NCBI GenBank assembly: GCA_017446455.1 | Contig: JAFSQV010000022.1 | Location: 1 to 49,021 of the forward strand | Direction of reading: 5' to 3' | Source: Paludibacteraceae bacterium | GTDB lineage: Bacteria; Bacteroidota; Bacteroidia; Bacteroidales; Paludibacteraceae | Length of the DNA: 49,021 nucleotides | Shown: piece after piece, positions 1-49,021 of the stretch | How the letters are laid out: every line of letters begins with the position of its first letter | Numbering within the stretch: position 1 is the first letter of the stretch | Program-made: the position numbers and the translations under genes | The notes under the pieces: generated by a model | The model's database searches: none | Told to the model about the DNA's origin: nothing | Seen by the model: the letters and a program-made list of their open reading frames with translations, nothing else

Positions 1-13
1 AAGCATTTTAGTT

Positions 14-64
14 AAAAATCGCCGCTCCAACGTCGATTTTATATATATTTTTCGCCGATGGAGC
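14..64 (-). terminator. Possible terminator after pepD
   Basis: Read on the minus strand, the arms at 53-64 and 24-35 pair over 12 positions with two mismatches (outer six pairs are perfect, GCTCCA/TGGAGC) around a 17-base AT-rich loop. A run of five T follows six bases after the stem (14-18). It lies just beyond the pepD stop, which fits an intrinsic terminator, but the loop is long and the T-run is displaced, so this is tentative. Confidence 0.4.
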
Positions 65-78
65 ATTGATTTGTCTTG

Positions 79-1578
79 TTACAGCGTTTTAAGGATCTGG
101 CAGAGCCAGGAATAGCAGCGGTCGGTGGAGGGGATGGAGAGGCGCTCCTGCGGCGAGTGTACACCGACCATCTGCGGACCGATAGAGACCATGTCGAGGT
201 AGGGGTATTTCTCGAGGAAGAGTCCGCATTCGAGTCCGGCATGGATCGCCAGCACTTGCGGTTCGGCGTTGAAGAGGTCGATATAGGCTTTTTTTGTTAC
301 TTCGAGCAGCGGCGAGTTGGGGTTCGGTGCCCAGCCCGGATAGCCGTCTCCGTGTGTCACCTCGTCGCAAGCCATCGAGAGGGCTTGCTCCACCGCCCAT
401 TTCAGGTGATGCTTGGCGGGTTCTTTAGACGAACGCTGGGAGGTGTTTATTTCTACGAAATATTTGCCATTTGCCATTTGACATTGGTCATTTTCTTTCA
501 TCTTAATCGAGGCGAGGTTGGTGCTCGTCTCCACGAGTCCCGGCATCTCTTTCGACATCGCGATCATGCCGTGCGGGCACTCGCAGAGGGCCATGATGAG
601 TCGATAGGCTTTGTCGGCAGGGATGAAGAAGTCCGGCAGGTCGGTTGTCTCGAGTTCGAGATGCATGTCCTTCTCCACCTCTCCGAAGATGCCTTCCATA
701 TTCGCTACGAAATGGTTCCACTCGATACGTATCTGCTCTTTGTAGTCCATCGGAATAGCGATGACGGCTTGCGCTTCGCGTGCGATCGCGTTGCGGAGGT
801 TTCCGCCGTTGATGGACGCGAGTTGGATCTCCATCTGCGGCCAGATACGCGCGAGGAACCACACGATGAGTTGGTTCGCGTTCGCACGGCCTTTGTTGAT
901 ATCATCGCCGGAGTGACCGCCAAGCAATCCGCTAACTGAAAGGCGGATGGCTAATTTATTTACCATTTGGTCATTTACCATTTGGTCATTTATAACCGGC
1001 TCATAGTGCATCTTCGCGAGGGTGTCGATACCTCCGGCACAGCCGATGAAGATCTGGCCGTCGTCCTCAGAGTCGAGGTTGATGAGTCGTTTGGAGCGGA
1101 GCATACCATCTTGGAGCTTCATCGCGCCGGTGAGTCCCGTCTCCTCATCGACCGTGAAGAGACACTCGATAGCGGGGTGTTGAAGTTCAGGGTCGGTGAT
1201 CGCCGCCAAAGCCATACTGATACCTATACCGTCGTCGGCGCCAAGGGTGGTACCTTTGGCTTTGAGCCATTCGCCGTCGATCCAGGTCTCAATCGGATCG
1301 TTGAGGAAGTCATGCTGTACATGTCCGTCTTTCTCGGCGACCATGTCCATATGGGCTTGTAGGATGACGCCTTCATGAGATTCATATCCCGGCGTAGCGG
1401 GTACACGCATGATGACATTCATGGCTTCGTCCGCCACATATTCGATACCGTGAGCGGCTGCGAAATCGCACAGCCATTTACTGATTTGTTCCTCATGTTT
1501 CGAGGGTCGCGGTACTTTGCAGATCTCCGCGAAGATGTCAAAGACATTTTTGCAATTTACCATTTGTTCATTTACCAT
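79..1578 (-). CDS. pepD: Aminoacyl-histidine dipeptidase (PepD, M20 family)
   Basis: A cytosolic zinc dipeptidase that cleaves Xaa-His and other dipeptides. The 499-residue product has the M20 metal-site motifs in order: an AHMDMV segment near residue 94, GADDGIG near 134, VDEETGLTG near 162, then GGHSGDDI near 218 and a C-terminal HAGLECGLF. It is slightly longer than usual because three stretches are made of short tandem repeats: the start itself (MVNEQMVN), about residues 198-207 (NDQMVNDQMVN) and about 364-375 (ENDQCQMANGK). Family members have none of these, and all three keep the frame. The chosen ATG lies inside the first repeat; homology begins at about residue 9 (NCKNVFDIF), so a slightly later start cannot be excluded. 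It follows the MATE gene by 20 bases on the same strand and is probably co-transcribed with it. Confidence 0.93.
   Translation of the reverse strand: MVNEQMVNCKNVFDIFAEICKVPRPSKHEEQISKWLCDFAAAHGIEYVADEAMNVIMRVPATPGYESHEGVILQAHMDMVAEKDGHVQHDFLNDPIETWIDGEWLKAKGTTLGADDGIGISMALAAITDPELQHPAIECLFTVDEETGLTGAMKLQDGMLRSKRLINLDSEDDGQIFIGCAGGIDTLAKMHYEPVINDQMVNDQMVNKLAIRLSVSGLLGGHSGDDINKGRANANQLIVWFLARIWPQMEIQLASINGGNLRNAIAREAQAVIAIPMDYKEQIRIEWNHFVANMEGIFGEVEKDMHLELETTDLPDFFIPADKAYRLIMALCECPHGMIAMSKEMPGLVETSTNLASIKMKENDQCQMANGKYFVEINTSQRSSKEPAKHHLKWAVEQALSMACDEVTHGDGYPGWAPNPNSPLLEVTKKAYIDLFNAEPQVLAIHAGLECGLFLEKYPYLDMVSIGPQMVGVHSPQERLSIPSTDRCYSWLCQILKTL
463..495. repeat. Heptamer-type repeat inside pepD
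   Basis: Four near-copies of a 7-base word in a row (atttgcc, atttgcc, atttgac, attggtc). In pepD this encodes residues that look like an in-frame insert just before the conserved TSQRSS stretch. It is a degenerate relative of the words at 956-995 and 1555-1600. Confidence 0.7.
956..995. repeat. 15-base tandem repeat inside pepD
   Basis: Two and a half copies of atttaccatttggtc (a 7+8 base unit). The 15-base period is five codons, read on the minus strand as NDQMV repeated, so added copies preserve the frame. It sits between the central domain and the conserved GGHSG segment of PepD, at a likely surface loop. Confidence 0.85.
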
Positions 1579-1600
1579 TTGGTCATTTATTTAGTTATTT
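1555..1600. repeat. Repeat array spanning the MATE/pepD junction
   Basis: The same atttaccatttg(g/t)tc word as at 956-995, twice, followed by looser A/T-rich heptamers up to the MATE stop codon. The array fills the whole 20-base gap and supplies the pepD start codon and first eight codons. Confidence 0.8.
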
Positions 1601-3047
1601 AATCATTTAGCAATTTGTTTTGCTTAAGGCGCTTCAATTGTCTATGGAATCGTATATGGAAGAGTACGGCAGGAATGGCGAGGGCGATGATGAACGCCAG
1701 CCACATCCCCGCTGGGCCAAGCCCTAATGTACAAAGGGACGATGTACGATGTACGAAGGGAAGGGGGTAGTAGAATGTTAAGTACAGCCCGAGGGGCAGC
1801 GCCACGCCGATGTAGGCGAACAGAGCGATGCGCATCGGTACGCGCACGTCTTGTATACCACGCAGCATGGCTGCACCGACACACTGGAGTCCGTCGGCAT
1901 ATTGGAACAGCCCACCGATGAATAAGAGCGTCGAAGCGATAGGAATAACTTCGGGGTCGTCGGTGAAGATATACGGGATATAGTTGCGTCCGAAGATCAT
2001 GATAGCCGCACCGATGGTGTTCATCAGCAGGCATAGATGAATAGAGGCACGACTCGCCATCCGTACCGCTTGCAGGTCGCCCTTGCCTAACTGATGCGAG
2101 ACGCGGATAGTGGTTGCGGAACCGATACCGAGGGCGAGCATGAAGGTTAAGTCGCACATCTGGTTGGCGATGTGATGGGCAGCCAAAGCCTCTTTGCTGA
2201 TCCAGCCGATGATGACGAAGGACGCGGTGAAGAGAAAAGCTTCGGCGAAGGACTGCAGTCCGATAGGTGTGCCGATAGCAATCAGGTGTTCCACCTCGCG
2301 CCGCGTGACCATCCATCGGCGGGCGATAGTCAGGTACCGGCGCCAGTCGGACTTAGCAAGCATGGCTATAAAGAAACATATCGGCATGAGAGTGCGCGCG
2401 ATCAGCGTCGCCCATCCTGCACCCTCGGCACCCATAGGTTGGAAGCCCCAATGACCATAGATCAGTACCCAGTTCAAACCGATATTCAGCAAGTTGCACC
2501 CCACCGTGATTATCATCGCCACGAAAGTGTTGCCGAGTCCCTCGAGGAACTGCTTGGAGAAACAGAACAGCAAAAACGGGATGATGGAGAGCACTATTAA
2601 TATATAGTACGGGCGCGCGCACGTGATGACCTCGGGTTCTTGTCCGAACTGATCGAGGTACGGGATACAAGGCGCGAGGATAGCCAAGGACAGGAGGCAT
2701 ACCAAAGCGGTGAAGACCAGCCCGTTGATGAGAAAGGATGCTATCTGCTCATGCTTATGCGCGATCTCTTCTTCCGTCGTGCCTTCGGCCAGCAGTCGCT
2801 CCAGGCGTCCGTGTACCTGCCCGACGAGCGGCGTGATACCCATCACCGCACCCATAGAGAAGACCATCACGGTGAAGAAGATAGCGTTGGAGAACGAGAC
2901 TGCCGCCAAGTCCGCCGTGCTATAATGGCCCACCATGATCGAGTCCGCCAAGCCGACCAATGCCGCACCGAACTGGGTCAGCATCAGCGGGAACGCCACC
3001 TTAAGATTGCGCTTGTAATAGGGCCAATATGCGGAAAACGTATACAC
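1599..3047 (-). CDS. MATE family efflux transporter (NorM-like)
   Basis: An inner-membrane cation-coupled multidrug exporter, 482 residues, the usual length for the family. About twelve hydrophobic segments are visible. The first (near residues 15-35) carries the family pattern PLMLTQFGAALVGLADSIMVG. The two halves resemble each other, with IGTPIGLQSFAEAFLFTASF starting the second. The substrate cannot be told from sequence. The start is the first ATG and agrees with the family N-terminus. Transcription probably begins at the Bacteroidota-type promoter at 3090-3120, which overlaps the promoter of the divergent lipoprotein gene. pepD follows 20 bases downstream. Confidence 0.92.
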   Translation of the reverse strand: MYTFSAYWPYYKRNLKVAFPLMLTQFGAALVGLADSIMVGHYSTADLAAVSFSNAIFFTVMVFSMGAVMGITPLVGQVHGRLERLLAEGTTEEEIAHKHEQIASFLINGLVFTALVCLLSLAILAPCIPYLDQFGQEPEVITCARPYYILIVLSIIPFLLFCFSKQFLEGLGNTFVAMIITVGCNLLNIGLNWVLIYGHWGFQPMGAEGAGWATLIARTLMPICFFIAMLAKSDWRRYLTIARRWMVTRREVEHLIAIGTPIGLQSFAEAFLFTASFVIIGWISKEALAAHHIANQMCDLTFMLALGIGSATTIRVSHQLGKGDLQAVRMASRASIHLCLLMNTIGAAIMIFGRNYIPYIFTDDPEVIPIASTLLFIGGLFQYADGLQCVGAAMLRGIQDVRVPMRIALFAYIGVALPLGLYLTFYYPLPFVHRTSSLCTLGLGPAGMWLAFIIALAIPAVLFHIRFHRQLKRLKQNKLLND

Positions 3048-3053
3048 GTTTTA

Positions 3054-3081
3054 TTGATGATTTATGATTTATGATTTCAAA
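3054..3081. repeat. Heptamer array in the MATE leader
   Basis: Four heptamers in one register: ttgatga, tttatga, tttatga, tttcaaa. They lie between the MATE start codon and its predicted -7 element, so they would be transcribed as part of the 5' untranslated region. Confidence 0.75.
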
Positions 3082-3089
3082 TTTTGGCA

Positions 3090-3120
3090 CAAAGTTACAA
3101 CTTTTTTTGCATATATCAAA
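3090..3120 (-). promoter_or_regulatory. Bacteroidota-type promoter for the MATE gene
   Basis: On the minus strand the -33 element TTTG (3117-3120) and the -7 element TAacTTTG (3090-3097) are 19 bases apart. It overlaps the oppositely directed promoter at 3106-3137. Confidence 0.65.
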
Positions 3121-3137
3121 AAAAAAGCGTACCTTTG
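3106..3137 (+). promoter_or_regulatory. Bacteroidota-type promoter for the nucleotidase-domain lipoprotein
   Basis: TTTG (3106-3109), 20 bases, TAccTTTG (3130-3137). The -33 element extends into GCATATATC, a pattern shared with most promoters in the window. The likely start codon is about 20 bases downstream. Confidence 0.75.
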
Positions 3138-3158
3138 CCTCGTAAAATGATAAATACC

Positions 3159-3896
3159 ATGCGAAAAAGTCTCCTCTTCTTATTTGCAGTACTCGTTTTT
3201 TGCGCTTGTCAGCGCCCTTCGGTACAGGTCGTTTCTGTCACTACGGCAGCTCTTCCCGTCGATGCGTCATTGGATGCGATACAGGACACTGACTACTTGG
3301 CGCAGTTAGCTCCGGCCAAGGAAGCCCTGGAGCGCGAGATGAATGTACAGATCGGTTTTGCGCCCGAGCGCTTATGGGTGCGTGAACCCGAATGTCCGAT
3401 GCTTAACTGGGCGAGTGATGCGCTGTGGGAGGCGGCCAAGAAAGTGTATGACGGGCGCGTCGATATCGCGATTGTGAATATGGGTGGTATGCGGTGCGAG
3501 TGGCCGGCGGGTCCGATCACCAAGAGAAGCGTGTTTGAACTCATGCCGTTCGACAACATGTTGGTCGTTCTGACGCTGAAAGGCAGCGACATCATCGCGC
3601 TATGCGAGTCCTTCGCCCGCTACGGCGGACAGGGCGTAGCAGGTATGCGCGTGAAGACCGTTGACGGGAAGTTGGCGGACGTACAGATCGCCGGCAAGCC
3701 GGTTAATCCTTTAGCCGATTATACCGTAGCCACCAGCGACTATTTATCCGGCGGCACAGACCACATGGAGGCTTTGACGCGCCATGTGGCGTATTGGAAT
3801 AGCGAATTGAAGATTCGGGATTTGTACTTAGAGGCTGTTCGTGAGCAGGACACCATCCGCGCCGCAGTGGATGGACGCATGACGATGTTGCCATAA
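3159..3896 (+). CDS. Lipoprotein with 5'-nucleotidase C-terminal domain
   Basis: The product has a lipoprotein signal (MRKSLLFLFAVLVFCAC, Cys at residue 17), then a single domain matching the substrate-binding C-terminal half of UshA/5'-nucleotidases: NMGGMRCEWPAGPIT, the MPFDN loop and a TSDYLSGGTDHM segment. The N-terminal metallophosphatase half is absent and no such gene lies next to it, so this protein alone should not be catalytic. It may work with a phosphatase encoded elsewhere, as in other Bacteroidota where the two halves are separate genes. I chose the ATG at 3159 because it opens the signal peptide; one at 3147 is also possible. About 245 residues. Its last 69 bases overlap the convergent LD-carboxypeptidase gene. 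Confidence 0.85.
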   Translation: MRKSLLFLFAVLVFCACQRPSVQVVSVTTAALPVDASLDAIQDTDYLAQLAPAKEALEREMNVQIGFAPERLWVREPECPMLNWASDALWEAAKKVYDGRVDIAIVNMGGMRCEWPAGPITKRSVFELMPFDNMLVVLTLKGSDIIALCESFARYGGQGVAGMRVKTVDGKLADVQIAGKPVNPLADYTVATSDYLSGGTDHMEALTRHVAYWNSELKIRDLYLEAVREQDTIRAAVDGRMTMLP

Positions 3897-4697
3897 AGGC
3901 AGGTTGTGCTCCACGTGCCCGAAAGGCGCATCGAAGATGACGGGGTAGTCGCAGTCTGCGACTGCCTCTTTTATTGTCTCATAGACCGTCTGTTTCATCA
4001 GCGGGTCTTCATCGCAGTCCGTAAACCGGCCGACAATCAGTCCGCTCAGGTGGGCCAACACTCCACTCATCCGCAGGTTGCGCATCATGCGGTCGATATG
4101 ATAATGGCGTTCGCCGATATCTTCGATCAAGAGAATAGGAAACTGGTAGCTGAATTTCGACAGTCCGAAAGGTGTGCCTTGGAGTCCGTAGAGGACAGAT
4201 AGGTTGCCTCCGACAATCGGTGCGTAGGCTTCTCCGAAACGGTTGAGGGGGTGATTCGGCAGGCGATACTCGAGCGGTTCGCCCGCGAGGGCTTTGCGGA
4301 AGAGTTGGAGTTCTTCGCTCTCTTCCGGCAGCGTAGCGATATGCTTGCACATGATGCCGTGCAGAGACGGCTGTTGGGCAAGTCCCGCTATCTGATGCAG
4401 GGCAGTGATGTCGCTAAAACCGATGATGGGTTTGGTGATAGGCGGAATACGGTCGATAATACGTTGAAGTCCGTACCCGCCGCGCGAGCAGAGGATCGCA
4501 TCCACAGACGGGTCTTGAAGGGCTGCGATGAGGTCCGACAGACGATCCTCATCGGTTCCGGCAAACCGTCCCCACGCGTCACGCGCATGCGCGCCCTCGC
4601 TCACTATATATCCCCACGCGCGCAGGCGATTGATAGCCCCGTCGATATACGAGGGGTCTATCACGCCTGAAGGGGATATAATACGGATGTGGGTCAT
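3828..4697 (-). CDS. ldcA: LD-carboxypeptidase (peptidase S66, LdcA/MccF type)
   Basis: A cytosolic serine peptidase that removes the terminal D-alanine from recycled murein tetrapeptides. The 289-residue product has the expected parts: an N-terminal SPSG, nucleophile Ser71 in CSRGGYG, the LLIEDIGE segment with the catalytic Glu, and the C-terminal GHVEHNLPL with the catalytic His. Length is normal. It starts 3 bases after the stop of the serine palmitoyltransferase gene, so the two are probably one transcript. Its 3' end, still family-like, overlaps the convergent lipoprotein gene by 69 bases. The microcin-immunity role of the related MccF proteins is less likely without microcin genes nearby. 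Confidence 0.9.
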   Translation of the reverse strand: MTHIRIISPSGVIDPSYIDGAINRLRAWGYIVSEGAHARDAWGRFAGTDEDRLSDLIAALQDPSVDAILCSRGGYGLQRIIDRIPPITKPIIGFSDITALHQIAGLAQQPSLHGIMCKHIATLPEESEELQLFRKALAGEPLEYRLPNHPLNRFGEAYAPIVGGNLSVLYGLQGTPFGLSKFSYQFPILLIEDIGERHYHIDRMMRNLRMSGVLAHLSGLIVGRFTDCDEDPLMKQTVYETIKEAVADCDYPVIFDAPFGHVEHNLPLWQHRHASIHCGADGVLLTNSL

Positions 4698-4700
4698 TCC

Positions 4701-5885
4701 TTACATCTCCGGTGCTCCTTCGCGCAGCACGCGTGCGATGATCTCCACAGCCTCATCGATGACCGGTTCGGTATGGGTAGCCATGAGCGTAGTACGCAGC
4801 AGGCACTCGCCTTCTACGCACGCAGGCGCGATAACTGGGTTCACATACACACCCTCATCGAACATCTTCTTACCGAAATACAGCGTATCCAGCGTCTTGT
4901 ACGTAAAGATCGGCACGATAGGCGTCGGTGCCTCGATGATCTTCACGCCGTTGGCCAACAGCTGTTTCTGGAAATATTTGGCGATATTCATCAGACGCTC
5001 CGGACGTTTCGGATCGAGGATGAGCTGATGCAATGCCTCGAGTGCCGTAGCAGCCGAACAAGGAGTGATGGATGCGGAGAAGATGAACGGACGGCTCACG
5101 TGACGCAGCCAGTCGGCTACGCGATGAGAAGTCAGCATACAACCTCCGATAGACGCGAGGGATTTAGAGAAGGTGAGCATGGTGATGTCCACTTTGTCGG
5201 TTAGACCGAAGTGGGCCGCCGTACCACGACCGCCCGGGCCTAAGACACCGAAACCGTGCGCATCGTCCACCATCACACGCGCATCGTATTTCTCAGCCAA
5301 CGCGCAGATCTCCGGCAACTTACAGATATCGCCGCGCATGGAGAACACACCATCCGTGATGATCAGTTTACCGGCATTCTCCGGGATAGACTTGAGTTGA
5401 CGCTCGAGGTCCTCCATATCCGAGTGACGATAACGAAGCACCTTCGCATAACTCAGACGGCATGCATCGTAGATAGAGGCATGGTTCTCGCGGTCATTGA
5501 GGATGTAGTCATCCTTACCGGCGATTGCAGAGATGATAGCAAGGTTGGTCTGGAAACCCGTCGAAACGGTCATTGCCTCCTCGTAACCGGTGAACTCCGC
5601 GATCTCTTTCTCAAGCTGCAAGTGCAGATCCAGCGTTCCGTTGAGGAAGCGGCTACCGCTCACACCCGTGCCGTATTTATCCAGCGCTTCGTGACCGGCC
5701 TTGATGACTGCTTCGTTCTCCGTGAAACCCAGGTAGTTATTACTACCGAGCATGATCACGCGGTGGTTCTCCATTTTCACGATCGGCGCCTGACGGCTCT
5801 CCAACTCGTGGAAATAAGGATAAATCCCTAATTTGCGAACCTGTTTGAGGGTCTCAAAATGGTCACATTTTTCGAATAGATCCAT
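4701..5885 (-). CDS. spt: Serine palmitoyltransferase-like alpha-oxoamine synthase
   Basis: A PLP-dependent enzyme of the alpha-oxoamine synthase family, 394 residues. Seen: the N-terminal GSNNYLGFT, His135 in NHASIYD (the stacking His), Asp207/Asp208 in DDAHGFGVLG, and the PLP lysine 241 in TFSKSLASIGG. The opening (RKLGIYPYFHELES) matches bacterial serine palmitoyltransferases of Bacteroidota, which join L-serine and a long acyl-CoA to make 3-ketosphinganine for sphingolipids. Family relatives are glycine C-acetyltransferase (kbl) and 8-amino-7-oxononanoate synthase (bioF); no threonine dehydrogenase or biotin gene is nearby, which favours the sphingolipid role. It lies between mdh (128-base gap full of heptamer repeats) and ldcA (3-base gap) on the same strand. 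Confidence 0.82.
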   Translation of the reverse strand: MDLFEKCDHFETLKQVRKLGIYPYFHELESRQAPIVKMENHRVIMLGSNNYLGFTENEAVIKAGHEALDKYGTGVSGSRFLNGTLDLHLQLEKEIAEFTGYEEAMTVSTGFQTNLAIISAIAGKDDYILNDRENHASIYDACRLSYAKVLRYRHSDMEDLERQLKSIPENAGKLIITDGVFSMRGDICKLPEICALAEKYDARVMVDDAHGFGVLGPGGRGTAAHFGLTDKVDITMLTFSKSLASIGGCMLTSHRVADWLRHVSRPFIFSASITPCSAATALEALHQLILDPKRPERLMNIAKYFQKQLLANGVKIIEAPTPIVPIFTYKTLDTLYFGKKMFDEGVYVNPVIAPACVEGECLLRTTLMATHTEPVIDEAVEIIARVLREGAPEM

Positions 5886-5896
5886 TGATAGATGAT

Positions 5897-6013
5897 AGTT
5901 TAGAGTTTAGAGTTTAGAGTTTAGAGAAGTTTGCAAGTTTTAAGTTATAAGTTTCTCTTTCAACTTTCCACTAGACGGCTTCTCTCAACTCTCAACTTTC
6001 AACATTCAACTTA
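5897..6013. repeat. Long in-register heptamer array between mdh and spt
   Basis: Sixteen consecutive 7-base blocks (5897-6008) in one register, with the word changing along the way: agtttag four times, then agaagtt, tgcaagt, tttaagt, tataagt, ttctctt, tcaactt, two irregular blocks, then tctctca, actctca, actttca, acattca. It occupies nearly the whole 128-base gap. No stable hairpin or promoter motif was recognised in it. Confidence 0.85.
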
Positions 6014-6955
6014 TTAAAGTACGTTGAGGTCCTTGAGGATCGCGGTGGTCTTACGAACAGCAGCCTCAGACTCATGCAGTTTCGCGCGCTCTTCGTCGCT
6101 GATGTTGAGCTCAAGAATCTTCTCAATACCATTCTTGCCGATGATACAAGGCACACCGATGGTGATGTCCTTCATACCATACTCACCCTCGAGAGCAGCG
6201 GAGCACGGAATCATCTTCTTCTGGTCCTTGATGATCGCCTCAGCTACCGATGCAGCAGCAGCACCCGGAGCCATCCATGCGCTCGTGCCGAGCAGACCGG
6301 TCAGCGTAGCACCACCTACCATGGTCGATTTAACAACATTCTCCAACTCCTCAGGGCTCAAGAACTCCGATACGTTGATACCTTTATAGGTGGTATAGCT
6401 CGTCAACGGAATCATCGTCGTGTCGCCGTGACCGCCAATTACGAAACCGTCTACATCGTTAGCATTGCACTTGAGCGCCTGGCTCAAGAAGTATTTCAGA
6501 CGTGCGCTATCCAATGCGCCACCCATACCGATCACGCGGTTGCGCGGCAACTTGAGGGCGTGCAGCGTCAGATAAGCCATCGTGTCCATCGGGTTGGAAA
6601 CAACTACCAAAATAGCATTCGGGCTGTATTTGAGCACCTGGTCACAAACGGACTTCACGATACCGGCGTTGACACCGATCAACTCCTCGCGAGTCATACC
6701 CGGCTTACGGGGCAGACCGGAAGTGATGATGACTACATCCGAACCGGCAGTGCGGCTATAGTCATTGGTAACACCTTCTACGACGGTGTCAAAGCCCATC
6801 AACTGAGCCGTTTGCATGATATCCATCGCTTTGCCCTCTGCAAAGCCCTCTTTGATGTCGATAAGACATACCTCGTTAGCTACCTCATTGACAGCCAACA
6901 CATTCGCGCACGTAGCTCCTACGTTTCCTGCGCCTACAACTGTAACTTTAGACAT
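6014..6955 (-). CDS. mdh: Malate dehydrogenase
   Basis: Interconverts malate and oxaloacetate with NAD. The 313-residue protein is of the LDH-like malate dehydrogenase type. Visible: the dinucleotide loop GAGNVG at 8-13, Asp33 at the end of the second strand (NAD rather than NADP preference), Arg83 and Arg89 in LPRKPGMTRE for substrate binding, Arg152, and the catalytic His176 in GGHGD. Length and both ends are normal. The gene has its own promoter (7031-7062), divergent from the thioredoxin gene. spt and ldcA follow on the same strand after a repeat-filled gap, so they may be read through from this promoter. Confidence 0.96.
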   Translation of the reverse strand: MSKVTVVGAGNVGATCANVLAVNEVANEVCLIDIKEGFAEGKAMDIMQTAQLMGFDTVVEGVTNDYSRTAGSDVVIITSGLPRKPGMTREELIGVNAGIVKSVCDQVLKYSPNAILVVVSNPMDTMAYLTLHALKLPRNRVIGMGGALDSARLKYFLSQALKCNANDVDGFVIGGHGDTTMIPLTSYTTYKGINVSEFLSPEELENVVKSTMVGGATLTGLLGTSAWMAPGAAAASVAEAIIKDQKKMIPCSAALEGEYGMKDITIGVPCIIGKNGIEKILELNISDEERAKLHESEAAVRKTTAILKDLNVL

Positions 6956-7030
6956 ATTTGTATAGAATTTTTAGATATTGTTCGTTATACTTTTTCGACT
7001 TAATTTACTAAAAGTTTAGTAAAAAGCGTG

Positions 7031-7062
7031 CAAAGGTACAAATATTTTTGGATTTATGCAAG
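7031..7062 (-). promoter_or_regulatory. Bacteroidota-type promoter for mdh
   Basis: Minus strand: CTTG (7059-7062) with the GCAT extension, 20 bases, TAccTTTG (7031-7038). The mdh start lies about 75 bases downstream. Confidence 0.7.
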
Positions 7063-7089
7063 TTTTTTAAGAAGAAATGCATTTTTTTC

Positions 7090-7120
7090 TTTGTTTTGTA
7101 GAAAAAAAGTCGTACCTTTG
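7090..7120 (+). promoter_or_regulatory. Bacteroidota-type promoter for the thioredoxin gene
   Basis: TTTG (7090-7093), 19 bases, TAccTTTG (7113-7120). A second TTTG at 7095-7098 is too close. The start codon is 25 bases downstream. Confidence 0.7.
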
Positions 7121-7144
7121 TACCCGATTTTAATTTGGCGAAAT

Positions 7145-7597
7145 ATGTATTGTACGAAAAATAGCACAAAAAAGATAGGTCTGTTGATCGGTCTATGGAT
7201 GCTGATGACGATGCCTATGATGGCAGAAGACGTGGTGTATCTGACGACGGAGCAGTTCAAAGCGCGAATCTTTGATTACAAGACCGAGAAAGACTGGAAA
7301 TTCAAGGGAGACAAACCCTGCGTGATTGATTTCTACACCACTTGGTGCGGGCCTTGTAAACGCCTGGCGCCAATCATGGAGGAGATGAGTCAGAAATACT
7401 GCGATCTGGTAGTGTTCTACAAAGTCGACACAGAGCAAGAACGCGAGTTGGCGTACGTCTTCGGCATCAACTCCATTCCGCAAGTGCTGTACATCCCCGC
7501 AGAGGGCAGACCGATGCTACTCAAAGGACTCTATCCGAAGGACGAGATCGAGCGCATCATTGATGAGTTTTTATTGGGTAAAAAGGAGACGAAGTAA
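7145..7597 (+). CDS. Exported thioredoxin-like protein
   Basis: A 150-residue thioredoxin-fold protein. The chosen start gives an N-terminal signal peptide (KKIGLLIGLWMLMTMPMMA, likely cleaved near residue 27), so it probably acts in the periplasm. The active site WCGPC has cysteines 68 and 71, and the cis-proline is in NSIPQVLYI. It may reduce disulfides or act in envelope redox balance; the partner is unknown. Longer upstream frames exist but would begin before the promoter. The antiporter gene starts two bases after its stop, so the two are co-transcribed. Confidence 0.85.
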   Translation: MYCTKNSTKKIGLLIGLWMLMTMPMMAEDVVYLTTEQFKARIFDYKTEKDWKFKGDKPCVIDFYTTWCGPCKRLAPIMEEMSQKYCDLVVFYKVDTEQERELAYVFGINSIPQVLYIPAEGRPMLLKGLYPKDEIERIIDEFLLGKKETK

Positions 7598-7599
7598 CG

Positions 7600-9213
7600 A
7601 TGCAAGTAGAACTCGTATTACTCATATTATCACTACTTTTCTTCATTAGTATCTTTGCCGACAAGATCGGCTATCGGTTCGGTGTGCCGGCCTTGTTGCT
7701 GTTCCTCGTAGTAGGTATGCTCTTCGGTCCGCACGGCATCGGAGCGCTTTTCGGTGACCCGAGTGGTATTGTGATCAAGACAAGTACGGCATCCGCGCTG
7801 AGTACCTTAGCGATGTGTATCATCCTTTTTTCGGGTGGTATGGATACGAAGTTGAGTGATATCAAATCGGTGCTGGCGCCGGGTATTACGCTGGCGACCT
7901 TGGGTGTGTTAATCACCTGCGCCGTCACGGGCGTGCTCATCTATTACATCTTCGGATGGATTCAGGCGGTGACCTCCGTCTCTATATGGTTTGCGTTACT
8001 GATGGCGGCTACGATGTCGAGTACCGACAGCGCGAGCGTCTTCTCTATTCTTCGCACGCATGGTATCGGTTTGAAACACGATTTACGTCCGCTATTAGAG
8101 TTGGAGTCCGGCGCAAACGATCCCATGGCCTATGTACTGACGACAACCCTCATCGGCATAGTACTTAAGTTGCAGACCTTCAGCGGTTTGGTAGAACCTG
8201 TCGAAACCCTGCCTATCGTTCAAACAATCGTCATCCAGCTTGTGATGGGTACAGTTATCGGTTTGGCGTTCGGTATGGGTCTGGTAGCTCTGATGCGCCG
8301 CGTGAAGTTGGGCAATGAAGCACTCTATCCGGTGATGGTGCTCACGGCTTGTATCTTTATTTTCGCCATCACTTATTACCTGCAAGGTAATACCTACCTC
8401 GCGGTGTATGTGGGTGGTCTAGTGATCGGAAACAATAAGTTCACGCGTAAGCGTCAGACGAAGTCGTTCTTTAACGGTCTTACCTGGCTCAGTCAGTTGA
8501 TGATGTTCTTGATGCTGGGTCTGATGGTTGCACCGAGAGACCTGGTGGATTATCACGTATGGCTGCCGTGTCTGATCATCAGCATCGTAATGATCTTTAT
8601 CTCCCGTCCTTTGGCTGTTTGGCTCTGTATGATGCCTTTCCGCCGCTATCGTCAACGGGACAAAATTATGCTTAGTTGGGTAGGCCTCAAAGGCGCCGTG
8701 CCGATCATCTTCGCCGTGATGTGCAAAGCGAATGGTGTGCCCTATGCAGATCTGCTCTTTAATGTAGTATTCCTCTGCACCCTCATCTCGCTGCTCGTAC
8801 AAGGAACGACCATCACGCTCGTAGCGAAGAAACTGAAGTTGGACACCCCGCCGGAGGAACAACGTACACTGGAACACTTCGACATGGATCTGCCCGACGA
8901 GATTCAGTCTTCGGCTCGCGAAATAGAGGTAACGGAGAAGTTCTTGGATAAGGGCAATACCTTACGCGATATCCCGATCCCGCCACACACCCTTATCATC
9001 ATGGTGCGTAGAGGTGAGGACTTCTTTATTCCCACCGGCGCGAGTGTGCTCGAACTGGGCGACCAATTACTCGTCATCCGCGACAAAGACGCCGAGGCGA
9101 CGTATAAGCATATGACTAACGAAGCCGAAGAAGAAGCGCTCTGGCGGGCAGAGATAAGGCAGAAAGCCAAAACTCGTTGGCTCCGCGCTACTCAATGGAT
9201 GCGAAAGAAATAA
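7600..9213 (+). CDS. Potassium/proton antiporter (CPA1 family, CvrA/NhaP2 type)
   Basis: An inner-membrane monovalent cation/H+ antiporter of 537 residues. The first 385 residues or so are a series of about twelve hydrophobic segments with the CPA1 features SSTDSASVFSIL and LESGANDPMAY (the Asn-Asp pair of the ion path). The cytoplasmic tail, about 415-500, resembles a TrkA-C/RCK_C ligand-binding domain (ending LELGDQLLVIRD), as in K+/H+ antiporters that respond to a ligand. Potassium as substrate is inferred from this layout. It lies two bases after the thioredoxin gene and is followed by a repeat-filled gap. Confidence 0.87.
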   Translation: MQVELVLLILSLLFFISIFADKIGYRFGVPALLLFLVVGMLFGPHGIGALFGDPSGIVIKTSTASALSTLAMCIILFSGGMDTKLSDIKSVLAPGITLATLGVLITCAVTGVLIYYIFGWIQAVTSVSIWFALLMAATMSSTDSASVFSILRTHGIGLKHDLRPLLELESGANDPMAYVLTTTLIGIVLKLQTFSGLVEPVETLPIVQTIVIQLVMGTVIGLAFGMGLVALMRRVKLGNEALYPVMVLTACIFIFAITYYLQGNTYLAVYVGGLVIGNNKFTRKRQTKSFFNGLTWLSQLMMFLMLGLMVAPRDLVDYHVWLPCLIISIVMIFISRPLAVWLCMMPFRRYRQRDKIMLSWVGLKGAVPIIFAVMCKANGVPYADLLFNVVFLCTLISLLVQGTTITLVAKKLKLDTPPEEQRTLEHFDMDLPDEIQSSAREIEVTEKFLDKGNTLRDIPIPPHTLIIMVRRGEDFFIPTGASVLELGDQLLVIRDKDAEATYKHMTNEAEEEALWRAEIRQKAKTRWLRATQWMRKK

Positions 9214-9255
9214 GAGGATTGGAGATTGGAGATTGGAAATTTGACATTTGATAAG
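9214..9255. repeat. Heptamer array filling the antiporter/SDR gap
   Basis: Six heptamers directly after the antiporter stop: gaggatt, ggagatt, ggagatt, ggaaatt, tgacatt, tgataag. One further base precedes the next ATG at 9257, so the spacer is almost entirely repeat. Confidence 0.85.
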
Positions 9256-9256
9256 T

Positions 9257-10771
9257 ATGGCTAAAACTACCGTTTTCTTAACCGGAGCAACCGGAACAAT
9301 GGGTTACGCAGGAATGATGGAAATCCTGAAGTACCCCGATCAATATGAGTTGCGTATTCTTGCTCGGCCGAGTAAGAAGAACAAAGAGTTACTCACTCCG
9401 CTGCTGGAGCAACACCGGATCCTGCATGTTATCTGGGGTGACCTTACAAAGTATGAGGACGTGCTGAAGGGTGTCACGGGCGCGGATATCGTGCTGCACG
9501 TAGGCGGCATGGTTTCGCCGCAGGCAGACTATCGTCCGAAAGCTACTTTACGTACGAATATCACAGCCGCGGAATACCTCACTAAAGCCGTTTTGGCACA
9601 ACCCGAAGACCAACAACCAAAGGTGGTGTATATCGGTTCGGTAGCCCAGATGGGGGACCGTCGTGAACCGCTTCATTGGGGTCGCGCAGGTGATCCGATA
9701 TGCGTGTCGGCGTACGACCATTACGGGCTGACCAAGGCTTTAGCGGAACGTATCATCACCGACTCGGGTATTAAAAAATGGGCAAGTCTTCGTCAGTCGG
9801 GTATTTTATACCCAGCTATTCTCAAGAACTACGACCCGATCATGTTCCACGTACCTATCCGCGGCGTGCTGGAATGGGCGACGGTAGAGGACAGCGGACG
9901 CCTCTTGGAGCGCGTTTGCCGCCCCGAAGTACCGGCGCAGTTCTGGAACAACTATTATAACATCGGTTCGGGCAAAGAATATCGCCTGTCGAACTACGAG
10001 TTCGAAGTGTTGCTGCTCGATGCTATCGGTTGTCCGAAGCCCGAGAAGATCTTCAACGCCAACTGGTTCACCACGCGTAATTTCCACGGCATGTGGTACA
10101 TCGACGGCGATAAATTGGAGAATTTCCTGCATTTCCGCGCAAATGTGCCGGTAAAGGAGTATTTCGCGAAGATGGCACAAGCTAAGTCCCTGCCGGGTGG
10201 AATCAAATTCGCCGCCAAGACACATATCGCCAAACTCTTCCCGCATTGCGTGAAAGCCGCTATGTGGTTCATGGCGAACAGCAAGGAGCACGGCACCCAA
10301 TGGTGGATTAAGAACCATATTGAACCGCGCATACATGCGTACTATGGTTCGCTCGAAGCGTATAAAGCGATACCCGACTGGAAGCATTTCGACGTGAGTC
10401 ATAATAGCGAAGAGATTGTTAAACTTGACCACGGATACGATGAGTCCAAAGATGTGGACCAACTGACGGATGCCGAGTTGAACAAAGCTGCGGAGTTCCG
10501 TGGTGGTAAATACCTGGGTAATGACATGTGGAAAGATGCGAACGGTAACACCTTTAAGGCCGGCCGTCGTCTTATCTTGTTAGGCGGTCATTGGAGTCCC
10601 TTCGACATGCCATATCCATATGCTTTTGAGCCCAAAGAGAAACAAGTGCCCTGGCACTGGGACCGCGTAGCGAAACAGAACCCGTTCTTTGCGCAATTGT
10701 GGGCACCGCTGCACGACGCGGACGAAGATAATGTTTACGGACCGGAAGTATTCGAAGGCTGGGAGCGGTAA
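9257..10771 (+). CDS. NAD-dependent epimerase/dehydratase family protein (long SDR)
   Basis: An extended short-chain dehydrogenase/reductase, 504 residues. The first 300 or so show the Rossmann loop TGATGTMG, a DVVLHVGG-like strand (ADIVLHVGGM) and the catalytic pair in YDHYGLTK. The remaining 200 residues are much longer than in ordinary sugar epimerases and match nothing I can name; they are rich in Trp, His and Lys. The substrate is therefore unknown. The ATG at 9257 follows a heptamer array; a TTG nine bases upstream is in frame but less likely. The DEAD-box gene follows after another heptamer array. Confidence 0.85.
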   Translation: MAKTTVFLTGATGTMGYAGMMEILKYPDQYELRILARPSKKNKELLTPLLEQHRILHVIWGDLTKYEDVLKGVTGADIVLHVGGMVSPQADYRPKATLRTNITAAEYLTKAVLAQPEDQQPKVVYIGSVAQMGDRREPLHWGRAGDPICVSAYDHYGLTKALAERIITDSGIKKWASLRQSGILYPAILKNYDPIMFHVPIRGVLEWATVEDSGRLLERVCRPEVPAQFWNNYYNIGSGKEYRLSNYEFEVLLLDAIGCPKPEKIFNANWFTTRNFHGMWYIDGDKLENFLHFRANVPVKEYFAKMAQAKSLPGGIKFAAKTHIAKLFPHCVKAAMWFMANSKEHGTQWWIKNHIEPRIHAYYGSLEAYKAIPDWKHFDVSHNSEEIVKLDHGYDESKDVDQLTDAELNKAAEFRGGKYLGNDMWKDANGNTFKAGRRLILLGGHWSPFDMPYPYAFEPKEKQVPWHWDRVAKQNPFFAQLWAPLHDADEDNVYGPEVFEGWER

Positions 10772-10773
10772 TT

Positions 10774-10808
10774 GTGTAAGGTGTAAGGTGTAAGGTGTAA
10801 AGTGTAAA
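10774..10808. repeat. Perfect heptamer array abutting the helicase start
   Basis: Five back-to-back copies of gtgtaa(g/a) that end exactly at the ATG of the DEAD-box gene (10809). With two extra bases it makes up the whole gap after the SDR stop, so the ribosome-binding region of the helicase is repeat sequence. Confidence 0.92.
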
Positions 10809-12074
10809 ATGTTCTTCGACGAACTCGCATTATCGGACGAGGTGTTGGATGCCTTATGGGACATGCATTTTGACGAATGCACACCCGTTCAGGCAGAGAC
10901 GATTCCGGTCATCTTGGACCGGCGCGACGTGATATCGTGCGCCCAGACAGGCACCGGTAAGACCGCGGCGTATATCTTACCGCTGCTGACGAACCTCGCA
11001 TACGATGACCACGACCCGAACAAACTGAACGCTATCATCATGGCGCCGACGCGCGAATTAGCGCAGCAGATAGACCAACAAATGGAGGGATTCGGGTTTT
11101 ACGTACCCTTCTCATCGGTCGCTATCTACGGCGGAAAGGATACCAATGGCTCATGGGGAAACCAAGTGAGCGGGTTGCAGAAAGGCGCGGATATCGTCAT
11201 CGCTACGCCGGGGCGGTTATTGAGTCAAATGAATATCTACAACGTTGATTTCTCCGGGGTTAAATACTTCATTCTGGACGAAGCGGACCGCATGCTCGAC
11301 ATGGGTTTTTACGACGACATTATGACCATCGTCAAGCGTCTGCCACCTGACCGCCAGACCATCATGTTCTCCGCGACCATGCCACCAAAGATCCGCCAGT
11401 TGGCGAAGGCTATCATGCATGATCCGGTAGAAGTACAGATAGCCGTGTCTCGTCCGCCGGAGACCATTCATCAGATGTGTGCGCGCCTCTTTGAGGCGCA
11501 GAAACCCAGATTCATCCAACTGGCGCTGCAGGGCAAGAACCTCAAGAAAGTGATCATCTTTGCCGGTAAGAAACAGCGCGTCAAAGATCTCGCGCGGGCG
11601 CTACGAACCTTGAAGATTGACGCGCGGGCGATGCATAGCGACCTCGAGCAGAACGAACGCGACCAAGTGATGCTGGATTTCCGAAACGGGAAAGTAGATG
11701 TGTTAGTCGCGACGGATGTCGTGTCGCGCGGCATCGACGTGACCGATGTGCCGTTGGTCATCAACTACGATGTGCCACACGACGCCGAAGACTACGTCCA
11801 CCGTATCGGCCGAACGGCCCGCGCAGAGAACAGCGGCGAAGCTATTACGCTGGTCACACCGGATGATGCGCGCTATTGGCATCGCATCGAACAATTCTTG
11901 AAAAAAGAGATAGAGAAAATTCCGCTTCCGGAAGCTTTAGGCGAAGGACCTAAAGATGACGTATACGCCATTCGTTCGGGTAGAGGTTGTTCTGGCGGTT
12001 CCCGACGTTTTTCGCGAAACCGAGGGGGACACCCTCATAAGTCACGAGGAGCAAACCGAGGGGGACGTCGGTAA
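10809..12074 (+). CDS. DEAD-box ATP-dependent RNA helicase
   Basis: A 421-residue RhlE-like RNA helicase, likely in ribosome assembly or RNA turnover. Motifs in order: Q motif (CTPVQAETIP, near 24), motif I AQTGTGKT (45-52), PTRELAQQ, TPGR, DEAD (near 157), SAT, and HRIGRTAR in the second RecA domain. The C-terminal tail of about 40 residues is Gly/Arg-rich (SGGSRRFSRNRGG, NRGGRR), a typical RNA-binding extension. That tail is encoded opposite the conserved 3' end of the rRNA methyltransferase gene, a 125-base antisense overlap. The neighbour also acts on rRNA. Confidence 0.94.
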   Translation: MFFDELALSDEVLDALWDMHFDECTPVQAETIPVILDRRDVISCAQTGTGKTAAYILPLLTNLAYDDHDPNKLNAIIMAPTRELAQQIDQQMEGFGFYVPFSSVAIYGGKDTNGSWGNQVSGLQKGADIVIATPGRLLSQMNIYNVDFSGVKYFILDEADRMLDMGFYDDIMTIVKRLPPDRQTIMFSATMPPKIRQLAKAIMHDPVEVQIAVSRPPETIHQMCARLFEAQKPRFIQLALQGKNLKKVIIFAGKKQRVKDLARALRTLKIDARAMHSDLEQNERDQVMLDFRNGKVDVLVATDVVSRGIDVTDVPLVINYDVPHDAEDYVHRIGRTARAENSGEAITLVTPDDARYWHRIEQFLKKEIEKIPLPEALGEGPKDDVYAIRSGRGCSGGSRRFSRNRGGHPHKSRGANRGGRR

Positions 12075-13290
12075 GCGTCAAAGCTTCGGTTCGCAGATAT
12101 GCCAAGGCCTGTTCGCGGGTCAATGCAACAGAAGGGAAGGCTTCCTTACGGAAGTCTTTCGTCATACTTAGGCTATGCTGCGGTGCAATACCTTTGCCGC
12201 GTTCCTCGCCAAGGCCGAAACCGGTAGAGATACAGGTCAACTGAGTGGAGAACCAATCGATGATCTCCTTGTATTTGAGCGGATAGGCGGTCGCAAAACG
12301 GTCGGAGTAACGAATGGCCCAGTTGTCGGGATGCTGCAACCACGAGCGCATCACCGGCAGATACTCCGGGTGCGGCATGGCGTTTTCTTTCTTCGGCGCT
12401 TTGATCTTTGCCTGATCGAGCGGTTCGTCGTTCTTACGCAGCGCGCAGAGGTAGAATCCTTCGCCTTTGGTCTTATGCGGATAGAAATGATAGCCCACCG
12501 TACCTTCGACGATACCCCAGGAAGGATCGTAGTCAATCGGCAGCACATCGGCGCCCAGACTGTCGGCGAGCCACTCGACGTTCTTCTCGTTTTCCTCTTC
12601 GTTGAAGGTGCAGGTTGAATAGAGCAATATGCCGCCGGGTTTGAGAGCGTCCCACACATCCATCAGTATGGAGCGCTGACGCTCCGCGCATTGGCGCACA
12701 GTTTGCAGACTCCATTCGCTGCGGGCCTGTTCGTCCTTACGGAACATGCCTTCTCCGGAACAGGGCGCGTCCACGAGGATGCAATCGAAGATATGCTTGC
12801 AGCGCTCGCCATATTCGGCAGCGGAATTATGCGTGACGACGGTGTTACCGTTGCCCCATTTCTGGATGTTCTCGCTGAGGATAAACACACGCTGGCGAAC
12901 CACTTCGTTGCTCAGAAGCAAACCCTCCGGACCGAGATACTCGCTGATAAGCGTGGACTTTCCGCCCGGCGCCGCACAGAGATCGAGTACGATTGATGAC
13001 GGATCGACGTACTGCTCGAGGGCCTGCTGGATGAACATCGAACTGGCCTCCTGCACGTAGTAACAACCGGCATGAAAAAGCGGGTCGAGCGTGAACTGCG
13101 GGCGCTCGGAAAGATAATAGCCGTCGATATGCCACGGCACCTCGTCGGTGTCGCATTCGAAAGTCAGCACATCCAGTTTGGAATTGAGGCGTATAGACGT
13201 CACGGGCGCCGTTTCCAGCGCCCGTAACAGCAGTTCTGCTTCATTGTCCAGCTGCTGTCGCATACTCTCTATGAAATCAACGGGCAGCAT
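11950..13290 (-). CDS. rsmF: rRNA m5C methyltransferase (RsmF/NOL1-NOP2-Sun family)
   Basis: An S-adenosylmethionine-dependent RNA cytosine-5 methyltransferase, 446 residues. Visible: the SAM loop LDLCAAPGGKS (near 105), the motif IV cysteine in DAPCSGEGMFRKD, and the catalytic cysteine in YSTCTFNEEENE. The C-terminal half, ending in a conserved GFAKNVGNRQNNLYPNEWRI, is the PUA-like RNA-binding part seen in RsmF (YebU) homologues that modify 16S rRNA. The exact target base is inferred. tRNA-Leu lies upstream on the same strand, with a duplicate of the tRNA 3' end just before this start codon. The last 125 bases overlap the DEAD-box gene. Confidence 0.93.
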   Translation of the reverse strand: MLPVDFIESMRQQLDNEAELLLRALETAPVTSIRLNSKLDVLTFECDTDEVPWHIDGYYLSERPQFTLDPLFHAGCYYVQEASSMFIQQALEQYVDPSSIVLDLCAAPGGKSTLISEYLGPEGLLLSNEVVRQRVFILSENIQKWGNGNTVVTHNSAAEYGERCKHIFDCILVDAPCSGEGMFRKDEQARSEWSLQTVRQCAERQRSILMDVWDALKPGGILLYSTCTFNEEENEKNVEWLADSLGADVLPIDYDPSWGIVEGTVGYHFYPHKTKGEGFYLCALRKNDEPLDQAKIKAPKKENAMPHPEYLPVMRSWLQHPDNWAIRYSDRFATAYPLKYKEIIDWFSTQLTCISTGFGLGEERGKGIAPQHSLSMTKDFRKEAFPSVALTREQALAYLRTEALTLTDVPLGLLLVTYEGVPLGFAKNVGNRQNNLYPNEWRIRHL

Positions 13291-13299
13291 AAGAATTTT

Positions 13300-13317
13300 G
13301 TACCGCGAGTGGGACTT
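13300..13317. repeat. Duplicate of the tRNA-Leu 3' end (possible attachment-site scar)
   Basis: Eighteen bases identical to 13384-13401, which is the 3' end of tRNA-Leu (T arm to acceptor) plus one base. The copies are direct, 84 bases apart, with 66 bases between them. The pattern resembles attL/attR left by a tRNA-targeting integrase, but no integrase is present. Confidence 0.7.
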
Positions 13318-13384
13318 TCTACGTAAGTCCCTACGTGCTACTTGCGTAAGCTATATTACAAGTAAACTTGCATATGTCTTATAG

Positions 13385-13470
13385 TACCGCGAGTGGGACT
13401 TGAACCCACACAGCCATCACTGGCCAAAGGATTTTAAGTCCTTCGTGTCTACCGATTCCACCATCGCGGC
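13385..13470 (-). tRNA. tRNA-Leu (anticodon UAA)
   Basis: An 86-base cloverleaf on the minus strand. The acceptor arm pairs GCCGCGA with TCGCGGT (first pair G-U), discriminator A follows, and CCA is not encoded. The anticodon loop CTTAAAA gives UAA. A long variable arm, as expected for tRNA-Leu, follows, then the T loop GTTCAAGTC. It has a strong promoter at 13494-13525 and lies upstream of rsmF. Confidence 0.95.
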
Positions 13471-13493
13471 TCGATTCTCATCAAAATCGGCTG

Positions 13494-13525
13494 CAAAGGT
13501 ACTGCTTTTTTTTTATATACGCAAA
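13494..13525 (-). promoter_or_regulatory. Bacteroidota-type promoter for tRNA-Leu
   Basis: Minus strand: TTTG (13522-13525) with GCGTATAT extension, 20 bases, TAccTTTG (13494-13501). The tRNA begins 24 bases downstream. Confidence 0.78.
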
Positions 13526-13713
13526 TTTTGAGCACATTTTTTTATAGAAAGGAACTATTCAGGAACGAAAATGTCTTATTTCCTTTGAGAGCATATCGGG
13601 GGCATGTCGGGGGCATATCGGGGGCAATTCGACATTTAGAACATTTTGCACTGTTTCGTCAAGGTGCCTTTTTTGCATTAAAATGTGTAAAAATTGACAA
13701 GTTTGCAAATAAA
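13526..13713. other. Gene-free stretch between tRNA-Leu and the flavodoxin gene
   Basis: No gene recognised here. It contains the 11-base repeat at 13591-13623, a loose inverted pair (GAAAGGAA near 13546 with TTCCTTT near 13580) and another (ACATTTT 13641-13647 with AAAATGT 13680-13686) surrounding a T-rich stretch. None makes a convincing terminator or RNA. Confidence 0.5.
13591..13630. repeat. 11-base tandem repeat upstream of the flavodoxin gene
   Basis: GCATATCGGGG, GCATGTCGGGG, GCATATCGGGG, then a truncated GCAATTCG. It is non-coding and lies about 90 bases upstream of the -33 element of the next gene. The period matches the 11-base array in the reductase gene at 35380-35423, but the sequence differs. 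Confidence 0.85.
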
Positions 13714-13745
13714 TTTGCATATATCGAAAAAAATTATTATTTTTG
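13714..13745 (+). promoter_or_regulatory. Bacteroidota-type promoter for the flavodoxin gene and downstream run
   Basis: TTTG (13714-13717) continuing as CATATATCG, 20 bases, TAttTTTG (13738-13745). The start codon is 24 bases downstream. Few gaps long enough for another promoter occur until 28578, so it may serve the surface-protein, lpx, glnS and phoH genes as well. Confidence 0.72.
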
Positions 13746-13769
13746 TGCCCGATTTTTTTATAACAAACA

Positions 13770-14384
13770 ATGAGAGTACTTCTGATTAACGGTTCGCCTC
13801 GTCGCGAGGGCAATACTTTTCTTGCATTGAGCGAGATCGCCAAGGTTCTGGAGCAAGAAGGAATCGAGAGTGAGATCGTGGGTGTTGGTACGCGCGCGGT
13901 GCGCGGATGCATTGTCTGCGGGACGTGCAAAAAGCGCGGAACGAACCAGTGCGTGTTTGGGGACGATATATGCAATGAAGTCTCGGCTCGCATGGCGAAG
14001 TGCGATGCGGTGATTGTCGGTTCGCCGGTATATTACGGTCAGCCGAACGGCACGGTGCTCTCATTGCTGCAACGGATGTTCTATTCGGCAGGGAAGTATT
14101 TCGAGGGCAAACCGGCCGCAGCGGTAGCGGTATGTCGTCGCGGCGGCGCGACGGCGGCATTCCAGACGCTGCAAATGCCGTTCCAAATGATGAACATGCC
14201 GATCGTGACGTCGCAATACTGGAACATCGTCTATGGTCGTGAAGAAGGCCAAGCGGCGTTGGATGCAGAAGGCATGCAGACCATGCGTACTTTAGCACGC
14301 AACATGGCATATTTGTTGAAAGCCACAGAAGGCAAGAAACGTCCTGAAGCAGAACCGCGTCAGGCTACGCATTTCATCCGATAA
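13770..14384 (+). CDS. NADPH-dependent FMN reductase / flavodoxin-fold protein
   Basis: A 204-residue flavoprotein of the FMN reductase/iron-sulfur flavoprotein (ISF) group. The N-terminal INGSPRREGNT is the FMN phosphate loop; VGSPVYYGQPNG is the second flavin loop. Cysteines at CIVCGTCKKRGTNQC resemble the compact cluster-binding motif of ISF-like proteins, so it may bind an iron-sulfur cluster. Substrate unknown. It heads a long plus-strand run, 27 bases before the giant surface-protein gene. Confidence 0.85.
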   Translation: MRVLLINGSPRREGNTFLALSEIAKVLEQEGIESEIVGVGTRAVRGCIVCGTCKKRGTNQCVFGDDICNEVSARMAKCDAVIVGSPVYYGQPNGTVLSLLQRMFYSAGKYFEGKPAAAVAVCRRGGATAAFQTLQMPFQMMNMPIVTSQYWNIVYGREEGQAALDAEGMQTMRTLARNMAYLLKATEGKKRPEAEPRQATHFIR

Positions 14385-14411
14385 ATCGTTGAACCTAAAA
14401 AAACCTATATC

Positions 14412-17400
14412 ATGAGAAAAATTTTCCTCTTTGTCGCCATCTTGTTTGCTTCCTTTGCTTTGGGAGCAGACATTTCTAATTTTGCCTCCGGCATCGAGAA
14501 CGGAACAACCGGAATTAACAAAGGAGAATGCAGTTCTATCGCCGTCTCCACGGACGCCCCGCGTACGGGAGCGCAATGCCTCTCGACCGCTTACACAAGC
14601 GGAACGAATTCCAAAAAATGGTATCCGAATGTCACGTTTACCGTACCAAAGAACTCCTATTTGCATGTAATCGGTTATGCCAAGTTGCTTTCTACGGATG
14701 GAACATCCGCCAGTTCGAGCACACAGGCTTATGCCTGTGCATATCTTGGTGGGGATAATAATGGAACAGCCGTTAATTTAACTACCTCTTGGCAGCGCAT
14801 TACGGTTTCCAAGAAGGCCAGTTCAGACCAAAGCGGAGCAAAAGCCTATTTTTACCGCAAGCACACTGCGAAAAAAGAGGTATTGTTTGACGATGTTATT
14901 GCATATGTATCGACCAACTCGTCTGTGGATTTAATGGCGCCGAACGCCGCCACTTCGGCTTCAGCCACGGAAACGGAAATCACTTGGACCTGTGGAACGG
15001 ATGCCAAGACGGGTGTGCAAGCCACCCTGATTTGGAAGCGGACCTCCGGTACTGATGATGATTTGACACTAAATCCGCAGGGAATCTATGCGTTGGCTGC
15101 AACCGAAGGACCGAATGTCGATCAAAGCGGACATTGGGAGTTGGTACGCGTATTAGCCGCTGATGCCACGTCGTTTAACGCCGTTGGTTCGTTTGCCAGC
15201 AACGAGCGGTATGCGATTGTTCACCGCGACTTGGCGTATAACTATTCGAATCCGACCTATGTAACGACTCCGGACTTGTCCGTGAGAACGCTTTACTTGA
15301 AGCCGAGTGGGGATTGGTTGAGTAAGGGCGGATCCATTGACCCTCGTTTTGCAGTGTATTGTTTTGGTGGCGGAATTGAGGCTAAATGGTATGATATGGA
15401 ACTCGTGGATGCCGGATGCAGTTCGAGCATCACACTTTACAAAGCAGAAGTGAGCAAGAGTTATACCAGTTTGATTTTCTGCCGTATGAAAGGTGATGAT
15501 CCGGACAATAACTGGAACAAGCCGCCCTTATGGAACCAAACCGCCGACTTGACCATGCCGACTACCGAAGTGGCCGTGTATGAAGAACAGCATGGTTCGA
15601 GTTGGAACGGAAGTGACAATACTCACTGGAGAACCACTCCGTTGAATCTCTGCGTATCGGGTAATTGGCTTTGCTTTGCGGGCGAACAACTGACCTTGAC
15701 CGCTACCAGTATCGGTGCAACACATTACCAGTGGTACAAAGGCGGCACAGCCGAGAGTAACAAGATTCCTGGCGCCACAACGGCCACCTATATCAACTAC
15801 AACTTTAAGTTTGAAGATGCGGGAGACTACTATTGCAAGACGAAATTAGGTGATGGTACAGAACTGACCAGCACTAAACATACCGTTAAGACGCTGCGTA
15901 TCTATATTAGAAACGGTCGAGATGGCGGAGAGTACGGTTATGTCGATTTACAAAATACCGACCCCGCTAGTCATAAAGCAACGGGAATGATTTTCCTTGG
16001 CCAAGCATGGACATATGGTTTTGGTGTGAATGATGGTGTCGGGAATGAATATGGATGCAACAATCCCGAGTCCAGCAAGATGTGGAGTGGTAATTGCACG
16101 AATTGGACTATGAATGCGCCGGGCATTAAATGTCTTATGTGGACAGAGAATGGCGCTACCTATGCTTTCACGGTGGATTACACCAATTTTACCGTTCCTG
16201 TTGTTTCCGTAGCCTATCCTCCTTCCAACCAAGCAGCAGATATAATGATTTATTTCGATAACAGTTTGGTCAACTGGAGCGATCTGCATTACCGCGTGGG
16301 TACCACAAGCCACACAGATAAAACGGCTATAAGTTTGGTGCCCGGTACGGAAAATTTGTACCAATACAAAACGGTCGACCCAGGTTATAGTTTGGAAGCA
16401 TGGCATATCGCAAACAATTGTGGATATAGCGGTGATGGCTATTCTATCTATCAAACCAATACCGGAGATAGTTACGAAATATCCAAATCTGTTACCTATG
16501 AAGGTGGTGCAACCTCGCAGGACATCACTATTGTTCCGACCGGAACTTATTCAAAAGGTACCGATTCTTACAACAATCGGTGTGACTTTTACAACTACAC
16601 CATGCTGAAAGGCATGAAGACACAGAACGTGGTAATTGATGGCACGGAGAACGGAACCATCACAGTTAGTTATACGGATGTGAATGGTGATCCACAGTCG
16701 TTCACGAGTGGCGATCGCGATTTGGCGCATACTTGTATCTTGACCATCACGGCTGACGCTAATCCATGCGGGTATCAGTTGAAGTCTTTGTCCGTGAACG
16801 GTTCGCCTTTCACGAGCGGAAACACCTATACTCTGGATGCACGCACCACGATTGATGCGGAGTTCGAAACTGCCACCTACAGCGTGACGCTGCATGCGAA
16901 TGGCGGGTTAATCTTGGCAGGCGACGTGACGAATTACGCCTTTGGCATCGGTGCAACCTTGCCTACCCAGATGTCGCTGACCGGTAAGGACTTCAAGGGA
17001 TGGTATGACAACCCCGGTTTTTCCGGTTCGCCTGTAACAGAGATCACGACTACCGACTGCGGCGACAAAGAATACTGGGCAAAATGGGAAAACGAGAAAC
17101 TGAAAGTGACCTATATCATCGGCGGCTGTCAAGTGACCGGCGGTGAGTGGTTACAAGGACAAGACGGCAGTTACAGCGCGTGGCTGTTCAAAGGCGGATC
17201 CGCACCAGCTGCAAACAGTCTAACAGCCACATCAGACATCAAGATTCCTTCACTCAGTTCTACCGATCAGTGGTTCTTGACCAAAGATGTAACGCTTCTG
17301 ACCTCCAGCAGCGATTGGAGTCACACCAATGATGCCACGACGAAGGCGAACAAATCGATTCGCGCTTTCAAGGTAGGAAGCGGTAGTACTGTGAAGTTTG

Positions 17401-20400
17401 ACCTGAAGGATTTAGTAGCCAGCAGCATCATGTTTTATGTCTTCCCGAGTAATAATGATGCGTATTCGGTGGATATAACAGTAAATGGCACTACCACAAC
17501 TCACCCGATCGCGTCGGGTGAGCAATACCAGTTGCACCGCTTTGACTATTTTGAGGGTTCCTATACCGGGGAGTTTTCTATCAAGAGTGTGGGTAAAGAG
17601 AGTCGCGTCGTGGTAGTAGTAGAAGTGCCGACCGTGACGATCACCTTCGACAAGAACGGCACAGAGGCAACCGGAACAATGGAGCCGCTGGTCGTTCCCA
17701 AAGGCACACAACCAACCTTGCCGGCGAATAACTTCGTATGGACGAACCATGAGTTCCAATGCTGGACAGAAGGTTCTACTACCGGTCCCGCGATTGCTGA
17801 TGAAGCGAAATACACAGCGACCGCCAACGTGACCCTCTTTGCCAAATGGATTGAGCATATAGAGACCGTAGTGACCTTGAGTGCGCCGGATGCGGAGAAC
17901 CAAGAAGAATATACCAAATCCGTGACAGCTGTTTATACGCAGGCTATGCCAACTGTAGCAGTAGTGCCTACACGCGAGTGGTATACCTTTGAGGGTTATT
18001 TTGAGAATCCGGACGGTTCCGGTACACAGTACTATGCTCCGACAGGTGAGGGCGTGACTGCTTGGGATAAAACCAGTTCGACGGCCACGCTCTACGCCAA
18101 ATGGACAGAGATCAAGCATACGGAAATCACCTTAGTAGCTACCGGTGCATACAACCACTATACCTCTTCGGTAGTTGCCGGACTGAATCAGCCGATGCCA
18201 GTTATCTCGACACTGCCGCAGAGCACTACGGACGTGTTTGCCGGCTATTTCGAGAATCCGGATGGCAGCGGTACGCAGTACTATACTGGAACAGGAACAG
18301 GTGCAAAAAACTGGGATAAGGATGTTACCTCCGCTACGCTCTACGCCAAATGGTTAGAGCCCTGCGATGTCGCGCCTACATTGACCTCAGCGGCACCCAT
18401 CATCACCATTTGGAACGGCAAGAAAGCGGATGTGACCTTGGCGACTTTGTCCTGCTCAGTAGACACAACGACGCTTAAGTACTTGTACGTTTCAGCAACG
18501 GATAACATCACGGGCTGCGAATATAAATTCTTCGACTCGCGTCTGCATATCATCGGTACGCCTACGGGGTACACAAGCGCAGTAACAAAGGATATCACAT
18601 TTACGTTCAAGAACAACTGCGATCCGGCAAGAACCTATACCGTAACGCAAACCATTCGCATCAACCCGGAAGGTCAGAAGGCACGTATCGCCTTTATCTT
18701 GACCGGTACAGAAAGTGGAGGTTTTGACGCATACACGGAAAGCGACTCTACGAGTTGCGCGGAACTCATAGAGTACCTGAACCGAACCTATGACGTGCGA
18801 TGCGTGAATGGTTACGCAACTAAGAACGTATCAGATCTGGCTACCTATTATTCCAATTACGACCTGCTGATTGTAACCGATTTCCTTGACACAGGTAAAG
18901 GTTACACGAATGCGATCGGTACGCTGATTGATAAGAAACCTATTCTGAGTTTTGAGGCTTATGTAGCAAACCAATCGAACTGGCATATCGGTTCGAACCC
19001 CAAAGATCCGAAACCGAAAGTACAAGACATGAAAGTGCTTTGTGCCGGTCACGCTATCTTCGCGGACGCCAAATATGACGATACAGATACGGATTTGGTT
19101 GACGTAATCAATGATACGGACACAACCGTACACGTATTAGATGCCTTAAGTTCGGAAGCGAAAGCAAAAGGTTTGCAGGGCTTCACCATCAATGAAGCAC
19201 CGGACTTTATCTTCTTGGCAACGATACGCGATGAAGACAACAAGCGCGACCTGATTGTATGCTGCGAGCGTCAAGTGGTATTCTCTGCCCGACTGATGCT
19301 GTACGGTATCAATTTCTACGAGATGGGCAACTTATCCAAGGCAGGACGTATCATCATTCGCCAGATGGCGGACTACCTGCTGATGACCGATGAGACGAAA
19401 ATCGCCGACTGTTCGCTGGTATTCGACAACGGCGCCGGCAACCCGGATAAGAGTAGTTGCGGCGACAATAAATGGAACAATCCGGCCAACTGGTATCCCG
19501 GATACAACATCATTCCGACACCGGTTCATCCGACGCGTATTGTGGCAGAGTGCCATGTGGATTATGACGCAGCACATGCCGGAAGTGTGAAAGTGAACAC
19601 CGGTCGAGACGAACACGGCAAGACTGTAAACGGCAAGTTGATTATCGAGCCGAATGGCGGATTGACCATCGCCGGTATGGTAGCAACCGTACACGACACG
19701 CGGTATGCTTCGCCGATCACTATTTCTGCACAAGACTTGTTAATCAAAGCCGATGCTTCTCATAATGGTGCCTTTGTATATGGCAACAAGGAATCGGATG
19801 TTCGTGCGACAGTGCAATACTATAGCCGCGGAACAGATGCCAAGACGGCTAGTCCGGTATGGCAATACATGGGTATTCCGTTCCAAGCCGCACATACCGC
19901 TATCCAAATGTACTACGAGGCATGGATGTGCCGCTGGGCGAGCGGTTCGACCGACGGCTTAGGCGGACTCTGGAAGTGGGTAGAAAACGATGAACTATTA
20001 CTGCCGTTCGAAGGTTATTGTATCACGCAGGAAGCAGCGAAGACCTATACCTTCTCCGGTAAACTTAACCCACCCGTCACAACTCGTATCGTATTGGACA
20101 ACCGCGATGCGGACGGATACGCTTTTGCTGCCAACAGTTGGACCGCACCGATCAAGATTTCACAGATGCAAGATGCGGACTTTATTAATGCAGATAAATC
20201 CATCTATATCTATCATACCGGAACGTATGCCCAATGGAACACCAACAAAGAAACGGTCATCAATACAAAGACCAGCAGTAGTTCGATTGTTCCGGGTCAA
20301 TATGCCGTTATTCCTATCCACTCGTCGCCATACATCGGCGTGGATTCCGTTATTCCGGCTATGCAGGGATTCTTCGTTCATACGACTGCTGCGAATGCTG

Positions 20401-21038
20401 AACTGAAACTGGTTTATAACCGCACCGTATATGACGGCTCGTATTTCAAGACCTCCACACAACCGATGCGTGCACCACGCAGCGAGAGCCGACCGGAAGT
20501 GATGCAACTGATTGTCAGCGGTGAGAACTATGGCGACCGCGTACATATCCTTGCTCGCGACGGTTTCTCCGAAAATTTCGAAGACGGATGGGACGGCCGT
20601 AAGATTGAGGGCGACGAGAACGCCCCGATGTTAGCGGTAGTGAAAGAAGCCGGCGACATGGCTGTAGCGGCGATTGAGACGGCAGAGGAACGCGAGTTGA
20701 GTTTCCGCGCGGGTAGCGAGACGGAATACACGTTCTGCTTCCAATACGAAGGCGAGACGATTTATCTGTACGACCGGTTAGCGGACCAGGCGGTGGAGAT
20801 CAAGACGGGTAACACCTACTCCTTCACGGCGGAGAATAAGACCGCGGCTAAACGGTTTATCATCACCAAGAACCCACCGCGTATACCGACAGGCATCGAG
20901 AACACGTCTGACGCATCATACTCCGATGCAGAGAAATGCATCATCGACGGCCAGTTGTATATCATCAAGGACAATCGCTTCTACGATGCGCGTGGCGTTC
21001 GGGTTCATTCCTTTAACAGAAAGGAGGTGACGCCATGA
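14412..21038 (+). CDS. Giant secreted multidomain surface protein, probable type IX cargo
   Basis: A 2208-residue exported protein. Signal peptide at 1-19 (ends SFALGA). Then a carbohydrate-binding-like beta-sandwich (about 21-170); an Ig-like domain (about 412-495, with YQWYKGG and DAGDYYC); four InlB/Listeria-Bacteroides-type repeats ending in WAKW, LFAKW, LYAKW and LYAKW (about 823-893, 1073-1147, 1152-1232, 1235-1315); an alpha/beta domain (about 1423-1650) starting RIAFILTGTESGG; a segment with the NKWNNPANWYP pattern; and a C-terminal tail ending with QLYIIKDNRFYDARGVRV, like type IX sorting tails of Bacteroidales. Probably an adhesin or polymer-binding protein at the outer surface; the ligand is unknown. 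The following gene overlaps by 4 bases (ATGA), pointing to translational coupling. Confidence 0.85.
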   Translation: MRKIFLFVAILFASFALGADISNFASGIENGTTGINKGECSSIAVSTDAPRTGAQCLSTAYTSGTNSKKWYPNVTFTVPKNSYLHVIGYAKLLSTDGTSASSSTQAYACAYLGGDNNGTAVNLTTSWQRITVSKKASSDQSGAKAYFYRKHTAKKEVLFDDVIAYVSTNSSVDLMAPNAATSASATETEITWTCGTDAKTGVQATLIWKRTSGTDDDLTLNPQGIYALAATEGPNVDQSGHWELVRVLAADATSFNAVGSFASNERYAIVHRDLAYNYSNPTYVTTPDLSVRTLYLKPSGDWLSKGGSIDPRFAVYCFGGGIEAKWYDMELVDAGCSSSITLYKAEVSKSYTSLIFCRMKGDDPDNNWNKPPLWNQTADLTMPTTEVAVYEEQHGSSWNGSDNTHWRTTPLNLCVSGNWLCFAGEQLTLTATSIGATHYQWYKGGTAESNKIPGATTATYINYNFKFEDAGDYYCKTKLGDGTELTSTKHTVKTLRIYIRNGRDGGEYGYVDLQNTDPASHKATGMIFLGQAWTYGFGVNDGVGNEYGCNNPESSKMWSGNCTNWTMNAPGIKCLMWTENGATYAFTVDYTNFTVPVVSVAYPPSNQAADIMIYFDNSLVNWSDLHYRVGTTSHTDKTAISLVPGTENLYQYKTVDPGYSLEAWHIANNCGYSGDGYSIYQTNTGDSYEISKSVTYEGGATSQDITIVPTGTYSKGTDSYNNRCDFYNYTMLKGMKTQNVVIDGTENGTITVSYTDVNGDPQSFTSGDRDLAHTCILTITADANPCGYQLKSLSVNGSPFTSGNTYTLDARTTIDAEFETATYSVTLHANGGLILAGDVTNYAFGIGATLPTQMSLTGKDFKGWYDNPGFSGSPVTEITTTDCGDKEYWAKWENEKLKVTYIIGGCQVTGGEWLQGQDGSYSAWLFKGGSAPAANSLTATSDIKIPSLSSTDQWFLTKDVTLLTSSSDWSHTNDATTKANKSIRAFKVGSGSTVKFDLKDLVASSIMFYVFPSNNDAYSVDITVNGTTTTHPIASGEQYQLHRFDYFEGSYTGEFSIKSVGKESRVVVVVEVPTVTITFDKNGTEATGTMEPLVVPKGTQPTLPANNFVWTNHEFQCWTEGSTTGPAIADEAKYTATANVTLFAKWIEHIETVVTLSAPDAENQEEYTKSVTAVYTQAMPTVAVVPTREWYTFEGYFENPDGSGTQYYAPTGEGVTAWDKTSSTATLYAKWTEIKHTEITLVATGAYNHYTSSVVAGLNQPMPVISTLPQSTTDVFAGYFENPDGSGTQYYTGTGTGAKNWDKDVTSATLYAKWLEPCDVAPTLTSAAPIITIWNGKKADVTLATLSCSVDTTTLKYLYVSATDNITGCEYKFFDSRLHIIGTPTGYTSAVTKDITFTFKNNCDPARTYTVTQTIRINPEGQKARIAFILTGTESGGFDAYTESDSTSCAELIEYLNRTYDVRCVNGYATKNVSDLATYYSNYDLLIVTDFLDTGKGYTNAIGTLIDKKPILSFEAYVANQSNWHIGSNPKDPKPKVQDMKVLCAGHAIFADAKYDDTDTDLVDVINDTDTTVHVLDALSSEAKAKGLQGFTINEAPDFIFLATIRDEDNKRDLIVCCERQVVFSARLMLYGINFYEMGNLSKAGRIIIRQMADYLLMTDETKIADCSLVFDNGAGNPDKSSCGDNKWNNPANWYPGYNIIPTPVHPTRIVAECHVDYDAAHAGSVKVNTGRDEHGKTVNGKLIIEPNGGLTIAGMVATVHDTRYASPITISAQDLLIKADASHNGAFVYGNKESDVRATVQYYSRGTDAKTASPVWQYMGIPFQAAHTAIQMYYEAWMCRWASGSTDGLGGLWKWVENDELLLPFEGYCITQEAAKTYTFSGKLNPPVTTRIVLDNRDADGYAFAANSWTAPIKISQMQDADFINADKSIYIYHTGTYAQWNTNKETVINTKTSSSSIVPGQYAVIPIHSSPYIGVDSVIPAMQGFFVHTTAANAELKLVYNRTVYDGSYFKTSTQPMRAPRSESRPEVMQLIVSGENYGDRVHILARDGFSENFEDGWDGRKIEGDENAPMLAVVKEAGDMAVAAIETAEERELSFRAGSETEYTFCFQYEGETIYLYDRLADQAVEIKTGNTYSFTAENKTAAKRFIITKNPPRIPTGIENTSDASYSDAEKCIIDGQLYIIKDNRFYDARGVRVHSFNRKEVTP
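16880..18355 (+). repeat. InlB-type repeats within the giant protein
   Basis: Four coding repeats of about 70-80 residues each ending in an (A/Y)AKW-type motif. Copies three and four are the most alike: both contain FENPDGSGTQYY and adjacent WDK.(T/V)(S/T)S.(A)TLYAKW, so they probably arose by recent duplication. A roughly 180-residue segment separates copy one from copies two to four. Confidence 0.8.
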
Positions 21039-21664
21039 AACGTTTCCGTATTCAATTGGTGATCGCACTGGTAGTGCTGATCTGTGGTGTCTCGCTGATG
21101 GGCCTCATTTACATCTTGTTCAATAAGCCAGAGGTGTATGTCAACCCGGGCGTGATTGTTACCCAACCGTCTCCGGTGTCCTCGCCGGTACAACCGATAC
21201 GCAGCAGCTCCAGTATACTGCGAGACTATCCGTACTCTTACACGATGTCATCTATGCCGGGTGCTACTGCTCCGCAAGCTACGATGCAGCCTTCGCGCGG
21301 AATATACGCCACGAGCGGCGCGCAGGTTCATAACGTCGGTGGTGGAACCGGCTACGGTATCGCTACTACTTCGAACACTCAAGCTCAACGAGGAATCAGT
21401 TATACGACAACCACCGTGACGACCTTTGCGACCTTTGCGATGAACAGTCGTCAAGTGGCAGCCCCGGAAGCACAATATGCGCCGGAGATGGCAAGACTCG
21501 TCAGTGAGCCACGTCGTGCACCGGGACCGCCGGATTTAGGAGGTGGCGAAGCACCGGGCGATCAGCAATTAGTAGAGCACCCTATAGGCTCGCCGCTGGT
21601 ACTGGTTTTGATGGCAGGACTATACGCTGCCACTATTAGAAAAAGAAAAGAAGATGCCGAATAA
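21035..21664 (+). CDS. Two-membrane-segment protein coupled to the surface protein
   Basis: A 209-residue protein of unknown function. It has a positively charged start (MKRFR), a membrane segment at about 7-28, a Pro/Ser/Thr/Gln-rich low-complexity stretch of about 150 residues, and a C-terminal membrane segment (about 184-201) preceded by PIGSP and followed by RKRKE. By charge, both ends should face the cytoplasm with the middle in the periplasm. The PxG-hydrophobic-basic ending looks like a sorting or anchoring tail, but I cannot name the family. It overlaps the giant gene by 4 bases and the HD gene by 11, so it is probably made in step with them. Confidence 0.75.
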   Translation: MKRFRIQLVIALVVLICGVSLMGLIYILFNKPEVYVNPGVIVTQPSPVSSPVQPIRSSSSILRDYPYSYTMSSMPGATAPQATMQPSRGIYATSGAQVHNVGGGTGYGIATTSNTQAQRGISYTTTTVTTFATFAMNSRQVAAPEAQYAPEMARLVSEPRRAPGPPDLGGGEAPGDQQLVEHPIGSPLVLVLMAGLYAATIRKRKEDAE

Positions 21665-22874
21665 AAGAAAGATTATTAACGACCCTGTCTTTGGGTTCTT
21701 GTCCATACCGAATGAACTGATCTACGATGTGCTGCAACATCCGTATGTGCAGCGTCTAAATCGTATTCGCCAATTGGGTTTGTCGTACTTGGTATATCCT
21801 GGTGCAATGCACAGCCGTTTCGGTCACTCGCTGGGCGCGATGCACCTGATGCACGAGGCTATCGCTTCGCTGCGTCTCAAAGGCGTGGAAATCACGGAGC
21901 ACGAAGAGACGAGCGCGATGATTGCCATCCTGCTGCACGATATCGGTCACGGTCCTTTCTCGCACGTACTCGAGCATACGCTCGTCGAAGGTGTGACGCA
22001 CGAAGATATCTCGCTTTTGATGATGGAGCGGATTAATATTGACCTGAATGGTCAATTGGACACCGCTATCTCAATCTTCAAGAACGAGTATCCGAAGCAT
22101 TTCCTGCACCAACTTATCTCGAGTCAGCTGGACGTTGATCGTATGGACTATCTCTGCCGCGATTCTTTCTTCACAGGTGTGCAGGAAGGTCGCGTGGCGA
22201 GTGAACGATTGCTGAAGATGCTCGATGTACGCGATGATCGATTGGTGGTGCAAGTGAAGGGAATCTATTCCGTAGAGAAATTCTTGGTGGCCCGCCGATT
22301 GATGTACTGGCAGGTATATCTGCACAAGACCTCTGTGGCCGCCGAACAACACTTGATAAAGATCCTGAGCCGAGCCAAAGAGTTGGCACGCGGCGGTAAA
22401 GAACTCTTCTGTTCGCCGGCTTTACGATATTTCTTGTATCAACCGGTGAACTTCCGCATGTTTAGTCCTCAGAGCGAGGCGCTGGAGAAATACGCGTTGC
22501 TTGACGACAACGATGTACTGTCCGCTATCAAGGCTTGGATTTCGTGCGACGACAAAGTGCTGAGTGCACTGAGTGAGAGTTTTGTTAACCGCCGTCTCTT
22601 CCGCGGAGAGTTGTTGGAAAAACCGTTAACGGATTCACAGAAGACGGAACTAAACAAGGAGTATGCAACACTGTTAGGTGTGTCGGAGAAAGAGGCGGAA
22701 TATTGCTGGAGCGAACATATCTCTACCAGTAACACCTATTCGGAGAAAGCCGATACGATAGATATTTTGTACTCGGACGGTACCGTGCGCGACATTGCGG
22801 ATGCCAGTGAGATACTGGACCTTGAGGCACTGACGCGCAAGCCGATTAAACGATATTTATTCAAAATGCGATAA
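21654..22874 (+). CDS. HD-domain phosphohydrolase (dGTPase-like)
   Basis: A 406-residue metal-dependent phosphohydrolase. The HD signature is complete: His53/His58 in [13 protein letters not shown], His95-Asp96 and His99 in [12 protein letters not shown], and a later Asp in [10 protein letters not shown]. Relatives include deoxynucleoside triphosphate hydrolases; the substrate here is inferred only from the family. It overlaps the membrane-protein gene by 11 bases and its stop shares a base with the start of lpxD (TAATG). The HD gene next to lpxD is a familiar arrangement in Bacteroidales, so the surface genes appear to be the additions to this operon. Confidence 0.9.
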
Positions 22875-23914
22875 TGGAATTTAGTGCACAACAAATAGCA
22901 GCCTTACTGGGCGGAGCATTGTATGGTAACTCGAATGCGATGGTGAGCGATGTAGCTCCGATTGAGTCGGCGCAAGCACATCACTTGTCGTTCATCACCG
23001 ATGCCAAATACCTTCCCTGTCTGGAGACCACGAAGGCAGATGTGATACTTATTACGCGGAGTGTGGTAGAAGGCAAGATCCGTTTTCCGGAAGGTGAAGG
23101 CAAAGCCGGCGCAGCAGTCATCCTCGTAGAGAATGCCCGCGGGGCGATGGGACAGTTATTAGCTATTGTCTCGAAGGCCATGAATCCCGCCAAGCGAGGT
23201 ATTGAGCAACCGAGTTTCATCAGCGAAGGAGTAGTCGTTCCCGAAGAGGCGTATGTCGGTGCGTTCGCGTATATCGGCAAGAACGTGCGGTTGGGCAAGG
23301 GTGTACAGATTTATCCGAACTGCTATATCGGTGATAACGTCGTGATTGGCGACCATACCGTTCTTTATGCAGGAGTTCGCGTCTATGCAAACTGCAAGGT
23401 GGGCGCCGATTGTATCTTGCATGCCGGCGTAGTGGTCGGTTCGGACGGTTTTGGCTTTGAACCCGATGCACAGGGCGTTAATCAGAAGATTCCACAGATA
23501 GGCAACGTGATCATCGAAGACGATGTGGAAATTGGAGCGAACACCACTATTGACCGCGCGATGATGGGGTCGACTATTATTCACCGCAACGTGAAGATTG
23601 ATAACCTCGTGCAGATTGCACATAATGTCGAAGTAGGAGAGTCCACTTTCCTCTGTGCGCAGGTGGGCATCGCCGGAAGCAGTAAGATCGGCAAGCATTG
23701 TATCTTGACCGGTCAAGTGGGTGTAGCCGGACATATCGAGATAGCGGATAACTGTATCTTCGGTGCGCAGTCGGGTGTTCCGAACAGTGTACGCAAGCCG
23801 GGTATGTACCAAGGCTATCCGGCTATCGATGCCGGTAACTGGCGTCGAGCCGTAGTGGGATTCAAACAACTGCCGGATATTCTCAAACGGCTTAATGAAT
23901 TAGAGAAGAAATGA
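22874..23914 (+). CDS. lpxD: UDP-3-O-acylglucosamine N-acyltransferase
   Basis: Third step of lipid A synthesis: moves a 3-hydroxyacyl chain from acyl carrier protein to UDP-3-O-acylglucosamine, in the cytoplasm. The 346-residue product has the N-terminal uridine-binding domain ([17 protein letters not shown]), then a long left-handed beta-helix of hexapeptide repeats (about 100-320), with the catalytic His in [10 protein letters not shown]. Normal length. The start shares one base with the stop of the HD gene, and the stop overlaps lpxC by 4 bases. Confidence 0.96.
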
Positions 23915-24813
23915 AACAGCATACAATAAAAGAACCTTTTACCCTCAGTTCGGTGGGCTTGCACACAGGTTTGCATGTGACCGCCACTTTCAATCCTGCG
24001 CCGGCGAACACAGGTGTACGCCTTCGCCGCGTAGACCTGCCCGGACAACCATGCCACCAGGCTTTGGCAGACTATGTGTCGGGTACAGAACGCGGCACGG
24101 TGCTCGAACGAGGTAAATGGAAAATTAGTACCGTTGAGCATGCACTGAGTGCATTGTACGCGATGGGCGTTGACAACTGCATCATCGACGTAGATGCCCC
24201 GGAGATGCCGATTTTGGATGGCAGCGCCCGCTTCTTTTGTCGCGAGATAGCACGTGTAGGAGTTGAAGAACAAGATGCGGAACAGCAGGTGTATGTGGTT
24301 CGCGAACCGATCGAGTATATCTCTGAGCATGGTCACTCGATGCGTATTGAGCCATGCGACCACTATGAGGTAGATGTAACGATTGCTTTTCAATCGAACC
24401 TACTGCGCGAACAACATGCGACACTTAAGAACCTCGCTGACTATCCCAAAGAAATAGCGGCCGCACGTACGTTCTGCTTCGTGCGCGAGATAGAACCGCT
24501 GCTGCGCGTCGGGCTCATCAAAGGCGGTGATTTGAAGAACGCTCTCGTGATTTACGAGACGGAAATGTCGCAAGAAGGTATGGATTATTTCTGCGATAAG
24601 ATGGGCCAACCGCACATGGACGCCAAGAAGCTCGGCTATCTCTCGCCATTGAACTATCTCAACGAACCTGCGCGGCACAAGCTGTTAGACGTCATCGGTG
24701 ATTTATCCTTACTCGGACTTCGTCTGCAGGGTCGCATCGTAGCCTATAAACCCGGACACACGTTCAACACACAGTGCGTACGGAAACTCAGAAATATGAT
24801 AATCTCGGAATAA
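23911..24813 (+). CDS. lpxC: UDP-3-O-acyl-N-acetylglucosamine deacetylase, unfused
   Basis: The committed zinc-dependent step of lipid A synthesis. Zinc ligands are His77 ([10 protein letters not shown]), His256 and Asp260 (HKLLDVIGD); the general acid His283 lies in GHTFNTQ. The 300-residue length is that of a single LpxC. In most Bacteroidota LpxC is fused at its C-terminus to the dehydratase FabZ (about 460 residues together). Here the frame ends soon after KLRNMI and lpxA begins one base later, with no FabZ sequence in between. FabZ must be encoded elsewhere or replaced. Confidence 0.96.
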
Positions 24814-24814
24814 T

Positions 24815-25531
24815 ATGATAAGTCCTTTAGCATATGTAAGCCCGAAAGCACAAATCGGGAACAACGTAACGATAGATGCTTTCGCGTATATTGATGATAA
24901 TGTGATTCTTGGCGATAACTGCCATGTATTCCCACACGCCGTGATTGGTTGTGTGCCGCAAGACTTGAAGTTCCGCGGCGAGGAGACATGGACCATCATT
25001 GGCGAGAACTGCGTGCTGCGTGAGTTTGTGACCATCCATCGCGGTACCGCCAGCAAAGGAAAGACCGTCGTGGGTAACAACAACCTCATCATGGCTTATT
25101 GCCATGTTGCGCACGATTGTATATTGCACGACAACATCATTATGTCCAACGCTACGCAGTTAGCCGGAGAAGTGGAAGTAGATGATTTCGCCATCATTGG
25201 CGGTGGCACGCTCGTGCACCAGTTCAGCCATATCGGCGGCCATGTGATGATTCAAGGCGGTTCGAAAATCAACAAAGATATTCCGCCGTTTTCCATCATC
25301 GCGCGTGACCCGATAGCGTTCTGCGGCATCAATTCCGTGGGCCTCAATCGCCGCGGATTTACGCCGGAACAAATTCACACGATACAGGAGGTGTACCGCC
25401 TTCTTTACCAAAACGGCATGAATACGACTCAGGCACTCGACCATATCGAGGCAACGATGCCCGCAAGTAAGGAGAGAGACCTCATCGTCAATTTTGTCAG
25501 AGTTTCGACGAGAGGCATCGTAAGAGCATAA
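24815..25531 (+). CDS. lpxA: UDP-N-acetylglucosamine acyltransferase
   Basis: First step of lipid A synthesis: adds a 3-hydroxyacyl chain to UDP-GlcNAc. The 238-residue protein is a left-handed beta-helix (hexapeptides over about 1-175) with the catalytic His in MAYCHVAHDC and the conserved NSVGLNRRGF near the end of the helix. It is about 15-20 residues shorter at the C-terminus than many LpxA proteins; the helical tail is present but abbreviated. It starts one base after the lpxC stop. Confidence 0.95.
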   Translation: MISPLAYVSPKAQIGNNVTIDAFAYIDDNVILGDNCHVFPHAVIGCVPQDLKFRGEETWTIIGENCVLREFVTIHRGTASKGKTVVGNNNLIMAYCHVAHDCILHDNIIMSNATQLAGEVEVDDFAIIGGGTLVHQFSHIGGHVMIQGGSKINKDIPPFSIIARDPIAFCGINSVGLNRRGFTPEQIHTIQEVYRLLYQNGMNTTQALDHIEATMPASKERDLIVNFVRVSTRGIVRA

Positions 25532-25569
25532 CTCAGTATAATCAGATAAAAAAAACAGAATAATCAAAA

Positions 25570-27291
25570 ATGGAACAAGAGGAAAAAAGTCTCAATTTTA
25601 TTGAGCAAATTGTAGAGAAAGATTTAGCGGAAGGAGTGAATGACGGACGTATACAGACGCGTTTTCCGCCGGAGCCGAACGGTTACCTGCACATCGGTCA
25701 CGTCAAGGCTATCTGCATGGACTTCGGCATTGCGGAGAAATATCACGGTGTTTGTAACCTGCGTTTTGACGACACCAACCCCGTCAAAGAAGACACGGAG
25801 TATGTAGAGACCATCGAGCGCGACATTCGCTGGTTAGGTTTCCACTGGGGCCAAATCTTCTATGCCTCCGACTATTTCCAGCAGTTGTATGACCTCGCTA
25901 TCCGTTTCATCAAGGCCGGTAAGGCGTATGTGGACGAACAGACAGCCGAGCAGATCGCGGAACAGAAAGGAACGCCGACCGAACCGGGTGTAGCTTCTCC
26001 TTATCGCGACCGCCCTATCGAAGAGAACTTGCGTCTTTTCGAAGCTATGCAACGCGGCGAGATAGAGGAAGGCAAGATGGTGCTGCGCGCGAAGATCGAC
26101 ATGGCAAACCCGAACATGCACTTCCGCGACCCAATCATGTACCGCATCATTACCTCTCACCCGCACCATCGTACGGGCCACACATGGAATGTATATCCCA
26201 TGTACGACTTTGCGCACGGTCAAAGCGATTATTTCGAAGGTGTGACACACTCGATCTGCACGCTTGAGTTCGAAGTACACCGTCCACTTTACGACTATTT
26301 CATTGACCAGTTCAGCGGTGAGAATTTCTGCGGCCTGAGTCCGTACGGACCTAACTACCGTCCTAAACAGCGCGAGTTCAACCGACTCAATATCACCTAT
26401 ACCGTGATGTCGAAGCGTAAAATGCTGCAACTGGTCAAAGAAGGTCTCGTAGCCGGTTGGGACGACCCGCGTATGCCGACCGTTTGCGGTCTACGTCGTC
26501 GCGGCTATACCCCGCAAGCCATCCGCACGTTCATGGATAAGATCGGTTATACGAAAGTGGAAGGTATGATTGACCAAGGTCTGCTCGAACACACCATTCG
26601 CGAAGATCTCAAAGAGACCGCTCCGCGTGTATGCGCCATCTTTGATCCGGTGAAGTTGGTAATCACCAACTACGAGGGTGAAGGCGAGACGATTATCGCA
26701 GAGAATATCGACGGACATGAGGAGCTCGGCACGCGCGAGGTAAAGTTCGGCAAGGAACTATGGATTGAACGCGGTGACTTCCTTGAGGAAGCAGACAATA
26801 AGTTCTTCCGTCTCAGCCCGAGCGGACGCGAGGTGCGCCTCAAAGCGTCCTATATCATTCAAGCAACGGGGTGCGAGAAGGACGAAAACGGAAACATCAC
26901 TACTGTCTACGCTACCTATGATCCGAACAGCAAATCGGGTACCGAAGGGGGCAACCGCAAGACGAAGGCGACTATCAACTGGGTCGAATGCAATAGTGCG
27001 TTGGATGCTGAAGTGCGTCTGTATGACCGACTCTTCGCTGTGGAGAACCCGAGTGCAGAAGAAGGTGATTTCCGTGAATTGCTGAATCCCGAGAGTCTCG
27101 TAGTAAAGACCATCAAGGTAGAAGGTTCACTTCGCAGCGAACTGCATGCACCGGTATTCGTGGATGGTATCGAACAAGAGAATCACTATCAGTTGCTCAA
27201 ACAAGGGTATTTCGTTGTCGATCCTGATACTACTGCAGAGCACCTGGTTCTCAATCGCACCTGTTCGCTCAAGGACAACTACCTTAAATGA
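25570..27291 (+). CDS. glnS: Glutaminyl-tRNA synthetase
   Basis: Charges tRNA-Gln. The 573-residue class I synthetase has HIGH at 41-44 (PPEPNGYLHIGH) and the KMSKR-type loop MSKRKM at 280-285; FDDTNP and the C-terminal beta-barrel anticodon-binding region (about 350-560) are intact. Length is normal. It lies 38 bases after lpxA and overlaps the next gene by 4 bases (ATGA). Confidence 0.96.
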   Translation: MEQEEKSLNFIEQIVEKDLAEGVNDGRIQTRFPPEPNGYLHIGHVKAICMDFGIAEKYHGVCNLRFDDTNPVKEDTEYVETIERDIRWLGFHWGQIFYASDYFQQLYDLAIRFIKAGKAYVDEQTAEQIAEQKGTPTEPGVASPYRDRPIEENLRLFEAMQRGEIEEGKMVLRAKIDMANPNMHFRDPIMYRIITSHPHHRTGHTWNVYPMYDFAHGQSDYFEGVTHSICTLEFEVHRPLYDYFIDQFSGENFCGLSPYGPNYRPKQREFNRLNITYTVMSKRKMLQLVKEGLVAGWDDPRMPTVCGLRRRGYTPQAIRTFMDKIGYTKVEGMIDQGLLEHTIREDLKETAPRVCAIFDPVKLVITNYEGEGETIIAENIDGHEELGTREVKFGKELWIERGDFLEEADNKFFRLSPSGREVRLKASYIIQATGCEKDENGNITTVYATYDPNSKSGTEGGNRKTKATINWVECNSALDAEVRLYDRLFAVENPSAEEGDFRELLNPESLVVKTIKVEGSLRSELHAPVFVDGIEQENHYQLLKQGYFVVDPDTTAEHLVLNRTCSLKDNYLK

Positions 27292-27713
27292 GGACGCGGA
27301 TTTTCAACGGCAAGGAGCAGATCTTCTGCGAATGGCGCCACCGCTGGGTGCGCCTGACTCCAGAGGAATGGGTGCGGCAGCAGTTGCTGCACCGAATGGT
27401 GGAAATGGGATATCCCGCTTCCCTCATTGCCGTGGAGACTGCTATCACGCTTGGTCAAGCCAAGAAGCGGTGCGATGCTGTAGTGTACAACCGCTTCATG
27501 GCTCCTATCATGCTCATCGAGTGTAAAGCGGAGACCGTGCCCTTGACGCAAAAGACCCTCGACCAAGCCCTTACGTATAACCGCCGTTTGAATGTACCGT
27601 ATTTGGTGCTTCATAACGGTCCGCAGACTATTTTTGTAACAATAGAACCGAATGGAACAAATACTATCACTCAACGACTCCCTCGATACGCCGACCTTTT
27701 ACGGCGTGAATAA
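27288..27713 (+). CDS. HsdR N-terminal-domain protein (PD-(D/E)XK nuclease fold)
   Basis: A 141-residue protein like the N-terminal domain of type I restriction subunit R, a stand-alone family common in Bacteroidota. The nuclease-like motif is present: Asp in RCDAVVYN, then IECKAE (Glu-X-Lys) about 14 residues later, with a Gln in KTLDQALTY further on. No methylase or specificity genes are nearby, so it is not part of a restriction system here; its role is unknown. It overlaps glnS by 4 bases and phoH by 62 bases in another frame. Confidence 0.82.
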   Translation: MRTRIFNGKEQIFCEWRHRWVRLTPEEWVRQQLLHRMVEMGYPASLIAVETAITLGQAKKRCDAVVYNRFMAPIMLIECKAETVPLTQKTLDQALTYNRRLNVPYLVLHNGPQTIFVTIEPNGTNTITQRLPRYADLLRRE

Positions 27714-28578
27714 CAAGAATATTCTTTGTCTCAAGAACCAACACCCTGACGTGCGTGTAGTAGCGCGCGGTTATCAGGTGAAAGTGACCGGATCGGAGGC
27801 AGCAATCGAGAACTTCGAGAAATCGCTACAGTTATGCGAGCAGTTCTGCATCCGCAATAACCGCCTGACAGAACAAGATATTCTTATGCTGTTGCATGGC
27901 GATAAACCGCAGGAACAGGCTACCGATAACCTCATTCTGCACGGTGTGAATGGTAAGTCTATCTATGCACGCTCCACCAACCAGCAAGCACTCGTCAAAG
28001 CGTATGAAGAGAACGACTTGCTTTTTGCTGTAGGACCGGCCGGAAGCGGAAAGACCTACACCGCTATCGCACTGGCAGTGAGAGCGTTAAAGAACAGAGA
28101 GGTGAGACGTATCGTGTTATCGCGCCCTGCAGTGGAAGCAGGAGAGAAATTAGGTTTTCTGCCGGGAGACATGAAAGAGAAGATTGATCCGTACCTTCAA
28201 CCGCTGTATGATGCGCTGCAAGACATGATTCCTGCCGCAAAATTAGCGGAGTACATGGAGAAAGGAACCATACAGATCGCGCCTTTGGCTTTCATGCGCG
28301 GGCGGACGCTCTCCGATGCCGTAGTTATTCTCGATGAAGCACAAAACACTACTGCTTTACAACTCAAGATGTTTCTTACCCGTCTCGGATTCGGCAGTAA
28401 GATGATTGTCACGGGAGACATGACACAGATAGACCTGCCGCCGACGCAGAAGTCAGGTTTGCGCGACGCAATGGATCGCTTTAGGTATATTAAAGAGATC
28501 AGTATTATCGAGTTTAACGAGAAAGATATTGTGCGGCATCCGCTAGTAAAGCAGATCGTAGCGGCCTACAAGGGTTAG
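27652..28578 (+). CDS. phoH: PhoH family ATPase
   Basis: A 308-residue cytoplasmic PhoH-like P-loop ATPase, linked in other bacteria to RNA metabolism. Walker A is GPAGSGKT (about 128-135), Walker B is VVILDEAQNTT (about 225-235), and the SRPAVEAGEKLGFLPGD block is highly conserved. The N-terminal 60 residues match the family's small leading domain (YGVNNKNIL, RVVARGYQVKVTG), which supports the start at 27652 even though it lies 62 bases inside the upstream gene. It meets aroB tail to tail with a 4-base overlap. Confidence 0.93.
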   Translation: MEQILSLNDSLDTPTFYGVNNKNILCLKNQHPDVRVVARGYQVKVTGSEAAIENFEKSLQLCEQFCIRNNRLTEQDILMLLHGDKPQEQATDNLILHGVNGKSIYARSTNQQALVKAYEENDLLFAVGPAGSGKTYTAIALAVRALKNREVRRIVLSRPAVEAGEKLGFLPGDMKEKIDPYLQPLYDALQDMIPAAKLAEYMEKGTIQIAPLAFMRGRTLSDAVVILDEAQNTTALQLKMFLTRLGFGSKMIVTGDMTQIDLPPTQKSGLRDAMDRFRYIKEISIIEFNEKDIVRHPLVKQIVAAYKG

Positions 28579-29609
28579 AGGCTAAAGAGATATTCCAGGG
28601 CTTCATTCGCCTCCTCGGATGTGATAACCTGATTGATGAGCGGCGAACCGATATTCTGAATGAGCGTGCAGTTGATTTGAGCTGTGCGCTCGTTCTTTTT
28701 ATCTTGTTGCATAAGAGCGATGAGTGCCTCGCGGTCGGAACACTTACAGTTCGGCTTTCCGTAATAATGCAGCATGAGGTGCGTCAACTGTTGCAAAGGT
28801 TCTTTGGGACAACCGAGTTTTGTCACACTCAGATACAACTCCGCTATCAGGCCATATACCACAGCATAACCGTGGTCGAGAGGCTCGATACCCGAGCGGG
28901 CATGCGCATCCATACTTTTTTCTTCCAATGCATGGCCGAAAGTATGACCGAAGTTGAGGATTTTACGCAGGCCTTCCTCCTTCGGGTCGGCCGCAACGAT
29001 GCGTTCTTTCTCCTCTACACATTGCGCGATCAGCGGTTGCAAGGAATCAATCGGCATCGTATCAAGATCATAGCGCAAGAGTGCGCCCCATAAGTCATTA
29101 ACGATTAAGCCCATCTTCAGCATTTCGCCAAAACCGCTGAGCACCTCCTTGGTAGGAAGAGTTTCGAGCCATCCTGTCCAAATAAGTGTCTCTATGGGCG
29201 GGGCAAAACAGCCGATGCTGTTCTTCAAACCTCCGTAGTTGATGCCCGTCTTGCCACCCGTCGAAGCATCAATCATCGCTAATAAGGTCGTCGGCACATT
29301 GATATAATCAATGCCGCGTTTGTAGGTGGCCGCAGCGAAACCGCCGAGGTCTGTTAGGATGCCGCCGCCGATACATATCAACAACCCGCGACGCGTGATA
29401 CCGTGCGCAAAGAGAAAATCCCAAATCTGCTGCACCGTCTCGAGTGACTTCTTCTGCTCGCTCACCGCGAGACTTAGAGTCGGCCACTGAGGATCGAGGA
29501 TCGATGCTGCACGGTCGGCCACTTTCTCGTCTATCAGTACACAAATCTGGTCAGCAGCATAGTTTACCGCAAGCGCTGAAATGGCTTTATGTATCTCTTC
29601 ACATATCAT
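28575..29609 (-). CDS. aroB: 3-dehydroquinate synthase
   Basis: Second step of the shikimate pathway: closes DAHP to 3-dehydroquinate using NAD and a metal ion. The 344-residue product has GGGILTDLGGFAAATYKRG (NAD loop and active site), TTLLAMIDASTGGKTGIN, and the metal ligands in the region around KILNFGHTFGHALE. I chose the ATG at 29609 because the promoter (29619-29650) lies just upstream; an ORF extension past it would begin before the promoter. It is divergent from the AraC regulator and overlaps phoH by 4 bases at the 3' end. Confidence 0.95.
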   Translation of the reverse strand: MICEEIHKAISALAVNYAADQICVLIDEKVADRAASILDPQWPTLSLAVSEQKKSLETVQQIWDFLFAHGITRRGLLICIGGGILTDLGGFAAATYKRGIDYINVPTTLLAMIDASTGGKTGINYGGLKNSIGCFAPPIETLIWTGWLETLPTKEVLSGFGEMLKMGLIVNDLWGALLRYDLDTMPIDSLQPLIAQCVEEKERIVAADPKEEGLRKILNFGHTFGHALEEKSMDAHARSGIEPLDHGYAVVYGLIAELYLSVTKLGCPKEPLQQLTHLMLHYYGKPNCKCSDREALIALMQQDKKNERTAQINCTLIQNIGSPLINQVITSEEANEALEYLFSL

Positions 29610-29618
29610 TTTCGGGTG

Positions 29619-29650
29619 CAAAGGTACTGCAAAATCTTTAAATATGCAAA
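29619..29650 (-). promoter_or_regulatory. Bacteroidota-type promoter for aroB
   Basis: Minus strand: TTTG (29647-29650) continuing GCATATTT, 20 bases, TAccTTTG (29619-29626). The start codon is only 9 bases past the -7 element, so the aroB transcript would be leaderless or nearly so. Confidence 0.75.
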
Positions 29651-29664
29651 TTTTGACGGTTTTT

Positions 29665-29696
29665 TTTGCACAATTCAAAAAAAAGTACTACCTTTG
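29665..29696 (+). promoter_or_regulatory. Bacteroidota-type promoter for the AraC regulator
   Basis: TTTG (29665-29668), 20 bases, TAccTTTG (29689-29696); the start codon is 25 bases downstream. Its -33 element is 14 bases from that of the divergent aroB promoter. Confidence 0.75.
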
Positions 29697-29721
29697 CGCC
29701 GTTTTTGATACAAATATTAAG

Positions 29722-30567
29722 ATGAAAGAGAATAATATTCCTATTGTTGACTGTCCGTATGGAGATTACATGATCGGCGATGCCAGTGGTAAACTGATGA
29801 ATGAGTACGGTCGTTATCCGTGTAAGATCAAGTGCGGTGTGTATGCTTTTTTGGTACGCGGAACGGCCCGCGCAACAATTAACGTTACGGATTACGAGTT
29901 CAAGCAGAATGATATTTTATTACTGGAGCCCGGTAGTTTCCTCTTTATTCGTGAGTGTTCCGACGATGCGCTGGTATACTGGATTGTATTCGGCAGTAAG
30001 TTCCTCGAGAAATATACGGTGAATAACAAGATGAGCCTTTCGGCGCTTCAACTGCACTCGCCAAAACTGAGCATGAGTGAGAACCACGCGAAAGTGCTAT
30101 GCTCGATGTACGATACCGTTGTTGCAGCGCTGAATGCCGAACCAACCATGCTCGATTCCGAGAAGATGGTACATATCTTCAACCTGCTGCAGACCAGTTA
30201 TGCCAAGTATGCGCATGAGCAGGACGAGTATCTCGTAAAGCCGATGGATCGGAAGACGGAGATTTATCAGGATTATTGCCAGCTCGTGCTGCAACATTAC
30301 CATGAGTGGCATCATGTGAGTCAGTATGCGGAAGCACTTCGTCTGACCTTACCGCATCTCTGCTCAACGATTAAATCGGTCGGAGATCGTACTGCCGGCG
30401 ATATCATCATCGAGGCGATCATCACCGACGCTAAGAGTCAATTGAAGATCACCAATCAGCAGATTAAAGAGATTGCGCTGAATTTAGGATTCGACAACGT
30501 AGCGTTCTTTAACCGTTTCTTCAAGAGCCACGTAGGCGTGACGCCTAAGGCTTATCGGAACGGATAA
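29722..30567 (+). CDS. AraC family transcriptional regulator
   Basis: A 281-residue DNA-binding regulator. The N-terminal part (about 20-130) looks like the cupin-type sensor domain (RGTARATINVTDYEF, ILLLEPGSF); the last 100 residues are the double helix-turn-helix, with the second one in IKEIALNLGFDNVAFFNRFFKSHVGVTPKAYR. The effector is unknown. It is alone on its strand, divergent from aroB, so it may act on distant genes. The start fits the promoter spacing; a longer upstream frame would begin before the promoter. The 3' end overlaps a small ORF on the other strand by 23 bases. Confidence 0.9.
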   Translation: MKENNIPIVDCPYGDYMIGDASGKLMNEYGRYPCKIKCGVYAFLVRGTARATINVTDYEFKQNDILLLEPGSFLFIRECSDDALVYWIVFGSKFLEKYTVNNKMSLSALQLHSPKLSMSENHAKVLCSMYDTVVAALNAEPTMLDSEKMVHIFNLLQTSYAKYAHEQDEYLVKPMDRKTEIYQDYCQLVLQHYHEWHHVSQYAEALRLTLPHLCSTIKSVGDRTAGDIIIEAIITDAKSQLKITNQQIKEIALNLGFDNVAFFNRFFKSHVGVTPKAYRNG

Positions 30568-30766
30568 GATAGGCAGCTCCTTCCTCATCACGGAGTTCCA
30601 TCTTATTACCGGAAGCATCTATCAAGGCGAACACGGATTTCCGCTGTTCGCCTTCTGCGTTAGTCATCTGCTCAAGCGAAACGATGACGCTTTGCCGCCA
30701 TGCCTCTAGCAAATGATTTATCGCCTCTTCCTGGTCCGTTTCAGATTCATACTTAACGGTTTTTAT
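30545..30766 (-). CDS. Small unknown ORF downstream of rfbB, start unresolved
   Basis: Downstream of rfbB on the same strand, about 70 codons read like a genuine acidic small protein (ESETDQEEAINHLLEAW, YLIRSDKP at the end) with normal codon choice, filling the gap up to the AraC gene. No ordinary start codon lies near rfbB's end: the nearest ATG in frame is inside rfbB at 30856, and an ATA at 30766 is the only near-start just upstream. It could start inside rfbB, use a rare start, or be a remnant. I do not recognise a family. Confidence 0.4.
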   Translation of the reverse strand: MKTVKYESETDQEEAINHLLEAWRQSVIVSLEQMTNAEGEQRKSVFALIDASGNKMELRDEEGAAYLIRSDKP

Positions 30767-31889
30767 ACATGTCTTCGTAGTACTTCTCGTACTCGCCGGA
30801 AGTGATATTGTCGAGCCATTCCTGATTGTCGAGATACCAACGAACCGTGCGCTCAATACCTTCCTCGAACTGGAGCGAAGGTTCCCAACCGAGTTCGCGT
30901 TGTAACTTGGTGGAGTCTATCGCATAGCGCATGTCATGTCCTGCACGGTCAGTGACATAGGTAATGAGGTCGAGGTCAGCGCCTTCCGGACGACCGAGCA
31001 AACGGTCGACGGTCTTGATGACGGTCTTGATGATGTCAATATTCTTCCACTCGTTGAAGCCACCGATGTTGTAGGTCTCGGCGATGACACCTTTATGATA
31101 TATAATATCGATCGCGCGCGCGTGATCCTCGACGAACAACCAGTCACGTACGTTCTCACCCTTGCCGTACACCGGAAGGGGTTTGCGATGACGAATATTA
31201 TTGATGAACAACGGAATAAGTTTCTCCGGGAATTGATACGGACCATAGTTGTTCGAGCAGTTCGTGACGATGGTCGGCATGCCGTAGGTATCATGGAAGG
31301 CACGTACGAAATGATCCGACGATGCTTTCGATGCTGAATAGGGCGAATGGGGATTGTACTTCGTCGTCTCGTAGAAGAAGTCTTCACCGTAAGCAAGATG
31401 GTGTTCTCCGGACGAGGCCTTGGTTGTAAAAGGCGGTTCGATGCCTTCAGGATGAGTCATCTCCAACGCGCCGTACACCTCATCAGTCGAGATGTGATAG
31501 AAGCGTTTCCCTTCGTATTTCTCCGGTAGGGATTCCCAGTACAGTTTCGCGGCCTGGAGCATAGATAATGTACCCATTACATTCGTGCGGGCGAAAGTGA
31601 ACGGATCTTTGATAGAACGGTCCACGTGGCTCTCAGCGGCGAGGTGGATTACACCTGTGACGTGTTCTTCTTGCATCAGCGCATAGATGGTATCGAAGTC
31701 GCAGATATCTGCACGTACGAAACGGTAGTTCGGCTTGTCTTCGATATCCTTGAGATTCGCCAAGTTACCGGCATAGGTCAACTTATCCAGATTGATGATA
31801 CGATAGTCCGGATATTTGTTCACAAATAACCGTACAACATGACTTCCGATAAATCCGGCTCCGCCGGTAATGATGATACTCTTTTTCAT
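30753..31889 (-). CDS. rfbB: dTDP-glucose 4,6-dehydratase
   Basis: Second step of dTDP-rhamnose synthesis, supplying LPS or other surface glycans. The 378-residue extended SDR protein has the NAD loop GGAGFIG (9-15), the active-site STDEVYG, and the catalytic Tyr/Lys in YSASKASSDH. Also seen: RADICD, ESHVDRSI and the WLFVEDHARAI motif of the sugar-binding half. The usual partner genes rfbA, rfbC and rfbD are not in the window. It overlaps birA by 4 bases. Confidence 0.95.
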   Translation of the reverse strand: MKKSIIITGGAGFIGSHVVRLFVNKYPDYRIINLDKLTYAGNLANLKDIEDKPNYRFVRADICDFDTIYALMQEEHVTGVIHLAAESHVDRSIKDPFTFARTNVMGTLSMLQAAKLYWESLPEKYEGKRFYHISTDEVYGALEMTHPEGIEPPFTTKASSGEHHLAYGEDFFYETTKYNPHSPYSASKASSDHFVRAFHDTYGMPTIVTNCSNNYGPYQFPEKLIPLFINNIRHRKPLPVYGKGENVRDWLFVEDHARAIDIIYHKGVIAETYNIGGFNEWKNIDIIKTVIKTVDRLLGRPEGADLDLITYVTDRAGHDMRYAIDSTKLQRELGWEPSLQFEEGIERTVRWYLDNQEWLDNITSGEYEKYYEDMYKNR

Positions 31890-32575
31890 AGAATATATTT
31901 TATTTGTTTAAATCCATATTGGTGCACTTGACTGTTTTTGTCGCGAAGGACAATCTCTCCGGTCGGTAATACATCTTCGATGTGTGCTTCAAAGACCCCA
32001 TTTTTATCTTCGAACAGCCAATATCCTTCTCGGCGATAGAGGTGCGCCTTGTATTCTGACCAAATTACATCCTCAGGTTCTTTCAATACAACCGTTATTG
32101 TTTCGAGAAGGTCCTTCATCAATTGGTCAATGTCGTACTCTTTGCCGGTAATCTGTTTCAGCGAAACAGGGTTTGGGGCGTTGGAGACAAAAACGGTCTG
32201 GTTGACGTTCAATCCGATGCCGGCTATAGAGTATTTAATCTCTGAACCTACTATAGCATTCTCCAATAGAATACCTGCGAGTTTCTTGTCATTATAGTAT
32301 ATATCGTTTGGCCACTTGATCGTGTACTGTCCGCCAAGGAGTCTTATTATTGCTACGCTAACGGCTATATTCAAGAAATATAGGTTTTTGTCCGGCGGCA
32401 AAAGTATCGAACACAATACGTTTTTGTTCGCTTCGCTTTCCCAACTATTGCCTGTTTGACCGCGTCCTGCAGTCTGATAGCCGGCATAGAGATAACGTTC
32501 TGTTAGCGGCCACTCGCCTTTCGCAAGCATCTCCTTCACTAAGGAGTTGGTACTATTTGTGCTGCTGATATACAT
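31886..32575 (-). CDS. birA: Biotin-[acetyl-CoA-carboxylase] ligase
   Basis: Attaches biotin to biotin-dependent carboxylases. The 229-residue product has the ligase signature: NSTNSLVKEM, the biotinyl-AMP loop GRGQTGNSWES, and KWPNDIYYNDKKLAGIL. The N-terminal winged-helix of E. coli BirA is missing, so it should not repress a biotin operon. It overlaps the PBP4 gene upstream by 23 bases and rfbB downstream by 4, in a tight minus-strand operon. Confidence 0.94.
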   Translation of the reverse strand: MYISSTNSTNSLVKEMLAKGEWPLTERYLYAGYQTAGRGQTGNSWESEANKNVLCSILLPPDKNLYFLNIAVSVAIIRLLGGQYTIKWPNDIYYNDKKLAGILLENAIVGSEIKYSIAGIGLNVNQTVFVSNAPNPVSLKQITGKEYDIDQLMKDLLETITVVLKEPEDVIWSEYKAHLYRREGYWLFEDKNGVFEAHIEDVLPTGEIVLRDKNSQVHQYGFKQIKYIL

Positions 32576-33935
32576 CCAACAAGTATTGTTGAATCACCGT
32601 CTGTATGTTCTTCGCTTTACCGGGTGCGGAATTGATGAGGATAGCAAATACCCAGGTGTCGCCATTCGGCATGTCGATATATCCTGCAAAATTCTTTGTT
32701 CCGGCGATGGTGCCGCTCTTGGCATGGATTCGGCCTTCGAGTTCGGTCTTCGGACAAAGGGATTTGAGTGTCCCGCTTTGCCCGCTTACAGGTAGTGAGG
32801 CAATCCACGCATCGGCATTTTGACTGCGCAGCATGACCGTCAACAGTTGCACAAAAGTCTGTGCGCTGACCGCATCTTGAGGTGCGAGTCCACAGCCATC
32901 TTTGATGATGGCATTTTGGATGGAGACTCCGCGGCGACGCCAGTAGTCACGCAGCATATCTTGGCTGTTATGAATCGTTCCGGGAAGGGTATAACGCGTA
33001 CCAAGGTAGCGGAACAGCGACTCCGCATAGAGGTTATTGCTATTCACATTTGTCTCTTTGATGATCTCCGAAAGGGGCTCCGAATAATGGGTATAGAGTT
33101 CCGTTCGAGGAGGCGTCAAAGGATTATAATCAGCTTCGAAAGTCGCATCCCTTTTTACGGAGACCCCCACTTCGCGCAGTTTGTTGGTCAAGTGACGCGC
33201 CAAGAGTAAGCCCGGATTCGGCAAGTCGCCTTTGACACCAAACGTACCCAAGTTAGAAGGTACCGCTCCTGTCAAATAACGCTCGCGGCTGTAAGGCAAA
33301 CCAGAAACGAACGCACCGTCGTATTGGATCTTATCACAGCGAATACGATTGATAAAGACGATATCCTCTACAGCCGGTTCGGTCTTGATGACCTTTGCTA
33401 CCGTCCCGGGCTCTCCGCTCTGGAGCACGATATTCATCGTGTTTCCGTAGTAGTTGAGTCCAAAGATACCCGGAGCGTAATAGTTACCTGCGTCCTCGCA
33501 TAACCAGTTGGGGTTTTGTGCATCGCCATCCAAGAGTGTCATGTCAGCTATTACAGCACCTTCGATAGAAGTGATGCCGGCCCTTTGAACGGCTTTAACC
33601 CATTGGTCGAGAAAACCGGTGCGACCTTTCCAACCTAAAGAAGGGTCACAACTACCGTGGATATAAAGGTTGCCGTGTAAGACGCCGCCTTCGACAGAAC
33701 CGGTATATTCCAGCACGGTCGGAAAGCGGTATCCAGGACCGAGGATGTCCAGTACTGCACCGGTCGTCAGCAATTTCATTACCGACGCCGGTGGCACCAC
33801 TTTATCTGCGCGATAGCTGTCAATCACCTCGCCCGTGTTGAGATTTTTCACCAACACAGACATATTCGCCTGCCCGGTGAGCGGGTGGCTTGTCAGGAAG
33901 TTGACCGAGAGTAATATGGCCGCAAGGATACTCAC
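32553..33935 (-). CDS. dacB: D-alanyl-D-alanine carboxypeptidase/endopeptidase (PBP4, DacB type)
   Basis: A periplasmic class C low-molecular-mass penicillin-binding protein that trims murein peptides. The 460-residue protein has a short export signal (about 1-23), Ser51-Lys54 in the active-site SVMK, the SNN motif in NVNSNNLYAE, and KSG (in HAKSGTIAG) in place of the common KTG. The large insert between the first two motifs, typical of PBP4, is present. It overlaps birA by 23 bases and shares its boundary with the Nfn-like gene upstream. Confidence 0.92.
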   Translation of the reverse strand: MSILAAILLSVNFLTSHPLTGQANMSVLVKNLNTGEVIDSYRADKVVPPASVMKLLTTGAVLDILGPGYRFPTVLEYTGSVEGGVLHGNLYIHGSCDPSLGWKGRTGFLDQWVKAVQRAGITSIEGAVIADMTLLDGDAQNPNWLCEDAGNYYAPGIFGLNYYGNTMNIVLQSGEPGTVAKVIKTEPAVEDIVFINRIRCDKIQYDGAFVSGLPYSRERYLTGAVPSNLGTFGVKGDLPNPGLLLARHLTNKLREVGVSVKRDATFEADYNPLTPPRTELYTHYSEPLSEIIKETNVNSNNLYAESLFRYLGTRYTLPGTIHNSQDMLRDYWRRRGVSIQNAIIKDGCGLAPQDAVSAQTFVQLLTVMLRSQNADAWIASLPVSGQSGTLKSLCPKTELEGRIHAKSGTIAGTKNFAGYIDMPNGDTWVFAILINSAPGKAKNIQTVIQQYLLDVYQQHK

Positions 33936-36256
33936 TACTTACTACTCAGGTATTCGTGCATTGCTTTGGCTGCTTTGCGACCGTCACTCATCGCAAGGAT
34001 GACGGTTGCTCCACCGCGAACGATATCGCCTCCGGCGAAAATAGTCGGGATAGCGGACTGCATGCCTTCGTTGACGACGATGGTTCCTTTTTTGCTAATC
34101 TCAAGACCTTCTACGGAAGACGGGATCAGCGGGTTAGGACTGACTCCGACCGCAACAACGACTAAGTCAACGGGTATCGTGATGGTCTTACCTTCTACAG
34201 GCACCGGACTACGGCGACCAGACTCGTCAGGCTCGCCGAGTTCCATCACTTGAAGTACGGCCTCACATACACGACCGTTCTCATCGGCATGGTACTCGAT
34301 GGGGTTGTGGAGCGTGAGGAATTCGATTCCTTCCTGTTTGGCGTGATGTACCTCTTCGATACGCGCCGGCATCTCCTCTTCGGAGCGGCGATAGATGATC
34401 ATCGCGTGCTCCGCGCCCAGACGTTTAGCTGTACGTACGGCATCCATCGCGGTGTTACCACCACCGATGATAGCTACGTTCTTGCCATAGAGGAGCGGTG
34501 TGTCGGTCGCAGGATTGGAAGCGTCCATAAGGTTGACGCGCGTCAGGTATTCGTTGCACGACATAACACCATTGAGGTTCTCACCCGGGATGTTCATGAA
34601 GCGCGGGAGGCCGGCTCCTGAACCTACGAAGATGCCTGCAAAACCTTGCTCTTCGAGTTCCTTGACAGAGATAGTCTTTCCGATGATCGTATCCGTATGG
34701 AATTGTACACCGAGCGCACGAAGGCCGTTTATCTCTGTGTCCACGATAGCGTTCGGAAGACGGAACTCCGGAATACCGTATTTGAGTACTCCGCCTATCT
34801 CATGAAGTGCTTCGAATACATGTACTTCGTAGCCGTATTTGGCGGCATCACCGGCAAAGGTAAGGCCGGCAGGACCGGAACCTACCACGGCGATCTTCGG
34901 GCCGGTCGGAGTTTTCGGATTATTCAGATCAATCTGAGTATGCTGATTGGCGAAGTCGGCGCAGAAACGCTCGAGGTAGCCGATAGCTACAGCCGGGTGG
35001 CCCATCTTGAGATGGATACATTGCGACTCGCATTGCTTCTCTTGCGGGCATACACGGCCACAGACTGCTGGCAGAGAAGAAGACTCTTTGATGACAGCCG
35101 CAGCGCCAAGGATATCGCCGGTCTCGAGGGTCTTGATGAAACCCGGGATGTTGATATTGACCGGACAGCCTTGAACGCAAGTCGGGTTCTTACAGTTGAG
35201 ACACCGATGGGACTCCGTGATGGCTTGCTCGAACGTCAGACCTTGGTTAACTTCCTCGTGCAGCGATTTGATACGCACTTCAGGACGCAGTTCGGGCATC
35301 TGAACACGTGGTATAGCGACGCGATCTTTCGGTTTGCCTTCGAAGGGCTCTACCGGCTTTACAGTAGCCTTACCTTGGCTTTGACCGTCGGTTGACCGTC
35401 GGTTGACCGTCGGTTGACCGTCGTTCTTGGATGCTTGTTGGGCTTGGTATGCATTGAGGGCTGCGGTTTCTTCTGCCTTGAAAGCTTTCATTCGGCTGAG
35501 CATCTCATTCCAGTCTACTGCGTGGGCATCAAACTCGGGTCCATCGACGCAGACGAACTTCGTTTTGCCACCTACGGTGACACGGCACGCACCGCACATT
35601 CCTGTGCCATCGACCATGATCGTGTTGAGCGAAGCTTCGGTCGGGATATTGTATTTGGCGGTCGTGAGGGCAACGAACTTCATCATAATCGCCGGGCCGA
35701 TGGTGATACACTTATCGACCTTCTCGCGATTGATTACTTGCTCTACTCCTACGGTAACCACACCTTGCTGACCCGCAGAACCATCATCGGTCATGATGAT
35801 CACTTCATCGGACCATTGGGCGAGTTCATCCTGAAGGATAAGCAGGTCTTTGTTACGCGCCGCCAGGACGGTGATTACTTTGTTGCCGGCTTTCTTCAGG
35901 GCTTCCGCGATAGGCAACATCGGCGCAGCTCCTACTCCACCACAAGCGCAAACGACTGTGCCGTATTTCTCAATACGCGTCGCACGGCCGAGCGGTCCGA
36001 CCACATCGTGAAGACATTCGCCGGGTTCCATTGCTAAGAGTTTGCGCGTAGAAACGCCGATTTGTTGAACAACGAGGGTGATGGTACCGCGTTCGATATC
36101 AGCCGCGGAAATGGTCAGAGGGATGCGCTCGGAATTGGCATCCACGCGGATGATGACAAAATGGCCGGCTCTACGGCTACGCGCAATGAGCGGAGCTTCC
36201 ACTACGAGCTCCGCTACGTTGTCAGAGAAAAATTTCTTTGAAAGAATCTTATTCAT
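33935..36256 (-). CDS. Nfn-type fused NAD(P)H:ferredoxin/glutamate synthase small-subunit-like reductase
   Basis: A 773-residue fusion. Residues 1-275 match the FAD/NAD-binding reductase family (CACGGVGAAPMLPI; a cysteine cluster in GMCGACRVTVGG) like PyrK or NfnA. Residues about 310-773 match GltD/NfnB: the cluster motif CLNCKNPTCVQGCP, FAD loop VGSGPAGLTFAGD and NADP loop IIGGGNTAMDA. The fusion is widespread in Bacteroidota, often annotated as glutamate synthase, but without a large subunit it more likely exchanges electrons among NADH, NADPH and ferredoxin. The linker between the halves holds four 11-base repeats. Ends are abutted by dacB (downstream) and an 8-base repeat (upstream). Confidence 0.9.
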   Translation of the reverse strand: MNKILSKKFFSDNVAELVVEAPLIARSRRAGHFVIIRVDANSERIPLTISAADIERGTITLVVQQIGVSTRKLLAMEPGECLHDVVGPLGRATRIEKYGTVVCACGGVGAAPMLPIAEALKKAGNKVITVLAARNKDLLILQDELAQWSDEVIIMTDDGSAGQQGVVTVGVEQVINREKVDKCITIGPAIMMKFVALTTAKYNIPTEASLNTIMVDGTGMCGACRVTVGGKTKFVCVDGPEFDAHAVDWNEMLSRMKAFKAEETAALNAYQAQQASKNDGQPTVNRRSTDGQSQGKATVKPVEPFEGKPKDRVAIPRVQMPELRPEVRIKSLHEEVNQGLTFEQAITESHRCLNCKNPTCVQGCPVNINIPGFIKTLETGDILGAAAVIKESSSLPAVCGRVCPQEKQCESQCIHLKMGHPAVAIGYLERFCADFANQHTQIDLNNPKTPTGPKIAVVGSGPAGLTFAGDAAKYGYEVHVFEALHEIGGVLKYGIPEFRLPNAIVDTEINGLRALGVQFHTDTIIGKTISVKELEEQGFAGIFVGSGAGLPRFMNIPGENLNGVMSCNEYLTRVNLMDASNPATDTPLLYGKNVAIIGGGNTAMDAVRTAKRLGAEHAMIIYRRSEEEMPARIEEVHHAKQEGIEFLTLHNPIEYHADENGRVCEAVLQVMELGEPDESGRRSPVPVEGKTITIPVDLVVVAVGVSPNPLIPSSVEGLEISKKGTIVVNEGMQSAIPTIFAGGDIVRGGATVILAMSDGRKAAKAMHEYLSSK
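35380..35423. repeat. 11-base tandem repeat in the linker of the fused reductase
   Basis: Four copies of (g/t)ttgaccgtcg. On the minus strand it encodes part of the interdomain linker (about PTVNRRSTDGQ). Three extra copies add 33 bases, or exactly 11 codons, so the frame is kept. Confidence 0.9.
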
Positions 36257-36262
36257 TGTAAT

Positions 36263-36303
36263 ACAACTAGGAGCCTAGGGACCTAGGAACCTAGGATAGT
36301 TGT
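36263..36303. repeat. 8-base palindromic repeat in a self-complementary block
   Basis: Four near-copies of an 8-base unit built on CCTAGG (itself a palindrome), enclosed by perfect inverted arms ACAACTA (36263-36269) and TAGTTGT (36297-36303). The whole block can fold as a stem-loop between deoC and the reductase gene. There is no T-run, so it is not an ordinary terminator. Confidence 0.85.
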
Positions 36304-37181
36304 TAAAAATGCTTGGTTTCTTTTCCTACGATAGAGGAGAGGAGGTTATTGGCCAGACGGGAAGCACCGAAACGGAACCACTCGTTGTTGAGCCACTCTT
36401 CGCCTAATATTTCTTTTACCAACGTGAAGTGTTGTACAGCTTCGTCGGTTGTGGAGACACCACCTGCGGGTTTGTAACCCATCTTGATGCCCGCTTTCTC
36501 TTTCCAAGCCTTGATAGCGTGGCACATGATGAAGGTAGCTTCCGGCGTAGCGTTCACGCTGATCTTACCGGTAGAAGTCTTGATAAAGTCGCAACCTGCT
36601 GCCATGGAGAGGATGGATGCTTTCCAGATATTCTCTGCTGTTTTGAGGAGTCCGGTCTCGAGGATGACTTTGAGGTGGTGTTCGCCACAAACAGCTTTTA
36701 TCTCTGCGATTTCATCGAAACATTCCTGATAACGTCCCTCGAGGAATTTACCTACAGAGAGGACGATGTCCACTTCGGTAGCACCGGCTTTGAGTGCAAG
36801 AGCAGTCTCTGCGACTTTGATCTCCGGGAAAGTCTGGGATGCAGGGAAGGCTGCGCAGCAGCAAGCGATATTGAATTTCGGGTCTTTGAGTGCTTTGCGT
36901 ACATACTCTGCCATAGCGGGATAGACGCAGATAGCTGCCACATTCGGAATGCCCGGGAATTTCGCCTCGAAAGTGTTGACCGCATTCGCCATTCCTTCTA
37001 CTTTCGCAATGGTATCGTCAGCGCTCAGGGTCGTATAGTCAATCTGATGGAGGCATTCCTTCCAAACCTCGATATTGTTGTTCTCAGCAAAATGCTTTGC
37101 TTCGATGTCAGCCACTTGAGCTTTTACTTGCTCATCGGTAAACGGGCAGGGATACTGCGCAAATAATTCTTCAAAATTCAT
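36303..37181 (-). CDS. deoC: Deoxyribose-phosphate aldolase
   Basis: Splits 2-deoxyribose 5-phosphate into glyceraldehyde 3-phosphate and acetaldehyde. The 292-residue protein is the longer DeoC type. The Schiff-base lysine is in DFIKTSTGK, and the partner lysine segment is GYKPAGGVSTTDEA. KVILETGLL is also conserved. It lies between psd (18-base gap) and the fused reductase (46-base repeat-containing gap) on the same strand. Confidence 0.95.
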   Translation of the reverse strand: MNFEELFAQYPCPFTDEQVKAQVADIEAKHFAENNNIEVWKECLHQIDYTTLSADDTIAKVEGMANAVNTFEAKFPGIPNVAAICVYPAMAEYVRKALKDPKFNIACCCAAFPASQTFPEIKVAETALALKAGATEVDIVLSVGKFLEGRYQECFDEIAEIKAVCGEHHLKVILETGLLKTAENIWKASILSMAAGCDFIKTSTGKISVNATPEATFIMCHAIKAWKEKAGIKMGYKPAGGVSTTDEAVQHFTLVKEILGEEWLNNEWFRFGASRLANNLLSSIVGKETKHF

Positions 37182-37199
37182 ACTTTTGGTATTTAATGG

Positions 37200-37910
37200 T
37201 TAAACTTCTTCATTGGTGTTGATGGTCGGATCATCTTGGATGCGTCCGATGACGGTTTCGTTACCGCGCACAGCTTCACCAACCGTGACGAACATCTCCG
37301 TATTAAGCGGGAGGTACATGTCTACACGCGAGCCGAGTTTGATGAATCCGAGGTGTGTGTTTCGATGCGCCTGATGACCGGGTTTGGCGTAGGTAACTAT
37401 TCGCCGCGCCATGGCGCCGGCAACCTGACGAACGGCAATCTGCACCTTTGACGGCGTCTCGATGACCACGAGCGAGCGCTCATTCTCCGTACTGGACTTG
37501 GGAAGCCATGCGCCTTTGTGACGACCTTTCTGATGCTCGGACACGAGAACTGTTCCTTCAATAGGATACCAGTTGGCGTGTACGTTAAAGGGCGACATGA
37601 AGATAGACACTTGGAGTTTGCGCTCATGGAAGAACTCGTTCTCATCCGTCGGTTCTACGACCACTACGCGTCCGTCCGCGGGCGCGATAATAAAATTAGG
37701 GTCATCAATCTCCAACACGCGCACGGGGTTACGGAAGAAATATGTAACGAACACCAGCAGCATGGCCGTCAAAGCCAGCGTGATGCCGAAAATCCATTGC
37801 ATATGTACCTCTGTCGTTAACAGGTACACCGGAATGTTGATTAAAAACAGGAGCAGCACGGTACCCACGATCAAGCCGCGTCCTTCTTTGTGTATACGAG
37901 GTTTTTTCAT
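37200..37910 (-). CDS. psd: Phosphatidylserine decarboxylase
   Basis: Makes phosphatidylethanolamine. The 236-residue protein has two N-terminal hydrophobic stretches (about 12-55) and the self-cleavage site in FIKLGSRVDMYLP, where the Ser of Gly-Ser becomes the pyruvoyl cofactor. FFRNPVR and PADGRVV are also family-typical. Cleavage would give a large beta chain and a short C-terminal alpha chain. No pssA gene in the window. It sits nine bases before the SRPBCC gene's stop on the same strand. Confidence 0.94.
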   Translation of the reverse strand: MKKPRIHKEGRGLIVGTVLLLFLINIPVYLLTTEVHMQWIFGITLALTAMLLVFVTYFFRNPVRVLEIDDPNFIIAPADGRVVVVEPTDENEFFHERKLQVSIFMSPFNVHANWYPIEGTVLVSEHQKGRHKGAWLPKSSTENERSLVVIETPSKVQIAVRQVAGAMARRIVTYAKPGHQAHRNTHLGFIKLGSRVDMYLPLNTEMFVTVGEAVRGNETVIGRIQDDPTINTNEEV

Positions 37911-37919
37911 AATTCTGAT

Positions 37920-38351
37920 TTATTGCCACGAGGCGTAAGGGAATTGGGCGAGCATATCAGCTGCCTGATCCAATCCCTGTTGCAGTTTTTTATCTACCAT
38001 CATCTTGAACATAAAGGGGATATCGGCCTTCACGGTCAATTTGATGCGCGTGTCCGTCGGACTGACTTCTTTGAGTTGAATCCAGAAATTCGCATCCATC
38101 GGTATCCCTTCCGCGCCGAACTTCACCGTATCGTTCTCGATGCGATCCACTATGGCGATGGTAATTTTCTGCGCCAAACCGTCCACTTTCAGCCGCACGC
38201 GATCGGCACTAATCTCCATCTCCTGCACTTTCTCTTGCGGGATAAATTGCCGCACCCGCTCCAAGTTCTCCAAGTTACTCAGCACGCGGTAAATCTGCGA
38301 AGCAGAACAAGGAGCGGAGGTGATTTTACTTTCGTATTTACTTTCAGACAT
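37920..38351 (-). CDS. SRPBCC (START-like) family protein
   Basis: A 143-residue cytosolic protein of the SRPBCC/polyketide-cyclase-like fold, inferred from its pattern (ITSAPCSASQIYRVLSNLEN at the start, a central KLTVKADIPFMFKMMVDKKL near the end). These proteins bind hydrophobic ligands in a cavity; the ligand here is unknown. It has its own promoter (38375-38406) and heads the minus-strand operon with psd, deoC and the reductase. Confidence 0.78.
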   Translation of the reverse strand: MSESKYESKITSAPCSASQIYRVLSNLENLERVRQFIPQEKVQEMEISADRVRLKVDGLAQKITIAIVDRIENDTVKFGAEGIPMDANFWIQLKEVSPTDTRIKLTVKADIPFMFKMMVDKKLQQGLDQAADMLAQFPYASWQ

Positions 38352-38374
38352 ACGTCAACACATATTTTGCGGCG

Positions 38375-38406
38375 CAAAATTACAAAATATTTTGCAAATA
38401 TGCAAA
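38375..38406 (-). promoter_or_regulatory. Bacteroidota-type promoter for the SRPBCC-psd-deoC operon
   Basis: Minus strand: TTTG (38403-38406) continuing CATATTTGC, 20 bases, TAatTTTG (38375-38382). The start codon is 23 bases downstream. Confidence 0.72.
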
Positions 38407-38410
38407 TATT

Positions 38411-38872
38411 TTATTGCTTTTGTAATCTTTTCTCGTATTTTTGCACCTCGAGTGAAGTTCGTGCGATCCGTTTCTCGCATTCTTTAATGTCGGAAATCAC
38501 GATTCGAAGGTGCTCCGCGCGTTCATAGATCGGGTCGTCTGTTTTCTCTATTCGTTTGCCATCACGATACAATAGTATCGGTTCTTTTCCATCGTCTCGC
38601 ACTTTGACACGAAGACCTTGTTTTCCGTTTACAACATAGTACCCGTGATCCTGGTATTTCTCGTTTTTTTCATACTTGAAATACGGCAATAAGCTGTCTG
38701 CTTGCGGCATCAAAGACTCCAGTTGGGATTGGTAATATGCCAGACTTGTCGTCTGTTCCACCAAATGAATACTATCCGACCGATGCTTGTCGGCTTTATA
38801 CTGTTCGACTCGCGATGGTCTATTGCAGGCCAAAAGCACGAATGCGCATAAAAATAAGAATGTATACCTCAT
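38411..38872 (-). CDS. Lipoprotein of unknown function with coiled-coil tail
   Basis: About 153 residues. The start at 38872 gives a lipoprotein signal (MRYTFLFLCAFVLLAC, Cys at 16); earlier ATGs would precede the promoter. The mature part is highly charged. Residues about 35-50 and the last 40 (KECEKRIARTSLEVQKYEKRL) look helical and coiled-coil-like, separated by a Tyr/Gly-rich beta-type middle (HGYYVVNGKQGLRVKV). No family recognised. It is divergent from uxaB. Confidence 0.7.
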   Translation of the reverse strand: MRYTFLFLCAFVLLACNRPSRVEQYKADKHRSDSIHLVEQTTSLAYYQSQLESLMPQADSLLPYFKYEKNEKYQDHGYYVVNGKQGLRVKVRDDGKEPILLYRDGKRIEKTDDPIYERAEHLRIVISDIKECEKRIARTSLEVQKYEKRLQKQ

Positions 38873-38880
38873 AACGCTTG

Positions 38881-38912
38881 CAAAAGTACTATTTTTTTTT
38901 GAAATACGCAAA
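38881..38912 (-). promoter_or_regulatory. Bacteroidota-type promoter for the lipoprotein
   Basis: Minus strand: TTTG (38909-38912) continuing CGTATTTC, 20 bases, TAcTTTTG (38881-38888). The start codon is eight bases downstream, so the message would be nearly leaderless. Confidence 0.7.
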
Positions 38913-38947
38913 TTTTTGACAACTTTTGTAAAAAAAGCAATTCTTCT

Positions 38948-38979
38948 CTTGCGTATGTCATTTTTTTTGTGTAAATTTG
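38948..38979 (+). promoter_or_regulatory. Bacteroidota-type promoter for uxaB
   Basis: CTTG (38948-38951) continuing CGTATGTC, 20 bases, TAaaTTTG (38972-38979). The uxaB start codon lies 51 bases downstream; a nine-codon reading frame (38991-39017) lies in between. Confidence 0.65.
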
Positions 38980-39030
38980 CAGCGCAAATTATGGCAAAAC
39001 ACAAAAAACAACTATAAAATCTATTACATT

Positions 39031-40566
39031 ATGGCAAAAAAAGCTTTAAACAAGTGGACCGCTCCGAAGAGCGTAGCACCCGAAAGAATCATCCAGTTTG
39101 GTGAGGGTAACTTCCTTCGCGCATTCGTCGATTGGATTGTATGGAACATGAATGCCAAGACGAACTTCAACGGTTCGGTGGTTGTTGTTCAGCCGATTGA
39201 AAAAGGTATGGTCGAGTGGCTCAACGGTCAGGACTGCTTGTACCATGTTAATCTGCAAGGCCGTTTGAAGGGCGAAGCGGTGAACAGTCTGGAGCGTATT
39301 GACGTGATCAGTCGTGCGTTGAACCCGTACACCCAGAACTGGGCATACATGGCATTGGCTGAGCAACCGGAGATTCGTTTTGTGATTTCCAACACCACTG
39401 AGGCAGGTATCACTTTTGATCCGAGTTGTAAATTCACCGATGCACCGGCCAGCTCGTATCCGGGCAAATTGGTTCAGTTGCTGTTCCGTCGTTTTAAGAC
39501 ATTCAACGGCGATCCGACGAAGGGTTTGATCTTCATGCCGTGCGAGTTGATCTTCCTGAACGGTCACCACTTGAAGGATTGTATCCGCAAGTACATTGAG
39601 TTGTGGAAGGATGACTTCGGCGCAGATTACAAGGCTTTCAAAGAGTGGTTCGAGAAATACAACTACGTTTGCGCAACTCTCGTAGACCGTATTGTTCCGG
39701 GCTTCCCGCGCAAGGATATCGCGGCTATTCAGGAGAAGGTAGGTTATAACGACAACCTCGTTGTACAAGCCGAGATCTTCCATCTCTGGGTGATTGAGAA
39801 ACCGGAGAACATGAGTATCGAGGAGTTGGAGGCTGAGTTCCCGGCTAACAAGGCAGGTTTGAACGTGCTGATCGCCGAGAGCGAGAAACCGTATCACGAG
39901 CGTAAGGTAACGCTGCTGAACGGCCCGCACACGGTATTGAGTCCTGTTACTTATCTGAGTGGCGTGAACATCGTTCGCGACGCTTGCAACCACGAGGTAC
40001 TGGGCAAATACATCCACAAAGTGATGTTCGACGAATTGCTCGAGACCCTTAATCTGCCGAAGGACGAGTTGAAGGCATATGGCGAAAGCGTATTGGAGCG
40101 TTTCAACAACCCGTATGTAGATCACGCCGTTACCTCCATCATGCTGAACTCCTTCCCGAAATTCGAGACGCGCGACCTGCCAGGTCTGAAGGTTTACTTA
40201 GAGCGTAAGGGGGAACTGCCGAAGGGGTTGGTTCTCGGCTTGGCTGCTATCATTGAATACTACAAAGGTGGTGTTCGTGAAGACGGTGCTCCTATCGAGC
40301 CGAATGACGCACAGGAGATCATGGATCTGCTCAAAGAACTCTGGGCAACGGGCGACACCCGCAAGGTAGCAGAAGGTGTACTCGGCGCTACGGATGTGAT
40401 CTGGAAAGAGAGCAAAGAGGACCTCAATAAGATCCCAGGTCTGACCGATCTTGTTACACTTTACCTCGATTCCATCGAGAAAATCGGTATGCTTGAGACG
40501 GTTAAGCTGATGCTCGCAGCCGATAAGATAGACAGCCTTGTTTCAAAAATTAAGAGTTTGTTCTAA
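39031..40566 (+). CDS. uxaB: Tagaturonate reductase (altronate oxidoreductase)
   Basis: Converts tagaturonate to altronate with NADH in galacturonate (pectin) breakdown. The 511-residue protein belongs to the polyol/mannitol dehydrogenase family. Seen: the N-terminal FGEGNFLRAFVDW NAD-binding segment, VVVQPIEKGM, and the central LLNGPHTVLSPVTYLSG substrate region. I chose the ATG at 39031, which gives the family N-terminus (KKALNKW); the frame extends further upstream only into the promoter. uxaA follows one base after the stop, while uxaC is not in the window. Confidence 0.94.
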   Translation: MAKKALNKWTAPKSVAPERIIQFGEGNFLRAFVDWIVWNMNAKTNFNGSVVVVQPIEKGMVEWLNGQDCLYHVNLQGRLKGEAVNSLERIDVISRALNPYTQNWAYMALAEQPEIRFVISNTTEAGITFDPSCKFTDAPASSYPGKLVQLLFRRFKTFNGDPTKGLIFMPCELIFLNGHHLKDCIRKYIELWKDDFGADYKAFKEWFEKYNYVCATLVDRIVPGFPRKDIAAIQEKVGYNDNLVVQAEIFHLWVIEKPENMSIEELEAEFPANKAGLNVLIAESEKPYHERKVTLLNGPHTVLSPVTYLSGVNIVRDACNHEVLGKYIHKVMFDELLETLNLPKDELKAYGESVLERFNNPYVDHAVTSIMLNSFPKFETRDLPGLKVYLERKGELPKGLVLGLAAIIEYYKGGVREDGAPIEPNDAQEIMDLLKELWATGDTRKVAEGVLGATDVIWKESKEDLNKIPGLTDLVTLYLDSIEKIGMLETVKLMLAADKIDSLVSKIKSLF

Positions 40567-40567
40567 T

Positions 40568-42049
40568 ATGACGAATATTCTGAAAATCAATCCTGCGGAC
40601 AATGTGGTAGTAGCAATACAACCGCAATCCGCAGGTGCGGTTATCGAAGTGGACGGAGCGAAGATAACAGTCCTTGAGGACGTGCCTGCCGGCCATAAGA
40701 TAGCCATCAAAGACCTGGCAGAAGGCGAGAACGTCATCAAGTACGGTTTTCCCATTGGTCATGCACGCGAGGCAAAGAAAGCCGGCAGTTGGATGAATGA
40801 GAATAATATCAAGACGAACCTCGCAGGTTTGTTGGAATATGAGTATCACCCGAAAGATGTCGTGCTGAATATCCCCGATGAAAACAGGACTTTTATGGGA
40901 TATCGCCGCAAGGACGGACAGGTTGGAATCCGCAATGAGGTATGGATTATCCCGACGGTCGGTTGCGTGAACGGCATCATCCAGAAATGCGCTGAGCGTC
41001 TGCGTCAGGAGACCGGAGCTGATAATATCTTTGCTTTCCCGCATAACTACGGTTGCTCGCAGTTGGGCGATGATCATGAGAACACGAAGAAGATTTTGCG
41101 CGACATGATTCATCATCCGAATGCAGGTGCCATTCTGGTAGTGAGTCTCGGATGTGAGAATAACCAACCGGATATCTTCAAAGAATTCTGCGGTGAAATC
41201 GATGAAGATCGCGTGAAATTCGTTGTAACGCAAAAGATCGAAGGCGATGAAGTGGAATACTGCATGCCTATCTTGCGTGAACTATTCGCTAAGACGCAAC
41301 AAGACCAACGCGAAGCGGTTCCTTTGAGTGAACTGCGCGTGGGTTTGAAGTGCGGCGGTAGTGACGGATTCAGTGGCATCACCGCTAACCCGCTGCTCGG
41401 TTGTCTGAGTGATTGGTTGGTAGCACAAGGTGGTACGACCGTATTAACAGAAGTGCCGGAGATGTTCGGCGCCGAAACGATTCTTATGGACCGCTGTGCT
41501 AACAAGGAATTATTCGATGAAACCGTACATTTGATTAATGATTTCAAAGATTATTTCCTGAGTCATGGCGAACCCGTAGGCGAGAACCCGAGTCCTGGCA
41601 ATAAGGCCGGAGGTATCTCAACACTGGAAGATAAAGCGTTGGGCTGTACCCAAAAATGCGGTAAGTCGTTAGTTCGTGGTGTGATGCCTTATGGCGAGCG
41701 CCTGCAAGTGAAAGGGTTGAACTTGCTGTCTGCGCCGGGTAATGATCTGGTCGCTTCAACGGCTCTCGCTTCCTGCGGATGTCACATGGTATTGTTTACC
41801 ACCGGTCGCGGTACACCGTTTGGCACCTATGTGCCGACAATGAAGATCTCCACCAATTCGAATCTGTATAAAAACAAACCGAATTGGATTGACTTCAACG
41901 CCGGTGTCATCGCCGAAGGCGAGCCGATGGAGGAAGTAGCAAAACGCTTTGCGGACTTTGTGATTGAGGTAGCTAACGGCGTCAAGACCAATAACGAGAA
42001 GAACGGATATCACGAGATAGCGATCTTTAAGAACGGTGTCACTCTTTAG
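40568..42049 (+). CDS. uxaA: Altronate dehydratase
   Basis: Dehydrates altronate to 2-keto-3-deoxygluconate, the step after UxaB. The 493-residue protein has the N-terminal SAF-like domain (GHKIAIKDLAEGENVIKYG) and the main UxaA domain (GYRRKDGQVGIRNEVWIIPTVGCVN; CGGSDGFSGITANP) with conserved cysteines expected to bind iron. The start 40568 avoids overlapping uxaB; its spacing is one base. The 3' end overlaps comF by 14 bases, so this catabolic pair is in one operon with unrelated genes. Confidence 0.95.
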   Translation: MTNILKINPADNVVVAIQPQSAGAVIEVDGAKITVLEDVPAGHKIAIKDLAEGENVIKYGFPIGHAREAKKAGSWMNENNIKTNLAGLLEYEYHPKDVVLNIPDENRTFMGYRRKDGQVGIRNEVWIIPTVGCVNGIIQKCAERLRQETGADNIFAFPHNYGCSQLGDDHENTKKILRDMIHHPNAGAILVVSLGCENNQPDIFKEFCGEIDEDRVKFVVTQKIEGDEVEYCMPILRELFAKTQQDQREAVPLSELRVGLKCGGSDGFSGITANPLLGCLSDWLVAQGGTTVLTEVPEMFGAETILMDRCANKELFDETVHLINDFKDYFLSHGEPVGENPSPGNKAGGISTLEDKALGCTQKCGKSLVRGVMPYGERLQVKGLNLLSAPGNDLVASTALASCGCHMVLFTTGRGTPFGTYVPTMKISTNSNLYKNKPNWIDFNAGVIAEGEPMEEVAKRFADFVIEVANGVKTNNEKNGYHEIAIFKNGVTL

Positions 42050-42746
42050 TCTCATCTTCCCTCAGGTCTGCCCGATATGCGGTAGGTATGTCGGAGAGAA
42101 AGCGATGCGAGGGCAGTTATGCGAGTCGTGTATCTCGTCGCTGCCCCGCACCGAACAAGCAGCAATCAGGGAGAATGGTACAGAGATGGCCTTATGGGGA
42201 GAAGCGCAGTCCAAGGCGGCTGCTAAACGGGTGATGCACCTAGACCACGCCGCTTCGTTTCTCTTCTATGAGAAAGATCACCCGATACGATCGGCTATTC
42301 ATAAGATGAAATATGCCGACCAACCGATGATCGGGTATTGGTTAGGACGCCAAGCAGCAATGGAGATGCTATACGCGGATTTCTTCGATGAAATCGAGGT
42401 AATCGTTCCTATGCCACTGCACCCGAAGCGATTGAGAGAAAGAGGGTACAACCAAGCGGAGTATATTGCGAAAGGCATCAGTGAAATAACAGGGATACCG
42501 GTGGACACCACGCATGTTACGCGCGCACGAAACACGCCCAAACAGGCGCTACAACGCGGAGAAGAGCGCAAGGCCAACGTAGCTGAAGCTTTTACAGTCA
42601 ACCGTCCCGAGCAAATGTATCACAAGCATATATTGGTTGTAGATGACTTGGTAACCACCGGCGAGACGATGCGAAGTTGTCTCAAAGCGATGAAGAGATT
42701 TAGAGGAGCAACATTTAGTGTCTTTGCCTTGTGCAAGGCACGATAA
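42036..42746 (+). CDS. ComF family phosphoribosyltransferase-like protein
   Basis: A 236-residue ComF-type protein. The N-terminal zinc-ribbon has two CxxC pairs (CPICG, CESC). The C-terminal part is the phosphoribosyltransferase fold with the PRPP loop VVDDLVTTGETM and the family RERGYNQAEYIA. Members are needed for DNA uptake in some bacteria; the catalytic role is unclear. It overlaps uxaA by 14 bases and precedes nadB by 9. Confidence 0.88.
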   Translation: MSLFSLIFPQVCPICGRYVGEKAMRGQLCESCISSLPRTEQAAIRENGTEMALWGEAQSKAAAKRVMHLDHAASFLFYEKDHPIRSAIHKMKYADQPMIGYWLGRQAAMEMLYADFFDEIEVIVPMPLHPKRLRERGYNQAEYIAKGISEITGIPVDTTHVTRARNTPKQALQRGEERKANVAEAFTVNRPEQMYHKHILVVDDLVTTGETMRSCLKAMKRFRGATFSVFALCKAR

Positions 42747-42755
42747 ATAGTTAAC

Positions 42756-44357
42756 ATGACTAAGAAATACGATTTTCTGATTATCGGCGGCGGAGTAGCC
42801 GGTATGAGTTTTGCGCTCAAGGTAGCGCGCGCAGAGAAATACAAGATTGCGTTGTGTTGTAAGACCACGTTGGAGGAGGCCAACACAGCCAAGGCACAGG
42901 GCGGTATCGCTTCGGTGACCAATTTGATGGTGGATGATTTCGAAAAACACATCCACGACACGATGGTAGCCGGCGATTGGCTTAGCGATCCAGCGGCTGT
43001 AGAGCAGGTGGTTCGTAACGCGCCGAAGGGTATCGAGGAACTCGTTAAGTGGGGAGTTAATTTTGACAAGAAAGAAGACGGTGCGTTCGACCTGCATCGC
43101 GAAGGGGGCCACTCGGAGTTCCGCATCCTACATCACGCTGACGATACCGGTGCGGAGATTCAACGCGGGCTGATGGCAGCGGTGCGCAATAATCCACATA
43201 TCGATGTACTGGAGAACCATTTTGCGGTGGAGATCATCACGCAACACCACTTAGGCGTGCGTGTGACAAGACGGACTCCGGATATCGAGTGTTACGGCGC
43301 GTATATTCTGAATCCAAAAACGCAGAAGATTGATACGTATCTAAGTCGTATCACGCTGATGGCTACCGGGGGCACGGGAGCTGTGTATGCGACGACAACA
43401 AATCCCGAGATTGCTACGGGAGACGGTATCGCAATGGTCTATCGTGCAAAGGGTTTGGTCAAAGATATGGAGTTTGTGCAATTCCATCCGACCAGTCTGT
43501 TCAATCCCAAAGAGACTCACCCGGCTTACCTTATCACGGAAGCCATGCGCGGTTACGGAGGTATATTGAGGCTGCCGAACGGAGAGGAGTTTATGCAGAA
43601 ATACGATCCGAGGTTAAGTTTGGCTCCTCGCGATATTGTGGCTCGCGCAATAGACAACGAAATGAAGATTCACGCTATCGACCACGTTTGTTTGGACGTT
43701 ACACATAAAGACCCGGAAGAGACCAAACATCATTTTCCGAACATCTACGCAAAGTGCTTGAGTATCGGTATCGATATCACGAAGCAGTATATCCCGGTTG
43801 CGCCGTGCGCGCACTACATGTGCGGAGGCATAAAAGTGGATTTGGACGGTCAGTCGTCTATCCATCGCTTGTACGCGGTAGGCGAATGCTCGTGCACAGG
43901 CCTGCATGGTGGAAACCGCTTGGCCTCAAACTCGCTGATTGAAGCGGTGGTTTATGCCGATGCGGCCGCCAAACACAGCCTCAGCGTAATAGAAAACTAC
44001 GATTTCAACGAGAAAATCCCCGCATGGAATGACGAAGGCACGCTGAGCAACGAGGAACGTGTGTTGATTGCGCAGGACGTAAAAGAGGTTGGTCAGATTA
44101 TGTCTACCTACGTCGGTATCGTTCGCTCGGACTTGCGTCTGCGTCGTGCATGGGAACGTTTGGATCTGTTGTATGAAGAGACGGAAGACTTGTTCAAGCG
44201 TGTAAAGGCCGATAAAGAGATTTGCGAGTTGCGCAACATGATTAATGTCGGGTATCTCATCACCCGTCAAGCTATGGAGCGCAAAGAGAGTCGCGGATTG
44301 CACTACTCGATTGATTATCCGAAGAAAGAATCCGATCATCCGCAGGAAGTGTGGTGA
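42756..44357 (+). CDS. nadB: L-aspartate oxidase
   Basis: First step of de novo NAD synthesis: oxidises aspartate to iminoaspartate. The 533-residue flavoprotein has the FAD loop IGGGVAGMS (10-18), the AKAQGGIASV stretch, HREGGHSEFRILH, the active-site MEFVQFHPTSL and GECSCTGLHGGNRLASNSL near the FAD ribityl region. Length is normal. Its partner nadA is not in the window. The last 4 bases overlap the GTG start of the giant secreted protein. Confidence 0.95.
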   Translation: MTKKYDFLIIGGGVAGMSFALKVARAEKYKIALCCKTTLEEANTAKAQGGIASVTNLMVDDFEKHIHDTMVAGDWLSDPAAVEQVVRNAPKGIEELVKWGVNFDKKEDGAFDLHREGGHSEFRILHHADDTGAEIQRGLMAAVRNNPHIDVLENHFAVEIITQHHLGVRVTRRTPDIECYGAYILNPKTQKIDTYLSRITLMATGGTGAVYATTTNPEIATGDGIAMVYRAKGLVKDMEFVQFHPTSLFNPKETHPAYLITEAMRGYGGILRLPNGEEFMQKYDPRLSLAPRDIVARAIDNEMKIHAIDHVCLDVTHKDPEETKHHFPNIYAKCLSIGIDITKQYIPVAPCAHYMCGGIKVDLDGQSSIHRLYAVGECSCTGLHGGNRLASNSLIEAVVYADAAAKHSLSVIENYDFNEKIPAWNDEGTLSNEERVLIAQDVKEVGQIMSTYVGIVRSDLRLRRAWERLDLLYEETEDLFKRVKADKEICELRNMINVGYLITRQAMERKESRGLHYSIDYPKKESDHPQEVW

Positions 44358-47300
44358 GAATAGACATTAAACATATTGCCAAATATCTAATATCATGTGC
44401 TCTGTTGTGCTCAGCACTCGCTTTGCACGCGCGCGATTTTGAAGTTGGCGAGCGGCTCTATTTTAACGGCACACCTCCCAGTTTCAACACCTGGAAAAAC
44501 GATGCTGAGTTATGGGTTCAGCTCAAGAATGGAGGAAACGACTGGTGGCTTCAGGCACAATGGAAAGGTAGTATTCCTTACATAGAAATTAACGCGGATT
44601 GTGCACGCGATTGGACGCATGTTATTCTTGCTCGATGCCAGCCGGGAAACAGGTACAACGTCTATCACAAAACCGGTGATATTTTACTGCATAGTTATCT
44701 CAACTATATACATGACTTCGCCAAGGGTGACGGTTGGAAAGATGCCAATTGGGGCACCTATATTCCTGCCCCCGAAGGAAATCCGTCCGCATGGGCTTAT
44801 GAAGATGAAGAAATTTGTACCAGTGCAGCAGGATCCAAATATGAACTTACGCCCATAAATCGCGAATACACGGACAAAACGCAGAATAGTTCATGGTTTG
44901 AATATAATGGAAGTTCGTGGAACAACTTACATGGTACTGATGTTTGGACTCAGCCGGGAGAAAGAAATATCAAAATTACTTTGGGCGCTGCAGGTTATGA
45001 CAAATACTTCTTCTTCCAATGCAGCACTCCTTCCAAGTGCCGCTTGATACGTATTCGTTTGAACCAAGATTGTTCCCCCGGAGCCCCAGGAGCATGTAAG
45101 ATTACATCCTTTATTGCTGTTGCCTCTGATGCAAACGTTACCGACTCGACCTGTGCAGTAGACGGATTGGTTGCTTTTGATGATAAAGTAAATGCCGGCG
45201 ATTTGAAGATTTGGTGTGATGACGTTGATACAGTAATTTTCGCAAACGGCAGTGTCGAAACACCGCAGACATTCAAACTCAAAGGTTTTGATGCCAAAGC
45301 GACAAAGAGTTACACCCTACACGCCAAATTCCTAAATGGCAATTCTGAATGTGAAGATGTGTGCTACGTTATTGTCAGTCCCCCGTCTGTAGAACCTACC
45401 ATATGGAATAATACACGAACAGGTGCTGAAGGTTCACATGACCGAGATTTAATCCGGTTCACTTGCGAAGACGTCACACTTACTCCCAGAAATCAGGATT
45501 CGAAGTATTTCCAATGGACCAATTCTGATGATGACACAAAAATAACAGGTGCAAAACCAGAAAATCGAAACATCACATTTACTGCACCTACCGAGGAAAA
45601 GGACATTGAATATGTATTCATGGCTACCAATGAGCCACCAGCCCCAGAAGGAAACCTTATTTCCAATGGTACGTTTGAAGATCCTGACAAAGATGCTTAT
45701 CTTGAGAGCAATTATGATCCTTGGGGAAGAGGAAATACAGAATATTATAGTTCTCATGGAGGAGCCTCCGGAGGATATGCTATCACGGACAATGCCTATA
45801 CGTTCTGGCATGACTTCCAACATATTACAGCCCACGAAGGGAGTTTCTTCGGACTTTTTGACTCCAAGATTTATGATGGTAGTGAACAAGCCGCATGGAT
45901 AGCACGGAGCGGTTCCAAGAACCCAAACTTAAAAGTACAAAAAGGTGTCAGTTACTTATTCTCGTTCTGGGTTGCGAATATCAACGCCTATGATCAGATG
46001 AATAACGGTGCTCGCTTGCAGTTCCAAATTAGTTATAACGGCGGATCTACTTGGACCAACCTAGGCGATGAGATAAACCTGAAAAACTTTAAAGATCACA
46101 ATTGGCATGGCAGATCTTCTATCGCTACGCCTGATGAGACGAGTGAGAATGTGGTTATTCGCGTCATCAATCTCAACAAAAGTGATCAAAACATTGGTAA
46201 TGACTTCGCTTTGGATGATATTCGTTTCGAAGCGGTTACATCGCATTCTTCCAACATCGCTGCTTACGAGCGCTTCCCCGTCAAGTACCTCAAATGTGAA
46301 ATTACCGGAGCTACTTTCGAGCAACCTCTTAGCTGTGATGTTACGAAAGCGGATGTCAACTATACCATCACTTTTGTGCATCCACGAGGTGACCTATATA
46401 TATTTGAGAAGAACGCCGACGAGACATTGACGCCGTTAGCACACATCTTGCATTCAGACATAGGAGATGAAACAACCTCGTACACGGGTGTTTTGAAAGA
46501 TCAGCCTGTAGATAACAAGAACCATGATCTAATTGTCTATTTTGATGACGGTAATGTTTGCTCCAAAGATCCGAAATCGTATTCCTATTATTCCCATGCA
46601 ACCCCTACCATTAGCATAGAAAGTCTGACGTGGGGAACGGTAAGTTGTGATATACCCACCGTCTCTTTGACTGCAGTTATCAATTATACGAATCAGAACG
46701 GCACATTAACTGCGAAAGCGGATGGCATTGATGCCAATCCGGCGCCAATATACACCTCGATAGAAAGCGATACCCCAGATCAAGTAACATTGACTTTCCC
46801 AGGTCTTACGGCTGATGGTAAAACGGGTCACAAACTCTTCGTCAACTTCAACGGTGCGCATGGTTGTTCTATCAATTATGATATTCCTGAGCATGCTCCA
46901 TACATGCCGAAAATCATCTCCACCGCAGCAGAAGTTCAGCCATACAAATGCGGCGATGAAAAATACAAAGTAAAAATAACGGTCAACTATACTAATTCGC
47001 AAGACTCGGACCTTGTTATTACTGATGAGGCGGGCAACGAGAAGATACTGAAAGCTGCAGAATATGGCGCAACAGAGGCTTCCTATATCTTTGAAATGCC
47101 CTGGGAGTACCCTGTTTCAGAACATATGTTCAAAGCATTCTTCGTAGGCGCACAACAATGCAAGGACGAACCCTCCCATCTCTGCACATACACCGCTCCC
47201 GCAAAACCGACTATCTCGGCAGTAAGTTCATTTGAAGGCATGGAGTGTGATTTGACAACCTATACTCTTCAGCTAGACCTCACCTACACGAATCAGAAAG

Positions 47301-49021
47301 GTACAAAGTTCTATGCGAGCGTAGATGGCGGGGCTGCGGTAGAGGTTGCCAATCCAAATCCGGGCGCACAAACAGAAAAGAGCGATGTGACACTCAACAT
47401 AACGGGATTGCTTGCTGACGGAAAAAAAGATCATACCTATCGTATTTGGACAGATAACACAGACGACTGCGAATTGAACATCCCATACAAGGCTCCCTTT
47501 GCGCCAGTGATAAGCAATATTGAAGCAACCCCGAAGCAGATGGCATGTGACATCACAAAGTACGATGTTGTTGTCACTTTTGATGTCACCAACGGGCAAG
47601 ACAGTATGGTGACGGTATGGGGCAAGGAGCAATCAAAGACCTTTGTCGCAGTTGAAGGAAAGAATACCGTTACGTTTGAGGGTATAGAAACCGACACAGA
47701 GAAAGACTACTTTGATATCTGGTTTGAGAATGCAAATAACTGTGATCATAAACGGACCATCGAATACGAGGAGCCCGTTACTCCACATATATACGTCAGT
47801 CAAGGACCTTCTACCGGTGAAACGGATTGTAATAAGACAACATACACCGTCAAATTTGATGTTACTTATATCAACCAGAGAGGCCATCTTTTCGCATGGA
47901 TAGACGATGGCGCTAAGACGGAGTTTAGTTATAAAGAAAATCAGTCAACGGAAGAAAAAGTAACTATTAGTTTTACGGATGTTATCGGCGATGGACTCGG
48001 GCACACACTACACGTTAAGTTTGACGGAGAAAATAGTTGCTCTTTGGAGATTCCGCACTTCAATGCTCCGTATACTCCTGTGATAACAAAAGTCAGCGCT
48101 TCCGTAATGCCGTATGTTTGTGGAGCACTTAATTATCAGGTGAAGGTGACGGTAGATTATTCCAACTCACAAGACCATGATCTTACTATTACCGACGAGT
48201 CGGGACACGAGAAAACGCTGAAAGCTACAGATCCAGAATATGGAACAACTTCGGCTTCGTGGATTTTTGATATGCCGTGGGAGAGCCCTATTAAGGAACA
48301 TACATTCAAAGCGTTCTTTGATGGTGAGGTAGCATGCAAAAACGAAGACTCACATAAGGATACATACATAGCTCCCGAACAACCAATACTTGCTGGAGAT
48401 ACGGCTGCGTCCTATTGCTATAACACCGCTTTCGTATGGCACGGCGTTCCATACAAAAAAGATGATAGCCCAACTTATCCTTATAAATCCATACTGTATC
48501 CGGAATGCGACAGTATCGTCACGCTACGACTCACGGAGTTACCGGAGCTCACAGGAGATACGACCGTTACCATCACCAAGGGATCGACCTTCCCGTGGCA
48601 TGGAGGTAACTACAACGAGGCTAACACGCCGGCCACACATACCTATACCTCCAAAGTAGCACCTTACTGCGACAGTATCGTCACACTACATGTTCATGAG
48701 GTAGAGGCACTCGCTGGAGATACCACTGCGTACTACTGTTACGGTGAGGCCTTCGAGTGGTATGGAGTTAACTACCACGTCGGTGATAATCCTACCCATA
48801 AGTACACTTCTATGGTGCCTCCGTATCTCGACAGTATCGTGACTCTCGTCCTCATAGAGAGACCTAACCTAGCTACGGATACTGCGGCATCTTACTGCTA
48901 TGGTGGACACTTTGAGTGGTACGGCACGGCATACACTATTCACGATACACCGCCTACAAAGATATTCACATCGACGCAGTTCCCCGAGTGCGACAGTATC
49001 GTTACACTCAGACTAACAGAG
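44354..49021 (+). CDS. Giant secreted repeat protein, 3' end beyond the window
   Basis: An open frame of 1556 codons with no stop. It begins at GTG 44354, which overlaps the nadB stop (GTGA). The start gives a signal peptide (HIAKYLISCALLCSALALHA, cut near residue 27). Then an N-terminal region with WWLQAQW and many aromatic residues (about 28-330); a jelly-roll or MAM-like domain (about 434-629, NLISNGTFEDPD to LDDIRFEAV); seven Cys-containing repeats of about 98 residues (about 644-1344); and four 53-54-residue repeats with CDSIVTL (1348 on). The last type is known from giant Bacteroidales surface proteins, which usually end in a type IX sorting tail; here that end is not visible. Probably an adhesin; no enzyme domain is seen. 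Confidence 0.88.
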   Translation, partial: MRIDIKHIAKYLISCALLCSALALHARDFEVGERLYFNGTPPSFNTWKNDAELWVQLKNGGNDWWLQAQWKGSIPYIEINADCARDWTHVILARCQPGNRYNVYHKTGDILLHSYLNYIHDFAKGDGWKDANWGTYIPAPEGNPSAWAYEDEEICTSAAGSKYELTPINREYTDKTQNSSWFEYNGSSWNNLHGTDVWTQPGERNIKITLGAAGYDKYFFFQCSTPSKCRLIRIRLNQDCSPGAPGACKITSFIAVASDANVTDSTCAVDGLVAFDDKVNAGDLKIWCDDVDTVIFANGSVETPQTFKLKGFDAKATKSYTLHAKFLNGNSECEDVCYVIVSPPSVEPTIWNNTRTGAEGSHDRDLIRFTCEDVTLTPRNQDSKYFQWTNSDDDTKITGAKPENRNITFTAPTEEKDIEYVFMATNEPPAPEGNLISNGTFEDPDKDAYLESNYDPWGRGNTEYYSSHGGASGGYAITDNAYTFWHDFQHITAHEGSFFGLFDSKIYDGSEQAAWIARSGSKNPNLKVQKGVSYLFSFWVANINAYDQMNNGARLQFQISYNGGSTWTNLGDEINLKNFKDHNWHGRSSIATPDETSENVVIRVINLNKSDQNIGNDFALDDIRFEAVTSHSSNIAAYERFPVKYLKCEITGATFEQPLSCDVTKADVNYTITFVHPRGDLYIFEKNADETLTPLAHILHSDIGDETTSYTGVLKDQPVDNKNHDLIVYFDDGNVCSKDPKSYSYYSHATPTISIESLTWGTVSCDIPTVSLTAVINYTNQNGTLTAKADGIDANPAPIYTSIESDTPDQVTLTFPGLTADGKTGHKLFVNFNGAHGCSINYDIPEHAPYMPKIISTAAEVQPYKCGDEKYKVKITVNYTNSQDSDLVITDEAGNEKILKAAEYGATEASYIFEMPWEYPVSEHMFKAFFVGAQQCKDEPSHLCTYTAPAKPTISAVSSFEGMECDLTTYTLQLDLTYTNQKGTKFYASVDGGAAVEVANPNPGAQTEKSDVTLNITGLLADGKKDHTYRIWTDNTDDCELNIPYKAPFAPVISNIEATPKQMACDITKYDVVVTFDVTNGQDSMVTVWGKEQSKTFVAVEGKNTVTFEGIETDTEKDYFDIWFENANNCDHKRTIEYEEPVTPHIYVSQGPSTGETDCNKTTYTVKFDVTYINQRGHLFAWIDDGAKTEFSYKENQSTEEKVTISFTDVIGDGLGHTLHVKFDGENSCSLEIPHFNAPYTPVITKVSASVMPYVCGALNYQVKVTVDYSNSQDHDLTITDESGHEKTLKATDPEYGTTSASWIFDMPWESPIKEHTFKAFFDGEVACKNEDSHKDTYIAPEQPILAGDTAASYCYNTAFVWHGVPYKKDDSPTYPYKSILYPECDSIVTLRLTELPELTGDTTVTITKGSTFPWHGGNYNEANTPATHTYTSKVAPYCDSIVTLHVHEVEALAGDTTAYYCYGEAFEWYGVNYHVGDNPTHKYTSMVPPYLDSIVTLVLIERPNLATDTAASYCYGGHFEWYGTAYTIHDTPPTKIFTSTQFPECDSIVTLRLTE
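46285..48385 (+). repeat. Seven ~98-residue repeats in the second giant protein
   Basis: Repeats begin near 46290, 46611, 46910, 47211, 47501, 47786 and 48080 (spacing about 285-320 bases), each with a Cys near the start and another near the end. The third and seventh are most alike (both PY.CG, then FEMPWE/FDMPWE and FKAFF), as are the second and sixth, so blocks of four repeats may have been duplicated. Confidence 0.75.
48395..49021 (+). repeat. 53-54-residue CDSIVTL repeats
   Basis: Units start at 48395, 48554, 48716 and 48875 (159, 162 and 159 bases apart); the fourth is cut by the window end. Each begins GDT or TDT, contains a W(H/Y)G turn, and ends (C/L)DSIVTL. Array length is unknown. 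Confidence 0.9.

Follow-up and report, generated by a model that had tools for sequence, protein, structure and literature searches.

A non-coding hairpin cassette with inverted heptamer arms at the mdh-spt gap of a rumen Paludibacteraceae genome, probably of an IVS-like selfish class

The STRRs of cyanobacteria are intergenic heptamer repeats, and REP elements (REP/RAYT systems) are short dispersed intergenic palindromes. The intervening sequences (IVSs) of 23S rRNA genes are hairpin inserts with inverted terminal arms; one form carries a gene for the four-helix-bundle 23S rRNA intervening-sequence protein (IVP; PF05635/TIGR02436), and a non-coding form is found in Salmonella. IVSs are described as sporadic, horizontally acquired and selfish (PMC4990558). 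In the Coxiella IVS, tandem heptameric repeats, two or three according to strain, lie just before the S23p ORF, and the RNase III site lies where the first repeat begins (PMC4990558). Seven is the most abundant intergenic period (PMC6344855), and the excess of heptamers in prokaryotic intergenic DNA is presented, as far as these accounts go, as lacking a settled explanation (PMC6344855, PMC4692102, PMC4679880). TAACTGA repeats, mostly direct, occur in Beggiatoaceae, cyanobacteria and Bacteroidetes (PMC4679880). The intergenic heptamers of Xanthomonas (GGGAATC) and Nostoc (GGGGA(C/T)T) were reportedly not, as a rule, found together with transposable elements or insertion sequences; for two Xanthomonas genomes 70 and 75 convergent inverted pairs are given, whereas in Anabaena inverted pairs are few, most repeats are unpaired, and the six plasmids have no repeats of this kind (PMC4692102). 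Among the titles and abstract openings listed, none links IVP with intergenic heptamer arrays. The Coxiella heptads come nearest. Heptads in one IVS (PMC4990558) and inverted heptamer pairs in Xanthomonas (PMC4692102) are already published.

The window analysed here is a 49,021-nucleotide stretch of DNA from a Paludibacteraceae bacterium (genome G000). Within it a malate dehydrogenase gene (mdh, 6014..6955, minus strand; NCBIfam NF004863, 390.2 bits) lies upstream of a gene for a serine palmitoyltransferase-like enzyme of the BioF/Kbl family (spt, 4701..5885, minus strand; NCBIfam NF047600, 504.8 bits, below the cut-off of 640 for that model). The 128-bp gap between them, from the first base past the mdh stop codon to the last base before the spt start codon, is occupied by a hairpin cassette that we assign to family A (5886..6013, minus strand) from its lag-7 self-match, its RNA fold and the homologous element at the mdh-spt gap of other species. 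The self-match of 5886-6013 at lag 7 is 79/121 (0.65), against 0.19-0.32 at lags 1-6 and 8-13, and none of 5000 first-order Markov resamples reached it (maximum 58). This bears out the first-pass annotation, which had read the gap as an array of heptamers whose word changes: AGTTTAG gives way to ..AAGT and then to CTCTCAA/TTTCAAC, with a few non-heptad bases (GACGGC) in mid-array. Beyond that annotation, the two halves prove to be inverted, they belong to a defined 125-128 bp hairpin present at the same place in other species, and the element has diverged relatives dispersed elsewhere.

Read in the direction of transcription, the cassette is laid out as (GTTGARW)n - GAGAAG - core - CTTCTC - (TCTAAAC)n. 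The 5' arm (5979..6012, minus strand) is built of GTTGAAT/GTTGAAA/GTTGAGA/GTTGAGA heptads with GAGAAG at the end; the 49-bp inner part (5930..5978, minus strand) runs from CCGTCTAGTGGAAAGTTGAAAG to AACTTGCAAA and holds a smaller nested hairpin; the 3' arm (5897..5929, minus strand) starts with CTTCTC and continues as (TCTAAAC)n. The two heptad arrays are inverted complements of each other, bar one G.A mismatch per heptad, and these terminal arms form a stem, as those of an IVS do. The computed RNA fold is -30.8 kcal/mol (z -3.48), with no shuffle as good. The cassette measures 128 bp in the window and 125 bp in five relatives, and the insert of G145 is 49 bp shorter than the 125-bp form, the family-A loop having been removed exactly to the arms. 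A simple minisatellite, with one word in one orientation and a varying copy number, was rejected for this gap on the grounds of its two words of opposite orientation, its non-repeat core and the equal length in five relatives. Among family-A arms the in-phase register pairs in 79% of cells, compared with 27-53% for six registers shifted by 1-3. Covariation of the arms is moderate: in phase, variable pairs exceed row permutation to a moderate degree (19/500 reach the observed value), and covariation is clear in registers shifted by 7 or 14 (0/500). On A1, RNAalifold settled on a shifted register whose covariation term was almost nil; on A2 the covariation term was unfavourable. Rfam at gathering score matched tRNA only over the window. 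The cassette lies outside any 23S rRNA gene and has no IVP gene, for which, at ~120 aa, its 128 bp leave no room.

Three other gaps in the window behave alike, as had been noted in the first pass: 3048-3083 (no strand assigned; (ATTTATG)n, lag-7 match 0.72), 9214-9247 (plus strand; (GATTGGA)3, 0.81, with differing words in other species) and 10772-10808 (plus strand; (GTGTAAG)n, 0.90). A scan of intergenic DNA for an excess of period 7 was run on 315 kb of the 1.84-Mb genome (80% complete), namely the window and 20 further stretches. The excess was found: the 19.0 kb of ORF-free sequence in this sample contained 19 period-7 segments, against a mean of 0.0 in five resamples. Periods 8, 9, 11 and 14 gave 4, 1, 6 and 7 segments respectively, and periods 5, 6, 10, 12 and 13 gave none in the same 19.0 kb. 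Greedy ORF calls overstate the coding sequence, so that part of the arrays is counted within ORFs. Heptamer arrays lie within long called ORFs of G000 at L149 10118-10147, L148 13927-13967 and L150 12379-12409, and one of the in-ORF arrays then runs into the family-A core GAAGCCGTCTAG; the window also has an ORF of 2208 aa at 14412-21038. Period 11 ranks next after 7 and its double 14 among short periods in the ORF-free sample, with arrays in the window at 13591-13626 (GCATATCGGGG) and 35381-35423 (TTGACCGTCGG), and the window gap at 36257-36302 has an 8-bp unit (CCTAGGAA-like) in place of 7.

Across 962 kb of genus sequence, a sample biased by stretches some of which were picked at family-A matches, 157 arrays with 64 cyclic words were counted. 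The motif TTGA occurs in 16 of the 64 words against 6.6 when shuffled, which is a hint only of a core common to them. In 20 other families of the order, sampled as 8-20 kb stretches, period-7 segments were present in four genomes (G039, G046, G058 and G060); the periods from 5 to 13 apart from 7 had at most three segments, 14 (double of 7) being excepted. Like the published intergenic heptamers, these arrays are tandem 7-bp units in intergenic DNA that vary between close relatives; the published accounts, to the extent that they are cited here, leave the origin open and draw no link with an IVP gene.

The mdh-spt region was fetched as 90 genus loci; 83 species, G000 among them, were resolved, which left 7 loci unresolved. 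The gap measures 0-5 bp in 29 species (mostly TAA T ATG), 6-19 bp in 2 and at least 20 bp in 52, with 48 distinct inserts. Lag 7 is significant in 40 of the 52 inserts, lag 8 in 12 and lag 12 in one; lags 4-6 and 9-11 are significant in none of them. All 29 inserts of at least 60 bp fold at z <= -2 relative to mononucleotide shuffles, 27 of them at z <= -3. By reading, at least 12 word families can be told apart, several short arrays among them: A (GTTGAGA/TCTAAAC), B (TGAATAA/TTATTCA), C (GACGATT/AATCGTC), D (ATTTACC/GGTAAAT), F (GTCGTTT/AACGACC), G (GCCATCA/GCTGAAG) and the GACCGC types of H are examples. The inserts are without an IVP gene and are either hairpins of ~75-170 bp or shorter arrays, which may be single arms of hairpin elements.

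Inverted heptad-rich arms are associated with IVP genes in two phyla and with one 23S rRNA IVS of a third. The G071 equivalent of the gap at 10772-10808, 0 bp long in seven relatives, extends to 446 bp and encodes a 131-aa IVP, which matches PF05635 (119 bits) and TIGR02436, the solved structure 2gsc and, weakly, Avd; on inspection by eye, inverted heptamer-like arms stand on both sides of this gene. PF05635 has a match in 43 of 61 genomes. G000 has four, and the two of those listed that exceed the cut-off (L471 and L472) both have inverted arms and period 7. Arms were scored by local alignment of the upstream flank with the reverse complement of the downstream flank, at a threshold of at most 1/100 shuffles as good for IVP loci and 0/50 for control genes. 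Among the matches listed, 70 Bacteroidales IVP loci were scored (39 from the genus, 31 from other families). Inverted arms were found at 48/70 of them compared with 25/689 controls, a pooled Fisher p of ~3e-40 that is rough, like the p-values below, because the IVP loci lack independence: one genome may contribute several, and some, L524/L530 for example, are near-copies. The association holds in the genus (27/39 vs 17/429) and in the other families of the order (21/31 vs 8/260). Period 7 in the flanks is strongly enriched outside the genus (22/31 vs 7/260, p 4e-20) and modestly inside it (17/39 vs 109/429, p 0.02).

The arms are not peculiar to Bacteroidales, since they are found around IVP genes of cyanobacteria and of other Bacteroidota as well. 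On cyanobacterial plasmids (18 of the 21 cyanobacterial matches among 23 plasmid matches), arms were found at 13/18 loci vs 7/171 controls and period 7 at 12/18 vs 23/171; (GGGAGTA)n-IVP-(TACTCCC)n of Nostoc edaphicum is an example. In the sample of other Bacteroidota, 193/247 genomes have a PF05635 match. The best 30 loci, with controls from 20 of those genomes, gave arms at 19/30 vs 4/119, period 8 at 5/30 vs 0/119 and period 7 at 9/30 vs 2/119, the last falling short of the expected half, an expectation that was not written down beforehand. Period 8 recurs among IVP flanks. Significant inverted arms were absent from 22/70 Bacteroidales, 5/18 cyanobacterial plasmid and 11/30 other Bacteroidota IVP loci. 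An IVP match is absent from 10 of 37 genus genomes (68-98% complete), the array-bearing G016 included, and ten families of the order have IVP and no period-7 segment in their 8-20 kb stretches. The IVP match of Azospirillum lipoferum 4B is located within a 23S rRNA gene. The arms of this IVS, picked by eye in this one case, are inverted heptad arrays pairing over 33 bp with 4 mismatches; their lag-7 matches of 19/32 and 20/31 were reached by 1 and 0 of 1000 shuffles. The IVP of Gemmatirosa has repeats on both sides in the same orientation rather than inverted.

Several insert families have sequence in common with IVP flanks. The matches are those of family F with L488 (E 1e-14), I with L464 (1e-12), Hx with L474 (2e-8), H2 with L446 (6e-8) and A with L478 (2e-7), the last over 40 bp at 85% identity and weaker than those of F, I, H2 and Hx. 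Family B reaches E 8e-4 only, and families C and D have no match to an IVP flank, their best hits lying >900 bp from the gene. Weak profile matches relate the IVP/S23 family to Avd of diversity-generating retroelements. The arrangement of such retroelements places a four-helix-bundle gene near a reverse transcriptase. Pseudomonas phage Bise (L535) has a four-helix-bundle gene close to one of the reverse transcriptase family, and no heptad arms were seen there by eye. On cyanobacterial plasmids, IVP also has cas genes on its two sides, either cas6 and cas4 or cas10 and a gene of the Cmr3 family (L517, L518, L525). The presence of IVP in cas loci, pointed out in 2013 (PMC3936711), may be due to a selfish element having inserted there.

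Relatives of the insert families are dispersed through the genus. In searches that scored the best four candidates in most of 178 genomes, relatives of family A were found in 17 genomes (E <= 1e-15), of D in 44 and of C in 30 (E <= 1e-12). When aligned, the copies end at common positions, and the families are short, non-coding and multicopy with inverted arms, as MITEs are. These features could also arise if the cassettes were generic MITE- or REP-like palindromes moved in trans by some transposase, with IVP genes as passengers that often land in or between the repeats. A family-C copy at an unrelated site in G161, 96% identical over 108 bp to the G171 insert (BLAST), fits such an origin, and family C may have moved recently. 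Locus L302 of G018 fits it as well: there a second element (AATACAGACC...GGTCTA), inserted into the start of family A, has the 7-bp sequence TAATAAG duplicated on its two sides, perhaps as a target duplication. At family A itself no target duplication was seen by eye. Its diverged relatives adjoin unrelated genes, but among the best four candidates per genome copies at least 96% identical occur only at mdh-spt, which makes independent recent insertion from a mobile copy unlikely for this family. By global identity, a measure that penalises length differences, all 22 of the pairs listed at >=0.938 have a flank in common (one of them present on both strands, one a tandem pair), and different-site pairs reach 0.932. 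In G098, whole family-A cassettes stand in tandem with a period of 114 up to the contig end (L324, 1294-1516).

Searches for a resident driver covered the Y1 transposase and the reverse transcriptase RVT_1. The Y1 transposase (PF01797) has no match in G000 (80% complete); across the genus it matches in 15/37 genomes, exceeding 40 bits only in G027, and Y1 transposase/RAYT was rejected as the driver. Weak partial Y1_Tnp matches in G003, G008, G018, G020, G022, G032 and G035 lie mostly in open frames of ~360-410 aa. Reverse transcriptase was likewise set aside, RVT_1 having matches in 8/37 genus genomes and none in G000. A 21-base pattern from the family-A core gave no exact match in viral contigs, and viral spread of this family was set aside. 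The cassettes resemble REP elements in being short dispersed intergenic palindromes and differ from REP/RAYT systems in that G000 has no Y1 transposase match. The BrickBuilt MITE of Porphyromonas gingivalis (PMC4596501) is similar in being an intergenic element of Bacteroidales with a tandem repeat between inverted ends; it is described with 23-nt direct repeats and a separate leader and tail rather than heptad arms, and in that description no IVP link is drawn. The association of arms with IVP genes is strong and extends across phyla, which speaks against passenger genes, and we regard transposition of generic palindromes as unlikely.

A different origin would be replication slippage alone, in which a polymerase footprint of ~7 bases makes heptamer minisatellites in place (a hypothesis cited in PMC4692102). 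Short one-word arrays in some gaps and the behaviour of orthologous arrays are in keeping with slippage. At the gaps 9214-9247 and 10772-10808, compared in 30 species, words differ and array lengths change by whole units; at the former, G000 has one GATTGGA unit more than G168 and is otherwise identical (G071 against G141: 28 bp). Some arrays are identical between species (G006/G111, G003/G165), which is weaker evidence than that from mdh-spt, the arrays being this short. G142 and G000, which are close at mdh, differ at these two gaps and at mdh-spt. Against slippage stand the inverted arms with their non-heptad core, the common ends of dispersed copies and the conservation of long inserts. 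Family A is 96-100% identical in six species, G000 included, that show 55-67% identity at the third codon positions of mdh and spt. The inserts of G171/G200, G142/G168 and G003/G148 are 100% identical, at fourfold-site identities of 0.54, 0.58 and 0.44 (median over all pairs 0.49), and the first two pairs have 115 bp in common without a difference. Slippage alone is therefore disfavoured for the long inserts, though it could fully account for short arrays if none of these aligns with an arm of a hairpin family, and as a full account we judge it quite improbable. The repeat-building process with a 7-base step proposed in the first pass stands in part: period 7 is lineage-wide, it is kept as the word changes, and lengths change by whole units. 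It does not stand as simple construction in place, given an inverted arm pair that is near-identical in six species and an element that has diverged dispersed relatives and is replaced by others in sister species.

Cassettes at the mdh-spt gap turn over between species. On the mdh+spt tree, a quick tree with some long branches, the insert classes are scattered (A, 8 rows with 7 changes; D, 6 with 6; C, 4 with 4; B, 3 with 3); the 7 changes of class A compare with a shuffled mean of 7.7, and 111/500 shuffles are as low. Empty gaps cluster beyond chance (29 rows, 18 changes, shuffled mean 24.0, 2/500 as low), which means that emptiness is in part inherited. Of the sister pairs whose two flanks each reach >=0.68 fourfold identity, 16 are both empty, 9 have one member empty, 7 carry differing inserts and none carry the same; none of the 7 non-empty pairs has the same insert at 0.8 identity, and one of them sets A against loop-deleted A. 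This sporadic presence between close relatives is a further likeness to IVSs. The identity and the stable hairpin of family A, with near-identical copies found only at mdh-spt among the best four candidates in each of 178 genomes, could point to a conserved regulatory RNA that serves the mdh-spt operon and has been passed down vertically under strong constraint; but the sister pairs with unrelated inserts or none largely contradict that reading, as do the diverged relatives beside unrelated genes, and we give it very little credence.

The exchange appears to leave the neighbouring genes almost untouched. In 25 same-insert pairs, third-position identity of the flanks beyond 9 bp is close to that of other pairs, and substantial co-transfer of flanks was rejected on this basis. 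In the last 12 bp of mdh, third positions differ at 16/40 sites in ten switched sister pairs and at 1/40 in ten empty-empty pairs, which indicates that a short upstream tract changes along with the insert; 12-24 bases from the end of mdh the counts are 15/40 and 15/40. The first 12 bp of spt give 4/40 and 3/40, although codons there vary little anyway. G164 and G188 have the insert and mdh (0.94) in common and spt not (0.49), so mdh and spt recombine in their own right. As in horizontal regulatory transfer (PMC5890482), one gene pair is separated by non-homologous alternative intergenic regions that are incongruent with the gene tree. Compared with the cases outlined there, the species exchanging cassettes are far more distant, only ~12 bp of flank is detectably changed, and most of the mdh-spt alternatives have one architecture in common. 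That the pattern is an artefact of assembling or binning metagenomes, the genus genomes being fragmented and 54-100% complete and the best named relatives being MAG records, is hardly credible, as family A occurs in RUG and RGIG records of differing projects, flanks differ up to the last codons, and the same arms are found on cyanobacterial plasmids described as complete sequences.

Together these observations argue that the mdh-spt gap probably holds a non-coding hairpin cassette of an IVS-like class of selfish element. The full element would consist of an arm, an IVP gene and an inverted arm, the arms being tandem heptads with the words of one roughly mirrored in the other; the inserts at mdh-spt would be forms without the gene, and the window cassette may derive from such an IVP element. 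Seated past one gene's stop codon and ahead of the next gene's start codon, the word families would do little harm. In RNA the arms would form a long imperfect stem, which RNase III could cut out between the cistrons, by analogy with the excision described for rRNA IVSs (PMC4990558). A cassette in a gap can give way to another, near-identical cassettes occur at the same gap of distant species with hardly any flanking DNA (about a dozen upstream bases are altered along with the cassette), and arrays gain or lose whole heptads. IVP itself may act in mobility. The cassettes differ from 23S rRNA IVSs in lying between protein genes, in their many word families and in lacking the gene at mdh-spt. 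The convergent inverted heptamer pairs reported for Xanthomonas fit an IVS-like reading; the few pairs in Anabaena, the absence of such repeats from its plasmids and the general lack of a mobile-element link in the same report (PMC4692102) do not.

More tentatively, and with rather less confidence than for the mdh-spt cassette, IVS/IVP elements may, far from being a peculiarity of rRNA genes, rank among the most widespread selfish elements in Bacteroidota and Cyanobacteria, and probably in other phyla too. Their inverted arms would be built of heptads, and arms that were shed and copies without the gene would make up much of the intergenic heptamer excess. In this rumen genus they would have become fast-circulating intergenic hairpin cassettes that pass between species almost without flanks. 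Arms that frame IVP genes may then explain the long-standing puzzle of seven-base repeats in bacteria. The repeats would be tied to a definite gene family, which makes it testable whether heptad arrays appear and move with IVP elements, and the IVP/S23 family would gain a natural partner, namely a long hairpin whose repeat unit is 7 bases. The mdh-spt gap, where cassettes switch between species that differ by a few percent, is a natural experiment on the spread of short non-coding DNA without its neighbours.
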